DNA of 55,950 nucleotides, from NCBI GenBank assembly GCA_021821365.1, contig JAKACN010000003.1, forward strand, positions 1 through 55,950, in the 5' to 3' direction. Made by a program: the position numbers and the translations under genes. Source of the DNA: Pseudomonadota bacterium (lineage in GTDB: Bacteria; Pseudomonadota; Gammaproteobacteria; Burkholderiales; Burkholderiaceae_D). Shown here piece by piece: positions 1 to 55,950 of the stretch. Every line of letters starts with the position of its first letter. The first letter of the stretch is position 1. Below the pieces are notes generated by a model. That model ran no database searches, was not told the DNA's origin, and was given only the letters and a program-made list of their open reading frames with translations.

Positions 1-143
1 TCTCGCGCCTTGCGCGCGCGGTCCATCCGCTGAACGAGCGCCTTGTCGCTCAATGAGCCGATCAGCGGCGGAAAACTCTCATTGATCAGCTTGAACTCGG
101 AATCGGAAACCAGTCTCTTGGCGGTTGTACGTTGAATGGGCAT
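1..143 (-). CDS. Unknown protein, N-terminal part only (runs off left edge)
   Basis: An ATG at 141-143 on the minus strand is preceded by GAGGAGATCGAG, a good ribosome binding site. It opens a frame that stays open for 47 codons to the window edge. The visible N-terminus begins MPIQRTTAKRLVSDSEFK and continues with charged, helix-like sequence. There is no signal peptide or membrane segment. I do not recognise the family, and the rest of the protein lies outside the window. Confidence 0.6.
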   Translation of the reverse strand, partial: MPIQRTTAKRLVSDSEFKLINESFPPLIGSLSDKALVQRMDRARKAR

Positions 144-292
144 CTCGATCTCCTCATGTTAAGAATTCAATGAGATAAGCGATCCGCAAGAAAGTTTCAA
201 AATTTGACTCCGCATCCAACGATGCTGATGACAGCGACATCGATCTCGATGAACCGCGCTCTCTTGCCACGTGCCACTTCCTTTCGCAGCCG

Positions 293-1213
293 CTAACCGG
301 GAACGCGCTCGGCCTCTCTCACGTCGCGCAGGTGTGCAAGCAGTTTGATGGCCTCCGGCAGAAGCGCCGATCCGGATTTCACGCCCAGCCACAGGGTGCG
401 CGACGCCCATGCGTCGACCAGGCGAATCGCACGCAGCCCGGCACCCAGCAGCTCGGGTCTGACCGCGCGGTCGGGCAGCACACCGATACCCAGGCCCGCT
501 TCGATCATGCGGCAGATGGCATCAAAACTTCTGACCTGGATGCGCAAGCGCAGCGCCTTGTCCAGCGTGGCCGAAGCGTCGGTCATGCGCTGAAGCAGGG
601 AGGTGCCATGACTCAGGCCGACGAAGTCGTATCCCAGCGTGTCGGCAAAAGGTACTTCCGTTAGTGAGGCGAGCGGATGTTGCGGCGGAACCAGCACGAC
701 CAGGTTGTCGCGCTGGTAAAGAAACTTCTCCACCCCGTGCGAGGCGACGTTGTCGGCGAAGATGCCGAGATCGGCCTCACCATCGACCAGCGCGGTCACG
801 ATTTCCTCGCTCAGCTTTTCTTCCAGGCTGATGCGGACGAGCGGCTGCGCCTTCAGGAAAGACGCCAGGTCGCCCGGAAGAAACTCGATGATCGCCGACG
901 TATTGGCCCACAGGCGGACGTGACCGCGCACGCCGATGGCGAAGTCGCTCATGTCGTTCGCCAGCCGATTGACCGTATCGAGGACGCCGCGCGCATGGTG
1001 GACCAGTTCCTGTCCGGCCGGTGTCAGCTCCAGTCCGCGCGGCATGCGCACGAACAGGGCGCAATCGACCGTGCGCTCCAGCTCGCCGATACGTTTGCTG
1101 AGCGCCGAGAGTGTCATGCAGGCTTTGTCCGCCGCTTTGGTAAGGCTGCCGGTCTGCGCGACCAGGAGGAAGATACGAAGGGACTGGAGATCGAAATGGG
1201 TGGGATTTATCAC
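293..1213 (-). CDS. LysR-family transcriptional regulator
   Basis: This 306-residue protein has the usual LysR length. An N-terminal winged helix-turn-helix (about residues 8-66, with FLLVAQTGSLTKAADKACMT) is followed by a periplasmic-binding-protein-like effector domain from about residue 90. The frame opens with GTG at 1213 and the sequence begins MINPTHFDLQSLRIF. It is divergent from the CoA-transferase gene at 1502, the classic arrangement for a LysR regulator and its target operon, so it probably controls the acyl-CoA genes 1502-4798. The effector is probably an acyl-CoA or dicarboxylate intermediate, but that is inference. Confidence 0.9.
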   Translation of the reverse strand: MINPTHFDLQSLRIFLLVAQTGSLTKAADKACMTLSALSKRIGELERTVDCALFVRMPRGLELTPAGQELVHHARGVLDTVNRLANDMSDFAIGVRGHVRLWANTSAIIEFLPGDLASFLKAQPLVRISLEEKLSEEIVTALVDGEADLGIFADNVASHGVEKFLYQRDNLVVLVPPQHPLASLTEVPFADTLGYDFVGLSHGTSLLQRMTDASATLDKALRLRIQVRSFDAICRMIEAGLGIGVLPDRAVRPELLGAGLRAIRLVDAWASRTLWLGVKSGSALLPEAIKLLAHLRDVREAERVPG

Positions 1214-1391
1214 TGTCGTCGGATCGATCTGATTGACTCGTCGGGATCGTGCCCGGGTCCATCGGAACCCGTAGCGAGCTTTGACGCCACGGAAAGGCTA
1301 GTGGAAAAGCCCGATAGTGTCAATTCGCGCGACCAGACAGTCAGGCCTGCCATGCAGGAGCAGGCGGCTCCAGGGCAACGGCGTACGCTCG

Positions 1392-1430
1392 AACCCTTTC
1401 CGGCGCGGAAAGGGTTGTTGAAATTTGAAC
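1392..1430. promoter_or_regulatory. Candidate operator: perfect inverted repeat plus adjacent near-palindrome
   Basis: AACCCTTTCC (1392-1401) and GGAAAGGGTT (1407-1416) are perfect 10-bp arms around a 5-base spacer. The next bases, GTTGAAATTTGAAC (1417-1430), are palindromic at 12 of 14 positions and have a T-N11-A core like LysR sites. Both lie in the 288-bp divergent spacer between the LysR gene and its neighbour, 72-110 bp before the CoA-transferase start. No T-tract follows the hairpin, so a terminator is unlikely. Confidence 0.5.
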
Positions 1431-1501
1431 GATTATCACCCGGCTCCACCCCTCTTAAGATGAGTGCCACTACAACACTGCTTCACAAGGAGAGGGCATC
1501 A

Positions 1502-2689
1502 ATGAAGCCATTGGACGGCTTGCGTGTACTCGAACTCGGCCAGCTCATCGCCGGGCCGTTCGCGGGCAAGATGCTCGCCGAATTCGGCGCACACGTCATC
1601 AAGATCGAACCGCCCGGCACTGGCGACCCGCTGCGCACATGGCGGCTGCTGCACGAGGGGACGTCGGTCTGGTGGGCCGCCCAGTCGCGCAACAAGGAGT
1701 CGGTCACGCTCGACCTGCGCACCGCCGAAGGCCAGGACGTGGTCAGGAAGCTGGTCCGGCAGAGCGACGTGCTGATCGAGAATTTTCGCCCCGGCACCCT
1801 CGAAGAATGGGGGCTGGGCTGGGAGGAATTGCATGCCCTGCATCCCGGTCTTGTCATGCTGCGCGTCTCCGGCTACGGGCAGACCGGTCCGTATCGGGAT
1901 CGCCCCGGGTTTGGCGTGGTGGGCGAGGCCATGGGCGGCCTGCGCCATCTGAGCGGCGAACCGGGCCGAACCCCGGTGCGCGTCGGCGTATCGATCGGCG
2001 ACACGCTGTCCGCGCTGCATGGCGTGATCGGGATCCTGCTCGCGTTGCGGCATCGCGACCAGAACGGCGGCGAAGGCCAGATGATCGACGTCGCCCTGTA
2101 TGAATCCGTGTTCAACATGATGGAAAGCCTGCTGCCGGAGTACTCGGTCTTTGGCGCCGTCCGCCAGCCGGCTGGCAGCGCGCTGCCGGGGATCGCCCCG
2201 AGCAATGCGTATCGATGCGCCGACGGCAAGTATGTACTGATTGCCGGCAATGGGGACGGCATCTTCCGGCGCTTGATGGAGCTGATCGGGCAGACCGATC
2301 TGCGCGATGATCCATCGCTCGCACGCAACGATGGCCGCGTGAAGCAGGTCGACAGGATCGATGCCGCCATCGCCGATTGGGCGGCGCAGCATCCGCTGGA
2401 GGAAGCTCTCGTGGCGCTGAACGAAGCGCGCGTGCCGGCCGGAAAAATCTATGACGCGGCCGACATCGCCGGCGACCCGCATTACCGGGCACGCGACATG
2501 ATCCTCGAATCCCGCCTTCCCGACGGGACGCCCGTGCACGTGCCCGGAATCGTGCCGAAGCTGAGCGCCACGCCAGGAGAGGTATATCGCCCGGCGCCGG
2601 CGCTGGGTCAGCATACCGATGAAGTCCTGGAATACCTCGGATTCGATGGTGCCACCCGTGACGCATGGCGCGCCCGCGGCATTATCTGA
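1502..2689 (+). CDS. CaiB/BaiF (family III) CoA-transferase
   Basis: This 395-residue enzyme moves CoA between an acyl-CoA donor and a carboxylic acid in the cytoplasm. It begins MKPLDGLRVLELGQLIAGPF and contains HVIKIEPPGTGDPLR and ENFRPGTL, the usual family III landmarks. The likely catalytic aspartate is D167 in VSIGDTLSALHG. The frame stays open far upstream, but that part lies opposite the LysR gene. The ATG at 1502 follows AAGGAGAG and fits the family N-terminus. It is followed after 10 bp by an HMG-CoA-lyase-type gene, so the pair may activate and then cleave a branched or hydroxylated dicarboxylic acid. The substrate cannot be told from sequence. Confidence 0.93.
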   Translation: MKPLDGLRVLELGQLIAGPFAGKMLAEFGAHVIKIEPPGTGDPLRTWRLLHEGTSVWWAAQSRNKESVTLDLRTAEGQDVVRKLVRQSDVLIENFRPGTLEEWGLGWEELHALHPGLVMLRVSGYGQTGPYRDRPGFGVVGEAMGGLRHLSGEPGRTPVRVGVSIGDTLSALHGVIGILLALRHRDQNGGEGQMIDVALYESVFNMMESLLPEYSVFGAVRQPAGSALPGIAPSNAYRCADGKYVLIAGNGDGIFRRLMELIGQTDLRDDPSLARNDGRVKQVDRIDAAIADWAAQHPLEEALVALNEARVPAGKIYDAADIAGDPHYRARDMILESRLPDGTPVHVPGIVPKLSATPGEVYRPAPALGQHTDEVLEYLGFDGATRDAWRARGII

Positions 2690-2699
2690 ATGGGAATGC

Positions 2700-3665
2700 A
2701 TGATGACACCAATGACCCGGAAACAACTCCACATTCACGAAGTGGCACCGCGGGACGGCTTCCAGAATGAAGCCAGGTTCGTCGATACCGATGCCAAGGT
2801 TGCCTTGATCGATCGCCTGAGCGACTGCGGCTACGCGAAGATCGAAGTCACGTCCTTTACGTCGCCGAAGGCCATTCCCGCCTTGCGGGATGCCGAAGCA
2901 GTCATGCATCGCATCAAGCGCCGGGACGACGTCGTGTACACGGCGCTGGTGCCGAACATTCGCGGCGCGGAGCGCGCCCTGTCTTGTCATGTCGACGAGA
3001 TCAATCTTGTCATGTCGGTGAGCGAGAGCCACAACCTGAGCAACCTGCGCATGACGCGCGAGCATTCGTTCGCGCAGTTGCGCGACGTCATCGGCGTCGC
3101 CAGGCAGACGCCGGTGTCGATCAACATCTCGTTATCCACCGCCATGGGCTGCCCCATGGAGGGTGACATTCCGCTGGAACAGGCGCTGGAGTGGGTTCAG
3201 CGCTTTGCCGACCTTGGCGTCGACGGCGTCACGCTGTGCGACACCACAGGCATGGCATTCCCTTCGCAAGTTGCCGCGCTGTCGGACGCCGCCCTGAAAC
3301 GCTTTCCCGGCCTCGAACTGACGCTCCACTTTCACAATACGCGCGGCATGGCGCTCGCCAATACCTTGTCGGCGCTCACCGCCGGCATCGACCGCTTCGA
3401 TGCATCGCTGGGTGGCCTTGGCGGCTGCCCGTATGCCCCCGGCGCAACCGGAAATGTCTGCACGGAAGACCTGGTGCATATGCTGGAGTTGGACGGCTAC
3501 CGGACAGGCGTCGACCTCGAAGGGATCTTGTCCGCCGCCGCTGTATTGCCTGAACTGGTCGGCCATGACGTTCCGAGCCAGTTGCTCAAGGCCGGAAAAC
3601 GGCTCGATGTGCGCGCGATGCCTTCCTCTGGCGGCGGCGCTGCAAGACCGTCCGAATTTGCATAA
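2700..3665 (+). CDS. Hydroxymethylglutaryl-CoA lyase family protein
   Basis: A 321-residue TIM-barrel lyase of the HMGL-like family, which cleaves 3-hydroxy-3-methylglutaryl-CoA or a related hydroxyacyl-CoA. Visible landmarks are HEVAPRDGFQNE at the N-terminus (metal and substrate site), GVTLCDTTGMA, LHFHNTRGMALAN, and the signature GGCPYAPGATGN with the catalytic cysteine. The start is ATG 2700, or ATG 2703 directly after it. It lies 10 bp after the CoA-transferase gene and is almost certainly co-transcribed. Leucine breakdown is possible, but none of the other leucine-pathway genes are here, so a citramalyl-CoA-like substrate is an alternative. Confidence 0.9.
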   Translation: MMTPMTRKQLHIHEVAPRDGFQNEARFVDTDAKVALIDRLSDCGYAKIEVTSFTSPKAIPALRDAEAVMHRIKRRDDVVYTALVPNIRGAERALSCHVDEINLVMSVSESHNLSNLRMTREHSFAQLRDVIGVARQTPVSINISLSTAMGCPMEGDIPLEQALEWVQRFADLGVDGVTLCDTTGMAFPSQVAALSDAALKRFPGLELTLHFHNTRGMALANTLSALTAGIDRFDASLGGLGGCPYAPGATGNVCTEDLVHMLELDGYRTGVDLEGILSAAAVLPELVGHDVPSQLLKAGKRLDVRAMPSSGGGAARPSEFA

Positions 3666-3742
3666 CATGAAGCATGGTTCAAACGGCCTGAAACATGACG
3701 AGAAGGGAGGCTGACATTCATCCTGCATTCCGGAAAACCGCT

Positions 3743-3760
3743 GCGTGCCGCACGGCACGC
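3743..3760 (+). repeat. Intergenic hairpin between lyase and TRAP-binding-protein genes
   Basis: GCGTGCC and GGCACGC form a perfect 7-bp stem with the loop GCAC. No T-tract follows, so it is more likely an mRNA-stabilising or processing hairpin than a terminator. Such a hairpin could set a higher level for the downstream binding protein. Confidence 0.4.
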
Positions 3761-3796
3761 TGAAACAAGAATTATCCACAACAAGGAGATAAACAA

Positions 3797-4798
3797 ATGA
3801 GACTTACCAGGTTCACCATCGGACTGGCCGCGCTGTTCTGCGCCGCCTCTGTCTGGGCGCAAGCGCCTATCATGATCAAGTTCAGTCATGTCGTCGCCCC
3901 CGACACACCCAAGGGCAAGGCTGCCGAATACTTCAAGAAGCTGGCCGAGGAGCGCACGCACGGCCGTGTCAAGGTCGACGTTTATCCGAACAGCACGCTC
4001 TACAAGGACAAGGAAGAAATGGAAGCGCTCCAGCTTGGTGCCGTCCAGGTCCTGGCGCCGCTTTCCTCCAAGCTGACATCCATGGGCGTCAAGGATTTCC
4101 AGGTGTTCGACCTGCCTTATATATTCGACAATCTGGACGAAGCGCACAAGATCACACAGGGGCCGGTCGGCAAGGGCATGCTGAACAAGCTGGACAAGCT
4201 TGGCATCGCCGGACTGGCGTTCTGGGATAACGCCTTCAAGGAAACCACAGCGAATCGCCCGCTACGCACGCCTGCCGATTTCAAGGGCCTGAAGATGCGG
4301 ATCACGCCGTCGAAGGTCATCGATGCGCAGATGCGCGCGCTTGGCGCCAATCCGCAGGTGCTGGCGTTCTCCGAAGTCTATACCGCCTTGCAGACAGGCA
4401 CGGTCGATGGCGAGGAAAATCCGACATCGAACATCTCCACCCAGAAGTTCTACGAAGTGCAGAAATACATGACGATGACGAACCACAGCTTCCACAACTA
4501 CACGCTGGTCGCAAACAAGCGGTTCTGGGATTCCTTGCCGCCGGATATTCGCAAGATCATGGATGGCGTCGTCAAGGACAGCACCGACTACTTCAACAGC
4601 ATCGCGGAAAAAGACAACAACGACGCGTTGGCCGAACTGAAGAAAACCAAGATGCAGATCGTCGAGTTGACGCCGGCCGAGAAGAAGGCTTTCAAGAAGG
4701 CCCTGGCGCCGCTGCACAAGCAGTTCGAGCCCCTCATCGGCAAGGAACTGATCGACGCGATCCACCACGAGACCAATTGGGATCCGTCGACGTTCTGA
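3797..4798 (+). CDS. TRAP transporter solute-binding protein, DctP family
   Basis: This 333-residue periplasmic protein has a cleavable Sec signal (MRLTRFTIGLAALFCAASVWA, cleaved near AQA). It carries DctP-family landmarks: IKFSHVVAPDTPKGKAAEYF, NSTLYKDKEEMEALQLGAVQ, MRITPSKVIDAQMRALGANP and GTVDGEENPTSNI. The conserved arginine of the carboxylate-binding site lies in KMRITPS. The start ATG follows AAGGAGATAAACAA. The membrane subunits DctQ and DctM are not beside it, so it is an orphan binding protein here or its partners lie elsewhere. Its context predicts an organic acid that becomes the CoA-transferase substrate. Confidence 0.93.
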   Translation: MRLTRFTIGLAALFCAASVWAQAPIMIKFSHVVAPDTPKGKAAEYFKKLAEERTHGRVKVDVYPNSTLYKDKEEMEALQLGAVQVLAPLSSKLTSMGVKDFQVFDLPYIFDNLDEAHKITQGPVGKGMLNKLDKLGIAGLAFWDNAFKETTANRPLRTPADFKGLKMRITPSKVIDAQMRALGANPQVLAFSEVYTALQTGTVDGEENPTSNISTQKFYEVQKYMTMTNHSFHNYTLVANKRFWDSLPPDIRKIMDGVVKDSTDYFNSIAEKDNNDALAELKKTKMQIVELTPAEKKAFKKALAPLHKQFEPLIGKELIDAIHHETNWDPSTF

Positions 4799-4822
4799 CG
4801 CAGGCCTGATGTTTTGACGGAT

Positions 4823-4852
4823 ACGCCGCGGCAACCATGCCGCGGCGTTTTT
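4823..4852 (+). terminator. Rho-independent terminator after the TRAP-binding-protein gene
   Basis: A perfect 11-bp GC-rich stem (ACGCCGCGGCA at 4823-4833 with TGCCGCGGCGT at 4838-4848) and a 4-base loop are followed by a T-run at 4848-4852. It lies 25 bp after the stop codon of the binding-protein gene. The opposite strand lacks a T-run, so it acts for the plus strand. Confidence 0.9.
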
Positions 4853-4883
4853 CCACGCCGGACAGGCGCAGCTCGCCGACGGC

Positions 4884-6056
4884 CTAAAACAGGTCCAGCT
4901 GCGTTCCGCTGGCCTCGGGTCTCGCCCCCCGTCTCGATGGAACGACGAGCGGTCGCCGGAACAGAGACAGATCCATTTCGGCGAAGCCGCGCGCCCGCGC
5001 ACCGAAGCCGAGCCGGGCCGAGGCTTTATCGAAGCGCTGCCTGATCAGATCCGCCCACACCCCTTCGCCTTTCATCCTGCGGCCGAAAGCCGCTTCGTAC
5101 TCTTTTCCCCCGCGCATGTCGCGCAGCCGATTCATCACGCGCTGCGCCCGTTCGGGGAAATGCGCTTCGAGCCATTGCTGGAACAGCGGGTTCACCTCCC
5201 ACGGCAGGCGCAATACGATATAGCTCGCGCCGATCGCGCCGGCCTCCGCTGCGGCGTCCAGAACACGTTCGAGGTCCGGCTCCGTGACAAAGGGAATGAC
5301 TGGCGCGATGCTCACCGCGACCGGGATTCCCGCCTCCGTGAGCGTCCGAATCGTGCGCAGGCGTCGGGCGGGTGCGGCCGCACGCGGTTCAAGAGTGCGC
5401 GCAATCGCGGGATCGAGCGTCGTGATGGTCACTGCGGCGATAGCCAGGCGCGTGGCCGCCATCGGTGCCAGCAGGTCCATGTCACGTTCGATCAGGGACG
5501 ACTTGGTGATCAGCGCCACTGGGTGATTGCATTCATGCAGGACTTCCAGCACCCGGCGTGTCAGTGTCAGTTCACGCTCGCAGGGCTGGTAGGCGTCGGT
5601 ATTGACGCCGAGCGCGATCGGTTCCGGCACATAGGAAGACGCGGCTAGCTCCTGCCGCAGGAGTTCCGGCGCATTGGTCTTGGCGAAAATCCGCGTTTCG
5701 AAGTCGAGTCCGGGCGACAAGCCAAGGTAGCTGTGCGTCGGGCGCGCGAAACAGTAGATGCAACCATGCTCGCAGCCGCGATACGGATTGAGCGAAATAT
5801 TGAACGGCACATCCGGCGAGCTGTTGTGCGTCAGGATGCTCTTGGCCGTTTCGGGCATGACCAGCGTCTTGACGGGAGGCACTGTATCGTCATCCGGACC
5901 AGGCTGCGCCTGCGACCATCCGTCGTCGATCGCCTCCCGGATCAGGACTTCATGGCGACCCTGCAGATTGCCGACGGCGCCCCGTCCTTTCGTGGCTTTC
6001 GGTTTGAACGGTATCGGCGGGGCCGAGGCGTCGGCGTGGAGGTCTTCATCGGGCAT
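4884..6056 (-). CDS. Radical SAM protein, PA0069 family (SplB-related)
   Basis: A 390-residue cytoplasmic radical SAM enzyme. The 4Fe-4S/SAM motif CX3CX2C is in NPYRGCEHGCIYCFARP (cysteines 95, 99 and 102 from the chosen start). It is followed by THSYLGLSPGLDFETRIFAK, typical of the PA0069 and Rv2578c group, which is related to spore photoproduct lyase. The frame could begin at 6101 or 6083, but those starts would put the LexA box inside the gene, so I prefer ATG 6056 (MPDEDLHAD). No strong ribosome site precedes any of the three. The reaction is unknown. The LexA site upstream supports a DNA-damage role. Confidence 0.88.
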   Translation of the reverse strand: MPDEDLHADASAPPIPFKPKATKGRGAVGNLQGRHEVLIREAIDDGWSQAQPGPDDDTVPPVKTLVMPETAKSILTHNSSPDVPFNISLNPYRGCEHGCIYCFARPTHSYLGLSPGLDFETRIFAKTNAPELLRQELAASSYVPEPIALGVNTDAYQPCERELTLTRRVLEVLHECNHPVALITKSSLIERDMDLLAPMAATRLAIAAVTITTLDPAIARTLEPRAAAPARRLRTIRTLTEAGIPVAVSIAPVIPFVTEPDLERVLDAAAEAGAIGASYIVLRLPWEVNPLFQQWLEAHFPERAQRVMNRLRDMRGGKEYEAAFGRRMKGEGVWADLIRQRFDKASARLGFGARARGFAEMDLSLFRRPLVVPSRRGARPEASGTQLDLF

Positions 6057-6070
6057 CGGAGTTTGATTTA

Positions 6071-6088
6071 ACTGTATGTCCATACAGT
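6071..6088 (-). promoter_or_regulatory. LexA (SOS) box upstream of the radical SAM gene
   Basis: ACTGTATGTCCATACAGT is a perfect inverted repeat with 8-bp arms around TC. It contains CTGT-N8-ACAG, the consensus LexA site of gamma- and betaproteobacteria. It lies 15 bp before the preferred start of the minus-strand gene and overlaps TATACT, a good -10 sequence on that strand. LexA binding there would block transcription until DNA damage. Confidence 0.85.
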
Positions 6089-6236
6089 ATATTACATGCA
6101 CGTCGTCTCGCGCGGGCCGGGCGGATTTCGTCTCATACGATCAACGCAGGCGTTTCCGACGTCTCCCGAAGACACGCGCATGGTGAGCGTCAGCGTCCCC
6201 GCGCCCGATATCGTTCTTGCCTGATCCCCACGTTGT

Positions 6237-9029
6237 ATGATTGAACAAACAAATTCCACCGCCGGCAGGCTCATGCACTCACCAGATCAACCCCATCCCG
6301 TACAAGATAATCCATCCGCCGTCACGCCGGTGCCGGAGCGCCGTAACGGGCGCGGCAGGCTGCGTATCTATTTCGGCGCATCGCCGGGCGTCGGAAAAAC
6401 CTGGGCCATGCTGAGTGCGGGACGCGCGCTGCATGCGCAGGGACGCGACCTGCTTGTCGGCGTGATCGATACCCATGGCCGCGCGGAAGCGGAGACGCTC
6501 CTCGACGGCCTTGCGGTATTGCCGCCGAAGAGCTTTGCGCGGGAGGGAAGCACCTCCTCCGAGTTCGATATCGATGCGGCAATGGCGCGCCATCCGGAAA
6601 TCATCCTTGTCGACGAACTTGCGCACGCCAATGTTCCCGGGTCGCGCCATCCCAAACGCTGGCAGGACGTCGAGGAATTATTGAGTTCCGGCATCGATGT
6701 ATTTACAACAGTCGACGTGCAGCATCTGGACAGCCTGCACGATGTCGTCCGCCGGATCACCGGGATACCCGTATCCGAAACCATCCCGGATACCGTGTTT
6801 GATGCGGCCAACGAAGTTGTCCTTGTCGATCTCACGGCGGATGAATTGATGATTCGCTACCGGGAAGGCAAGGTGCATCAAGCCAGTCAGTCTGGGTACG
6901 ACCCGGGCAAGTTCTTCCGCAAGGGCAACCTGATCGCGCTGCGCGAACTGGCCCTGCGGCGCACCGCCGACCGTATCGAAAACGATGTGCGCGCCTACCG
7001 GGTCGAGCAATCCATTCATACCGTCTGGGAAACCGACGCGGCACTTCTCGCCTGCGTCGGGCCGGGACCGGATGCCGAACATGTTGTTCGCGGCGCTGCG
7101 CGCCTGGCAAGCCAGTTGAACGCCGAATGGCACGCGGTGTATGTCGAAACGCCGCGCCTGCAGCGCTTGCCGCCGCCACATCGCGAACGCATACTCAAGA
7201 CGCTGAAACTGGCACAGGATCTCGGCGCCACAACAGCGGTCCTGGCGGGGCAGGATGTTGCCCGTGAAATCGTCGATTACGCACAGGGCCGCAATCTATC
7301 GAAAATCCTGCTCGGGCAGGGCGACTCCAGATGGCCCTGGGTTCCGTCGCACCGCAAGCGCATCGCCGCATACGCTCCCGACCTGGACCTGACCGAGGTC
7401 GGACGCCGCCGCGTGGACGACCTGACCTCCTCCGCAACATTGACCGATGCAGACGTACCGGCGCAATCCGCCGCAGCCGCCACGAGTCCGTCGAGCAAGC
7501 CACGCCACTGGGGATATGTCTGGGCGGCGGCAGCCTGCATTGGTACAACGGCGGTTGCCACGCCGCTGCAGCACTATTTCGACCTGGCCAATATCGCGAT
7601 GCTGTACCTGCTTGCCGTACTCCTGATCGCGATGCGCTTCGGGCGGGGCCCCTCGGTCATGGCGGCATTCCTGAACGTTCTGGCATTCGACTATTTCTTC
7701 GTTCCGCCACGATTCACGTTCGCTGTCAGCAACCTGCAGTTCCTCGTCGTCTTTGCGGTCATGCTGATTGTCGGCCTGATTACCGGCCAGCTCGCGGCCG
7801 GGCTGCGCTTCCAGGCCAGGATCGCTTCGCACCGCGAGACACGGGTGCGGGCGCTGTACGAGTTCGCACGCGAATTGTCGGGTGCGTTGCAGACCCAGCA
7901 GATAGCCGAGATGACGCGGCGCGCCATGCAACAGACGTTTCGAGCGACCGCCAGCGTGCTGCTGCCCGACGAGGCAAACCGCTTGCGGCCGCCGTTTGCC
8001 TCCGACCCGCTGCGCCTGAACATACTCGACCTGCACGTCGCGCAATGGGCCTTCGATAATGCCAAGGCCTCGGGAATGGGAACAAACACCCTGCCGGGCA
8101 GCGCGTATTTTTTTCTGCCGCTGATCGCTCCCATGCGAACCCGCGGCGTGCTCGCGATCAAGCCGCAAAGCCGCCGCTGGATGCTCATCCCGGAGCAGCG
8201 ACGGCAGCTCGAAACATACGGGACGCTGGCCGCCATCGCGCTGGAACGGGTGCATTACGCCGACGTCGCGCAGGACGCGCTGGTACACATGGAGTCCGAA
8301 CGCCTGCGCAACTCGCTGCTCGCCGCGCTCTCGCACGACTTGCGCACCCCGCTCACTTCGCTGGTCGGCCTTTCCGAGTCGCTTGCGTTATCCCGCCCGC
8401 CGTTGGCGCCCATCCAGCAGGAGCTCGCACAGGCATTGCACGATGAAGCCCTGCGGATGAGCAACATGGTTTCCAACCTGCTGGAAATGGCGCGCATCCA
8501 TAGCGGCGAAGTCAAGCTGAACCTGCAATGGCTGCCTTTCGAGGAAGTGGTCGGCAGCGCGTTGCGCGCAAGCCGGTCGATGCTCATAGGGCATGAAGTG
8601 AAAACCCGCCTCGCGCATGACCTTCCCCTGATCCATTTTGACGCCGTGCTGATAGAGCGGGTATTGTGCAACCTCGTCGAAAACGCAGCCAAATATACCC
8701 CGGCCGGATCCCGCATCGTCATTGCCGCCCAGACCCGCGGCGCGAACCTGGAAGTGACGGTAAGCGACAACGGCCCGGGCCTTCCCGCCGGCCAGGAGGA
8801 CGCAATCTTTGAAAAATTCACGCGAGGAATGCGCGAGTCGGCAACGCCGGGCATCGGCCTCGGCCTGGCAATCTGCCGCGCCATTGTCGATGCGCATGGC
8901 GGCACCATTCGGGCAGAACGCTCGGAGGAGGGCGGTGCGTCCTTCATTTTCATGCTGCCCCTCGGCACGCCACCCGCGCTGCCTGAACTGGACGAAGGCG
9001 AGCCGCTCATACATCATCGAACGACATGA
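6237..9029 (+). CDS. kdpD: Osmosensitive K+ channel histidine kinase KdpD
   Basis: A 930-residue inner-membrane sensor kinase for potassium limitation. In order it shows a KdpD N-terminal domain with Walker A GASPGVGKTWAM and Walker B ILVDELAHANVPGSRH; a universal-stress-like domain; four membrane segments (about residues 425-520); a GAF-like region; and a kinase core. The phosphoacceptor is His700 in ALSHDLRTPLTSL, and the ATPase boxes are NLVENAAKYTP, SDNGPGLP and GIGLGLAICRAIV. The start could be ATG 6237 or ATG 6273 (MHSPDQ). The latter has a slightly better ribosome site. It overlaps kdpE by ATGA. No kdpFABC genes are adjacent. Confidence 0.95.
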   Translation: MIEQTNSTAGRLMHSPDQPHPVQDNPSAVTPVPERRNGRGRLRIYFGASPGVGKTWAMLSAGRALHAQGRDLLVGVIDTHGRAEAETLLDGLAVLPPKSFAREGSTSSEFDIDAAMARHPEIILVDELAHANVPGSRHPKRWQDVEELLSSGIDVFTTVDVQHLDSLHDVVRRITGIPVSETIPDTVFDAANEVVLVDLTADELMIRYREGKVHQASQSGYDPGKFFRKGNLIALRELALRRTADRIENDVRAYRVEQSIHTVWETDAALLACVGPGPDAEHVVRGAARLASQLNAEWHAVYVETPRLQRLPPPHRERILKTLKLAQDLGATTAVLAGQDVAREIVDYAQGRNLSKILLGQGDSRWPWVPSHRKRIAAYAPDLDLTEVGRRRVDDLTSSATLTDADVPAQSAAAATSPSSKPRHWGYVWAAAACIGTTAVATPLQHYFDLANIAMLYLLAVLLIAMRFGRGPSVMAAFLNVLAFDYFFVPPRFTFAVSNLQFLVVFAVMLIVGLITGQLAAGLRFQARIASHRETRVRALYEFARELSGALQTQQIAEMTRRAMQQTFRATASVLLPDEANRLRPPFASDPLRLNILDLHVAQWAFDNAKASGMGTNTLPGSAYFFLPLIAPMRTRGVLAIKPQSRRWMLIPEQRRQLETYGTLAAIALERVHYADVAQDALVHMESERLRNSLLAALSHDLRTPLTSLVGLSESLALSRPPLAPIQQELAQALHDEALRMSNMVSNLLEMARIHSGEVKLNLQWLPFEEVVGSALRASRSMLIGHEVKTRLAHDLPLIHFDAVLIERVLCNLVENAAKYTPAGSRIVIAAQTRGANLEVTVSDNGPGLPAGQEDAIFEKFTRGMRESATPGIGLGLAICRAIVDAHGGTIRAERSEEGGASFIFMLPLGTPPALPELDEGEPLIHHRTT

Positions 9030-9724
9030 CTGAACTTTCTCCCGTTGCACTGCTGGTCGAGGACGAGCCGCAGATCCGGCGTTTCGTCCGCACGGCGCTC
9101 GAAGGCGAGGGATGGCAGGTCCACGAATCGGAGACAATGCGCCGCGGCCTGGTAGAGGCGGGCACGCGCAAGCCAAACCTCATCATTCTTGACCTCGGAC
9201 TGCCGGACGGCGATGGCATCGATTTCATCGCCGATGTTCGCCGGTGGTCCGCGACGCCGATCATCGTCCTGTCCGCGCGCACCGGCGAGAGCCAGAAGAT
9301 ACGGGCGCTGGACGCCGGTGCCGACGATTACCTCACCAAGCCGTTCGGCGTCGGTGAACTTCTTGCCCGCGTGCGCACCACGCAGCGACGTTTGCGACAG
9401 ATCGGCACCAGCCCCCAGGAATCCATCCAGTTCGGCGACGTGAAGGTCGACCTGGCGGCACGCCTTGTCACGAAGGACGGGCACGTGGTGCACCTGACAC
9501 CCACCGAATATCGACTGTTGACGACGCTGGTGCGGAACGTGGGCCGTGTCGTGACAAACCGCCAGCTGCTGCACGAGGTCTGGGGGCCGACGCACTCGGA
9601 AAGCAGCCACTATCTCCGCATTTACATGGGCCACCTACGGCAAAAGCTTGAAGATGATCCCGCGCAGCCGCGTTACCTGCTCACGGAAACCGCGGTGGGA
9701 TATCGCCTGCTGATTCCCGCGTAG
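9026..9724 (+). CDS. kdpE: DNA-binding response regulator KdpE
   Basis: A 232-residue OmpR/PhoB-type regulator. The receiver domain has VEDEPQIRRF, phosphoacceptor Asp56 in LIILDLGLPDGDG, and the conserved lysine in DDYLTKPFG. The C-terminal winged helix contains LTPTEYRLLTTLVRNVGRVVTNRQLL and SHYLRIYMGHLRQKLE. Its ATG overlaps the kdpD stop, so translation is coupled. In Enterobacteria KdpE activates kdpFABC under potassium limitation. Here a KdpE-type repeat lies in front of the potassium transporter gene at 10597. The last 90 bp overlap the convergent gene at 9635-10378. Confidence 0.95.
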   Translation: MTELSPVALLVEDEPQIRRFVRTALEGEGWQVHESETMRRGLVEAGTRKPNLIILDLGLPDGDGIDFIADVRRWSATPIIVLSARTGESQKIRALDAGADDYLTKPFGVGELLARVRTTQRRLRQIGTSPQESIQFGDVKVDLAARLVTKDGHVVHLTPTEYRLLTTLVRNVGRVVTNRQLLHEVWGPTHSESSHYLRIYMGHLRQKLEDDPAQPRYLLTETAVGYRLLIPA

Positions 9725-10378
9725 CGGGATGGCCTCATCCGGGAACACCGCCCGGTACAGATCTTCCATTTCGCGCCGCAAGGCGACGTCCTCCGACGCG
9801 TATTCGACGGCAGCCAGTCCGCTCGCGAACGCGCAGGACAGGGCGTGCGTCGGTTGAATGGATACATCGGCCAGTCGGGCGCAGGGGATGGTCACAACGA
9901 ACGCGCGTATCCGCGCAATGTCATGAAGCGGGATGACCACGTCCGGGAATGCGATGACAAAGAGAACCTTCATGCGCGGATTGAACAGGCGGGCGGTATC
10001 GAGCCGTTGCCTCAAGGTGTCTTGCACGTGCTGTTCGAACTGCGCCGGGTGCAACAGCACAACCAGTTGATGGGCGAACACCAGCACGGAGCGCGCAGGC
10101 AAGGAATCGGCGGCATCGGCATCGATGATGACATCATCGTAATCGGATGCCATGCTTTCCAGCTGCCTCGCAACACCTTGCCGGGCCAGTTGCCGTGTGT
10201 GAAGGGCGGGCCGTGCGCCGGCGACCTGCCGGTCTTCGCCCCACAGGACGGAAAACTTGCGCGGATCGCCGTCCAGCAGCAATACCTGTTTTCCCCGGCG
10301 TGCGCGCATCACCGCCAGATTGGCTGCCAGCATGGATTTCACCACCCGGCCATGTCCGTCAGCAATGGCAATGATCAT
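9635..10378 (-). CDS. ParA/MinD-like ATPase with degenerate Walker A
   Basis: A 247-residue protein with a ParA/MinD/BcsQ-type fold. The N-terminus is MIIAIADGHGRVVKSMLAANLAV, followed by GKQVLLLDGDPRKFSVLW (A' motif) and DYDDVIIDADA (Walker B region). Where the family has KGGxGK[ST], this protein has HGRVVKS. The signature lysine is replaced by His and two glycines are lost, while the P-loop Lys and Ser remain. The frame is open upstream, but ATG 10378 fits the family start. It is convergent with kdpE, overlapping it by 90 bp, and divergent from the potassium transporter. It may have lost normal ATP turnover. Its role is unknown. Confidence 0.75.
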   Translation of the reverse strand: MIIAIADGHGRVVKSMLAANLAVMRARRGKQVLLLDGDPRKFSVLWGEDRQVAGARPALHTRQLARQGVARQLESMASDYDDVIIDADAADSLPARSVLVFAHQLVVLLHPAQFEQHVQDTLRQRLDTARLFNPRMKVLFVIAFPDVVIPLHDIARIRAFVVTIPCARLADVSIQPTHALSCAFASGLAAVEYASEDVALRREMEDLYRAVFPDEAIPLRGNQQAISHRGFREQVTRLRGIIFKLLP

Positions 10379-10520
10379 TTGCGGTTCCCAGGATGTGTTG
10401 ATGATCCTAGCGACATCCGTGTAAAAATTTTCTAAAAGAACGGCTCGCCCACGTAAACGGAGTGTATAAATCCGGCGACCTGCCCTGAGGCGTGCTAGCC
10501 CTGCACCGCCGACAACGCGA

Positions 10521-10541
10521 TTTTTTACGACTTTTTTACGA
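10521..10541 (+). promoter_or_regulatory. Candidate KdpE-binding direct repeat
   Basis: TTTTTTACGA occurs twice with one base between copies (10521-10530 and 10532-10541), an 11-bp period or one helical turn. Read as TTTACG-N5-TTTACG, it closely matches the enterobacterial KdpE site, which I recall as TTTATA-N5-TTTACA. It lies 56 bp before the potassium transporter start, in the spacer shared with the ParA-like gene, and kdpDE is next door. Confidence 0.7.
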
Positions 10542-10596
10542 ACAAACCGATATCGTGTCCCCTGCAGCAATCCCGTTGCGCATGTATCGAGGCAAA

Positions 10597-12555
10597 ATGA
10601 AAACGGCACGAATCCGGGAAATCGTACTGGGCAAACCACTTGATCCTCTCAAGACAGAAACCCGCCATTCATTGGCACTGATCGCATTTCTCGCATGGGT
10701 AGGCCTCGGTGCCGACGGCTTGTCCTCCTCGGCGTATGGACCGGAAGAAGCATTCAAGGCGCTGGGGCCGCATGGTCATTTCGGCCTGTACCTGGCGCTG
10801 GCGACCGCAGTCACCGTTTTCATCATTTCACTGGCCTACAACCAGATCATCGAACTGTTCCCGACAGGCGGTGGCGGATATCGCATCGCCACGGTCCTGA
10901 TCGGCCCCTATGCGGGGCTGGTGTCCGGCGCCGCGCTGATCGTCGACTACGTGCTGACGATCGCCATCTCGATTGCCAGCGGCGTCGATGCGCTGTTCAG
11001 CCTGCTTCCCCTGGGAGCCCAGACGTACAAGCTTGGCGTGGAAATGCTGGCGGTTGCCTTCCTGCTGTGGGCGAACCTGCGGGGCGCCAAGGAATCGATC
11101 AAGATCCTGCTGCCGATCTTCCTGGGTTTCGTGGTCACGCATCTTGTTGCAATCGTCTACGGCATTCTGGTTCACGCGGGCAGCATTCCCTCGCTGCTTC
11201 CCGATACCGTTCGCGAAACCCAAAAGATGGCTGCCGATACGGGCTGGGTGTTCACCATTGCCCTGCTGCTCAAGGCCTATTCACTGGGCGGCGGCACGTA
11301 CACAGGTATCGAAGCTGTCTCGAACAACGTCAATTCGCTGGCGGAGCCGCGTGTGCATACCGGCAAGGTGACGATGCTTTACATGGCATTCAGCCTGGCG
11401 TTCACGGCGGGTGGCATCATCCTGCTCTATCTGCTGTGGGCGGCGAAACCGGTTGAAGGGCAGACGCTCAATGCTGTTGTCTTCAACGCGATCCTGGCCG
11501 ACATGGGACTGCAAGGCGTCACTCTCAACGGCGCACTTTCCGCGGTGCTCGCCTTCGAAGCCGGTCTGCTGCTCGTGGCGGCAAATGCCGGCTTCCTGGG
11601 CGGACCGGCGGTGCTTGCCAACATGGCCGCCGACTCCTGGGTGCCGCACAAGTTCCGTTATCTGTCGACACGGCTCGTGACGCAGAACGGCGTCCTGGTG
11701 ATGGGGCTTGCGGCTTTCGCCGTCTTGTACTGGACGCGCGGCGTGGTTGGCTTGCTGGTGGTCCTGTACAGCATCAACGTATTCCTGACATTCACGCTTT
11801 CGCTTGCCGGCCTTTGCCGCTACTGGATCAAGCACCGCAACGACGACCGCAAATGGCTGCGACGCTTCGTGCTGTCCGCCACCGGGCTGGTCGTCACCGC
11901 GAGCATCCTGGTCGTGACCGTGGTCGAGAAGTTTTTCGAAGGCGGCTGGGCCACCATCCTGATCACCACCATCGTCATTGCGGTATGCCTGTATGTGAAA
12001 GGCCATTACGTCGAGACCAAGGAAAAGATCCGCGCGGTGGACGACGTGTTCGCCCACCAGCCGTTCGGACCGCATGCCGGTAGCGTCATCCCGAACCCGG
12101 CGGACCAGACGGCAGTGTTCATCGTTGGATCTTCTCGCGGCGGGGGATTGCACGCGCTGCTCTGGGTGCAGCGCATGTTTCCGGGGCACTTCAAGAACTT
12201 CATCTTCGTCAATGCCCGCACCGTGGATTCGCATGCCTACGGCAGCGAAGCCGTCGTCGAGCACATGCGGGCGGAGGCGGTGGCCACGCTCAAGTACTTC
12301 GTCGACTTTTGCCACAGCTACGGCATGGCATCCGAGTCTTACCTGGGATTCGGCACGGATGCCGTGGCGGACATCACTCGCCAATGCCAGAAGATCGCCG
12401 AAACGTATCCGAATGCGATCTTCTTCACCAGCAACCTGATCTTCCAGAACGACAACTGGTTTACGCGACTGCTGCATAATCAGGCGGCGCTCGCCATCCA
12501 GCGGCGCCTGCATTTTCAAGGCCTGCAGATGATCATCCTGCCGATGAAAGTCTGA
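10597..12555 (+). CDS. KimA/KUP-like potassium transporter (APC superfamily)
   Basis: A 652-residue inner-membrane transporter with about 12 membrane segments and a cytoplasmic, universal-stress-like C-terminal domain from about residue 500. The N-terminus IVLGKPLDPLKTETRHSLAL, followed by DGLSSSAYGPEEAF, FPTGGGGYRIA and LIVDYVLTIAISIASGVDA, resembles Bacillus subtilis KimA (YdaO), a proton-coupled K+ importer. General databases often call such proteins APC amino-acid permeases. Several upstream starts are in frame. ATG 10597 has GAGG five bases ahead, and ATG 10582 is the alternative. Position beside kdpDE and the KdpE-type repeat support potassium as the substrate. Confidence 0.85.
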   Translation: MKTARIREIVLGKPLDPLKTETRHSLALIAFLAWVGLGADGLSSSAYGPEEAFKALGPHGHFGLYLALATAVTVFIISLAYNQIIELFPTGGGGYRIATVLIGPYAGLVSGAALIVDYVLTIAISIASGVDALFSLLPLGAQTYKLGVEMLAVAFLLWANLRGAKESIKILLPIFLGFVVTHLVAIVYGILVHAGSIPSLLPDTVRETQKMAADTGWVFTIALLLKAYSLGGGTYTGIEAVSNNVNSLAEPRVHTGKVTMLYMAFSLAFTAGGIILLYLLWAAKPVEGQTLNAVVFNAILADMGLQGVTLNGALSAVLAFEAGLLLVAANAGFLGGPAVLANMAADSWVPHKFRYLSTRLVTQNGVLVMGLAAFAVLYWTRGVVGLLVVLYSINVFLTFTLSLAGLCRYWIKHRNDDRKWLRRFVLSATGLVVTASILVVTVVEKFFEGGWATILITTIVIAVCLYVKGHYVETKEKIRAVDDVFAHQPFGPHAGSVIPNPADQTAVFIVGSSRGGGLHALLWVQRMFPGHFKNFIFVNARTVDSHAYGSEAVVEHMRAEAVATLKYFVDFCHSYGMASESYLGFGTDAVADITRQCQKIAETYPNAIFFTSNLIFQNDNWFTRLLHNQAALAIQRRLHFQGLQMIILPMKV

Positions 12556-12830
12556 TCGGAGCGCCAAAGCCGCGCGGGCCGCTCCGCCAGGCACCGCACT
12601 ACCCCTGACAAGTGCCGCCGAAGCCATGGATGGAACGAACTGTCGGTCAAATACGACGTTCTTGCCCCAACGCGTGCCATATTTGCAACTTGGAAATAAT
12701 ATTGGTGTTATGATAAACCGCCTCCCGATCCTGAAGTATCTTCTCAAGAAGTGCGGTTATGTCATTGATTTAGCATCCGGAGTCGCGTTGTCATCTTTTC
12801 AATGCGATGTGAGCTTCCCAAGTGCAGACG

Positions 12831-14975
12831 ATGGACACTACGTTTTCCGATATCCAGTCCCGCCTGATTGCCGCAAACCTGCCTGCGTTGCCGCAGGTAC
12901 TGGTGCGGCTGGTCAACCATTGTGAAGCGGAGGATGCTGGAATCGGGTCGCTCGCCGAACTGCTTTCGCAGGATGCCGCGCTCTCGGCAAAAGTCCTGCG
13001 TGTCGCATCCAGCCCCGCCTATCGCCGCGGTCCGGTAGCGGCAAACCTCGAACAGGCGCTGACGACCATCGGCATCGACATGGTGCGCACCATGCTGCTC
13101 ACCGAATCCGTCTACCAGACCTTCAACGGCTTCGCGGCCACGCGCGGCCTTGACCTTCGGCCCTTCTGGTCGCATGCCATCGCCACTGCAATCACCGCGC
13201 GCGCTATCGCCGGCAGGCTGGGCTATGCGCAAACGGAGGAAGCCTATCTCGCCGGACTGCTCCACGATATCGGCCGGCTGGCGCTGGCCACGGTCGCGCC
13301 GGACGAGTATGCGGGCAATTTCCACGCGGAAGATGGCCAGGCGCTGTGCGCGACGGAAGAGCGCACATTGGAAATCACCCATCCCGAGGCGGGCGCGCTG
13401 CTCATCGAAGGGCTGGCGCTGGACTCTTTCCTGGCCGACAGCATCCGCTATCACCATGAACCGCTGGAGCGATTGCAGACTGCGCATCCATTGGTGCGAC
13501 TGACTGCCCTCGCGGACGCCGTCGCCACACATGCCAGCTCCCCCAACGGCATTCCGGACGATGTAGCGCGCGCGGCCGGCTTCACGCCGGAAGAAGCGCG
13601 CGAGCACGCTTGCACGCTGGCGGAGCAGATTGCACATCTTGCGGCTTCACTGGGCATCGAAGTGCCAAAAGATACCGGCGCCGCATTGGCCGCCCGTCGC
13701 ACGCTGACGCAGACATCGATCCTCGGCAGCGACCTGCTCCACGAGAAGATGCGCGACCTGATGCTGGTGTCGAAAACCGCCGAAGAACTGCGCAAGTTCC
13801 AGGAAGCGGACGCATGCACGCGCGCCGTCGTGAAATCGTCCGTCATCCTGTTCGGATTCTCCGATGCGATCGTGCTCTCGGCCACGGACGGCGGCGATAC
13901 CCTCGCGCCCGCCGCACTGGAAGACGGCCGCATGCGCCTCGCCGGCTTGTCGCTGCCGCTGGACGAAGACAATATTGCCGGCATGGCGGCCCTGCATGGC
14001 ACGGTGGCGTTCCATATTCCCCCGCGCATTGCCTCGGTCGTCGAGGACCAGCTGCTGCGCTATTTCAGGACGGACGCACTCGTAGCGCTGCGCCTCTCCC
14101 CACCGCAGGAACAGCCGGTGGTACTGCTGGGCGCAATGAGCGCAGGCCAGGCGCAGCTCTTGCGGACCAGGCATCATCTGCTCGGCGCCTTCGGCCGCCA
14201 GTCCGGCGCCATACTCGGCCAGGCCCTACGTCCAGGCATGCAGGACAATGATGCAAACTTGCCGGACGCGGCCATTGCTGGTGAATTCCAGCTTGCAGCG
14301 CGACGCGTCGCGCATGAGGTCAACAATCCGCTGTCGATCATCAAGAACTACCTCGCTCTGCTGGACCGCAAGGCAAGCACCAGCCAGACCATCGACGATG
14401 AATTGTCGGTCATGGCGGAGGAGGTTGAACGGGTAGCGCAGATCGTCAACGATTTCGCACGGCAGCATCAGGCGCCGCCGGAAGACAATGCCGATGTCAA
14501 TGGCGCGCTCGCCCATGCCGCTCGCATCTTTTCCGAGAGCGGGTCGCTGCACCCGGAAGTGCGCATCGCGCATCACGCATCGCGTGAACCTATCCGCGCC
14601 GCCATCGATCCGCGCGTTTTCAACCAGATCCTGGTGAACCTGGTGAAGAATGCCAACGAAGCGATGGCCAACGGCGGCCGTATCGATTTGCGCAACGCGG
14701 GGCTGGTTCCGCGCGACGGCAGGCAATGGGTTTCCGTCAGCGTGGCCGATACCGGCCCCGGCATACCGGACGCATTGCGGCACCGCATGTTTTCACCGGT
14801 CGCCAGTACGAAAGAAGGGCCCAACAGAGGCCTCGGACTTTCCATCGTGCACGACCTGGTGACCAAGGCAGGCGGACGGGTCAGCTGCCGCAGCAGCAAT
14901 GCCGGCACCGTGTTCGATATCCTCTTGCGCCCGGCTCCCTCCCATGCCCAGTCCGAATCTGGAGACCACGGATGA
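12831..14975 (+). CDS. HDOD-domain histidine kinase
   Basis: A 714-residue cytoplasmic signalling protein. Residues about 10-210 form an HDOD domain (LPALPQVLVRLVNHCE, LSQDAALSAKVLRVASSP, and an intact HD in AGLLHDIGRLAL). A GAF-like middle follows. The kinase has His495 in VAHEVNNPLSIIKNYLALL and ATPase boxes NLVKNANEAM, VADTGPGIP and NRGLGLSIVHDLV. No membrane segment is visible. GTG 12822 is an alternative start, and neither has a strong ribosome site. The stop overlaps the next start by ATGA, so its partner is almost certainly the receiver protein that follows. HDOD-kinase fusions usually feed into c-di-GMP or motility control. Confidence 0.9.
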   Translation: MDTTFSDIQSRLIAANLPALPQVLVRLVNHCEAEDAGIGSLAELLSQDAALSAKVLRVASSPAYRRGPVAANLEQALTTIGIDMVRTMLLTESVYQTFNGFAATRGLDLRPFWSHAIATAITARAIAGRLGYAQTEEAYLAGLLHDIGRLALATVAPDEYAGNFHAEDGQALCATEERTLEITHPEAGALLIEGLALDSFLADSIRYHHEPLERLQTAHPLVRLTALADAVATHASSPNGIPDDVARAAGFTPEEAREHACTLAEQIAHLAASLGIEVPKDTGAALAARRTLTQTSILGSDLLHEKMRDLMLVSKTAEELRKFQEADACTRAVVKSSVILFGFSDAIVLSATDGGDTLAPAALEDGRMRLAGLSLPLDEDNIAGMAALHGTVAFHIPPRIASVVEDQLLRYFRTDALVALRLSPPQEQPVVLLGAMSAGQAQLLRTRHHLLGAFGRQSGAILGQALRPGMQDNDANLPDAAIAGEFQLAARRVAHEVNNPLSIIKNYLALLDRKASTSQTIDDELSVMAEEVERVAQIVNDFARQHQAPPEDNADVNGALAHAARIFSESGSLHPEVRIAHHASREPIRAAIDPRVFNQILVNLVKNANEAMANGGRIDLRNAGLVPRDGRQWVSVSVADTGPGIPDALRHRMFSPVASTKEGPNRGLGLSIVHDLVTKAGGRVSCRSSNAGTVFDILLRPAPSHAQSESGDHG

Positions 14976-17194
14976 ACGCACAGAACGCACCGTCACTCGT
15001 TTCCGCGACCGCGCCCGATTTCAGCACGCTGAACGACCTGCCGTCCATCGCCCCGGCCGTGCCGCGCCTGCTGCTGGTGGACGACGAACCGCGCCTGTTG
15101 TCCAGCCTGGCGGCACTGCTCGACGGCGCCGGTTACGAATTGACCACCGCCGGCGGCGGACACGAAGCGATCGCCATGCTCACCCGCCTGCATTACGACC
15201 TGGTGCTGCTCGATCTGCGCATGCCGGGCGTCTCCGGCCATGACGTCATGGACTTCATCAACGAGCGCGGCATCGACACTGACGTCATCGTCCTGAGCGG
15301 AGACAGCGGCATCGAGGCAGCGATCGGCGCCATCAACCGCCGCGCCTATGGTTATCTGCGCAAGCCCTACCGGCATGACGAACTGTTCAGCCTGGTAGGC
15401 AACGCTCTCGAACGCCGCCGTCTTTCAGCCGAGAATCGCGAGTTCGCCTGGCGGCTCGAACGCTCGGAGAAGCTGTACCGCTTCCTGGTCGACAGCTCTC
15501 CCGACATCATCTACACCCTCGACCCCGAGGGCCGCTTCACCTACGTCAACCGCCGCGTGACCGAATTGCTCGGGTTCGAACGCCATGAGCTGATCGGTGC
15601 GTCGTACACCACGATCGTGCACGACGATGACCTCGAGCGTGCGCGCTATGTCTTCAACGAACGCCGGGTCGGGGAACGCGCCACGCACAACGTGGAACTT
15701 CGCCTGAAATGCGCCGACCCGATGAAGGCGCGCACCTTCGAGACATCGCTGCGCACCATTTCGTTCAACTCCATCGGCATGTACCTGAACACCGGCAATC
15801 AGGGCGCGGTGGAGTACACCGGCACCTACGGGATCGCGCGCGACGTCACGGAGAAACGTCGCAGTGAGGAGGTCATCGCCTATCAGGCCTGGCATGACAT
15901 CCTCACCGATCTGCCGAATCGCGCATTGTTCCGCGACCGCCTGGATCTGGCCATCGTGCAGGCGCGGCGCCGGGAGGAACAGCTCGCCCTGATGTTCATC
16001 GACCTGGACCGCTTCAAGACAGTGAACGATTCGCTCGGACACCTGAAAGGCGACGAGCTCCTGCGGCAGGTTGCCGCCCGCCTCAAGCGCTGCATTCGCA
16101 AGGGCGACACACTGGCGCGCCTGGGCGGCGACGAATTCGTGGTGCTCATGCCCGAACTGCGCGATCGCGCGGCCGCTTCGCTGGTCGCACAAAAATTCCT
16201 GCAGGTGCTGGCAGTGCCTTTCATGCTGGACGGCACCATGCTTCACGTCTCCGCAAGCATCGGCATCGCGGTATTCCCCGAGGACGGCGAGAAGATCGAC
16301 GACCTGATCCGTCATGCGGACATGGCGATGTACAAGGTAAAAGGGGAAGGAAAGAACGGATTCGGCTTCTACGACCGTGCCCAGGTCGACGCCGCACATG
16401 ACAAGGTCCTGCTGGAGCAGGACTTGCGCCGTGGTTTCAAGGCGGGTGAACTCGACATGTATTACCAGCCGCAGGTCGACGCCAGGACCGGCGAAGTCAT
16501 TGCCGCCGAAGCGCTCATGCGCTGGAACCATCCAACGCGTGGCGTGCTCGCCGCGGGTGAGTTCCTGCCGCTGGCCGAAGAGGCCGGTCTGATGGTGCCC
16601 TTCAGCGACTGGATGGTGGACAGGGTGTGCCGCGACATCCGCCGCCTGCACGACGAAGGCAAGGAAGACGTCCGGATCTCGATCAACATGTCGCCGACCT
16701 GTCTCATGCGCGACCACTTCTTCCGTGCGCTGACGAACGCCATCGAAACGCACCAGGTGCCGGCGACCCGGCTGGAAGTCGAGATCACCGAGAACGTCTG
16801 CATCCGCGACCCCGAGACCGCAGCCAAGCATTTGAAAGCGCTGAGCGCCCTCGGCGTACGCATTGCGATCGACGATTTCGGTACCGGTTATTCGTCGCTG
16901 GCCTACCTGCAGCGCTTCCCTGTCAATACGCTCAAGATCGATCAGACCTTCGTCCGCGAGATCGGTCATGACGACGGGCATTTCCCGGTGGTGCTCGCCG
17001 TCATCGCCATCGCCAGGGGCCTGAAGCTCGACCTGGTTGCCGAAGGCGTGGAGTCGGAACTGCAGGCGCGCTATCTCAAGCAGGCGGGATGCCGGATCAT
17101 GCAAGGCTTCCTGTACCACATGCCACTGCGACTCGAACAGTTCAGCGGTTTGCTGAAGGAACAGGCATCGGCGCGCCGGACGGGAGCCGGATGA
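14972..17194 (+). CDS. REC-PAS-GGDEF-EAL dual c-di-GMP enzyme
   Basis: A 740-residue protein combining a receiver (Asp81 in LVLLDLRMPG), a PAS domain (about 165-290), a diguanylate cyclase domain and a phosphodiesterase domain. The cyclase motif GGDEF is intact at 385-389. The product-inhibition I-site RKGD lies five residues before it. The phosphodiesterase EAL is at 513-515 (AEALMRWNHP), with ITENVCI, IDDFGTGYSSL and VAEGVE also present, so both activities look possible. It overlaps the HDOD-kinase gene upstream and the Sel1 gene downstream by ATGA. The kinase probably phosphorylates the receiver and sets the balance between making and degrading c-di-GMP. Confidence 0.95.
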   Translation: MNAQNAPSLVSATAPDFSTLNDLPSIAPAVPRLLLVDDEPRLLSSLAALLDGAGYELTTAGGGHEAIAMLTRLHYDLVLLDLRMPGVSGHDVMDFINERGIDTDVIVLSGDSGIEAAIGAINRRAYGYLRKPYRHDELFSLVGNALERRRLSAENREFAWRLERSEKLYRFLVDSSPDIIYTLDPEGRFTYVNRRVTELLGFERHELIGASYTTIVHDDDLERARYVFNERRVGERATHNVELRLKCADPMKARTFETSLRTISFNSIGMYLNTGNQGAVEYTGTYGIARDVTEKRRSEEVIAYQAWHDILTDLPNRALFRDRLDLAIVQARRREEQLALMFIDLDRFKTVNDSLGHLKGDELLRQVAARLKRCIRKGDTLARLGGDEFVVLMPELRDRAAASLVAQKFLQVLAVPFMLDGTMLHVSASIGIAVFPEDGEKIDDLIRHADMAMYKVKGEGKNGFGFYDRAQVDAAHDKVLLEQDLRRGFKAGELDMYYQPQVDARTGEVIAAEALMRWNHPTRGVLAAGEFLPLAEEAGLMVPFSDWMVDRVCRDIRRLHDEGKEDVRISINMSPTCLMRDHFFRALTNAIETHQVPATRLEVEITENVCIRDPETAAKHLKALSALGVRIAIDDFGTGYSSLAYLQRFPVNTLKIDQTFVREIGHDDGHFPVVLAVIAIARGLKLDLVAEGVESELQARYLKQAGCRIMQGFLYHMPLRLEQFSGLLKEQASARRTGAG

Positions 17195-18441
17195 TGGAAT
17201 CGGCGACGGCAACACGGGTCGAGACGTCGGCGCAAAACGGTACGCCCGAGGCGCAGTTCGCGCTCGCGCTCATGTACCTGCTCGGCCGCGGCATGCCGCG
17301 CGACGAACAGCAGGGTGTCGCATGGCTGGAGAAGGCTGCCGCGCAAGATCATGCGGAAGCGCAATTTCATCTTGGCGCACGTCATGCTGCCGGCCAAGGC
17401 GTTGAAAAAGATGCCGGCATGGCGGCCAACTGGTATCGCAAGGCCGCAACGCAAGGGAACGCCAAGGCCCAGTACAGTCTCGGGCTGATGTTGTATAGCA
17501 GGCCCGGCGCAAGCACCGACCAGAAACGCGAGGCGATTGCCTGGTTCGAAAAAGCCGCCGGCAGCGGCCATGCCGGGGCGCAGAACAATCTCGGCCTGAT
17601 CCATGCAAACGGCAGCGATGCGCCGCGCGACTATCGCAAGGCGATGGACTTGTTCGCGCGCGCCGCGGCACAGGGCGATGCCGCCGCGCAGAACAACCTC
17701 GGCGTCCTGTACGGCAGCGGCAGGGGCGTGCCGCAGAATCATGTGCAGGCCGCCGGCTGGTACGCGAAGTCCGCGGCCCTCGGCCACGCTGCCGCCCAGT
17801 ACAATCTGGCAAGCCTGTACGAGACGGGCAGGGGTGTCGGACAGAATCTCGGCGTGGCTGCCAGGTGGTATCGCAAGGCGGCCGAGCAGGGACACCTGAA
17901 GGCCCAGCTCAGCCTGGCACAGATCCTCGGTGGCGGCAACGGCCTGCCAAAGGACACGGCCGAGGCCCTGTCCTGGTACCGCACGGCGGCCGAGCGCGGC
18001 CATGCGGAAGCCCGGTTGCAGACGGCGAAAATCCTTGATGCGGGGGACGGCATTGCCCGCGACACGCATGAAGCCTTGCGCTTCTACGAGCTCGCAGCCC
18101 AACAGGGCATGGCGGAGGCCCAGCTTCGCCTCGGCGTGTTCTACGACTGCGGCGTCGATGTCGACAAGGATGACGAAGCCGCCTTCCACTGGTACGGGAG
18201 GGCGGCCGCGCAGGGAAGCGCGCGCGCGCAATTCAACCTTGGCCTGATGCTTGCGCACGGACAGGGAACGGCGGTCGACCTGGTGCGAGCCTGGCAATGG
18301 CTGAACCTCGCCGAAGCGGCCGGACTGTCACGCGCCGCGCGTCATCGGCGCGCCATCGAAGCACGGCTGTCGGCGCAGGATCTCGCCGCCGCGAAAGCCG
18401 CGGCAGCCGAGTGGACACCCCGCCCCGGCAAAACCGGGTAA
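17191..18441 (+). CDS. Sel1-repeat protein
   Basis: A 416-residue protein made almost entirely of about ten Sel1-like repeats of roughly 36 residues, such as AQYNLASLYETGRGVGQNLGVAARWYRKAAEQGH. Sel1 arrays form curved scaffolds for protein-protein contact. There is no signal peptide, so it is probably cytoplasmic. The chosen ATG overlaps the stop of the c-di-GMP enzyme gene and is preceded by GGGAGCCGG. An in-frame start further up would lie inside the previous gene. As third gene of the unit it is a likely scaffold or output partner of the kinase and cyclase. Confidence 0.9.
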   Translation: MMESATATRVETSAQNGTPEAQFALALMYLLGRGMPRDEQQGVAWLEKAAAQDHAEAQFHLGARHAAGQGVEKDAGMAANWYRKAATQGNAKAQYSLGLMLYSRPGASTDQKREAIAWFEKAAGSGHAGAQNNLGLIHANGSDAPRDYRKAMDLFARAAAQGDAAAQNNLGVLYGSGRGVPQNHVQAAGWYAKSAALGHAAAQYNLASLYETGRGVGQNLGVAARWYRKAAEQGHLKAQLSLAQILGGGNGLPKDTAEALSWYRTAAERGHAEARLQTAKILDAGDGIARDTHEALRFYELAAQQGMAEAQLRLGVFYDCGVDVDKDDEAAFHWYGRAAAQGSARAQFNLGLMLAHGQGTAVDLVRAWQWLNLAEAAGLSRAARHRRAIEARLSAQDLAAAKAAAAEWTPRPGKTG

Positions 18442-18499
18442 CCGCTGAATCACGGCGTTGCCCCGCGCGTCCTTCGCCGCTATCCGGCCCCCTTGCCTT

Positions 18500-18533
18500 G
18501 ATTTTCATCAGCGCAGGATTTCCCTTGAAAATC
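18500..18533. repeat. Inverted repeat downstream of the Sel1 gene
   Basis: GATTTTCA (18500-18507) and TGAAAATC (18526-18533) are perfect 8-bp arms with an 18-base spacer. The element lies about 60 bp after the Sel1 stop. The stem is AT-rich with no T-run, so it is a weak terminator candidate at best. Confidence 0.3.
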
Positions 18534-18655
18534 ATGGCACTACGGAATCTCATACCGGGTTGTCCACAGAATTGACCACAACAATTGTGAGCAAGTCATG
18601 GAACGCTCCCGGCATGACAACGATTTCACTATCGAGGCCCGGGCGCGATGAAAAA

Positions 18656-18704
18656 TTGACCTTGCTATAGCAATAATTCTGCCATATCCTTTCCATGGAA
18701 AGGA
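18656..18704 (+). promoter_or_regulatory. Promoter and paired-palindrome operator of the RES/Xre operon
   Basis: Two perfect palindromes lie just before the antitoxin gene: TTGCTATAGCAA (18662-18673) and TCCTTTCCATGGAAAGGA (18687-18704). A possible promoter is -35 TTGCTA (18662) and -10 TATCCT (18685) with a 17-bp spacer, so the palindromes would cover both elements. The AAGGA ribosome site (18700-18704) is part of the second palindrome, and mRNA folding could hide it. This suits autorepression by the Xre antitoxin complex. Confidence 0.65.
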
Positions 18705-18714
18705 CGGCATCATC

Positions 18715-19095
18715 ATGAACGAATCCCAACCCGTCACCGGCCCCGACGCGGCTGCCGCGACCCTCACCAAAGCCGTCGTGCGCGCCGCCGGGCTGATGGG
18801 CGTCAGTCAACAGTCCCTGGCCCGCATCATCGGGGTGAGCCCGGCAACAATTTCCCGGATGTTTTCCGGCCAATACCAGCTTGCCCGCGAGCGAGGGAAG
18901 GAATGGGAGATTGCCGTCCTGTTTGTGCGCCTGTTCCGGTCGATGGACGCGATCTTCGGTCATGCCGACACCGCCCGACAATGGCTGAATGGCGCGAATC
19001 TCGCCCTGCATGGCAAGCCGGTCGAGCTGATCCAGAATACCGAAGGCCTGGTGCGCGTGCTTCATTACCTGGATGCGCACCGTGGCCGGATTTGA
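18715..19095 (+). CDS. Xre/MbcA/ParS-type antitoxin
   Basis: A 126-residue antitoxin. Residues about 15-60 form a helix-turn-helix (GLMGVSQQSLARIIGVSPATISRMF). The C-terminal half, with FRSMDAIFGHADTARQWLNGANLALHGKPVELI and ending GLVRVLHYLDAHRGRI, is the toxin-binding Xre-MbcA-ParS domain. It neutralises the RES toxin encoded next, and the two genes overlap by 23 bp. In this family the antitoxin C-terminus blocks the toxin's NAD+ site, and the complex represses its own promoter. Confidence 0.92.
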   Translation: MNESQPVTGPDAAAATLTKAVVRAAGLMGVSQQSLARIIGVSPATISRMFSGQYQLARERGKEWEIAVLFVRLFRSMDAIFGHADTARQWLNGANLALHGKPVELIQNTEGLVRVLHYLDAHRGRI

Positions 19096-19801
19096 TACGC
19101 ATAATGCGGCGCTTGACCTGTGGCGGGCGGTCGAAGCGCAGCACCGCGTATCGACCATGGTGCTTGTCGACACGCTCGACGAACAGGCACTGCTGGAGCG
19201 CATTCTCGATGAATCGAAGCCGACGCTGGAAGCCGGGCAACGTTCGCTGCACTATCTCCTGTTCACGCCGTTCCGTTATCCGCCGTTGCCCAACGGATCG
19301 CGCTTTCGCGCCCCGTCCGACTCCGGGGTTTTTTACGGCGCCGACGCGATCCGCACCGCCTGCGCCGAGTTGGGATACTGGCGTTGGCGTCTCATGGCCG
19401 ACAGTCCCAAGCTGCCATCGATCCCTCCCGTTCCACAGACGCTGTTCCGCACCGCCGTCGCAGGCGAGACCATCGATTTGCGCGTTCCGCCCCTGTCCCG
19501 CCGGCGCAAACAGTGGACAGACCCTGACGATTACCACGCCTGTCAACAGCTCGCGCACGAAGCCAGGGCGGACGGGGTGCAACTGATCCGCTATCAATCC
19601 GTGCGCGATCCGCAGTCGGGTGGGTGCGCCGCCGTACTGACGCATACGGCCTTTGTGCATGCGGAACCTGCCGAAAGCCAGACGTGGACTCTTGCGGTAT
19701 TCCCGCATCGGATCGTATGGCGTCGCGACTCGATTTTTGACGAAGAGTGTTTCGAGTTCGATACAGCAAAGTGGGCAAAGTCAGGGGCGTCGCGTAACTG
19801 A
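19073..19801 (+). CDS. RES-domain toxin (NAD+ phosphorylase/hydrolase type)
   Basis: A 242-residue toxin. The RES core is visible as GSRFRAPSDSGVFYGADAIRTACAELGYWRWRL (Arg and Glu of the motif) and, further on, IRYQSVRDPQSGG with the serine. RES toxins such as MbcT destroy NAD+ in the cell. Its start lies inside the antitoxin gene, so translation is coupled and antitoxin is made first. It is longer than minimal RES toxins of about 150-190 residues because of an N-terminal extension. That fits the RES/Xre subgroup with a large toxin. Confidence 0.88.
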   Translation: MRTVAGFDTHNAALDLWRAVEAQHRVSTMVLVDTLDEQALLERILDESKPTLEAGQRSLHYLLFTPFRYPPLPNGSRFRAPSDSGVFYGADAIRTACAELGYWRWRLMADSPKLPSIPPVPQTLFRTAVAGETIDLRVPPLSRRRKQWTDPDDYHACQQLAHEARADGVQLIRYQSVRDPQSGGCAAVLTHTAFVHAEPAESQTWTLAVFPHRIVWRRDSIFDEECFEFDTAKWAKSGASRN

Positions 19802-19887
19802 CAATCAGGCGCTTCGTCTGAAGGCGCAAGACTGCCTCGCCTTCCTGCAACACCCGGCGAAGTACATGAAACATTTCCTCACACAAT

Positions 19888-19917
19888 AATTGATTTAGAT
19901 CAATTTCTCGCTAAAAT
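19888..19917 (+). promoter_or_regulatory. FNR/Anr-type box overlapping a candidate promoter of the export locus
   Basis: TTGATTTAGATCAA (19890-19903) matches the FNR consensus TTGAT-N4-ATCAA exactly, with 7-bp arms if flanking A/T pairs are included. A candidate promoter is -35 TTGATT (19890-19895) and -10 TAAAAT (19912-19917) with a 16-bp spacer. The box would then cover the -35 element, suggesting repression by an oxygen-sensing FNR-like protein. If the true start site lies further downstream, activation is possible. Confidence 0.65.
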
Positions 19918-20025
19918 AGCCGAGACCTCTCACCCAAGCTCTAGCCTGGGCGACGCCGAATCCAGCTTCCTCGTGCGGGTCATCTCAAGTGTGCTTGTCC
20001 CGATCAATTTTTCAATGCCGAGTTC

Positions 20026-21657
20026 ATGGACTTCCTGTCGCCTAAAAACACAACCCTCCGCCACGCTCGCAGCCCCCTTGGATTAACCGCCATCTTCGCC
20101 GCCGCCCTGGCATTGACAGGGTGCGGCACGGTTTCGCTCAAGCCGCTTTCCCAAAGCGACCTCGCCGCACAAACGACCGCGGACGCAGCCGCTGCCCGCG
20201 AAGGCGTGCTGCCGATCAGCGGGACGCTGTCGATGGACGAAGCCATCGCTCGCGCGCTGAAATACAACCTCGACAGCCGCGTGCGCAGGATGGAAGAAGC
20301 CGTGGCGCTGGACCAGCTGGATGCCGCGGGCTGGGACATGCTGCCGCGCCTGATGGCACAGGCCGGCTACGCCTCGCGCGACAAGGACCTCATCACGCGC
20401 AGCATCGATTCGGTCACCGGCGCGCCCTCGCTCGCCAATCCTTATATTTCGTCGGAGCGCACGCACCAGGTTTATGACCTGGGTCTGACCTGGAACCTGC
20501 TCGACTTCGGCATGAGCTACATTTCGGCCAAACAGCAGGGCGACCGCGTGCTGATCGCGGCCGAGCGCCGCCGCAAAGCCATGCATGCACTGATCCAGGA
20601 CGTGAGCACCGCCTTCTGGCGTACTGTCGGCGCGCAGAAGCTGCGGGATGACGTTCGTAACGCAATCGCCCTGGCGGAAACCGCGCTGCAGGATGCGCGC
20701 AAGGCTGAGAAGGAACGCCTGCGTTCCCCCGTCGATGCGCTGCGCTATCAGCGTCAGTTGCTGGAAAATCTGCGCCTGCTGGAAGGTATCGAACAAGAGC
20801 TGTCTTCCGGCCGCATCGAACTGGCGCATCTGATCAACGCTCCGCTCGATCAGGAATTCACGGTGCAGGAACCGACCGACAAGACCGACGCTTCGCTGCT
20901 GGATGTGCCGGTGCAGCGCATGGAAGAGCTGGCGCTCGCCCAGAATGCCGACATCCGCGAACAGATCTACACCAGCCGCATTGCGGTCGAAGAGACGAAG
21001 CGTACGATGCTGCGCCTGTTCCCGAACCTCTCGTTCAACTACAACATCAGGCACGACACCGACCGCTTCCTGATCAACAACTCCTGGAACGACACCGGCC
21101 TGCAGCTTTCCTACAACCTGTTCAATCTGCTGTCCGCGCCATCGCAAAAAAGGCTGGCCGACGCCGGTGTCAAACTGGCGGACCAGCGCCGTATCGCGAC
21201 CCAGATGTCCGTGCTGACGCAGGTACACCTGTCGCGTTTGCAGTATCAGATCGCCTACCATCAATACATGCGCGCTGACCAGGTGTGGCAGGCGGACGCG
21301 AAAATCGCGGAGCACATCAGGAACCGCGAGAACGCCGAGACGCAGAGCAAGCTGGAGCAGGTCGCCAACAGCACGACCGCGATCCTCAGCCTGCTGCGCC
21401 GCTATCAGTCGCTGTCGCAGGTGCAGAGTGCCAGCAGCAAGCTGCAGGCCACGATGGGGCTGGAGCCAGCATTCGACAGCGTGAGCGATCTCTCGCTGGA
21501 GGCGCTGACGAAGGAGGTCGGCGCATCGATGCGTCAATGGAAGAAGGAAGTGACCCCGGCCTCCTCGAAGACCGCGCCCGGGCAGGCACGGCAGGAATCG
21601 AAGCAGCCCCAGCTGGCACTGAAGAAGGCGGACTTCATGCCGCACGCCGCTGAATGA
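20026..21657 (+). CDS. TolC-family outer-membrane lipoprotein
   Basis: A 543-residue outer-membrane efflux protein. The N-terminus has a lipoprotein signal with lipobox LTGC (ALALTGCGTVSLKPL). Two TolC-like repeats follow, rich in long helices: MDEAIARALKYNLDSRVRRMEEA and, later, RMEELALAQNADIREQIYTSRIAVEETKRTMLRLFPNLSFNYN. It begins the seven-gene block with the adaptor proteins and the giant secreted-type protein, so it is the likely outer-membrane channel of an export complex. No ABC or RND pump is encoded beside it. Confidence 0.9.
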   Translation: MDFLSPKNTTLRHARSPLGLTAIFAAALALTGCGTVSLKPLSQSDLAAQTTADAAAAREGVLPISGTLSMDEAIARALKYNLDSRVRRMEEAVALDQLDAAGWDMLPRLMAQAGYASRDKDLITRSIDSVTGAPSLANPYISSERTHQVYDLGLTWNLLDFGMSYISAKQQGDRVLIAAERRRKAMHALIQDVSTAFWRTVGAQKLRDDVRNAIALAETALQDARKAEKERLRSPVDALRYQRQLLENLRLLEGIEQELSSGRIELAHLINAPLDQEFTVQEPTDKTDASLLDVPVQRMEELALAQNADIREQIYTSRIAVEETKRTMLRLFPNLSFNYNIRHDTDRFLINNSWNDTGLQLSYNLFNLLSAPSQKRLADAGVKLADQRRIATQMSVLTQVHLSRLQYQIAYHQYMRADQVWQADAKIAEHIRNRENAETQSKLEQVANSTTAILSLLRRYQSLSQVQSASSKLQATMGLEPAFDSVSDLSLEALTKEVGASMRQWKKEVTPASSKTAPGQARQESKQPQLALKKADFMPHAAE

Positions 21658-21682
21658 AGATGGGTGTGACGTGTACCTGAAG

Positions 21683-22492
21683 ATGACCCGATCATGGCGG
21701 AGGTACGTCAGGCAAGGCGTCTTGCTTGCCGCCACTTGCGCAGCTTTCGTCAATATCGCGATTGCAGCGCCAGGCAATGCATCCGCTGCCGCGCTTGCGG
21801 CATCCGCCCGGCCCGCGGTGGAACGCCAGGACATTCGCGCCCAGCTGTCGCCGCGCCGCTACACCACCGTTGCCGCCGAAATCGGCGCGAAGATCAATCG
21901 CATCAACGTCGTGGAGGGCGGCCGTTTCATGTCCGGACAGACGCTGGTGTCGTTCGACTGCTCGCTGCAACAGGCGCAACTGCAAAAGGCCAAGGCGGCG
22001 CTGGCCGCCGCGGACCGTACGTTCAGCGCCAACAAGCGGCTGGCCGAACTGAACTCCATCGGCAAGGTCGAGCTGGAAGTGTCCGAGGCTGAAGCCAATA
22101 AGGCACGCGCAGAGGTGTCGCTGATGAACATCTCACTGGGGAAATGCCACATTGCCGCGCCGTTCAACGGCCGCGTGGCGGAACAGCGCGTGCGTGAACA
22201 ACAGTACGTGCAACCCGGTCAGCCTTTGCTGGAGATTCTCGACGACTCCGTCCTGGAACTGGAGTTCATTGTCCCCAGCAGGTGGCTCGTCTGGCTCAAG
22301 CCCGGCCAAGGCTTCCAGGTTGCCATTGATGAAACCGGCAAAGTTTATCCGGCGAAGGTCCAGCGCATCGGCGCGCGGGTAGACCCGGTGAGCCAGTCGG
22401 TCAAGCTGTCCGCTGTCATCGATGGCAAGTTCAACGATCTGATCGCGGGCATGAGCGGCACGGTGCAGATGACGCCGCCAGGAAGACGTTGA
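21683..22492 (+). CDS. HlyD/RND-type periplasmic adaptor protein
   Basis: A 269-residue membrane-fusion (adaptor) protein. An N-terminal signal or anchor (VRQGVLLAATCAAFVNIAIAAPG) is followed by a split lipoyl domain (RYTTVAAEIGAKINRINVVEGGRFMSGQTLVSFDCS and FNGRVAEQRVREQQYVQPGQPLLEI) around a short coiled coil, then a beta-barrel domain (VQRIGARVDPVSQSVKLSAVID). GTG 21671 is an alternative start. It lies 25 bp after the TolC-like gene and would link that channel to an inner-membrane component. It is short for the family. Confidence 0.88.
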   Translation: MTRSWRRYVRQGVLLAATCAAFVNIAIAAPGNASAAALAASARPAVERQDIRAQLSPRRYTTVAAEIGAKINRINVVEGGRFMSGQTLVSFDCSLQQAQLQKAKAALAAADRTFSANKRLAELNSIGKVELEVSEAEANKARAEVSLMNISLGKCHIAAPFNGRVAEQRVREQQYVQPGQPLLEILDDSVLELEFIVPSRWLVWLKPGQGFQVAIDETGKVYPAKVQRIGARVDPVSQSVKLSAVIDGKFNDLIAGMSGTVQMTPPGRR

Positions 22493-22595
22493 CGTCAAGT
22501 GTGAAGCGCACAAAAAACTGTAACGAAGTGCAGTTCAAGTCTCCTCAAACAGGATCTGCCGTAGCTACTACAACCTCAACATTCAGGAGCCCTTC

Positions 22596-23450
22596 ATGAA
22601 AGCCCGCCTTACCCGACCTCGCCTGTCACTAGCCATCCTCGGCTGCTCCTGTGCCATGGCCTGGAGCAACGATGCTCTGGCTTGCGCGGCCGAACCCTAT
22701 GTTTCTGCCGTTTGCATCATGGCAGTGCCGTGGACCAACCTGAGCGGCTATCTGCCGGCCAATGGCGCACAGCTCTCGGTGGGGGCGCAGCAGGCCCTGT
22801 TTTCGCTGATCGGATTCACCTACGGCGGGAATAGCTCGACTCTGTTCAACATCCCCGATCTGCGCGGGCGCGTGGTAGTCGGCGCCGGAGCCGGCCCGGG
22901 TCTTCCCGTATTCACGGTAGGACAGCAAGGCGGCGCGGTCTCCGTAACGCTGACCAACGCAATGGTCCCGTTGGTTCCGCATTCGCACGGTGTGAACACA
23001 GTCACCGTCGCGACCGGCATCGGCAATCTGGCCGCCACGACCACTCTGACCGGCCTCTCCGCCACCACGTCCATGAGAGGCGTGACGGCGACGGCGGCAG
23101 GTTCGGGCCTGTCGCTAAATGCGACGAGCGCGAATGCGGCCACGGGTACGCCGAACAGCAACGCACTCGCATCCGCTGGATTGACCAAGATCTACGCCGG
23201 CGGCACGCCCGGCGTAATGATGGCCGCGGGAAGCATTGGCGGTAGCGCTCCGGTCAGCTTCACCGGCGACCCGACGACGACGATTTCCGGTACGCCTACG
23301 ACCACGCTGTCCGGCGCGCCGAGTGTAACCCTGGAAGGCTCGACGACGGTCGCGGGCACCAACGCAACCGCGCCCGTCGCGACGATGATGCCCTACCTGG
23401 CGATGAACTACTTCATCGCCACCAACGGAATTTATCCGTCACGAGACTAA
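22596..23450 (+). CDS. Secreted tail-collar (Microcystin-dependent-protein-like) domain protein
   Basis: A 284-residue protein with a Sec signal (LSLAILGCSCAMAWSNDALA). The N-terminal domain (PWTNLSGYLPANGAQLSVGAQQALFSLIGFTYGG, FNIPDLRGRVVVGAGAGPGLP, GQQGG) is the phage tail-collar or Mdp fold. A low-complexity Thr/Ala/Gly region follows, and it ends VATMMPYLAMNYFIATNGIYPSRD, the usual end of this family. AGGAGCCCTTC precedes the start. No phage genes are near. It belongs to the export locus, and I infer a structural or adhesive part displayed with the giant protein. Confidence 0.88.
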   Translation: MKARLTRPRLSLAILGCSCAMAWSNDALACAAEPYVSAVCIMAVPWTNLSGYLPANGAQLSVGAQQALFSLIGFTYGGNSSTLFNIPDLRGRVVVGAGAGPGLPVFTVGQQGGAVSVTLTNAMVPLVPHSHGVNTVTVATGIGNLAATTTLTGLSATTSMRGVTATAAGSGLSLNATSANAATGTPNSNALASAGLTKIYAGGTPGVMMAAGSIGGSAPVSFTGDPTTTISGTPTTTLSGAPSVTLEGSTTVAGTNATAPVATMMPYLAMNYFIATNGIYPSRD

Positions 23451-23508
23451 ACCGCGCCCTGCGCCTTGCTTTCCTCCGTGAGGCGGGGCGCCGAAAAGGC
23501 CTCATCAA

Positions 23509-24468
23509 ATGAAACGACTTTTTCTTCCGCTGGTGCTGTTGGGCGTTGGACAGCAAATCGCTTGCGCGGCAAAGCCGAACACCGTGCTGCAGGACCTCAA
23601 GGAAGCGCAGGCAGCGCTCGCTGCTGCGAACTACCCGCGCGCATTCGACCTGTATCGGCGTGAAGCGGATCACAATCCGCTCGCGCAGTTCACGCTGGGC
23701 GTGTTTTACCAGCAAGGCTGGGGCCGTGCCCGCGACCCGGTGGTCGCCTGCGACTGGTTCCAGAAGGCGGCGCAGCGGCGCGTGCCGACCGCCGAGCATT
23801 TCTGGGGCGATTGCTTGGCGCAAGGCATCGGGCGCAGCGTCGATATTCCCGCCGCCCTCGACTGGTACGGCAAGGCTGCCGCCGATGGCCACCTGCTTTC
23901 CTTATGCTCGGCTGGCGATTACTACATCCAGGGCAAGGGCGTGGCCAGGGACGTCGCGCGCGGCCTTGCTCTATGCACGCAAGCGGCGCAGGCCAACTCG
24001 GCGCCCGCGATGCTCAAGCTGGCGCACTACTATCGGGATGGCGTCGATGTTCCGCAAGACCTCGCGCTGGCGCGCCGCTGTTTCCAGAACGCCGCAGCGC
24101 TCGGCAATGTGGAGGCGCAATACAACCTCGGCGTCATGCTCGCCCAAGGCGAAGGCGGAGAGCCGGATTTGAACAATGCGCTCTTCTGGCTGGAAACTGC
24201 GGCAAGCGCGGGCTATGCGCCGGCCTACCTGCCTACCGCCGTCCTTTATTCCAACGCCTCCGTCCAGAAGGAAACCGGCGTATTGGCACCGGCACATCTC
24301 GCCAAGATTTATCTCTGGACTTCCGCCGCCAAGGCGCGCAGCGACAAGCCGGAGGAACGCGCCGAAGCAGAAAAGATCGAGGCGCAAGTGTTGACGGTGA
24401 TGCCTGCCTCATGGCGGCCTGATCTCGACAAACAAGTTTTCGCACACCTGGCGAAGTACTCGAAGTAA
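23509..24468 (+). CDS. Periplasmic Sel1-repeat protein
   Basis: A 319-residue protein with a signal peptide (MKRLFLPLVLLGVGQQIACA) and about six Sel1-like repeats (ALDWYGKAAADGHLLSLCSAGDYYIQGKGVARDVA; VEAQYNLGVMLAQGEGGEPDLNNALFWLETAASAGYAPAY). It differs from the Sel1 protein at 17191 by being exported. It sits between the tail-collar gene and the giant gene on the same strand. A scaffold or chaperone role in assembling the surface structure is plausible but inferred from position. Confidence 0.88.
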   Translation: MKRLFLPLVLLGVGQQIACAAKPNTVLQDLKEAQAALAAANYPRAFDLYRREADHNPLAQFTLGVFYQQGWGRARDPVVACDWFQKAAQRRVPTAEHFWGDCLAQGIGRSVDIPAALDWYGKAAADGHLLSLCSAGDYYIQGKGVARDVARGLALCTQAAQANSAPAMLKLAHYYRDGVDVPQDLALARRCFQNAAALGNVEAQYNLGVMLAQGEGGEPDLNNALFWLETAASAGYAPAYLPTAVLYSNASVQKETGVLAPAHLAKIYLWTSAAKARSDKPEERAEAEKIEAQVLTVMPASWRPDLDKQVFAHLAKYSK

Positions 24469-24497
24469 GTCATCAGCAATCATTGGGAAGGCATGCC

Positions 24498-27400
24498 ATG
24501 AACGACTCTTATTCTCCATTTCGTCTGTTCCGCAAGATGCGCGCCCAGAGCGAGCCTTCCACGGTGTCTGCACAGCGGCCCTTGCGCCGAGCGTCTCGAT
24601 TGATGTCGCTGGAGCAGCGCCTCATGTTCGACGCGGCGGCAGTGGCGACGGCGGCCGACGCGGCGCACGCCAAGCCCGATGCGGCTGCGCTTGCCTTGAT
24701 CCCGGATGTCATCGCTCCTGCACAGGTACGAGAGGCGGATACCAGTCTTAACCATGGCAAAAAAGAAGTCGCCTTCATCGACACCTCGATTGCGGGCTAC
24801 AAAGTGCTGGAAGCAGATATTCCGGCGGGTTTGGCCATCGTCGAGATCGACGGTTCGCAAAACGGATTAGCTCAGATGGCGAAATGGGCTCAAACACATA
24901 GCGGTTACGATGCCATCCACATCTTCAGTCACGCCAACGAAGGGGTGCTGGAACTGGGCTCCGCATTCCTTACCGATCAGGCTATGTCCGGTGCGGGCGT
25001 GCAGGCAGAATTGGGAATGATCGGTCATGCGTTGAACGCTGGCGGCGACTTGTTGGTGTACGGCTGCGATTTGGCGAGCGGAACAAATGGTGATCAATTC
25101 ATCCACGACCTGTCCGCTGCAACCGGCGCCGACGTCGCGGCATCGAGCGACGCGACCGGAGCGGCGAGCAAGGGCGGAAACTGGATGCTGGAAAAGCAAA
25201 CAGGACAAATCGATACCAGGACCTTGTCGCTGGATGGGTTCACGAACACGCTGGGCAATGTCACCACCGGCAACGATCCGGGTGCCGCGTACAGCAATAC
25301 CAACTCGAATACGACTCTCGACCTCGCCCAGTCCTTTACGGCGACCAAGACAGGCTTGCTCAGCTCGATCGTCATCTATGGCTCGACTTCGTCGAACTCG
25401 ACGCTAACGATCTATTCCGGCGATGGCACCAATGGCATCGTGCTCGATACGGAAACGGTGGCGGCGTTCAATGCCGCCGGCACTGCGGATGTCGGTAACC
25501 AACGATACATCGGATCGACCATCATGCTTGCCTCGCCGGTCAGCATCACAAACGGCAACGTCTATACGTATCGGCTGACGAATGCGAGTGGGGTGTCGTT
25601 TACCTATACCACTGCTACCGACTACGCCGGCGGCACGCTGTACGACACGGGAGTCGACCAAGGCTCGTCATTTGACTTGGAATTCTCCGTCACTCAGGCA
25701 GACGCTCCCCCCGCCGTCACCGACGCCCGCATCTCCGTCATCTCCGCCGGCACTGGCACCGGCGGCACCTACAAGATCGGCGACACCATCACCGCAACGT
25801 GGGACAACACTGTAAGTGGCGACAACAACAGCGGCATCACCGGCGTCACGATGGACTTCAGCCAGTTCGGCGGCGGTTCGGCCGTGACAGCTACCAACTC
25901 CAGCGGCACGTGGACGGCCAGCTACACCATCACCGCCGGCTCCATTGATGCCACCAACAGGAACGTCTCGGTCACGGCCAATAACGGGGCCAGCACCACC
26001 ACGGCTGACACGACCAACCTGTCGGTGGACAACCAGGCCCCCACGGTCACCGACGCCAGGATCAGCATCAGCGGCGCAAGCGGGACGGGCGGCGCCTACA
26101 AGATCGGTGACACCGTCACGGCGACCTGGAACAACACCGGAACCGGCGACAACAACGCCGATGTCTCCGGCGTCACCGTGGATTTCAGCCAGTTCGGCGG
26201 CAGTTCCGCCATAGCGGCCACCAATTCGAGCGGCACATGGACGGCGACCTATACCATCACCTCCGGCGCGATTGACGGCAGCGGCAAGAACGTTTCGGTC
26301 ACGGCCACCGACGATGCCGGCAATACCAAGACCACTTCCGACACGACCAGTGCCGTCGTCGACAACATTGCGCCGACCGTGACCGACGCGAAGATCAGCA
26401 TCAGCGGTGCCAGCGGCACGGGCGGGACATTCAAGACCGGCGATACGGTGACGGCGACCTGGGACAACACGGCTGCCGGCGACAGTAACTCCGACACGAT
26501 CTCGGGCGTGACGGTCGATTTCAGCCAGTTCGGCGGCGGCTCGGCTGTCGCTGCCACCAATGCATCCGGCGTGTGGACGGCCACGTACACCATCGTTGCA
26601 GGGTCCATCAACGGCACGACGAACCGCAACGTATCCGTCACCGCGACAGACAATGCAGGCAACGCGAAGACGACCGCAGATACCACCAACGCGACCGTCG
26701 ACAACGCCGCGCCGTCGATCACCTTCAGCGGTATCGGATTCTCCAGCGACACGGGTTCCAGCAGCTCCGACTTCATGACGGCCACAGCGGCGCAGACCAT
26801 CACGGCGACACTCAGCGGTGCGCCGGCCGGAAGCGATATCGTCTATGGGTCCATTGACGGTGGCGCCACCTGGATCGACATCACGAGCAAGGTGTCTGGC
26901 ACGACGCTGACCTGGGATGGTGTGACGCTGACCTCGAGCAGCACGCTCAAACTCAAGCTCACGGACGTCGCCGGCAATGACGGCGCCATCAAGAGCCAGG
27001 CCTACACGCTGGATACCATAGCCCCGACCGCGCCGTCGACACCCGACATGACGGCCGGCACGGATACGGGCACGTCGAACACCGACAACATCACCAGCAA
27101 CACGACGCCCACCTTTACGGGCACGGCCGAGAGTGGCAGCACGATGACGTTGTACGACACCGACGGCACCACCGTGCTGGGCACGGCGACCTCGACCGGC
27201 GGTAACTGGTCGATCACCTCGTCGGCGCTGTCCACGGGCAGCCACACGGTTACCGCCAAGGCGACCGACGCGGCGGGCAATGTCTCGTCGGCCTCTTCCG
27301 GGCTGACGGTGACGGTCGATACCGCCGCGCCGACCGGCTTGGGCTTGAGTGCGACCACGATCGCGTCGAACGCCGCCACCAGTACCACGACGATTGCCAC

Positions 27401-30400
27401 ATTGTCGGCCACCGACAGCCAGGCCATCTCCTACAGCCTCGCCGTCGGCAATGGAACCAATGACGCCGACAACGGCAGCTTCACGATTTCCGGCACGTCG
27501 CTGAAGGTGGGCGGAACCTCACTCACTGCAGGCACCTACAACATCTACGTGGCGGCCACCGACGCGGCGGGCAATGTCGCCAATCAGGCGTTCACCATTA
27601 CCATCGTCGACGCGCCGAGCGTCAGCTCCATCGTGCGTACCGGCGGTGCTTCATCCACGGTGTCGACCAGCGCCACTTCGATCCAGTACACGGTGACCTT
27701 CAGCGAGTCGGTGACCGGCGTCGACGTCACCGACTTTGCGCTGACGGCGACCGGCACGGCGGCAGGCAACATCGCCGGCGTGTCCGGCAGCGGCACAACC
27801 TATACCGTAACGGTAGACACGATTTCCGGCGATGGCACCTTGCGGCTGGATCTGAACAGCAGCGGCACCGGCATCAAGAACGGCGGCAATGTCGATATCG
27901 CCGGCGGCTACACCGCCGGCTCGACTTACACGCTCGACCACACCGCGCCGGGCGCGCCGACGAAGCCCGACATGACGATCGGCACGGACACCGGCACGTC
28001 GAACGCCGACAACATCACCAGCAACACGACGCCAACCTTCACCGGCACGGCCGAGAGCGGCAGCACGGTGACGCTGTACGACACCGACGGCATCACCTTG
28101 CTCGGCACAGCGACGGCTACCGGCGGCAATTGGTCGATTACCTCGTCGGCACTGTCCGAAGGCAGCCATACCATCACCGCCAAGGCGACCGACGCGGCCG
28201 GTAACGTCTCGACGGCTTCGTCAGCGATGACAGCGACGATCGATACCACCGGACCCGTCGTCGCCTCCGTATCGGTGCCTTCGAACGCCAGCTACAAGGC
28301 CGGTGACACGCTCAGCTTCACGGTCAATACCAGCGAGGCAGTGACGGTCGACACCGCCGGCGGCACGCCGCGCATGGCCATGACCATCGGCGGCACAACG
28401 GTATACGCAACATATGCTTCCGGCTCCGGCAGCTCGGCACTGGTCTTCACCTACACCGTCCAACCCGGCGATACCGACACCGACGGTATCACCGTCGGCA
28501 CACTGCAGAGTAGCGGCGGCACCTTGAAGGATACGGCTGGCAACAGCATGAACGTGACGCTGAACAGCGTCGGTTCGACCTCCAGCGTGCTGGTCGATAC
28601 CACGGCTCCGGTCGTCAATTCGGTCTCGGTGCCGGCGGACGGCACCTATTATGCCAACCAGAATCTGGATTTCACCGTCAATTTCTCCGAGGCGGTGACC
28701 GTGGACACGTCGGTCGGCACGCCACGTATCGCGTTGGCCGTTGGATTTACGACCGTCTACGCGGACTATCTCTCCGGATCCGGCACCAATGCCCTCGTCT
28801 TCCGCTATGCGGTGGGCAGCGGACTGGTCGATAACAATGGCATTACCGTCGGCGGATTGAACGCCAACGGCGGCACAATCAGAGATGCGGCAAGCAACGA
28901 CGCCACCCTGACCATGAACAGCGTGGGCAGCACCGCCCTGGTGAACGTCGATGGCTCCCAGCCGCATGTGACCGACGTGACATCCACGACGGCCAACGGC
29001 GCCTACAAGGCGGGCAACACGGTCGCCGTCACCGTCACCTTCAGCGCGGCAGTCACGGTGGACACGACAGGCGGCACACCGAGCATCGCGCTGGGCAGCG
29101 GCGGCACGGCCACCTATGCCAGCGGATCGGGCAGTACGGCACTGGTCTTTACCTATACGGTCGGTGCCGGCGAAAATACCGCCGACCTGGATTACAGCGC
29201 CACGGGATCGCTGTCGTTGAACGGCGGCACCATCAAGGACAGCGGCGGCGCGCATCAGGACGCTATCCTGACGCTCGCCACGCCGGGCGCCGCCGGATCG
29301 CTCGGCGCCAACAAGAATATCGTCATTGATACCACGCCCCCGGCGATCACCTTCAGTAACCTCGCTCTCTCGAACGATAGCGGCACCAGCAACACCGACT
29401 TCGTCACCAACATCGCGTCGCAAACCATCACCGCGACGTTGAGCGGCGCGCCGGCCGGCACCGACAAGGTCGTCGGCTCGCTCGACGGCGGTGCGACGTG
29501 GACCGATATTACCGGCAAGGTGGCCGGCACGACGCTGACGTGGGACGGCGTCACCTTGTCCGGCAGCGGCACGCTCCAGCTCAAGGTCACGGATGCGGCC
29601 GGCAACGACGGCACGGTCAAGAGCCAGGGGTACACGTACAGCACGGGATCATCAATCAGCCTGAGCAATCTCGCCTTGTCCGACGACACGGGCGCCAGCA
29701 AGACCGATTTCATCACCAGGACCGGAGCGCAGGTTGTCAGCGCGACCTTGAGTGGCGCCCCGGAGATCCTTCAAGGTTCGATCGACGGCGGCGCGACATG
29801 GACGAATATCGGCGGCAGCCTTTCCGGCACTGCCCTGCACTGGAACGTCACGCTGTCCGGCAGCGGCACCCTGATGTTCAAGGCCAGCGATTCCGCCGGC
29901 AACGCAAGCATCATCGGCAGCCAGCCATACACCATCGATGCGACGGCCCCGACGGCTACTGTCGCTTCTGCATCGTTCTCCGCGGACACCGGCATCAGCA
30001 GTACCGACTTCATCACCAAGACTGCCGCGCAGAACATCAGCGGTACCCTTGGTGCGAACCTGGCGAACGGCGAAACCGTATACGTCTCGCTGGACGACGG
30101 CAACACCTGGACTGCCGCCAGCACCAGCGGAACCAGCTGGTCGCTCGCGGGCCAGACGCTCTCCGCGAGCGGCACGCTCAAGGTCAAGGTCGCGGATCTC
30201 GCCGGCAATGAAGGCCCGGCGTTCTCGCAAGCCTACGTCTTCGATACGGTCGCACCGCAGATTGCCGTGAGCGATCTGGCCTTGTCCAGCGATACCGGCA
30301 TCAGCAACACGGACTTCATCACGAAGACCGCAGCACAAACCGTCACGGCCACCCTGGGCACGGCACCGGTCGCCACGGACAGGATTTACGGTTCGACCGA

Positions 30401-32057
30401 CGGCGGCACCACCTGGACCGACATCACCGGCAATGTCTCCGGCACGGCATTGAGCTGGAACGTCGCGCTGGCCGGCAGCAATACGCTGATGGTCAAGGCC
30501 GTGGATGCGGCCGGCAACGAAGCCGTCATCGCCAGCCAGCCCTATGTCATCGACACGGTCGCCCCGGCCGCCGCCGTTACCTCCGTGTCGTTCTCTGCGG
30601 ATACCGGCATCAGCAGCACGGATCTCATCACCAGGACCGCCGCGCAAACCATCAGCGGCACGCTGAGCGGCAGCCTTGGCAGCGGCGACAAGGTCTATGT
30701 GTCGCTCGACAGCGGCAGCACCTGGTCCGAAGCGAGCGTCAGCGGCAATAGCTGGTCGATCTCGGCCCAGCTCGCTTCGAGCAACACACTGAAAGCCAAG
30801 GTGATGGACGCGGCGGGCAATGAAGGTCCGGTCTTGTCGCAAGCTTATGTGCTCGACACCGTGGCGCCCGTCGCGCCATCGGTCGATTCGCAAACGACCA
30901 CCATCACGACGCCGGTGCTGACGGGCAGCGCTGCGCTCGGCGCCGGCGATGCGTTGACGGTGAGCGTCGGTGGCGCAACGTACCGCGTGGTTGCGTCCGG
31001 CGGAAGCTGGAGCCTCGACCTCGGCACGGCCACGCCGGAAAGCGGCAGCATCTCGCTTGCGGTGGGCAACAGTTACGGCGTGACCGTCACGGTGACCGAT
31101 GCGGCCGGAAATACCAGTGCCGCGTCCGGCTCGCTGATTATTGCCGTGCCGCCCGTCCCGCCGGTCAGTACGCCGCCGTTGCCGATCGTCACCACGCCTT
31201 CCACGCCGGGTTCGACGACGACCTCCGGCACCACGAGCGGCACAGTTGCGAACAGCAGTCCGAATACCACGGCACCTGGCGGGACGACGATGCCGTCGAG
31301 CGGCAATTCCGGCACGCCGGCATCGACCGGAGGACCGGCAATGCAGCCGTCCACGGCCTTTCTGTCGCCATCGCTGGAGTCGACCATCAGAACGTCCACG
31401 GTCGCCGGCAGCACGAGTTTCGCCACTCCGTCCGGATTCGGCAGCGCCTCATTCGGAAACACGGGCACGCTCTCCACAACCGGACCTGGCGATACCACCC
31501 TTGGCCTTGGCAGCAGGAGCAGCCTGACCCAAGGCGGCGGAAGCAGTTTCCAGGTCGTGGTCGCCTCCTCGTCCGGCCTGGGCGGGGAAGGGCTGGTCCT
31601 GAATCGCGGCATCAGCGACCAGGTCGTGTCGTCGACCGGTCGCGCCGAAATCAGCGTGCCGTCCGACGCCTTTGCCCATACCAACCCGAATGCGTCGGTG
31701 CACCTGTCGGCCCAGCAGGCGAACGGTCAGCCGTTGCCGAACTGGGTAGCCTTCGACGGACGCAGCGGAAAGTTCATCGTGAATCCGCCTCCGGGCGTGA
31801 GAGGTGAGCTGTCCATCAAGCTGGTAGCGCGCGATTCGGAAGGTCATGAGGTAGCGTCGGTCTTCAAGATCCGCGTCGGCGCCAGGCAGGGGCAGGAACA
31901 AGGTCAGGGGCAGGGCCAGCAACAGCAGCAGCGTCCGGCACCGGGCCGCGCCAGTCTGAGCGAACAGCTTCACCTGGCCGCGAACCACAAGAACGCCGAC
32001 GGCGTGCTTGACCGTCTCGCCAGGCTTGCCAAGGCAGCATCATGGTCCGAGTCGTGA
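24498..32057 (+). CDS. Giant DUF4347 / Ig-like repeat protein (putative surface adhesin)
   Basis: A 2519-residue protein. The N-terminus lacks a Sec signal but has [10 protein letters not shown] (38-47), a form of the LEPR-type motif that opens many giant secreted proteins. A DUF4347 domain (about 90-250; [45 protein letters not shown]) and a jelly-roll-like segment follow. From residue 405 come about 17 Ig-like modules of several types, many ending in DxxGN and VDTxAP. After a Pro/Thr/Ser/Gly-rich stretch (about 2215-2300) comes a cadherin/dystroglycan-like domain ([19 protein letters not shown]) and a Gln-rich tail. No RTX nonapeptides or classical C-terminal anchor are seen. ATG 24498 has GGAAGG ahead of it. 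It overlaps the next gene by 16 bp. Confidence 0.9.
   Translation: [2519 protein letters not shown]
25710..26711 (+). repeat. Three tandem ~330-bp coding repeats (Ig-like module type A)
   Basis: Three successive modules begin at 25710, 26040 and 26373 and run to 26711, with lengths near 330, 333 and 339 bp. Each begins with PxVTDARIS or PTVTDAKIS and contains GTGG, [10 protein letters not shown], a VDFSQFGG core and [10 protein letters not shown]. They end in TTADTTN and VDN. The close similarity suggests recent duplication or recombination within the giant gene. Confidence 0.85.
27021..27326 (+). repeat. 306-bp coding repeat (Bap-type Ig module), copy 1
   Basis: The module has [59 protein letters not shown] and [11 protein letters not shown]. 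It is the same length and nearly the same sequence as the module at 27945-28250, with other module types in between. Confidence 0.8.
27945..28250 (+). repeat. 306-bp coding repeat (Bap-type Ig module), copy 2
   Basis: Second copy of the module at 27021-27326, again exactly 306 bp, with [20 protein letters not shown] and [20 protein letters not shown]. Copies separated by about 600 bp are likely substrates for recombination that changes adhesin length. Confidence 0.8.
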
Positions 32058-33430
32058 ATGCAGCACCCGCCCCTGCCGCGGCGGTAAATCCGCTGCTGCC
32101 GCTGGTCGACCTCGCCCGCCGCGCCCGTTCGGCACGCAGCGCGGAAGAGCTGGCCTTCCTCGTGGTCAATGACAGCCACGCCATCTGCGCCTACAGGCAG
32201 GGCGCGCTGTGGTTCGCCGGCAGCGGCGTGCGGGCCCTCTCCGGCGTTGTCGAGCCGGAAGCGAATGCACCCTATGCGCAATGGCTGAACAGCGTGTGCC
32301 GCATCCTGCAGGAGACGCATCGCGAGGCCGGCGCCGTCGGCGCGCTCGAACTGCCCGAAGCGCAGTCGGGCGAATGGGCGGAGTGGCTGCCGCCGTTTGG
32401 ACTTTGGCTACCCTTTGCCGGCGCCGCGGAAGCGGGCGAGAGCGGTGGTCTGTTGCTGGCAGCGGATTGTCCATGGCCCGAGGATGCCATCGCCCTGCTG
32501 CAGGAATGGATCGATGCCTGGCACTTCGCGTGGGCAAGGCAGACCACGTCCGCGCCCTTGTCATGGCCGCGCATATGGCACATGGCGCGCAACGCGCTGA
32601 TTGCCGATCCTGCCATGCCGTGGTGGAAGCAGCGCCGCACACGAATTGCCGCCGCAGTAGCCGCGGTGCTGCTGTTTCCGGTGCGCCTTTCGGTACTCGC
32701 GCCGGGTGAACTCGTGCCTGCCAATCCGGCCGTGATCCGGGCGCCGGTCGATGGCGTCATCGCGCAATTCCAGGTGCAGCCCAACCAGGCCGTCAAGTCC
32801 GGGCAACCCCTGTTCAACTTCGACGAGGCGCCGATCGCCGCGCGCATGCAGGTCGCGACCCAGTCGCTGGCGACGGCGCAGGCCGAATACCGGCAATATG
32901 CGCAGCAGGCATTGTCCGATGCGAAATCCAAGTCGCAGCTCGCCATCCTCAACGGCAAGATCGGAGAAAAGCGCGCGGAAGCCGACTACGCGACGGATCA
33001 ATTCGAGCGTTCCCGCGTCACGGCGCCGCAGGACGGCATCGCGCTGTTCGACGATCCGAGCGAATGGATCGGCAAACCGGTGCAGACCGGCGAACGCATC
33101 ATGCGCATCGCCGCGCCGGACGACGTCGAAGTGGAAGCCTGGCTGCCGATCGGCGACGCGATTCCGCTGCCGGACAACGCAAGCGTCAGCCTCTACCTGT
33201 CGACCAGTCCGCTCTCGGCGATTTCCGCGCGCGTGCGCTATGTTGCGCATGATGCAGTTCCGCGTCCGGACGGCACTTACGCCTACCGCGTGCGCGCCCG
33301 GCTCGACGGACATATCGATCAGCGCGTCGGCCTGAAAGGCACGGCCAAGGTCAGCGGCGAGCGTGTGCCGCTCGTCTACTGGATGCTGCGCCGCCCGCTC
33401 GCGACCATCCGCCAGCACATCGGTCTATGA
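32042..33430 (+). CDS. Membrane-anchored HlyD-like adaptor with N-terminal soluble domain
   Basis: A 462-residue protein. The first 200 residues form a predicted soluble cytoplasmic domain with GAF-like pattern (EELAFLVVNDSHAICAYRQGALWF, GLWLPFAGAAEAGESGGLLLA). One membrane segment follows (about 207-222, IAAAVAAVLLFPVRLS), then a lipoyl/HlyD periplasmic part (IRAPVDGVIAQFQVQPNQAVKSGQPLFNFDE; SRVTAPQDGIALF; QTGERIMRIA) with a coiled coil between. It overlaps the giant gene by 16 bp and the protease gene by 4 bp, so the three are tightly coupled. The extra cytoplasmic domain is unusual for an adaptor and could contact substrate or sense a ligand. Confidence 0.85.
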   Translation: MVRVVNAAPAPAAAVNPLLPLVDLARRARSARSAEELAFLVVNDSHAICAYRQGALWFAGSGVRALSGVVEPEANAPYAQWLNSVCRILQETHREAGAVGALELPEAQSGEWAEWLPPFGLWLPFAGAAEAGESGGLLLAADCPWPEDAIALLQEWIDAWHFAWARQTTSAPLSWPRIWHMARNALIADPAMPWWKQRRTRIAAAVAAVLLFPVRLSVLAPGELVPANPAVIRAPVDGVIAQFQVQPNQAVKSGQPLFNFDEAPIAARMQVATQSLATAQAEYRQYAQQALSDAKSKSQLAILNGKIGEKRAEADYATDQFERSRVTAPQDGIALFDDPSEWIGKPVQTGERIMRIAAPDDVEVEAWLPIGDAIPLPDNASVSLYLSTSPLSAISARVRYVAHDAVPRPDGTYAYRVRARLDGHIDQRVGLKGTAKVSGERVPLVYWMLRRPLATIRQHIGL

Positions 33431-35535
33431 TGAAATTCGTTTTGCCGCCGCTGCGCGAGGAACTGGCGCTGCTGCCCGGCCCCGTGCTGGCCGATGGGCA
33501 GCCCAGCCACACATTGCACGACCCCGTGCGCAACCAGTTCTTCCAGATCGACTGGCCCACCTTCGAAGTGCTGCGCCGCTGGCATCTCGGCGATCCGCTT
33601 GCCATCGCGCGCGAAGTCAGCCGTGAGACCACCTTGCAGTTGCAGGCGGAAGATGTGGAAGAAATTGGCGTCTTTTTTCGCGACAACCAGTTGCTGCGGC
33701 CGCCATTCGGCAAGGCCGCCGACCTGGCGGAGCGACTGCACAAGCGGCGCGGCAGCATCGCGCAGCGGCTGCTGCACAACTACCTGTTCTTCCGGATTCC
33801 CCTCGCGCGGCCGGATGCCTGGCTCGGGCGCTGGGCACCACGGATGGACTTCTTCTATTCGCGCCAGTTTCTCCTCATGACGCTGGCCGCGCTGGCCTGG
33901 GGGGTGATCGAGGTGTACCGGCAGTGGGACAGTTTCAGTGCGACGCTGGTCGATACCCTGTCCTGGTCGGGCCTGGCAAGTTACGGCGTGACGCTGGCCA
34001 CGGTCAAGGTGCTGCACGAGCTGGGGCATGCGTTCACCGCAAAACGTCTCGGTTGCAAGGTGCCGGCGATGGGCGTGGCCTTTCTCGTGCTATGGCCGGT
34101 CGCCTATACCGATACGAACGATGTATGGAAACTCACCGAACGCGGCCAGCGCCTGGCCGTGGTCGGTGCCGGCGTGCTGACGGAACTGGCCGTTGCCGCC
34201 TGGGCCACGCTGGCCTGGGCTGTGCTGCCCGAAGGCACTCCGAAAGCCATGGCCTTCCTGGTCGCAACCACGACCTGGATCGCCAGCGTCGCCATCAACA
34301 CCAGTCCCTTCATGCGCTTCGACGGCTACTTCCTGCTTTCCGACTGGCTCGCCATGCCCAACCTCCATGCGCGCGCTTTCGCACTCGCCCGCTGGGATCT
34401 GCGCGAGCGTCTGTTCGCCCTGGACGAACCGCCGCCGGAGAGCATGGTTCGGCATCGCCGGACCGGTCTCATCCTGTTCGCCTATGCCACCTGGATCTAC
34501 CGCCTCGTGGTCTTCCTCGGCATCGCCGCGCTGGTGTACGCCTTCTTCATCAAGGCGGTGGGCATCCTGCTGTTCGCCGTGGAAATCGGTTGGTTCGTGC
34601 TGTTGCCGTTCTATCGGGAGTTGCGCGAGTGGCGCAGGCTCTGGCCAGTCCTGCGCGGGCGATCCCGCGCGCGCCGCAGCGCGGCGATCGCCCTGGTCCT
34701 GCTGTCGCTGCTCGGCGTGCCCTGGCCTGCGCATCTTTCCGCCGGAGGATCGCTGCGGCCCGCCGAGCAGTTCGTGGTTTACGCGCCTCCGCACGCCATG
34801 ATCTCCGCATTGCCGGTCGCCGAAGGCCAGCATGTGAATGCCGGCACGGTACTGATGAAGATGTCCTCGCCGGATATCGTCAGCCGCCTCGACAGCGCCG
34901 TGGCCAAGGTCGAGCGCCTGCGCTGGCAGACGTCGGCCGCCGCCTTCGACAATGAACAGCGTGCCCAATGGCAGGCCTCGCGCGAACAGCTCAGCGCCGC
35001 CGAAGCAGAAGTGGCGGCTGTGCAAGCCGATGCCGCGCGTTACGCGCCGGTCGCGCCGTTTTCCGGCGTGTTGCGCGACATGGCGCCCGATCTGCGAAAC
35101 GGCACCTGGGTCGCCACGCAGGAACCGCTCGCCCGCCTGATCGCCGACGGCGACCAGATCGCGGTGGCCTACCTCGACGAAGATGATGTGGCGCGCATCG
35201 CCGTCGGCGATTCTGCGAAGTTTTACGCCGACGCGCCGGAAGGGCCGGTGGAACCTCTCGAAGTCACCGCCATCGACAAGGATGCCAGCCGCGCACTGGC
35301 CGATCCGGAACTGTCCACGCTGTTCGGCGGAAGCGTGGTGGTGCGGGAAAAGAATGGCCAGTTTTATCCCGAACGTCCTGTCTACCGCGTGACATTCAAG
35401 GCCATGCATGCGAGCGACACGGCAGCGCTGCACACCTGGCGCGGCAAGGTCGTCGTCTCCGGCCGCTGGGAAGCGCCCGGCTGGCGCTATGTGCGCGGCG
35501 CGGTCGCCGTGCTCAGGCGCGAAGCGGGCTTTTGA
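33427..35535 (+). CDS. Polytopic M50 zinc metalloprotease with PqqD-like N-terminus and HlyD-like C-terminus
   Basis: A 702-residue inner-membrane protein. Residues about 25-92 resemble a PqqD-like peptide-binding domain (HDPVRNQFFQIDWPTFEVLRRWHLGDP; EDVEEIGVFFRDNQLL). A multi-span M50 (site-2-protease) domain carries HELGH at 197-201 and the second zinc motif FDGYF at 298-302, so catalysis looks intact. After about 430 a lipoyl/HlyD-like periplasmic domain follows (VYAPPHAMISALPVAEGQHVNAGTVLMKMSSPD, VAPFSGVLRDMAPDLRNGTWV). Similar fusions are annotated as putative peptide zinc metalloproteases near peptide exporters. Here it may process or export the giant protein in place of an ABC transporter. 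Confidence 0.88.
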   Translation: MMKFVLPPLREELALLPGPVLADGQPSHTLHDPVRNQFFQIDWPTFEVLRRWHLGDPLAIAREVSRETTLQLQAEDVEEIGVFFRDNQLLRPPFGKAADLAERLHKRRGSIAQRLLHNYLFFRIPLARPDAWLGRWAPRMDFFYSRQFLLMTLAALAWGVIEVYRQWDSFSATLVDTLSWSGLASYGVTLATVKVLHELGHAFTAKRLGCKVPAMGVAFLVLWPVAYTDTNDVWKLTERGQRLAVVGAGVLTELAVAAWATLAWAVLPEGTPKAMAFLVATTTWIASVAINTSPFMRFDGYFLLSDWLAMPNLHARAFALARWDLRERLFALDEPPPESMVRHRRTGLILFAYATWIYRLVVFLGIAALVYAFFIKAVGILLFAVEIGWFVLLPFYRELREWRRLWPVLRGRSRARRSAAIALVLLSLLGVPWPAHLSAGGSLRPAEQFVVYAPPHAMISALPVAEGQHVNAGTVLMKMSSPDIVSRLDSAVAKVERLRWQTSAAAFDNEQRAQWQASREQLSAAEAEVAAVQADAARYAPVAPFSGVLRDMAPDLRNGTWVATQEPLARLIADGDQIAVAYLDEDDVARIAVGDSAKFYADAPEGPVEPLEVTAIDKDASRALADPELSTLFGGSVVVREKNGQFYPERPVYRVTFKAMHASDTAALHTWRGKVVVSGRWEAPGWRYVRGAVAVLRREAGF

Positions 35536-35538
35536 GTT

Positions 35539-36642
35539 CTAATCGAATACCGGCGACTCCACGCCGAGAATCTGGTGCAGTTTCGGCGAAGTGGTGGTGT
35601 ACTGCATGTGGATCTTCTTCTCGGGGAAGATGTAAGGCGCGGCGCCGAACGCCGCCAGCGCGGCCTCGTGGAAGCCGGACAGGATCAGCTTCTTCTTGCC
35701 CGGATAGGTGTTGATGTCGCCCACCGCGAAAATGCCCGGCACATTGGTCTCGAACTTCTCGGTGTCGACCTTGAGCTGCTTGCGCTCGATCTCCAGGCCC
35801 CAGTCCGCAATCGGCCCCAGCTTGGGCGACAGGCCGAAGAACACCAGCAGGTCGTCCAGCGGCAGGCGGCGCGTCACGCCATCGGCACCGGTGACCTTGA
35901 TCTCGGTGAGCTTGTCGTTCTGCTCTTCAAAGCCGGTCACCTGGCCCACCAGGAACTGCATCTCGTAGTTCTCGCACAACTCCTTCATCTTCGCCACGGA
36001 AGCGGGCGCGGCGCGGAATTCCTCGCGACGGTGCAGCAGCACGATCGATTCGGCCTTGCCGACCAGGTCCAGTGCCCAGTCCAGCGCGGAGTCGCCGCCG
36101 CCGCAGATGACCAGGTTCTTGCCATGGAAGCGCGACGGATCCTTGACACGATAGAACAGCTGTTTGCCTTCGAATTTCTCGATGCCGTCGACCTTGATCG
36201 TGCGCGGCTGGAAGGAGCCCACGCCGGCCGCAATGAAGATCGTCCTGGTGATGAAACGGGTGCCGGCCGAGGTTTCGAGATTGAAGCGGCCGTCTTCGCG
36301 CTTCTCGACGACGGTGACTTCCTGGCCGAGGTGGAAGGTGGCGCCGAAGGGCTCGATCTGCTTGAGCAGGTTATCGGTCAGTTCCTGGCCGGTGCAGCTG
36401 GGCACGGCGGGGATGTCGTAGATCGGCTTGTCCGGATACAGCTCGACGCATTGTCCGCCCACGCTGGCCAGGGAATCGATCACATGCGCCTTGATCTCGA
36501 GCAGTCCCAGCTCGAAGACCTGGAACAGGCCTACCGGGCCGGCGCCGACGATCACGGCATCGGTTTCGATCGGCCCGTTGCCGGCGCTGTTGGCCGTAGC
36601 GGGGACTTGGGTGGATGCATTGATGCCGTTGCTGGTTTCCAT
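35539..36642 (-). CDS. Ferredoxin/flavodoxin-NADP+ reductase, thioredoxin-reductase-like type
   Basis: A 367-residue cytoplasmic FAD enzyme that moves electrons between NADPH and ferredoxin or flavodoxin. FAD site: [26 protein letters not shown] site: [17 protein letters not shown], with HRREEFRA. C-terminal FAD motif: [31 protein letters not shown]. There is no CxxC redox pair as in thioredoxin reductase, which fits the reductase subgroup. ATG 36666 (MKQELNS) is an alternative start. It is convergent with the export locus, with only 3 bp between stops and no terminator seen. Confidence 0.93.
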
Positions 36643-36666
36643 ACGACTGTTGAGTTCCTGTTTCAT

Positions 36667-37128
36667 GTCGAGAGCGCCCCCATGGATGGCCTGAACACGG
36701 ACTATCAAGACTCATGCCAGCTGACAAAAATCCTTCGGCAAATCGGAACAAGAGGCGATTGCATGAACCGGTGCATGGATTTTCTTGCCAGGCGCACCGC
36801 CAAACGGCATAGGTGGCAGTGCGCTGGCAGTCAACGGATCTGCGGGAGCATGAGGAAGGCCGCTGCCCGGCGTTTCATTGTTCGGAATCCCATCGTTGAG
36901 CCGACGATGTCCTTGCCGGCATAGTTTTCATGATGCGCGTTCCACACGCCGAGCGCCGGGCACGGCAGGCAGCAGCAAAATAACGCCGGCATTTTTCAAA
37001 TCTATCCGAGATCAAGAAATTCGGAGCCCGCTGTGCGCGCCGGAGGGAGCGCTTGATCTAAAGCATACGGCGGTAGAGTTCGAATTCTAAGATGGTCTTA
37101 ATGACAACATTCCGCGAAGGAGGGCGCC
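36667..37128. other. Intergenic region without a recognisable gene
   Basis: About 460 bp separates the divergent reductase and deacetylase genes. Both promoters must lie here. I see no convincing ORF, riboswitch or tRNA. The deacetylase gene has a strong ribosome site, GAAGGAGGGCGCC, just before 37129. Short inverted repeats are present (for example CATCGT...ACGATG near 36891-36909) but none is compelling. Confidence 0.5.
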
Positions 37129-39249
37129 ATGAAGCCTGTCGCGCTGAACCATGGCTTGTCTATTACGTACTTATTCCCGCGCGTTGCATGCCGAGTGCTT
37201 GTGCGGCTGGCCTGCCGGCTGGCGGCAATTGGCCTCCTGCTCCTGACGGGCCTGTGCGCCAACACCGTCCTGGCGCAAAACGCTCCCATTGCCTTGCTCG
37301 TTCCCGACGGCATGACCGCATCCGATCCGCGCGTCGCGTCCTGGCTGGACGCCGCCCGCGAGGAGGGTTTCCGGCTCGATCTCATCACCGACACGCAGTT
37401 CATGTTCATGGCATCGGCAGGCGGTCCGCCGGCATACCGCGGCGTGATCCTGCCTGACCAGGTGCATTCCCAAGCCAGCGATGCCCTGGTCAATACCGTT
37501 TATACCTATGCGAACGCCGGCGGAAGCGTCATGCTGGTGTTCGACTTCGGCGTGCTGGACGGCGCCGGGTTCTATCCGGTAAGCGGAGGATCGCGCTTCG
37601 GCCCGCTGGCCGGCGTCGACTACTGCCTCTATGCGGAGCTCGGTGACCGCACCACCGGCCTCGGCCCCATCACCGGGCTGGAAAGCCAGCTCAGGCGCAT
37701 CAGCGTGCCACCCGGAAAGAGCATGCCCTACACAGTAAACGACACCGAGCAGGCGCTGTTCCTCCCGGTCAGCACCAGCAATCCTGGCGGTCTCAAGGGA
37801 TATGACCACAGCCAGGAACTGAGCCTTGCCTTCGTGCCGAGGACAAGGACGACCAAGACCGCATTTCCCAGCAAGAGCATTCGCTTCGCCACCGCGGTCC
37901 AGGGACCGAAGGTGCTGAGCACGACAACCCTGTCCGCGACGGCCGTGACGGCGGACACGCTGCACGGCATTTCCGGCTACGTCTATGGCTTCCTGACGTA
38001 TCCGAGTTACGTCACGCGCGGCAGCTACGCAGGCGACCTGATCGCCGCATCGCCCTACCATGGACTGATCGCCGGCATTTCGGCGTACGGCAGCGCCGGC
38101 GGCCGCGTGCTGTTCGTGAACACGCCGCTGACCTATCTCAAGGGCGCGACCGACGGCATGCTGATGCACGGCCTGCTGACGGTTTTTGCGCATGACATGC
38201 TCAATCAGCCACGCCTGGCGAAGCAACCGAATGCGCGCGGCGGCCTGACGCTCAACTGGCACCTCGATTCGCAGGATGCCATGGAACCGATGCGCTTCCT
38301 CAAGGCGAACAACGTCTGGAAAGACGGCCCGTTCTCCATCCACATGACGGCCGGGCCGGATGTCATCAGTTTCGGTGACGGACTTGGCTTCAATCTGCCC
38401 CAGAACCCCGAAGCGCAGCAGTTCCTGCGTGATTTCGTGAAGCAGGGACATCAGGTGGGAAGCCACGGCGGGTGGATCCATGACTACTACGGGCTCAATG
38501 CGACGGAGGACAACCAGTTCGCGCTGACGGCCGATGGCGTGCACACGTTCCAGGACCTGCTGGACCTGAACAGGAACGCCATTCAGGCCGTGATCGGCCA
38601 GGACCGGGTCATCGAATATTCCTCGCCGGAAGGCAACAACCCGAAATGGGCGCTGAGGTGGCTGGAGCAGCGCAATACGGTCGGCTATTACTACGGTGGC
38701 GACACCGGCATGGGCCCGACCCGCGACTATCGGGAGGGAGTGATGACGACGCCGAACATGTGGGCCTTCCCGGTGATGCCCTTCGGCATCTACGCGACCT
38801 TCGAGGAATTCCAGGACTTCGGCGTCCCGGACGCGGACGTGCTGACCTGGTACAAGCAGCTCATCGACTTTAACGTGAAGACCAGAACCAGCCGCATGAT
38901 CTACATGCATCCTCCCGGTGCGGCCGATTCCTTCAATGTCCTGAAGGGCATGCTCGATTATGCCAAGTCGGCTGGTCGCAGCTTCCAGTGGTACACGATG
39001 GCCGGCCTGGCGAATTTCATGGCGTCCCGCAATCAGGTGGCCTGGACTGAAAGAGTCACGCTCGGCTTTCGCCAGTTCACCGCCTCGCATCCGGTCAGCC
39101 TTGCCAGCATGGCCTGGCAGTTGCCGAAAGCGGCCTATACGAGACCCGTCGTGATCAGCGGCGGCGCAGTGGTCGAGGATGGCGGCGGCGACTGGGTCGT
39201 GCGTGCGATCGGAGGAAAATCGCTGGTATTCATCAGCCTTCCGCTCTAG
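37129..39249 (+). CDS. Exported polysaccharide deacetylase-like protein
   Basis: A 706-residue protein with a signal peptide (LAAIGLLLLTGLCANTVLAQ). The N-terminal half (PIALLVPDGMTASDPRVASWLDAAREEGF, YANAGGSVMLVFDFGV) has an amidotransferase-like Rossmann pattern. From about residue 380 a NodB/carbohydrate-esterase-4-like domain appears: LTLNWHLDSQDAME (metal-binding Asp), GHQVGSHGGWIHDYYG (SH-x4-H pair), and YMHPPG near its end. It probably removes acetyl groups from a polymer made by the GT2 enzyme encoded next, in the periplasm. It is first in a long same-strand exopolysaccharide cluster. Confidence 0.8.
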   Translation: MKPVALNHGLSITYLFPRVACRVLVRLACRLAAIGLLLLTGLCANTVLAQNAPIALLVPDGMTASDPRVASWLDAAREEGFRLDLITDTQFMFMASAGGPPAYRGVILPDQVHSQASDALVNTVYTYANAGGSVMLVFDFGVLDGAGFYPVSGGSRFGPLAGVDYCLYAELGDRTTGLGPITGLESQLRRISVPPGKSMPYTVNDTEQALFLPVSTSNPGGLKGYDHSQELSLAFVPRTRTTKTAFPSKSIRFATAVQGPKVLSTTTLSATAVTADTLHGISGYVYGFLTYPSYVTRGSYAGDLIAASPYHGLIAGISAYGSAGGRVLFVNTPLTYLKGATDGMLMHGLLTVFAHDMLNQPRLAKQPNARGGLTLNWHLDSQDAMEPMRFLKANNVWKDGPFSIHMTAGPDVISFGDGLGFNLPQNPEAQQFLRDFVKQGHQVGSHGGWIHDYYGLNATEDNQFALTADGVHTFQDLLDLNRNAIQAVIGQDRVIEYSSPEGNNPKWALRWLEQRNTVGYYYGGDTGMGPTRDYREGVMTTPNMWAFPVMPFGIYATFEEFQDFGVPDADVLTWYKQLIDFNVKTRTSRMIYMHPPGAADSFNVLKGMLDYAKSAGRSFQWYTMAGLANFMASRNQVAWTERVTLGFRQFTASHPVSLASMAWQLPKAAYTRPVVISGGAVVEDGGGDWVVRAIGGKSLVFISLPL

Positions 39250-39325
39250 CCCGCTTCAGCGCGATGTCTGCGACCTCCGGCCGCAGGCAGCAGGGTGTCG
39301 ATCGCACGACGAACGGAAGCCTGCC

Positions 39326-40756
39326 ATGAAACCCATCGAGAATCCTTGCCGCAGTCCGGCGCATTCGCGGCGACCGGCCGCTGGTCATGGCACGCTCATG
39401 CTGGGCCTGCTGCCGCCCGGCATGCATCTGGCCTGGGATGGCGATCTCGACGCGATGCTGGCGGTCGCCATGCCGGCCGGCGTCGAAGCGATGGCGAACA
39501 TTCTGCTCGTCATCGTCCTGATCATCTGCATTTACGCCCTGCGCCACCTGCTGTTCACCCTGAGTCGCCTGCTCGGGCGACAGCGCCATCCCTACATCGA
39601 CATCGATTGCGCGCGCTGGCCGATGATCACGGTATTCATCGCCGCGCACAACGAAGAGAAGGTGATCGCGGGCTGCATCCAGGCGCTGCTGGAGACCAAC
39701 TACCCGCCCAACCGGCTCAAGATCATCCCCGTCAACGACCGCTCCACCGACCGCACCAGGGAAATCATCGACGACTTCGTTGCCCGCCATCCGGGGCGCA
39801 TTTGCCCTTTTCACCGCTCCGGCGGAAAGGCAGGCAAGGCCGCGGCGTTGAAGGATGCCCTGGCCTATGCGGAAGGCGACGTCATCATCATCTTCGACGC
39901 CGACTATGTCCCGGGGCGCGGTCTGCTCAAGCAACTGGTCGCTCCCTTCTTCGACCCGGACGTCGGCGCGGTGATGGGTCGCGTGGTGCCGCTCAACGCC
40001 GGCAGCAATCTGCTCACGCGCCTGCTGGACCTGGAGCGCTCGGGCGGATACCAGGTCGACCAGCAAGCGCGCATGAACCTTGGCCTGGTCCCTCAGTATG
40101 GCGGCACGGTCGGAGGAATTCGCCTGTCCGCGGTAGAATCCGTGGGTGGATTTCACGACGATACGCTGGCGGAGGACACCGACATCACCTACCGCCTGTT
40201 TTGCAACGGATGGAAGGTGGTCTACAGCAATCGCTCGGAATGCTATGAGGAGGTGCCCGAGGAGTGGTCCGTGCGCCTCAAGCAGGTCATGCGCTGGTCG
40301 AAAGGCCACAACCAGGTGCTGGCGCGTCACGGGCTCCGCTTTCTCGCGAGCAGGCAGCTCAGCTTGCGCGAACGCATCGACGGCGTCCTGCTGCTGTTTG
40401 TCTTTGCCATGCCGTTGCTCCTTCTTGCCGGATGGGTCCTGACCCTTCTCCTGTATTTCGCCAATCGGACTTCACTGCTGGTGGATCTGATTCCCGCCAC
40501 CGCCTTCGTCGCCTATGGCACGCAGGGGAACTTCGCCGCCTTCTACGAAATCGTCATTGCCGTCATCCTCGACGGGAATCGCCGTCGCCTGCGGCTGCTG
40601 CCGTTCAACCTGCTCGGCTTTTTCGTCAGCATGTTTTCCATTTCCTATGCGTCGTGGCGCCTGATCGTCGATTCGGTCATGAAGCGCGAAATGATCTGGG
40701 ACAAGACGGTCCGCTACCGGCAGGCCGCGACTTCACACGCGGAGCCGTCGCGATGA
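39326..40756 (+). CDS. Processive GT2 glycosyltransferase (polysaccharide synthase)
   Basis: A 476-residue inner-membrane synthase. One N-terminal membrane segment (about 55-75) is followed by the catalytic domain with IPVNDRSTDRT, IIIFDADYVP (DxD), LAEDTDITYRL (TED-type) and QVMRWSKGHN (QxxRW). This is the full set of a processive glycosyltransferase such as PgaC, BcsA or HasA. Two or three C-terminal membrane segments follow. The frame is open upstream, but ATG 39326 has GGAAG ahead and fits. It overlaps the next gene by ATGA. Neighbouring UDP-GlcNAc 2-epimerase and deacetylase suggest an N-acetylhexosamine polymer. Confidence 0.92.
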   Translation: MKPIENPCRSPAHSRRPAAGHGTLMLGLLPPGMHLAWDGDLDAMLAVAMPAGVEAMANILLVIVLIICIYALRHLLFTLSRLLGRQRHPYIDIDCARWPMITVFIAAHNEEKVIAGCIQALLETNYPPNRLKIIPVNDRSTDRTREIIDDFVARHPGRICPFHRSGGKAGKAAALKDALAYAEGDVIIIFDADYVPGRGLLKQLVAPFFDPDVGAVMGRVVPLNAGSNLLTRLLDLERSGGYQVDQQARMNLGLVPQYGGTVGGIRLSAVESVGGFHDDTLAEDTDITYRLFCNGWKVVYSNRSECYEEVPEEWSVRLKQVMRWSKGHNQVLARHGLRFLASRQLSLRERIDGVLLLFVFAMPLLLLAGWVLTLLLYFANRTSLLVDLIPATAFVAYGTQGNFAAFYEIVIAVILDGNRRRLRLLPFNLLGFFVSMFSISYASWRLIVDSVMKREMIWDKTVRYRQAATSHAEPSR

Positions 40757-41778
40757 GCCTGCCTGTCCTTTTGGTATTCACCATTTCCTGCATGGCCCTG
40801 CTTGGATTGCCGTTCGTGCCCGCATGGCGGGAGTGGCGGCATCCGACCGATCTTGCTCCACTGCCCATCCCGTCCGATCCGACCAGCGACATCCTGTATT
40901 ACCGCGATCGCTTCCTTGAGCAGGCCCTGGCGGCATCCAGTACCGATGGAAAGGCCGAACAGAGCTTCCTGCGCTCCGCGACCGACGGCAGCAACCTGCG
41001 GTGGGACACCCTGACAAAACCGGTGATCGCGCCGGCCGGCACGTTCATCGCTGCACCGGTCCGCTGCATGCAGGCGGTGATGGCGGAAGGCGACTTCTCC
41101 GCGCCGGCGGGCAGCTGCTTCCGCGCGCTGATGTGCGAAGGCGCACTCGACCTCGGCGAAGGCAGCGAGATCGTCGAATGGGCGCATGCCCGAGGCGCCG
41201 TACGGATGGGCTGCGCGAGCGTCGTGCTCGGACGCCTGTCGTCGGATACGTCGGTGGCATTCGGCCCCGGCTCCAGCTTTACCCGCGTGCGCGCTCCGGT
41301 CATTCGGTTCGGCGTGGGCGGGGCCGTCACGATACCGGCTCGCCCCAGTCCGGACGATTTCGTGATCGCGGAATTTCCCGACGCCATCCGGCGCGCCGCC
41401 GATACCTGGCTGGTGCGCGGCGACTGCATGCTACCCGCCGGACGCTTCTTCAAAGGCGCGCTGATCGTCTCCGGCCTGCTTCGCATCGGCGACCGGGCAG
41501 CGGTCGTCGGCAATCTCAAGGCGCGGCGCGGCATCGTCACGGGGCGCGGCGCCTTCATCGACGGAGCGCTGAGTTCCGAACAGGACATCGACGTTCAACC
41601 TGGCGCGCACGTCGAAGGGCCGGTCGTGTCGGAACTTCGCGTGCGCATTGGCCGCGGCGCGCGCATCGGCTCGCCCGATGCCATGACGACCGTCACCGCG
41701 CCCGTCATCCTGGCAAGCATCGGCGCCGTCGTTCACGGAGCGCTGTGGGCCCGCCGCGCTGGTCTGGTGGAAGCATGA
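40753..41778 (+). CDS. Bactofilin-like / polymer-forming beta-helix membrane protein
   Basis: A 341-residue protein. One N-terminal membrane anchor (LPVLLVFTISCMALLGLPFV) is followed by two stretches of short beta-helix repeats, notably IVSGLLRIGDRAAVVGNLKARRGIVTGRGAFIDGALSSEQDIDVQPGAHVEGPV. That stretch is bactofilin-like (polymer-forming cytoskeletal family). It overlaps both neighbours by ATGA, so it is an integral member of the polysaccharide operon. It may build a scaffold that positions the synthase, or it may be an enzyme with a hexapeptide-like helix. No catalytic residues are recognised. Confidence 0.7.
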   Translation: MSLPVLLVFTISCMALLGLPFVPAWREWRHPTDLAPLPIPSDPTSDILYYRDRFLEQALAASSTDGKAEQSFLRSATDGSNLRWDTLTKPVIAPAGTFIAAPVRCMQAVMAEGDFSAPAGSCFRALMCEGALDLGEGSEIVEWAHARGAVRMGCASVVLGRLSSDTSVAFGPGSSFTRVRAPVIRFGVGGAVTIPARPSPDDFVIAEFPDAIRRAADTWLVRGDCMLPAGRFFKGALIVSGLLRIGDRAAVVGNLKARRGIVTGRGAFIDGALSSEQDIDVQPGAHVEGPVVSELRVRIGRGARIGSPDAMTTVTAPVILASIGAVVHGALWARRAGLVEA

Positions 41779-42758
41779 AGACCCGACTGTTCCATACGCT
41801 CATCGCGGCCATGCTGGCCTGGGCGCTGCTCGCGCGTCCGGATGCGGGCGCCGCCACGCTTGACCTGGCCGGCTACGCCGAACCGTCCGGCGCCATCCTC
41901 ATCCTGCGCGGCGGCAATATCGTCGATCCGTACTTCGCAGTGCAGGCCTTGCTCCTGGCGCAGGAGAACGGACTGGATGTGACGCCATACCGGGAAAAGT
42001 GGGTCTGGTGGCTGTCCATCCGCCAGAAGCTGGACGGCACGTTCGACCGCCATTGCCGCGCCGGTCCGACATGGGTCGGCTGCAAGACCGCCGACGCCGA
42101 CGATGCCTTGCAGGCCATGTGGATGCAGTTGCTCGATTCGGATCCGGCACTGCGCGATTCCGATCTCGCCCTGCGCACCAGCTACAGGAAGAGTGGCGAC
42201 GTGCTGGCGCGACTGTTCGACGCGCGGCGCGGCATCTACCTGGTGTCGGCGATCTATCAGCAGGGCCTGTTCATGGACAACCTTGAGGTGTGGGCAGCCC
42301 AGTCGCACCGTCCCGGCGAACAAAGTGCGGAGGAGGCGAAGCGCCTGGCACAGTCGATACATGCCGTGTTCTGGGACGCGAAGGGTCAACGCTTCCTCGT
42401 CTCCACGCAACCCGAGCAGGCGTCCACCGCACCGTACTTCTATCCGGACCGTGTGGCGCAGATTTTTCCGCTGTTGTTCGACTACCCGTATCTGCCGGTC
42501 TCCGCGCATCGTTACTACGCCGGGTGGATGAAACAGCACCGCAAGGAATGGCTGGCGCAGATCCGGCATGACTTCGCGTGGGGACTGATCGCGTTGATCG
42601 CGATGAAGCAGGGCGATCGGTTCAGCGCGCGATGCTGGCTGCGGGAAGCAGTGCCATTCCGGCATTCGGAGCACTGGACGGTCACCGATGAGACGGTCTT
42701 CCAGGTGCTGCGGGCGCGCCACCTGCAGGCGGCAGGTCCGCGCGCGGCATGCCGCTGA
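41775..42758 (+). CDS. Exported protein of unknown function in the polysaccharide operon
   Basis: A 327-residue protein with a signal peptide (LFHTLIAAMLAWALLARPDAGA). The mature part is rich in aromatic residues and helices (YFAVQALLLAQENGLDVTPYREKWVWWLSIRQKLDGTFDRHC; DADDALQAMWMQLLDSDPAL; HDFAWGLIALIAMKQGDRFSARCWLREA). This resembles alpha/alpha-barrel polysaccharide hydrolases or lyases, but I cannot name a family. The gene overlaps the bactofilin-like gene by ATGA, so a role in polymer trimming or export is likely. Confidence 0.75.
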   Translation: MKTRLFHTLIAAMLAWALLARPDAGAATLDLAGYAEPSGAILILRGGNIVDPYFAVQALLLAQENGLDVTPYREKWVWWLSIRQKLDGTFDRHCRAGPTWVGCKTADADDALQAMWMQLLDSDPALRDSDLALRTSYRKSGDVLARLFDARRGIYLVSAIYQQGLFMDNLEVWAAQSHRPGEQSAEEAKRLAQSIHAVFWDAKGQRFLVSTQPEQASTAPYFYPDRVAQIFPLLFDYPYLPVSAHRYYAGWMKQHRKEWLAQIRHDFAWGLIALIAMKQGDRFSARCWLREAVPFRHSEHWTVTDETVFQVLRARHLQAAGPRAACR

Positions 42759-42825
42759 AAGAAAGGCAGAACTTACGGCGACGCGCGGTGGGAGCGCGAG
42801 GAACAGAACAGTCGGGGGGCGAACC

Positions 42826-43995
42826 ATGCGCAAGCGGAAGTTCATGATGTTCATCGGCACGCGCCCGGAGATCATCAAGATGGCGCCGGTCTTCCAGGCA
42901 CTGACGCAACGGGGCGAGCAGGTATCCGTCGTGCATACCGGGCAGCACGACAGCATGGCGCGGGGCCTCTACCGGTTCTTTGATATGCCTCCTGACATCA
43001 GCATCACGCTGCGGCGCAAGTCGGATGCGCTGGCGCACCTCACCACCGCGCTGCTCGACGCCATGGAGGATGTCTTGTGCACGTACCCGGCCGATGCAGT
43101 CCTGGTGCAAGGCGATACCTCCACCGCCATGGTCGGCGCACTCGCCGCGTATTACCATGACTTGCCGGTTGCCCATGTCGAAGCCGGATTGCGTACATGG
43201 CAACGCGAGCCCTTCCCGGAAGAAAAGAACCGGGAGCTGATCGGCCGCCTCGCCTACTGGCATTTTCCGCCGACGCGCCAAGCGCGCATCAACCTGCTGG
43301 AAGAACATGTTTCGGCCCAGCGCATCTACCAGGTCGGCAACACGGTGGTCGATGCCGCCCTCATGGCACGGTCCCGGCTGGCAGGCGGCGATGCCATCGC
43401 GGCGCACGCGCCCGATCTGTGCCGTTTCCTTGATGCGATGCAGGACAGGAAACTGATCCTCGTGACCGCGCACCGCCGCGAAAACTGGGGCCCGCCGATC
43501 CGCCGCATCGCGCGTGCCGTCGGTCTCCTGCTGCAACAGCATGCCGAAGCGGCGGCGGTGTGGCCGATGCATCCCAATCCGGCGGTGAGAAAGGATATTC
43601 AATCAGCGCTGGAAGCGCTCGACAACGATGTCCGCGAGCGTCTTTGCCTGACGGAGCCCGCCGACTATCCGTCCCTGATCGACCTGCTCAGCCGTTGCGC
43701 CTTCGCGCTCACCGATTCGGGCGGCATACAGGAAGAAGCGTCTGCCTTCGGCAAACCGGTGCTGGTGACACGCGCCAGCACCGAGCGACAGGAACTGGTC
43801 GACGCGGGCGGCGCCATCCTGGTCGGAACAAACGTCGCCCGCATCGTTGCGCAGGCGCACGCGCTGCTGACCGATGCCGCCTTGTACCGCGGCATGCAAT
43901 TGATGCGCTGCCCGTTCGGCGACGGACGCTCCGGTCAGCGCATCGCGCGCATCCTCGCCGGCGGCGAGCATGCGATCCCACATCATGCACTGTGA
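42826..43995 (+). CDS. wecB: UDP-N-acetylglucosamine 2-epimerase (non-hydrolysing)
   Basis: A 389-residue cytoplasmic enzyme that interconverts UDP-GlcNAc and UDP-ManNAc. Landmarks are FIGTRPEIIKMAPVFQAL, LVQGDTSTAMVGALAAYYHDLPVAHVEAGLRTW, PFPEEKNRELI, LVTAHRRENWG and LTDSGGIQEEASAFGKPVLVTRASTERQE, all of the WecB/MnaA family. Length is normal. It lies 67 bp after the unknown exported protein gene and 15 bp before the barrel gene. It suggests that the polymer made here contains ManNAc or a sugar derived from it, or that precursor levels are tuned locally. Confidence 0.93.
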   Translation: MRKRKFMMFIGTRPEIIKMAPVFQALTQRGEQVSVVHTGQHDSMARGLYRFFDMPPDISITLRRKSDALAHLTTALLDAMEDVLCTYPADAVLVQGDTSTAMVGALAAYYHDLPVAHVEAGLRTWQREPFPEEKNRELIGRLAYWHFPPTRQARINLLEEHVSAQRIYQVGNTVVDAALMARSRLAGGDAIAAHAPDLCRFLDAMQDRKLILVTAHRRENWGPPIRRIARAVGLLLQQHAEAAAVWPMHPNPAVRKDIQSALEALDNDVRERLCLTEPADYPSLIDLLSRCAFALTDSGGIQEEASAFGKPVLVTRASTERQELVDAGGAILVGTNVARIVAQAHALLTDAALYRGMQLMRCPFGDGRSGQRIARILAGGEHAIPHHAL

Positions 43996-44010
43996 TAAAG
44001 GGGGGCAGCA

Positions 44011-44823
44011 ATGAACATCAAAGCATGGGTACTCGGCCTGTCGGCATCGCTGTGCCTGATGCCATGCCTTGCCGAAGAAAACACTTCCGCCATGCCGGCC
44101 GCGCCCGCCGCCTCGGACACGGGATTCATCGAAGCGGAGGCCCTGCACGCCAACCTGAGCGGCGGATTCGGCGATTGGCGCGACGTCACGCTGCGCGGCG
44201 GCATGCAGCGCGGCCGGCACTTGTTGCGGGGCGAGATTTCCGCGCAGCGTCATTTCAATACCGACGGCATGTACGCGGGCGTGATGGACACGTGGACCAT
44301 CGACGCCGACTGGTACGGCAGCATAGCGCTTGGCGCCGGCGACGGTGCATTTTTCCTGCCGCGCTATCGCGCCGATGCCTTCATCAACAGGAAATGGCTC
44401 CCGTCGCGGCAGCTGGTCACGTCCCTCGGCGCAGGCTATTACCGCGCGCCCGACCACCACATCGATCGCAGCCTGACCGTCGGCCTCATCTATTATTTCG
44501 ACGCGCCGTGGGTCGTGGAAGGCGGCGTACGCTTCAATCGCAGCTCGCCCGGCGCAGTCGACTCCAGCCAGAAGTTCGTGGCAGCGACCTATGGACGCAG
44601 CGGAGGAAACCTGGTGGTCGCGAGAGTCGCCTGGGGCAGCGAAGGATATCAGGCGATCGGCCCGGGCAGCAGCATCGTCGGCTTCGACAGCAGGGAGCGG
44701 AGTCTCGCATGGCGGCACTGGTTCAATCGCCACTCGGGCGTCATGCTGCGGGCCGAGCGCTACCACAATCCGATCTATCGCCGGACCGGTGTGGCAGCAG
44801 GTCTGTTCCATGAATTCGATTGA
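44011..44823 (+). CDS. YaiO-family outer-membrane beta-barrel protein
   Basis: A 270-residue protein with a signal peptide (WVLGLSASLCLMPCLAEEN). Alternating beta strands fill the mature part (RHLLRGEISAQRHFNTDGMYAGVMDTWTIDADWYGSIALGAGDG; LTVGLIYYFDAPWVVEGGVRFNRS). It ends with VAAGLFHEFD, an aromatic terminal strand of the kind read by the barrel-assembly machine. The pattern is that of YaiO-family barrels, which accompany polysaccharide loci. It may serve as the outer-membrane exit or as a modifying enzyme. AAGGGGGGCAGCA precedes the start. Confidence 0.85.
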   Translation: MNIKAWVLGLSASLCLMPCLAEENTSAMPAAPAASDTGFIEAEALHANLSGGFGDWRDVTLRGGMQRGRHLLRGEISAQRHFNTDGMYAGVMDTWTIDADWYGSIALGAGDGAFFLPRYRADAFINRKWLPSRQLVTSLGAGYYRAPDHHIDRSLTVGLIYYFDAPWVVEGGVRFNRSSPGAVDSSQKFVAATYGRSGGNLVVARVAWGSEGYQAIGPGSSIVGFDSRERSLAWRHWFNRHSGVMLRAERYHNPIYRRTGVAAGLFHEFD

Positions 44824-44846
44824 TCCGCGGCGGGGAGACATGCTTC

Positions 44847-45656
44847 ATGCCGGAAAAACGCGACGCGGCATTTGCGCAAGCGCGCGCCGCCCTCAGCGCA
44901 GCGAGAGGGCGCCACGGCCGGCAATCACTGCATCGATCCATCGGGCGAATTCCATTCACACCGCGTAATCTGGTCCATGCGATCGGCCTGCCTCTCCTGC
45001 TCTGGGCGCTCCTGATCGGGTTCAAGCTGGACCTCATGGTCCTGTGGCGTGCGGTGCTGGATTGGTGGCTGACGCAGCTTGGCATTCCGCTCAGGACGGT
45101 TGCGCCGCAACCGCCTGCCTTCGGCATCGCATTGGTATCGCTCGCCGCGGACGGTGCGTTTCGCCTGCCAGGGCTGGCGCTCTCGACGGCGACCGCGACA
45201 GCCGCCATCGCGGGATGGATATTGTCGTACCGCCTGCAGCGGGAGAAAATGCCGCTCCGGTATCTGGTGCGTATTCCGTGCGGCATACAGTTGACGGCAA
45301 CTGTCGCGATCTGGCTCTTCCCGGCGTCATTTTCCTTCACCGCGCACGATCATGTCGCCGATCTGGTCAACAACGGCTACCGGGTGATGCTGGCCATGCC
45401 CTTCATGCTTGGCGCCGGCTACTATGTGTTCAACGCAAGCCTGCTGCAGAAGGTGCAGTACACCGCAATTATTTTCGGATATTTCGTGTTGATGATTCCG
45501 CACAAGGCCGTGGCGCACGCCCTGATACTGCAGCACGGTTCGGTGCTGTTCATGCCGCTGCTTTACATGTGTTTCGGGACGACCTTCGATGTTCTCGCCT
45601 TCATCGCGCTGTATTCCTGGGCCGCCAGCAACCTGCCGGAGCAAAAGCTGGTGTGA
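44847..45656 (+). CDS. Multi-pass inner-membrane protein of unknown function
   Basis: A 269-residue protein with about six membrane segments (for example AIGLPLLLWALLIGFKL, STATATAAIAGWILSY, LTATVAIWLFPASF, VLFMPLLYMCFGTTFDVLAFIALYSW). The frame begins upstream with TTG 44820, but ATG 44847 (MPEKRDAAFAQ) has GGGGAG at good spacing and is preferred. It follows the barrel gene by 23 bp as last gene of the polysaccharide cluster. I do not recognise the family. It could be a polymerase accessory or transport subunit. Confidence 0.75.
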   Translation: MPEKRDAAFAQARAALSAARGRHGRQSLHRSIGRIPFTPRNLVHAIGLPLLLWALLIGFKLDLMVLWRAVLDWWLTQLGIPLRTVAPQPPAFGIALVSLAADGAFRLPGLALSTATATAAIAGWILSYRLQREKMPLRYLVRIPCGIQLTATVAIWLFPASFSFTAHDHVADLVNNGYRVMLAMPFMLGAGYYVFNASLLQKVQYTAIIFGYFVLMIPHKAVAHALILQHGSVLFMPLLYMCFGTTFDVLAFIALYSWAASNLPEQKLV

Positions 45657-45658
45657 TT

Positions 45659-46327
45659 TCAGTCCAGGAACTCCACGAACTCGCCCAGGTCCGCGCGCGT
45701 GGTGGACAGCCTGTTCGCCGGCGCATCCGGATCCGCATAACCGATTGCCATGCCGCAGAACAGCATCATGTGCTCCGGCAGCTTCAGAAAGTTCGCGACG
45801 GTCTGCGGATAGAGCGACCATGCTTCCTGCGGGCAGCTGTCCAGGCCTTCCTCGCGTAGCAGCAGCATCACGTTTTGCAGGAACATCCCGAGATCGGCCC
45901 ACTGCGGCCGCCCCATGCGACGATCGATGCTGCAGAACAATCCCATGGGCGCGCCGAAAAATGCGAAGTTACGCGCGAACTGGCGCTTGCGCCCGGCCTT
46001 GTCTTCGCGCGGTATGCCGAGACACGCGTACAGATCCTCGCCGACCTTGTAGCGCCGCTCGCGGTAGGGCGACATCAGGCTCCCGGGATAGATGTCGTAG
46101 TCGGTCGCCTCGCCGTCGGGCGCTTCGCGCACTCGCGCTTGCATGATCTGCTTGAGCCCGGCCATGGAGGCGCCGCTGACGATATGGATATGCCATGGCT
46201 GCAGGTTGCCGCCGGAAGGAGCGCGGCTTGCGCCCCTGAGCACCCGGCGAATCACATCGTGCGGCACCGGCTGGTCGAGAAATCCGCGCACCGAACGACG
46301 TGTCGTGATGGCATCGCTCACCTTCAT
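45659..46327 (-). CDS. Nitroreductase family protein (FMN-dependent)
   Basis: A 222-residue enzyme of the nitroreductase/oxidoreductase fold. The N-terminus MKVSDAITTRRSVRGFLDQPVPHD and RASRAPSGGNLQPWHIHIV are FMN-binding landmarks. ADLGMFLQNVMLLLREEGLDSCPQEAW and FCGMAIGYADPDAPANR close the fold. It uses NAD(P)H to reduce nitroaromatics or quinone-like compounds. AAGGAG lies seven bases before the ATG. Its 3' end meets the polysaccharide cluster with 2 bp between stops. It is followed on the same strand, upstream, by nitronate monooxygenase, so both may handle nitro compounds. Confidence 0.93.
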   Translation of the reverse strand: MKVSDAITTRRSVRGFLDQPVPHDVIRRVLRGASRAPSGGNLQPWHIHIVSGASMAGLKQIMQARVREAPDGEATDYDIYPGSLMSPYRERRYKVGEDLYACLGIPREDKAGRKRQFARNFAFFGAPMGLFCSIDRRMGRPQWADLGMFLQNVMLLLREEGLDSCPQEAWSLYPQTVANFLKLPEHMMLFCGMAIGYADPDAPANRLSTTRADLGEFVEFLD

Positions 46328-46445
46328 CCTGAACTCCTTCGTACTGATCCTGCAAGGTCAATCACGGCGGCCGCTGGCATCAGTCGTCCGGCCCGGAAAA
46401 GAATCAACCGTTTCCCCATGCCGCAGGGAAGCGCCGCGGAGGCTA

Positions 46446-47444
<999 letters not shown>

Positions 47445-47599
47445 TCAAGCAGCGCGCCTGCGCGTTCGGGCGCTTATCTTGCCATGAATTGTCGATCGGC
47501 ACGCGACGCCTCGCACCGCGCGCCAGAAAACATCCCGTGCTACATTGGCAGCTTCCAGCGCGCATCCATCGTTGCATCGTACACAGGGAGGTTCCAGTC

Positions 47600-48403
47600 A
47601 TGAGCAATTCTGAATCGATGGCCCATTCGGGCGAACCGCTGCGCTACTGGCGCGACGGCCCGGTCGCGCATCTGCGGTTCAACCGCCCCGAGGTGCTGAA
47701 TGCGCTGGATCTTCCTTCAGCAAATGCTTTTCTTGCGGCGTGCCAGGACATCTCTGCGGACGCGTCGGTGCGCGTCGTGGTGGTGAGCGGAGAGGGGAGG
47801 GCGTTCATCGCAGGCGGCGACCTCGCGGCGATGCGGGACAACCCGGTGGATACGGCGTGGGCGCTGATCCAGCCGATGCACGCCGCGATCCGGTTGCTGG
47901 CCGATCTCCCAGCGCCTGTCATCGCCAGCCTGCATGGCGCGGTTGCGGGGGGCGGCCTCGGCGTCGCGCTCGCATGCGACCTGGCGATCGCCGCCGAGGG
48001 AACGCGCTTCAATCTCGCATACGTCAATATCGGCACCAGTTCGGACTGCGCCACCTCATGGGCATTGCCCCGCCTGGTCGGCACGCGCAAAGCCATGGAG
48101 ATCGCACTCCTCGGGGAGACTTTCGATGCGGACGAGGCATTGCGATTGGGCTTGGTGAACCGCGTGGTGCCGGCAGCCGAGCTGGAAGCCGAGACGCAAA
48201 AACTCGCCCGACGCCTCGCTGACGGTCCGCCGCTTGCGCTGGCGAAGCTCAAGCGCCTGGTGCGCGAGTCGCTCGATCGCGATCTGTCCGCGCAACTCGA
48301 TGCGGAAGCGGAAGGCTTCCTCGCTTGCGCGGCGACGGCCGACTTCGCGGAAGGCATCGCCGCGTTCTTCGAGAAGCGGCGCGCACGCTATCAGGGACGT
48401 TGA
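47600..48403 (+). CDS. Enoyl-CoA hydratase/isomerase family protein
   Basis: A 267-residue crotonase-fold enzyme. Oxyanion-hole segments are visible as GEGRAFIAGGDLAAM and ASLHGAVAGGGLGVALACDLAIA. NLAYVNIGTSSDCATSWALPRLVGTRKAMEIALLGETFDADEALRLGLVNRVV is the usual middle. The residue corresponding to Glu144 of classic hydratases lies in the altered IGTSSD stretch, so an isomerase or other crotonase reaction is possible. AGGGAGGTTCCAGTC precedes ATG 47600. It stands alone, divergent from the nitronate monooxygenase gene. Confidence 0.92.
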   Translation: MSNSESMAHSGEPLRYWRDGPVAHLRFNRPEVLNALDLPSANAFLAACQDISADASVRVVVVSGEGRAFIAGGDLAAMRDNPVDTAWALIQPMHAAIRLLADLPAPVIASLHGAVAGGGLGVALACDLAIAAEGTRFNLAYVNIGTSSDCATSWALPRLVGTRKAMEIALLGETFDADEALRLGLVNRVVPAAELEAETQKLARRLADGPPLALAKLKRLVRESLDRDLSAQLDAEAEGFLACAATADFAEGIAAFFEKRRARYQGR

Positions 48404-48588
48404 TGCGGCACGCGGCCGGCTGCGCGCAACAGTGTGCCGACAGCAAGGGGAATGAATATGGGGACAATCAATGCGGCATGCGCAGAAAGGGTTTCGCGCA
48501 CGAGCGATGCACAGCCCTGCAACATCTTGCTGATATTCGGATGTTGATTGCCGTCGACAGCATCGGGCGTGTGCAGCCGGTCATGCAT
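48391..48588 (-). CDS. Possible small membrane protein, 65 residues
   Basis: A short frame begins at ATG 48588, 7 bp after the stop of the DUF2231 remnant. GAGAGG sits at good spacing, which suggests translational coupling. The product has a polar first half and one hydrophobic segment near the end (AHAALIVPIFIPLAVGTLL). It overlaps the 3' end of the enoyl-CoA hydratase gene by 13 bp. I do not recognise a family, and it may not be expressed. Confidence 0.3.
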   Translation of the reverse strand: MHDRLHTPDAVDGNQHPNISKMLQGCASLVRETLSAHAALIVPIFIPLAVGTLLRAAGRVPHQRP

Positions 48589-48594
48589 AGCCTC

Positions 48595-48894
48595 TCATAG
48601 CCTGACACGGCGCTCTCCATGGCGCCGCTCGACCTGGGCCGAAGCAGGCAAGGCGCTTTCTACGGGTTCCGGCGGCGTCACGACAGCCACCCCATGAACA
48701 TGCACCATGCGGCCGCCGAGCCATCCCGAGAAGGCGAGTGCGATAACCGAGATCGCCGATAGCCATTGCGGAGTGGTGGTCTCGACGCCTCGTGAGCGCA
48801 TCCACAGGTTGATCAGATACAGCACGACAACCGCCAGATTCATGCTCATGTGCGTGACGGCAATGCCTTTGACACCCTTCGGCAAAGACAGCAA
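48595..48894 (-). pseudogene. DUF2231-type membrane protein, C-terminal half only
   Basis: A 99-residue frame whose best start is TTG 48894 (or ATG 48849). It contains VKGIAVTHMSMNLAVVVLYLINLWMR and SVIALAFSGWLGGRMVHVHGVAV, the second half of a DUF2231 membrane domain. The first half, with its HPxHP-type opening and two membrane segments, is absent, and the frame closes a short way upstream. I see it as a 5'-truncated remnant or a much shortened variant. It lies downstream of the MFS gene on the same strand. Confidence 0.55.
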
Positions 48895-48972
48895 ATTTGG
48901 CCGCTTTTCACCTGTTGCCGCAGTCCATCTCGTGCCCCTGCCGGTCGTAGGACCGCGAATACAACGCGTCGT

Positions 48973-50244
48973 CTATCGCGGCTGGTCTCTGCGCAGCGTT
49001 TCGCGCATGCGGACAGCGGCGACGGAACCCGAGGCAAACGTCAACGCGGCAACGAGCCATATCGCGCTGGTCACGCCGAATGCATCGGCCACCAGCCCGG
49101 ACAGCAACGCGCCGACGGCATAGCCCAGGTCGCGCCACAGACGATAGACGCCGACAGTTGACGCGCGCCATGCCGGATGGACGACGTCGCCGATGGCGGC
49201 CAGAAGCGTGGGATACACCATTGCCGTACCGGCACCAAGCAGCACGGCGCCGGCAACGAAGCTAACGAATGCCGCCGTCATGGCCATAATGGCGATGCCG
49301 ATTGCCTGCACCCACATGCCAACCACGATCAACCCCTTGCGGCCGATCCGGTCCGACAATGCGCCGGTGAAGAGCTGGCAGATTCCCCACACGGCCGGGT
49401 AGATCGCGGCCAGCATCCCGATCTGTGCGAATGTCATGCCGGCGGCGGCAAATACCAGGGGGAACAAGCCCCACGCCATGCCATCGTTGAGGTTGTTCAC
49501 GAGCCCGGCCTGGCTGATTGAGGACAGCTCGCGGTCGCGCCAGCTCGTGCGCAAGAAGATCTCGCGCTGGGAGGGCGTTCTACCGCCGTGTTGCTGCGCG
49601 GCCGATGCCGCTTCGTGGTGCGCATGGGCCCGCGTTTCACGCACAACGAAGACAGAGAGCAGCAAACCGCATACGGCGAAAATGACTCCGAGATAGAAGG
49701 GTTCCGGACGCAATCCATAGCGTGCGGCTATCCATCCGGTCGCGAGCGCCGCGACGGCGACTGCGAAGTAACCGGCAAACTCGTTGATCCCCATCGCCGT
49801 GCCGCGCTTGTTCGGCCCGGCCAAGTCGATCTTCATGATGACGGTGGTTGACCACGTCAAGCCCTGACTGATGCCCAGCAGGGCATTGGCGAACAGCACC
49901 CAATTCCAGGACGGCGCCCACATCAGCAGAAACGGCACCGGGACGGCGACCAGCCAGCCGGTCACGAGGACCGTCTTGCGGCCGTAGCTGTCCGAACAAC
50001 GACCGGCGACATAATTCGTCATCGCCTTCGTGATGCCGAAGACAACGATGAACGACAGGATCGCGGTATGCGCGACGAGCCGGAAATCCTGTTCGGCAAT
50101 CGCGGGCAAGATGCTGCGCTCCATCCCGACCATCGCGCCGACGAAAGCATTGACCAGCACCAGCAAACTGAATTGCCGCCAGTTCGCGCGCAATCCGAGC
50201 GCAAGCCCGGCGTCGTTGTCCCGCATCGATGGTACGGCGCTCAT
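48973..50244 (-). CDS. Major facilitator superfamily transporter
   Basis: A 423-residue inner-membrane carrier with 12 predicted segments. MFS signatures appear in both halves (VAGRCSDSYGRKTVLVTGW after segment 2; GALSDRIGRKGLIVVGMW in the second half). The central loop is His-rich (RAHAHHEAASAAQQHGG). ATG 50244 lies 4 bp after the stop of the upstream metallo-beta-lactamase-fold gene, so the two form an operon. A start further up would lie inside that gene. The substrate is unknown. The partner enzyme suggests a sulfur compound. Confidence 0.9.
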   Translation of the reverse strand: MSAVPSMRDNDAGLALGLRANWRQFSLLVLVNAFVGAMVGMERSILPAIAEQDFRLVAHTAILSFIVVFGITKAMTNYVAGRCSDSYGRKTVLVTGWLVAVPVPFLLMWAPSWNWVLFANALLGISQGLTWSTTVIMKIDLAGPNKRGTAMGINEFAGYFAVAVAALATGWIAARYGLRPEPFYLGVIFAVCGLLLSVFVVRETRAHAHHEAASAAQQHGGRTPSQREIFLRTSWRDRELSSISQAGLVNNLNDGMAWGLFPLVFAAAGMTFAQIGMLAAIYPAVWGICQLFTGALSDRIGRKGLIVVGMWVQAIGIAIMAMTAAFVSFVAGAVLLGAGTAMVYPTLLAAIGDVVHPAWRASTVGVYRLWRDLGYAVGALLSGLVADAFGVTSAIWLVAALTFASGSVAAVRMRETLRRDQPR

Positions 50245-50248
50245 GATG

Positions 50249-50992
50249 TCAGGCGAAGGTATGTTGGCCGAGATTGGCGGCAATCAGGCGCTCCATGTCC
50301 GCCGGCCTTGCAGGCACGCTGGCCGTGACGGCAGCAATGAAGTCTTCCCGCCCCAGCGACAGCAGCGGATTGGCGCGCCGCTCGAAACCCAGCGTGGACA
50401 GCGGTTTGCCCGATATGTCCGCGCCGCACGGACTGCCGGCGGTATGTCCGGGGAAAATCTCGAGATCGTCCGGCAATGCCAGCAACCTCTCGTGCAGGCT
50501 TTCCCAAAGCCGGCCGGCCATTTCGTACTCGCGTCCGGCCAGGTCCGGCCGCCCGACCGAGCCGACGAACAGCGTATCGCCGGTCAAGATGAACCATGGT
50601 GCCGGGCCGCGCCGGTGATCGGCCACCAGCAAGCAAATGCTGTCTCCCGTGTGTCCGGGCGTATGCAGCACCTCGACGCGGGTATTGCCAGCCATGAGCA
50701 CGTCACCGTCGTTCAGCGGCGAAAAGGCATAAGCGGTCTTGCCGCGATTACTCGCATGCAGCAGATAGTCGGCGCCAGCCTGTTCGGCCAGCGCGCGGCC
50801 ACCGGACAAGTGATCGGCGTGGATGTGCGTATCGAACACGAACGTGATGGCGACGTTGAGCTTCTGTGCCTGCGTCAGGTACCAGGCCTCGTCGCCCGCG
50901 AGAACATCGACGGCGACTGCCTTGCCGAGCCCGCCGCAGCCAAAGAAATACGAAATGGAAGCGTCGTCGTTGACGCGTTGCTTGAAGAACAT
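50249..50992 (-). CDS. Metallo-beta-lactamase-fold hydrolase, ETHE1/persulfide-dioxygenase-like
   Basis: A 247-residue metalloenzyme. Metal-binding motifs are THIHADHLSG, LHTPGHTGDS, GDTLFVGSVGRPDL and EIFPGHTAGSPCG. The order and the GRPDL step resemble ETHE1/Blh persulfide dioxygenases and glyoxalase-II-like enzymes. The frame is open up to 51160, but ATG 50992 has CAGGAGACGACT directly ahead and gives the family N-terminus (MFFKQRVNDDASISYFFGCG). It forms an operon with the MFS gene. An inverted repeat overlaps its likely promoter at 51190-51207. Confidence 0.87.
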   Translation of the reverse strand: MFFKQRVNDDASISYFFGCGGLGKAVAVDVLAGDEAWYLTQAQKLNVAITFVFDTHIHADHLSGGRALAEQAGADYLLHASNRGKTAYAFSPLNDGDVLMAGNTRVEVLHTPGHTGDSICLLVADHRRGPAPWFILTGDTLFVGSVGRPDLAGREYEMAGRLWESLHERLLALPDDLEIFPGHTAGSPCGADISGKPLSTLGFERRANPLLSLGREDFIAAVTASVPARPADMERLIAANLGQHTFA

Positions 50993-51189
50993 AGTCGTCT
51001 CCTGACATATCAAGGTCTTGTTGTCCATTCGCACCAGCCCGTCAGTTCCCTGAGCGCGCATCCATGCAGGCGCCGCACACAATGGCGGGGCCGGGTGCAA
51101 TCCGTTACGGGTCATTTCATTGCCGCAAGGCGCGGTGCCGAGGGTGAACCGTGCTTGCACGGGTGCGCGTCTCCGAAATCCATAAAGCT

Positions 51190-51226
51190 AATAATCTAAC
51201 GATTATTGGATTGTAATGTAATCTAC
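51190..51226 (-). promoter_or_regulatory. Promoter with inverted-repeat operator for the metallo-beta-lactamase/MFS operon
   Basis: AATAATC (51190-51196) and GATTATT (51201-51207) are perfect 7-bp arms around TAAC. On the minus strand a -35 (TTGCGT, complement of about 51225-51230) and a 17-bp spacer put AATAAT, the repeat's own arm, at the -10 position. A repressor here would block transcription. ArsR-type sulfide sensors such as BigR use similar AT-rich repeats. The 5' leader would be about 190 bases. Confidence 0.5.
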
Positions 51227-51265
51227 GCAAGACTTCGACGTCAAGGGAAAATGTGCCGGCGCGCC

Positions 51266-54200
51266 TTAAATGCGCTCTGTCTCGCGTGTGTCTTGCCTAT
51301 CGCCGAACTGTTGCACGAAGTCCTGCAGCGCCCGCATGGCAGACCCCAGCTCTTCGACCAATTGCGTCGCCGCGTTGCCGTGACCTTGTCTCAATGCCGC
51401 GATGAGCGAAGCGACCACGGACGCAAGATGCGAAATCCGGAGAAACCTGGCGGCACCATGAATGCCATGCAGGGCCTCCATCACCTCCGCCGGATCGGCG
51501 GTCTCAAGACGGCACACGACTTCATCGACGGTGTCGCGGTAAGTCGTGACGAATTGCTGCAGCAGCTCGGCATAGTTATTCTTGTTGCCGTTGAAGATCT
51601 CCAGGCCCGCAGCGAGGTCGACCACCGGCAGCGCGACGCCCCGCATCCGCTCCTCGCGGGCGGGGTCATCCGCCACGGACTGCTGCTGCGGACAATGGCG
51701 CAAGCCGACCAGGACGGCGAGCAGGCCGGAGATGTCGATCGGCTTGACGAGATGCGCGTTCATGCCGGCGTTCCGCGACCTTTCGATGTCATCGGCCAGC
51801 GCATCGGCGGTGACCGCGATGATCGGCAGATCGTGCCGACCGAATTCTTCCCGGATGATCCGTGTCGCTGCATAGCCGTCCATGACGGGCATGTGAATGT
51901 CCATCAGGATGGCGTCGAAGTCCTGGCCGGAATCGCGCAATGCGTCGATGGCTTCCAGCCCGTTGGCGGTGACGACGACCGCGGCGCCTGCCTGTCTCAG
52001 AAGGTGTTCGATGACCTGCCGGTTGATGGCATTGTCCTCGGCAATCAGCACGCGCATGCCGGCAAGGCGCTGGCTTGCCTCCTGATGTGCGATCGGCGCC
52101 TCCGCGACCTCGATCCCGCGCGCCCTGCGAACCGCGTCGCTCAGGCTTGCCGCCGTCACCGGCTTGGCCAGCACGCCCCGCACATCGAGGCCGTCACTCG
52201 CCGCGGCCGCCTCTCCCACCTCGTGGCCGCTCGCCATGAGCAGCACTGTCGGCAGGCGAATGGCAGGGTCATCATGCACCCGCCGGAGCATCTCGATGCC
52301 ATCCATCGCAGGCATGTGCCAGTCGAGCAGCATCAGGTCGTACTCCCGCCCATGAGGCGCGCCCAGCCGCAGCTTCTCCAGCCCCGCCGCGGCGGAGCGG
52401 GCCACCGTCGCATGCCAGCCAAAGGCGGAGCAGGTCCGCTCCAGGATATCGCCGATTAAAGGATGATCGTCGACGACGAGCAGATGAAGTTCACTCGGGT
52501 CCCGCTCCGCCGGGGCTGATCGCGCATCCTCGGGCAGGGCCAGGTTCACGCTGAAGCCGAAGGTCGTGCCTTTTCCCACGGCACTCTCGACCGTAATGCG
52601 GGCTCCCATCAGCTCGACCAGCCTGGCGCTGATCGCCAGGCCGAGTCCCGCACCGCCATATTTTCGCGCCCGGGACGGGTCTCCTTGCGAAAACACGTCA
52701 AATATCCGGCCCAGATATTCTTCCGGAATGCCGATGCCGGTATCCCGAACGGTGAATTGCACGGTGACCTGTCCGTCCTGCCGCGAGCACGGATGGACCG
52801 ATACCACGAGATCGCCGGCCTCGGTGAATTTGGCGGCGTTGCCGGCCAGATTGACCAGGATCTGTTGCAGCCGCAGTGCGTCGCCGATCAGCGTGGCAGG
52901 CATATCCGGCGCCACATCAAACACCATTTCAACCGGCTTGTCGCGCAAGGCGCTGCAGGCGACCGCCGCCACGCGCTGAAGGAGCGCATCCAGGGAAAAC
53001 GGCGCCTGATCGAGACGCAGTGCGCCCGCCTCGATCCTGGACAAGTCCAGGATGTCGCCGATCAGCAGGGACAAGGTCTGGGCCGACAGATGGAGATTGT
53101 CGACATATTCGCGCTGGACCGGATTCAATCGGGAATCGGCGATCAGCCGCGCCAGGCTGACGACGGCGTTCAACGGATTGCGGATCTCATGGGAGATCGT
53201 CGCCAGGAATGTGCTTTTGGCGCGGCTGGCCGATTCCGCATCCCGCGCTTTCACCGTGAGCTCGGCGTTCAGCGAGGCGATTTCCTGCGTTCGCTGTTCG
53301 ACCCGTTGTTCCAGCAGTTCACGCTGCTTGACAAGCTCTTCGCGGGCTCGCAACGACTGCATTCCGTACGCCAGGTTCGCGGCCAGCTCTTCCAGCAGCT
53401 TGAGCTCTTCCCGATGAAATGCATCGGCACTCGTCGAGCACAGCACAAGGGCACCAGAAGTCTGTCCATCGACGATGAGCGGAAGCGCCACCCAGGTACA
53501 GCCGTCCTGCCGCTGGGCGCCGTCGCTGCAGGATGAGACGGCCGGATCGCATGGGCACGCGTGACGCGCGTGAGCGATGCCGCTGCCGATGGCCGTATCG
53601 GCCAGTGCGCGCGCGAAATCCTGCATGGCTTGCGAGGTCAGGTGCAGACCGCATGGGCCGGTGTCGTCGCGCCGACGTTGCGCATTCTTCCGGCCCGTCC
53701 TCGCATCGCGCGGCAGGATATCGACCGATGCGACCAGGTAGCCGCCGGACTCGACCAGGATGCGGCAAAGATGATTGAACAGTTCGCACTCGCTGGTGGC
53801 CTGCACCATGCTGATATTGCAGTCGCTGAGAAGGCGCAGCGTGCGGTTGAGCCGCTTCTGCCGATCCCGCAGGCCGCTGATGTAGCCACCCATCAGCGCA
53901 AACCAGGGCAGGGTGATCGCCAGCGCGACCCATTGCAGAAGTTCCAGCTGCAGATCGAGCTTATGCCGCTTGAAATGCCACAGCAGTGCGATCAGTGCGC
54001 CATAGGCAAGCAGGATTCCGACCGCGTGCCACAGCAAGGCGCGACGCGTCAGCCGCAGCACGCCAAACAGGAAGATCATCAGCAGGACGATCAGGAATAC
54101 CGCGCGCCCCTGGTCGGCGCGGTACATCGCGTAAGCGATGACGGCCGTCGCGCTCCACATCTGGAACCGTGTGAGGCTGGGATCGGCAAACTTCCGGTTC

Positions 54201-54571
54201 ACTCCGGAACAGAACAGGATGAAGAACAGGGCGCAGAGGAAAAGAATGAGCGCCGCGCTCTGAAAGAAGGCGGAGAATGACAGCACGCCTTGCAGGGCAC
54301 AGGCAAACAGCAGGCCGATGACGAGCAGGGACGACCCCGCCGCAATGTAATAGCGTTGTATTCGCAGCGTCTGATTGGCATCGTCCTGGCACTTCGACAG
54401 AAAGCGCCTCATCTGCCTTCGAAGCACGGCCGTCTCCTTGTTATTTCTATATGCCTGCCCCAGCCTTGCCGTCATCCGAAATGCCATCGGATCATGCGTC
54501 ATGGCGGCGATGCCTGCGGGCCGAACCCGGAAGCCGCCGTACTCTGGCCGCAATGCAGCATCATCGCCCAT
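51266..54571 (-). CDS. Hybrid histidine kinase (membrane sensor, GAF, HisKA, two receivers, Hpt)
   Basis: A 1101-residue sensor. Six or so membrane segments lie between about 80 and 230. A GAF-like domain follows (about 255-400) with a Cys-rich patch (ARHACPCDPAVSSC), then a coiled coil. The kinase has His461 in ATISHEIRNPLNAVVSLARL and ATPase boxes NLAGNAAKFTEAG, RDTGIGIP and GGAGLGLAIS. Receiver 1 has Asp750 and receiver 2 has Asp891. The C-terminal Hpt has His1035 in EALHGIHGAARFLRI, where the usual HxxKG lysine is His. The frame extends upstream, but ATG 54571 (MGDDAALRPEY) is the best start. It resembles BarA-type phosphorelay kinases. The output regulator is not in the window. Confidence 0.88.
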   Translation of the reverse strand: MGDDAALRPEYGGFRVRPAGIAAMTHDPMAFRMTARLGQAYRNNKETAVLRRQMRRFLSKCQDDANQTLRIQRYYIAAGSSLLVIGLLFACALQGVLSFSAFFQSAALILFLCALFFILFCSGVNRKFADPSLTRFQMWSATAVIAYAMYRADQGRAVFLIVLLMIFLFGVLRLTRRALLWHAVGILLAYGALIALLWHFKRHKLDLQLELLQWVALAITLPWFALMGGYISGLRDRQKRLNRTLRLLSDCNISMVQATSECELFNHLCRILVESGGYLVASVDILPRDARTGRKNAQRRRDDTGPCGLHLTSQAMQDFARALADTAIGSGIAHARHACPCDPAVSSCSDGAQRQDGCTWVALPLIVDGQTSGALVLCSTSADAFHREELKLLEELAANLAYGMQSLRAREELVKQRELLEQRVEQRTQEIASLNAELTVKARDAESASRAKSTFLATISHEIRNPLNAVVSLARLIADSRLNPVQREYVDNLHLSAQTLSLLIGDILDLSRIEAGALRLDQAPFSLDALLQRVAAVACSALRDKPVEMVFDVAPDMPATLIGDALRLQQILVNLAGNAAKFTEAGDLVVSVHPCSRQDGQVTVQFTVRDTGIGIPEEYLGRIFDVFSQGDPSRARKYGGAGLGLAISARLVELMGARITVESAVGKGTTFGFSVNLALPEDARSAPAERDPSELHLLVVDDHPLIGDILERTCSAFGWHATVARSAAAGLEKLRLGAPHGREYDLMLLDWHMPAMDGIEMLRRVHDDPAIRLPTVLLMASGHEVGEAAAASDGLDVRGVLAKPVTAASLSDAVRRARGIEVAEAPIAHQEASQRLAGMRVLIAEDNAINRQVIEHLLRQAGAAVVVTANGLEAIDALRDSGQDFDAILMDIHMPVMDGYAATRIIREEFGRHDLPIIAVTADALADDIERSRNAGMNAHLVKPIDISGLLAVLVGLRHCPQQQSVADDPAREERMRGVALPVVDLAAGLEIFNGNKNNYAELLQQFVTTYRDTVDEVVCRLETADPAEVMEALHGIHGAARFLRISHLASVVASLIAALRQGHGNAATQLVEELGSAMRALQDFVQQFGDRQDTRETERI

Positions 54572-54679
54572 GGAAACCCCATGGAATGTATGGGAGAACT
54601 TGATCCAAGTCAACGAAGGTGCGCGTCGTCGTGAAGAGGTCGTGTCAAGCGGCCTTCGGCAGACCGGATTGCCCCCTGT

Positions 54680-54685
54680 TATACT
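54680..54685 (+). promoter_or_regulatory. Candidate -10 element of the trpS leader transcript
   Basis: TATACT (54680-54685) is a good -10 match. The start site would fall near 54691-54693, at or just before the leader-peptide ATG, so the leader peptide may be translated from a leaderless or nearly leaderless mRNA. A -35 match upstream (TTCGGC) is weak. Confidence 0.45.
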
Positions 54686-54692
54686 GTCGCCC

Positions 54693-54743
54693 ATGGAAAA
54701 GACATCGCAATGCCTCTGCAACCGCCATTGGTGGCGCGCCTGA
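54693..54743 (+). CDS. trpL: Trp leader peptide with tandem Trp codons (attenuator)
   Basis: A 16-residue reading frame, [16 protein letters not shown], runs ATG to TGA and has two adjacent TGG codons (54729-54734) three codons before its stop. Two Trp in 16 residues is far above chance, and the position before a Trp-tRNA synthetase gene is what Trp-sensing attenuation needs. Hairpin-forming segments lie inside and after the frame. When charged tRNA-Trp is low, ribosomes would stall at the TGG pair. The gene symbol is by analogy. Confidence 0.8.
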
Positions 54744-54815
54744 CACAGGCGGCCAGTTTCCATTCCCATTGTTGTTAACTGAGATGCCGCCGGCTCTGGC
54801 GGCATTGTCATTTTT
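54722..54815 (+). terminator. Transcription attenuator of trpS with mutually exclusive hairpins
   Basis: Segments: 1, CCGCC 54722-54726; 3, GGCGGC 54748-54753; 4, GCCGCC 54786-54791; 5, GGCGGC 54798-54803. The terminator is 4:5, an 8-bp perfect stem (ATGCCGCC 54784-54791 with GGCGGCAT 54798-54805), followed by TGTCATTTTT. Segment 3 can pair with 1 or with 4. A ribosome stalled at the TGG codons hides segment 1 and frees 3 to pair with 4, which prevents the terminator. A ribosome reaching the stop at 54743 covers segment 3 and lets 4:5 form. Confidence 0.75.
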
Positions 54816-54864
54816 GCAGCATGTCTACAGCACCGGCGGCCTCCCGACCTTATCCGGAGTCTCC

Positions 54865-55908
54865 ATGACCACAACCTCTGCAAAGCCCATCGTCCTCACC
54901 GGCGACCGCACGACCGGTCCCCTGCATCTCGGCCATTACGTCGGCTCCCTGCGTTCGCGCGTGCAGCTGCAGGATCAAGCACAACAGTTCCTGCTCCTGG
55001 CCGATGCCCAGGCGATGACCGACAACGCAGGCAAGCACCAGAAAGTCACGGAGAACGTGATTGAAGTCGCACTCGATTATCTTGCCGTCGGCATCGACCC
55101 GGCGAAGTCCACGATCTTCATCCAATCGCAGGTGCCCGAGCTCGCCGAATTGTCGCAATACCTGATGAACCTGGTCACCGTATCTCGCCTTGAGCGCAAT
55201 CCGACCATCAAGGACGAGATCCGGCAACGCGGCTTCGAGCGCGACATTCCCGCCGGATTTCTCGCCTATCCGGTCAGCCAGGCGGCAGACATCACGGCAT
55301 TCAGGGCACGGCTGGTCCCGGTCGGCGATGACCAGTTGCCGATGATCGAGCAAACCAATGAACTGGTCCGCAGGTTCAACAGCACGGTGGGGCAGGATGT
55401 CCTGGTTGAGTGCGAAGCCGTCCTTTCGTGTGTCACGCGCCTGCCCGGCATCGATGGCAAGGCAAAAATGAGCAAGTCGCTCGGCAATGCGATCGCACTG
55501 GGCGCAAGCGAAGACGAGATCCGCAAGGCGGTGAACCTCATGTACACCGATCCCAATCATCTGCGTGTCGATGACCCGGGGCAGGTGGAAGGCAATGTCG
55601 TGTTTGCCTTTCTCGATGCCTTCGAGACGGATGTCGCGAAGCTCGACGCCCTGAAGGCACACTATCGGCGCGGGGGACTTGGCGACACGGTGCTGAAACG
55701 GCTCCTCAATGAGCACCTGCAGGAAGCCATCCGGCCGATTCGCGCGGAGCGCGAACGCCTGGCGACCGACCGGGGAGAAGTGCTGCGGATTCTGCGCGTG
55801 GGGACGGAGCGAGCCAGGGATGCGGCTGCGCGCACACTCTCGGCTGTGAAACGCGCGCTTGGCTTGAACTACTTCGATCACACGGAACTGGCGAGCGGCG
55901 CGCGGTAA
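54865..55908 (+). CDS. trpS: Tryptophanyl-tRNA synthetase
   Basis: A 347-residue class I synthetase that charges tRNA-Trp. The HIGH-type motif is in [13 protein letters not shown], and the KMSKS loop is exact in [35 protein letters not shown] is the usual middle. Length is normal for bacterial TrpRS. The frame is open upstream, but ATG 54865 has CCGGAGTCTCC ahead and gives the family N-terminus ([17 protein letters not shown]). It is divergent from the hybrid kinase gene. Control is probably by the Trp-codon attenuator just upstream, so synthetase level would rise when charged tRNA-Trp falls. Confidence 0.96.
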
Positions 55909-55950
55909 TCTTTTTCGACGGCAATATCCGTCCGCACGACGGGCATTACG

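What the first reader, a model, noticed from the sequence alone, without database searches (positions are those of the whole stretch)
54680..54865. Ribosome-mediated, Trp-codon attenuator in front of trpS
A 16-residue leader frame with tandem TGG codons, a GC-rich terminator hairpin with T-rich tail and a competing antiterminator segment lie in the right order upstream of trpS. The geometry works: stalling at 54729-54734 frees segment 3 (54748-54753) to pair with segment 4, while reading to the stop at 54743 hides it. Trp-codon attenuation is best known for trp biosynthesis operons. In Gram-positive bacteria trpS is usually controlled by a T-box instead. The leader may also be nearly leaderless.
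Basis: partly seen in the sequence, partly recalled or inferred. Interest (0 to 1): 0.85.

Follow-up and report, generated by a model that had tools for sequence, protein, structure and literature searches.

The report
Tryptophan-sensing switch before a tRNA-charging gene
The stretch in front of a second tryptophanyl-tRNA synthetase gene is very probably a real on/off switch in which a ribosome translating a tiny peptide senses tryptophan shortage; it is shared by many related bacteria, and it carries an extra, co-varying RNA segment that textbook switches of this kind lack.

Summary
Before trpS (54865-55908) lie a 16-codon leader [16 protein letters not shown], a predicted 1:2 hairpin, an antiterminator (54748-54753 with 54786-54791) and an intrinsic terminator (54783-54815). 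64 of 81 examined loci of this TrpRS type carry a Trp-codon leader, and the 38 best hits of a model of the element in 145 family genomes all lie just upstream of this gene. The leader is probably leaderless: the -10 box lies 6-8 nt before its ATG in 58 of 64 loci. The gene is often a second TrpRS (17 of 20 leader-bearing genomes; 39 of 71 family genomes). Precedents exist: Streptomyces trpS attenuators and leaderless trpL in Sinorhizobium. New here is a fifth segment (54833-54840) that pairs with the terminator's rising arm and loop, with compensatory changes reaching Chromobacteriaceae. I infer that it competes with closure of the trpS start, adding a translational gate. The pairing is well supported; that function is moderately supported across relatives and hardly at all in the window itself. 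Verdict: a new variant of a known kind.

The parts
54656..54685 (+). sigma-70-like promoter: weak -35 TCGGCA (54656-54661), -10 TATACT (54680-54685) with TG before it; predicted start about 54692-54693
   Evidence: -10 spacing to the leader ATG conserved
54693..54743 (+). leader [19 protein letters not shown], probably leaderless (ATG at or within 1-2 nt of +1)
54729..54734 (+). tandem Trp codons (sensor)
   Evidence: tandem or single Trp codon conserved at this place
54733..54742 (+). segment 1 (pairs with segment 2, 54746-54754)
   Evidence: predicted fold; a similar stem in most predicted folds of the 25 close relatives; pairs not counted by tool
54746..54758 (+). segment 2: CAGGCGGCCAGTT; GGCGGC 54748-54753 pairs with 54786-54791 (antiterminator 2:3)
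54783..54815 (+). intrinsic terminator: segment 3 (54783-54792), loop, segment 4 (54797-54806), T-rich tail
54833..54840 (+). segment 5: CCGGCGGC, complementary to 54786-54793 (terminator rising arm and first loop base); pairing conserved with compensatory changes
54841..54864 (+). segment 6: trpS ribosome-binding region; CTCC 54841-54844 can pair with GGAG 54856-54859 (weak in the window)
54865..55908 (+). trpS, second tryptophanyl-tRNA synthetase of this genome, 347 aa

Best explanation
This is a ribosome-mediated, Trp-codon transcription attenuator of a second (auxiliary) trpS. RNA polymerase starts at or next to the leader ATG and a ribosome translates the SD-less leader at once. With ample Trp-tRNA the ribosome reaches the stop and covers segment 2; segments 3 and 4 form the terminator and a leader RNA of about 120 nt is released. 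With scarce Trp-tRNA the ribosome stalls on TGG TGG, segment 2 pairs with segment 3, the terminator cannot form and trpS is transcribed, restoring Trp-tRNA charging. Added to the classical layout is segment 5, made only in read-through RNA, which pairs with the terminator's rising arm and loop. I infer that segment 3 and segment 6 (the trpS start region) compete for segment 5: if the terminator hairpin is held, 5 can close the trpS start; if segment 3 is taken by 5, the start opens. Shown by comparison of sequences: leader, promoter spacing, antiterminator core, terminator, the 3:5 pairing. Inferred: stalling, Trp response, the translational role of segment 5. The confidence given is for the attenuator core; for the translational role of segment 5 I give about 0.35 (lowered from 0.4 after rereading).
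For: Anatomy and spacing. Leader with terminal Trp codon(s) in 64 of 81 loci, peptide otherwise variable. The -10 hexamer 6-8 nt before the leader ATG in 58 of 64 loci, with two promoter types (TATACT; TTGACA-17-AACCAT). Antiterminator core GGCGGC:GCCGCC paired in 25 of 25. The 38 best model hits in 145 genomes all lie 39-106 nt upstream of the gene's match. Segment 3:5 pairing: 95.2% of 250 cells paired (0 of 500 shuffles), 14 cells with double changes (0 of 500), covariation score 0.290 (0 of 500), against 22-53% paired when slid; 56 loci mean -21.1 kcal/mol against -16.35 permuted, 0 of 20,000 permutations as low, also 0 of 20,000 within each of two groups; 49 control hairpins mean -14.2. 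Segment 5:6: 0 of 20,000 overall, 87 of 20,000 in group A, 0 of 20,000 in group B; actual segment 5 closes the start more than shuffled segment 5 (7.47 against 5.84 kcal/mol, 41 of 56, p 5e-5).
Against: No expression data. 17 of 81 loci lack a recognisable Trp leader, so the gene can live without it; the label needs 10 changes on the tree. The core 2:3 pairs are nearly invariant and give no covariation, and the window-like extension pairs in only 49% of cells of 25 relatives. For 3:5, two of the five shuffle measures are not exceptional: pairs with a double change (3; 55 of 500 shuffles reach it) and further pair types (8; 438 of 500); a locus's own partner is the best of 56 for only 5 loci in 3:5 and 4 in 5:6, since relatives share sequence. 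In the window itself segment 5 does not close the trpS start more than shuffled segment 5 (5.60 against 5.41), the modelled cost of opening the start changes little (6.8 with 3:4, 5.3 with 3:5), and the 5:6 stem lies beside, not over, the 3:5 stem. The easier start in 56 of 56 with 3:5 imposed is partly trivial, as hiding any neighbour opens a region. 3:4 is the more stable state in 45 of 56, by over 10 kcal/mol in 9, so 3:5 would need help from kinetics. 3:5 is weak or absent in Undibacterium (L052, L072, L082). Permutations are not corrected for relatedness. The model was trained on relatives of searched genomes.
Confidence: 0.87

Rival explanations
1. Same attenuator, but segment 5 has no translational role: the long 3:5 hairpin only dismantles the terminator stem in finished mRNA, for example to stabilise the 5' region or keep Rho or RNases off.
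For: In the window 3:5 and the small SD stem can coexist, 5:6 is not supported there, and 3:5 is the better supported of the two pairings.
Against: 5:6 is supported across the set. Several Janthinobacterium-type leaders (for example G005, G092, G123; sequences) keep the WW leader and a GCCGCCT/AGGCGGC complement next to the SD although the hairpin has no T tract, which suggests control at translation.
Confidence: 0.45
2. Translation-level attenuation only: the leader stall acts mainly on access to the trpS start, and the hairpin is a poor terminator.
For: The window terminator tail is interrupted (GTCATTTTT); some relatives lack a T tract.
Against: Most of the hairpins listed are GC-rich stems followed by a T-rich tail (the script asked for at least 3 T in 9), and the antiterminator core is nearly invariant.
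Confidence: 0.08
3. The leader RNA or leader peptide acts mainly in trans, as reported for rnTrpL/peTrpL of Sinorhizobium meliloti.
For: Probable leaderless leader and a released short RNA, as in S. meliloti (passages).
Against: Apart from the C-terminal Trp motif the peptide varies widely, which speaks against a conserved peptide function; trans targets were not sought.
Confidence: 0.05
4. Chance: a Trp-rich short frame before an ordinary upstream terminator.
For: Short frames and stems are common; one genome alone would not decide.
Against: Conservation in 64 of 81 loci, single occurrence of the pattern in the genome, 38 of 38 best model hits at this gene.
Confidence: 0.01

Closest known systems
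Trp-codon attenuator of trpS in Streptomyces
   Same: Candidate classical attenuator before trpS2 of S. avermitilis (PMC1262725, passages read); ribosome-mediated attenuation of an auxiliary, antibiotic-resistant TrpRS gene (Vecchione and Sello 2010; only the title seen, in a reference list; that it concerns Streptomyces is recalled)
   Different: Other phylum; segment 5 not mentioned in the passages seen; whether the Streptomyces element has one was not tested
Leaderless trpL attenuator of trpE(G), Sinorhizobium meliloti
   Same: RNA starts with the ATG of the leader ORF; Trp codons; terminator/antiterminator switch (PMC7298713, passages read)
   Different: Controls a biosynthetic gene, in Alphaproteobacteria; no segment 5 mentioned in the passages seen
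Classical trp operon attenuator (E. coli type)
   Same: Segments 1 to 4 and their order; stall on tandem Trp codons (recalled)
   Different: Probably leaderless leader, aminoacyl-tRNA synthetase target, extra segment 5
TRAP-controlled trp leader of Bacillus subtilis
   Same: Transcription attenuation plus an SD-closing structure in read-through RNA (recalled)
   Different: Sensor is a protein, not a ribosome on Trp codons

Membership tests
Ribosome-mediated amino-acid attenuator (trp type) | short leader ORF with a run of the regulating codon | tested here: met
   conserved
Ribosome-mediated amino-acid attenuator (trp type) | intrinsic terminator between leader ORF and gene | tested here: met
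   by sequence only
Ribosome-mediated amino-acid attenuator (trp type) | antiterminator that shares the terminator's rising arm | tested here: met
   core paired in 25 of 25, nearly invariant
Ribosome-mediated amino-acid attenuator (trp type) | ribosome at the stop covers segment 2, ribosome at the Trp codons does not | tested here: inconclusive
   fits by distance, from coordinates and the recalled footprint of a ribosome; not measured
Ribosome-mediated amino-acid attenuator (trp type) | read-through rises when charged tRNA-Trp falls | not testable with these tools
   needs expression data
Rfam families (4227 models) | match to a described covariance model | tested here: not met
   0 matches at E up to 1 in 50000-55950
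Streptomyces auxiliary trpS attenuator | target is a second TrpRS gene | tested here: met
   two TrpRS genes in this genome; 17 of 20 leader-bearing genomes with a second match; not universal: 32 of 71 family genomes have only this one
Streptomyces auxiliary trpS attenuator | enzyme resistant to indolmycin-like inhibitors | not tested
   no assay; residues not examined
Leaderless leader ORF (S. meliloti trpL type) | transcript begins at the leader ATG | tested here: inconclusive
   -10 box 6-8 nt upstream in 58 of 64 loci; no mapped 5' end

The most novel reading that the evidence does not exclude
A six-segment, two-tier attenuator: one leaderless Trp-codon peptide first decides termination, then, through a read-through-only segment that either pairs with the terminator's rising arm or closes the trpS start, also decides translation, so that leaky transcripts stay silent. 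Some lineages (Janthinobacterium type) would have lost the terminator's T tract and kept the translational tier alone.
Probability: 0.35. Interest if true: 0.72.

Novelty: new variant of a known kind. Interest (0 to 1): 0.55.

Why it matters
It would be a widespread betaproteobacterial route by which cells sense loss of charged tRNA-Trp and switch on a TrpRS, often a spare one, with a leader that needs no Shine-Dalgarno sequence. The co-varying segment 5 makes a clear prediction, that ribosome stalling is read twice, for termination and again for translation, which can be tested with a few base changes. If so, the textbook four-segment picture of ribosome-mediated attenuation is incomplete for this class.

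Tried and rejected
T-box or other known RNA family: no Rfam match. Other sites of the same element: five model hits not at trpS, of many weak ones, were inspected (L155-L159) and were ordinary terminators or coding sequence with no Trp leader; L161 was fetched but not inspected. A separate leader before the 400-aa TrpRS of this genome: none seen; its start follows directly on another gene, a membrane protease by my reading. Literature (nine searches of the held open-access library): no paper on a betaproteobacterial trpS attenuator was found in the listings; PMC2965389 has no occurrence of trpS in its main text. Subscription papers are not held, so this is no proof of absence. Plasmid search: distant matches to a third of the query on 4 Burkholderia replicons filed as plasmids; one was opened and lies just upstream of an annotated trpS.

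Rows dropped: L025, L067, L068 (script hits inside upstream coding sequence) and L044 (164-nt spacer) from the duplex tests; L042, L046, L047, L059, L064, L065, L071 have leaders but were not in the duplex tests, because the script needs a stop soon after Trp or found no terminator; L034 was placed by hand. That leaves 56. The 17 of 81 loci counted as without leader, by reading the sequences, are L009, L024, L025, L031, L043, L049, L053, L058, L060, L062, L066, L067, L068, L075, L076, L079, L080; L043 has a short frame with one Trp but no promoter in register and was counted as none. One search's automatic leader count in 71 genomes was too strict and partly wrong (wrong frame in G003 and G099) and is not used; sequences were read instead. 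In one search the 49 control hairpins are not clean: at least one is this leader read on the other strand. In one search the imposed hairpin was ill placed by script in a few loci (L010, L063, L073), which inflates their 3:4 values.

Full report
What is there. Reading the window, the promoter-like site has -10 TATACT at 54680-54685 preceded by TG, then seven bases, then ATG at 54693, opening [16 protein letters not shown] (stop 54741-54743). The 1:2 hairpin is predicted at 54733-54754, GGCGGC 54748-54753 can pair with GCCGCC 54786-54791, and the terminator is 54783-54806 followed by GTCATTTTT. trpS begins at 54865. Its product fits the TIGR00233 trpS model above its cut-off (237.6 against 176.75 bits).

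The gene is a second TrpRS. The genome has another match, 40% identical in its best piece, on contig C144: a 400-aa TrpRS that directly follows another gene and has no leader that I could see. Of 145 genomes of the family, 71 have a close relative of the window's TrpRS (E < 1e-100); 39 of these 71 have a second match (E up to 1e-20) and 32 do not. In 20 leader-bearing genomes reached through named loci, 17 have two matches (in one of them, G152, the second is only 37% identical and of another length). The window's host is probably a Noviherbaspirillum: G141, given as same genus, has a contig of the same length (1,034,233) as the N. massiliense record of L049. Only 3 of the 8 genomes of this genus have the gene, and the window copy groups with Massilia eurypsychrophila (98/26) and with a metagenome-assembled proteobacterium (98/87) in the tree, so lateral transfer is likely (inference).

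Conservation. I read all 80 upstream regions. With the window, 64 of 81 have a leader with Trp codon(s) near its end: WWRA or WWHA in Burkholderia, Paraburkholderia, Cupriavidus and Herbaspirillum, WWRR and similar in Massilia and others, WWWRL in Chromobacterium, and single-Trp versions in Duganella, Undibacterium and some others. Seventeen have none that I recognise. A covariance model R1 of 42 sequences was run on 145 family genomes: 130 had some match at E up to 0.1, most of them weak; the 38 matches with E up to 5.4e-7 all lie 39-106 nt upstream of this gene's match on its strand, and 43 of the 71 genes have an adjacent hit in the listed part of the output (farthest 122 nt; the list was cut, so 43 is a lower bound). 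The best match elsewhere (2.5e-6) is an ordinary terminator. Caution: some searched genomes are those of training rows (G045 has the contig length of L004's record), so recovery is partly by construction; the lack of strong hits elsewhere is not.

Leaderless leader. In a scan of distances 0-20, allowing any in-frame ATG, the best -10-like hexamer lies 6, 7 or 8 nt before the leader ATG in 58 of 64 loci (32, 23 and 3); 4 others lie at 1, 2, 3 and 12, and 2 gave nothing under the rule used (L033, L034, whose TTGACG-18-NNTGAT boxes also stand 6-7 nt away). Two promoter types, TATACT and TTGACA-17-AACCAT, keep the same spacing. This places the start at or beside the A of ATG. The precedent is S. 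meliloti trpL (PMC7298713, passages).

Antiterminator. In 25 close relatives the six core pairs are present in all 25, five of them invariant and one with a single G-U. That shows constraint, not covariation. The inner extension seen in the window is not general (49% of cells).

Segment 5. Downstream of the terminator all 25 close relatives have a stretch complementary to most of the terminator's rising arm and part of its loop. On the 25-row alignment 95.2% of 250 cells pair (shuffles: mean 92.2, 0 of 500 as high); 14 cells have double changes (0 of 500) and the covariation score is 0.290 (0 of 500). The number of pairs with a double change (3; 55 of 500) and of further pair types (8; 438 of 500) is not exceptional. 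Sliding the partner by 1-3 columns gives 22-53%. Pairs that lie in the terminator loop (54794:54832 with T-A 11, C-G 7, T-G 6, C-A 1; 54795:54831, 21 of 25 paired) cannot be explained by the terminator itself. In 56 loci the mean duplex energy is -21.1 against -16.35 kcal/mol for permuted partners, 0 of 20,000 as low, and also 0 of 20,000 within the 25 close and the 31 distant loci; a locus's own partner is the best of all for only 5 of 56, as relatives share sequence. In Chromobacteriaceae and relatives the terminator sequence is quite different, yet segment 5 follows it (L033, L034, L037, L040, L054). Control hairpins with T-rich tails from the flanks average -14.2 (n 49; 1 of them at or below the window's -24.2; 41% at or below -15, against 86% of the 56 leaders). 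3:5 is weak or absent in Undibacterium.

What segment 5 may do. It is made only after the polymerase has passed the terminator, so it should not affect that decision. In many loci it, or its 3' edge, is also complementary to the trpS ribosome-binding or start region (0 of 20,000 permutations overall, 87 of 20,000 in group A, 0 of 20,000 in group B; own partner best for 4 of 56). Actual segment 5 makes the start harder to open than dinucleotide-shuffled segment 5 (7.47 against 5.84 kcal/mol, 41 of 56 above the shuffled mean, Wilcoxon p 5e-5; group A 20 of 25, group B 21 of 31). With 3:4 imposed the start costs 9.6 kcal/mol to open on average, with 3:5 imposed 3.2, though hiding any neighbour would lower the cost. 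By these energies 3:4 is the more stable state in 45 of 56 (mean 4.8 kcal/mol; over 10 in 9), 3:5 in 11 (the window by 1.8), so a switch would have to be kinetic; that is a weakness. The window itself shows almost no effect on its start. In several Janthinobacterium-type leaders the hairpin is followed by AACAGG, not a T tract, while the WW leader and a 7-base complement (GCCGCCT/AGGCGGC) next to the SD remain, which fits control at translation. I put a second, translational gate at about 0.35 (0.4 before I reread).

Comparison. Trp-codon attenuation of trpS is known: a candidate before S. avermitilis trpS2 (PMC1262725, passages) and a report on an auxiliary TrpRS (Vecchione and Sello 2010, title in a reference list). 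The kind is therefore known. I found no report for Betaproteobacteria, nor of a fifth segment, in the listings of nine searches of open-access papers. Novelty: new variant of a known kind.

Noticed in passing
L164:658-744 (own genome, contig C306), probable trpE at L164:841: The probable trpE of the same genome (Pfam chorismate-binding match, 503-aa frame) is preceded by a Trp-rich leader frame MFLDKKRDATSLGLYEAWLWRRWQSWAD* and a hairpin followed by a T run: probably another Trp attenuator.
   Followed up: partly
L059, L065, L071; L131, L132, L135, L137, L138, L140, L144: Janthinobacterium-type leaders keep WW codons, but the leader frame runs on past segment 2 and the hairpin has no T tract: perhaps attenuation at translation only.
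   Followed up: partly
L009:2760-3000: Paraburkholderia sp. LEh10 keeps terminator and segment 5 remnants but has no Trp leader: perhaps a naturally broken switch.
   Followed up: no
L044:2837-3000: Leader with a 164-nt spacer between terminator and trpS start, against about 40-80 nt in the other loci of the duplex tests.
   Followed up: no
window 51266-54883, minus strand: A large frame that reads like a hybrid sensor histidine kinase (by eye, no family search; its start is uncertain) is divergent from trpS; the open frame runs antisense through the leader.
   Followed up: no
family genomes: In 32 of 71 genomes this TrpRS type is the only TrpRS matched, so it seems able to replace the usual 400-aa enzyme.
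   Followed up: partly
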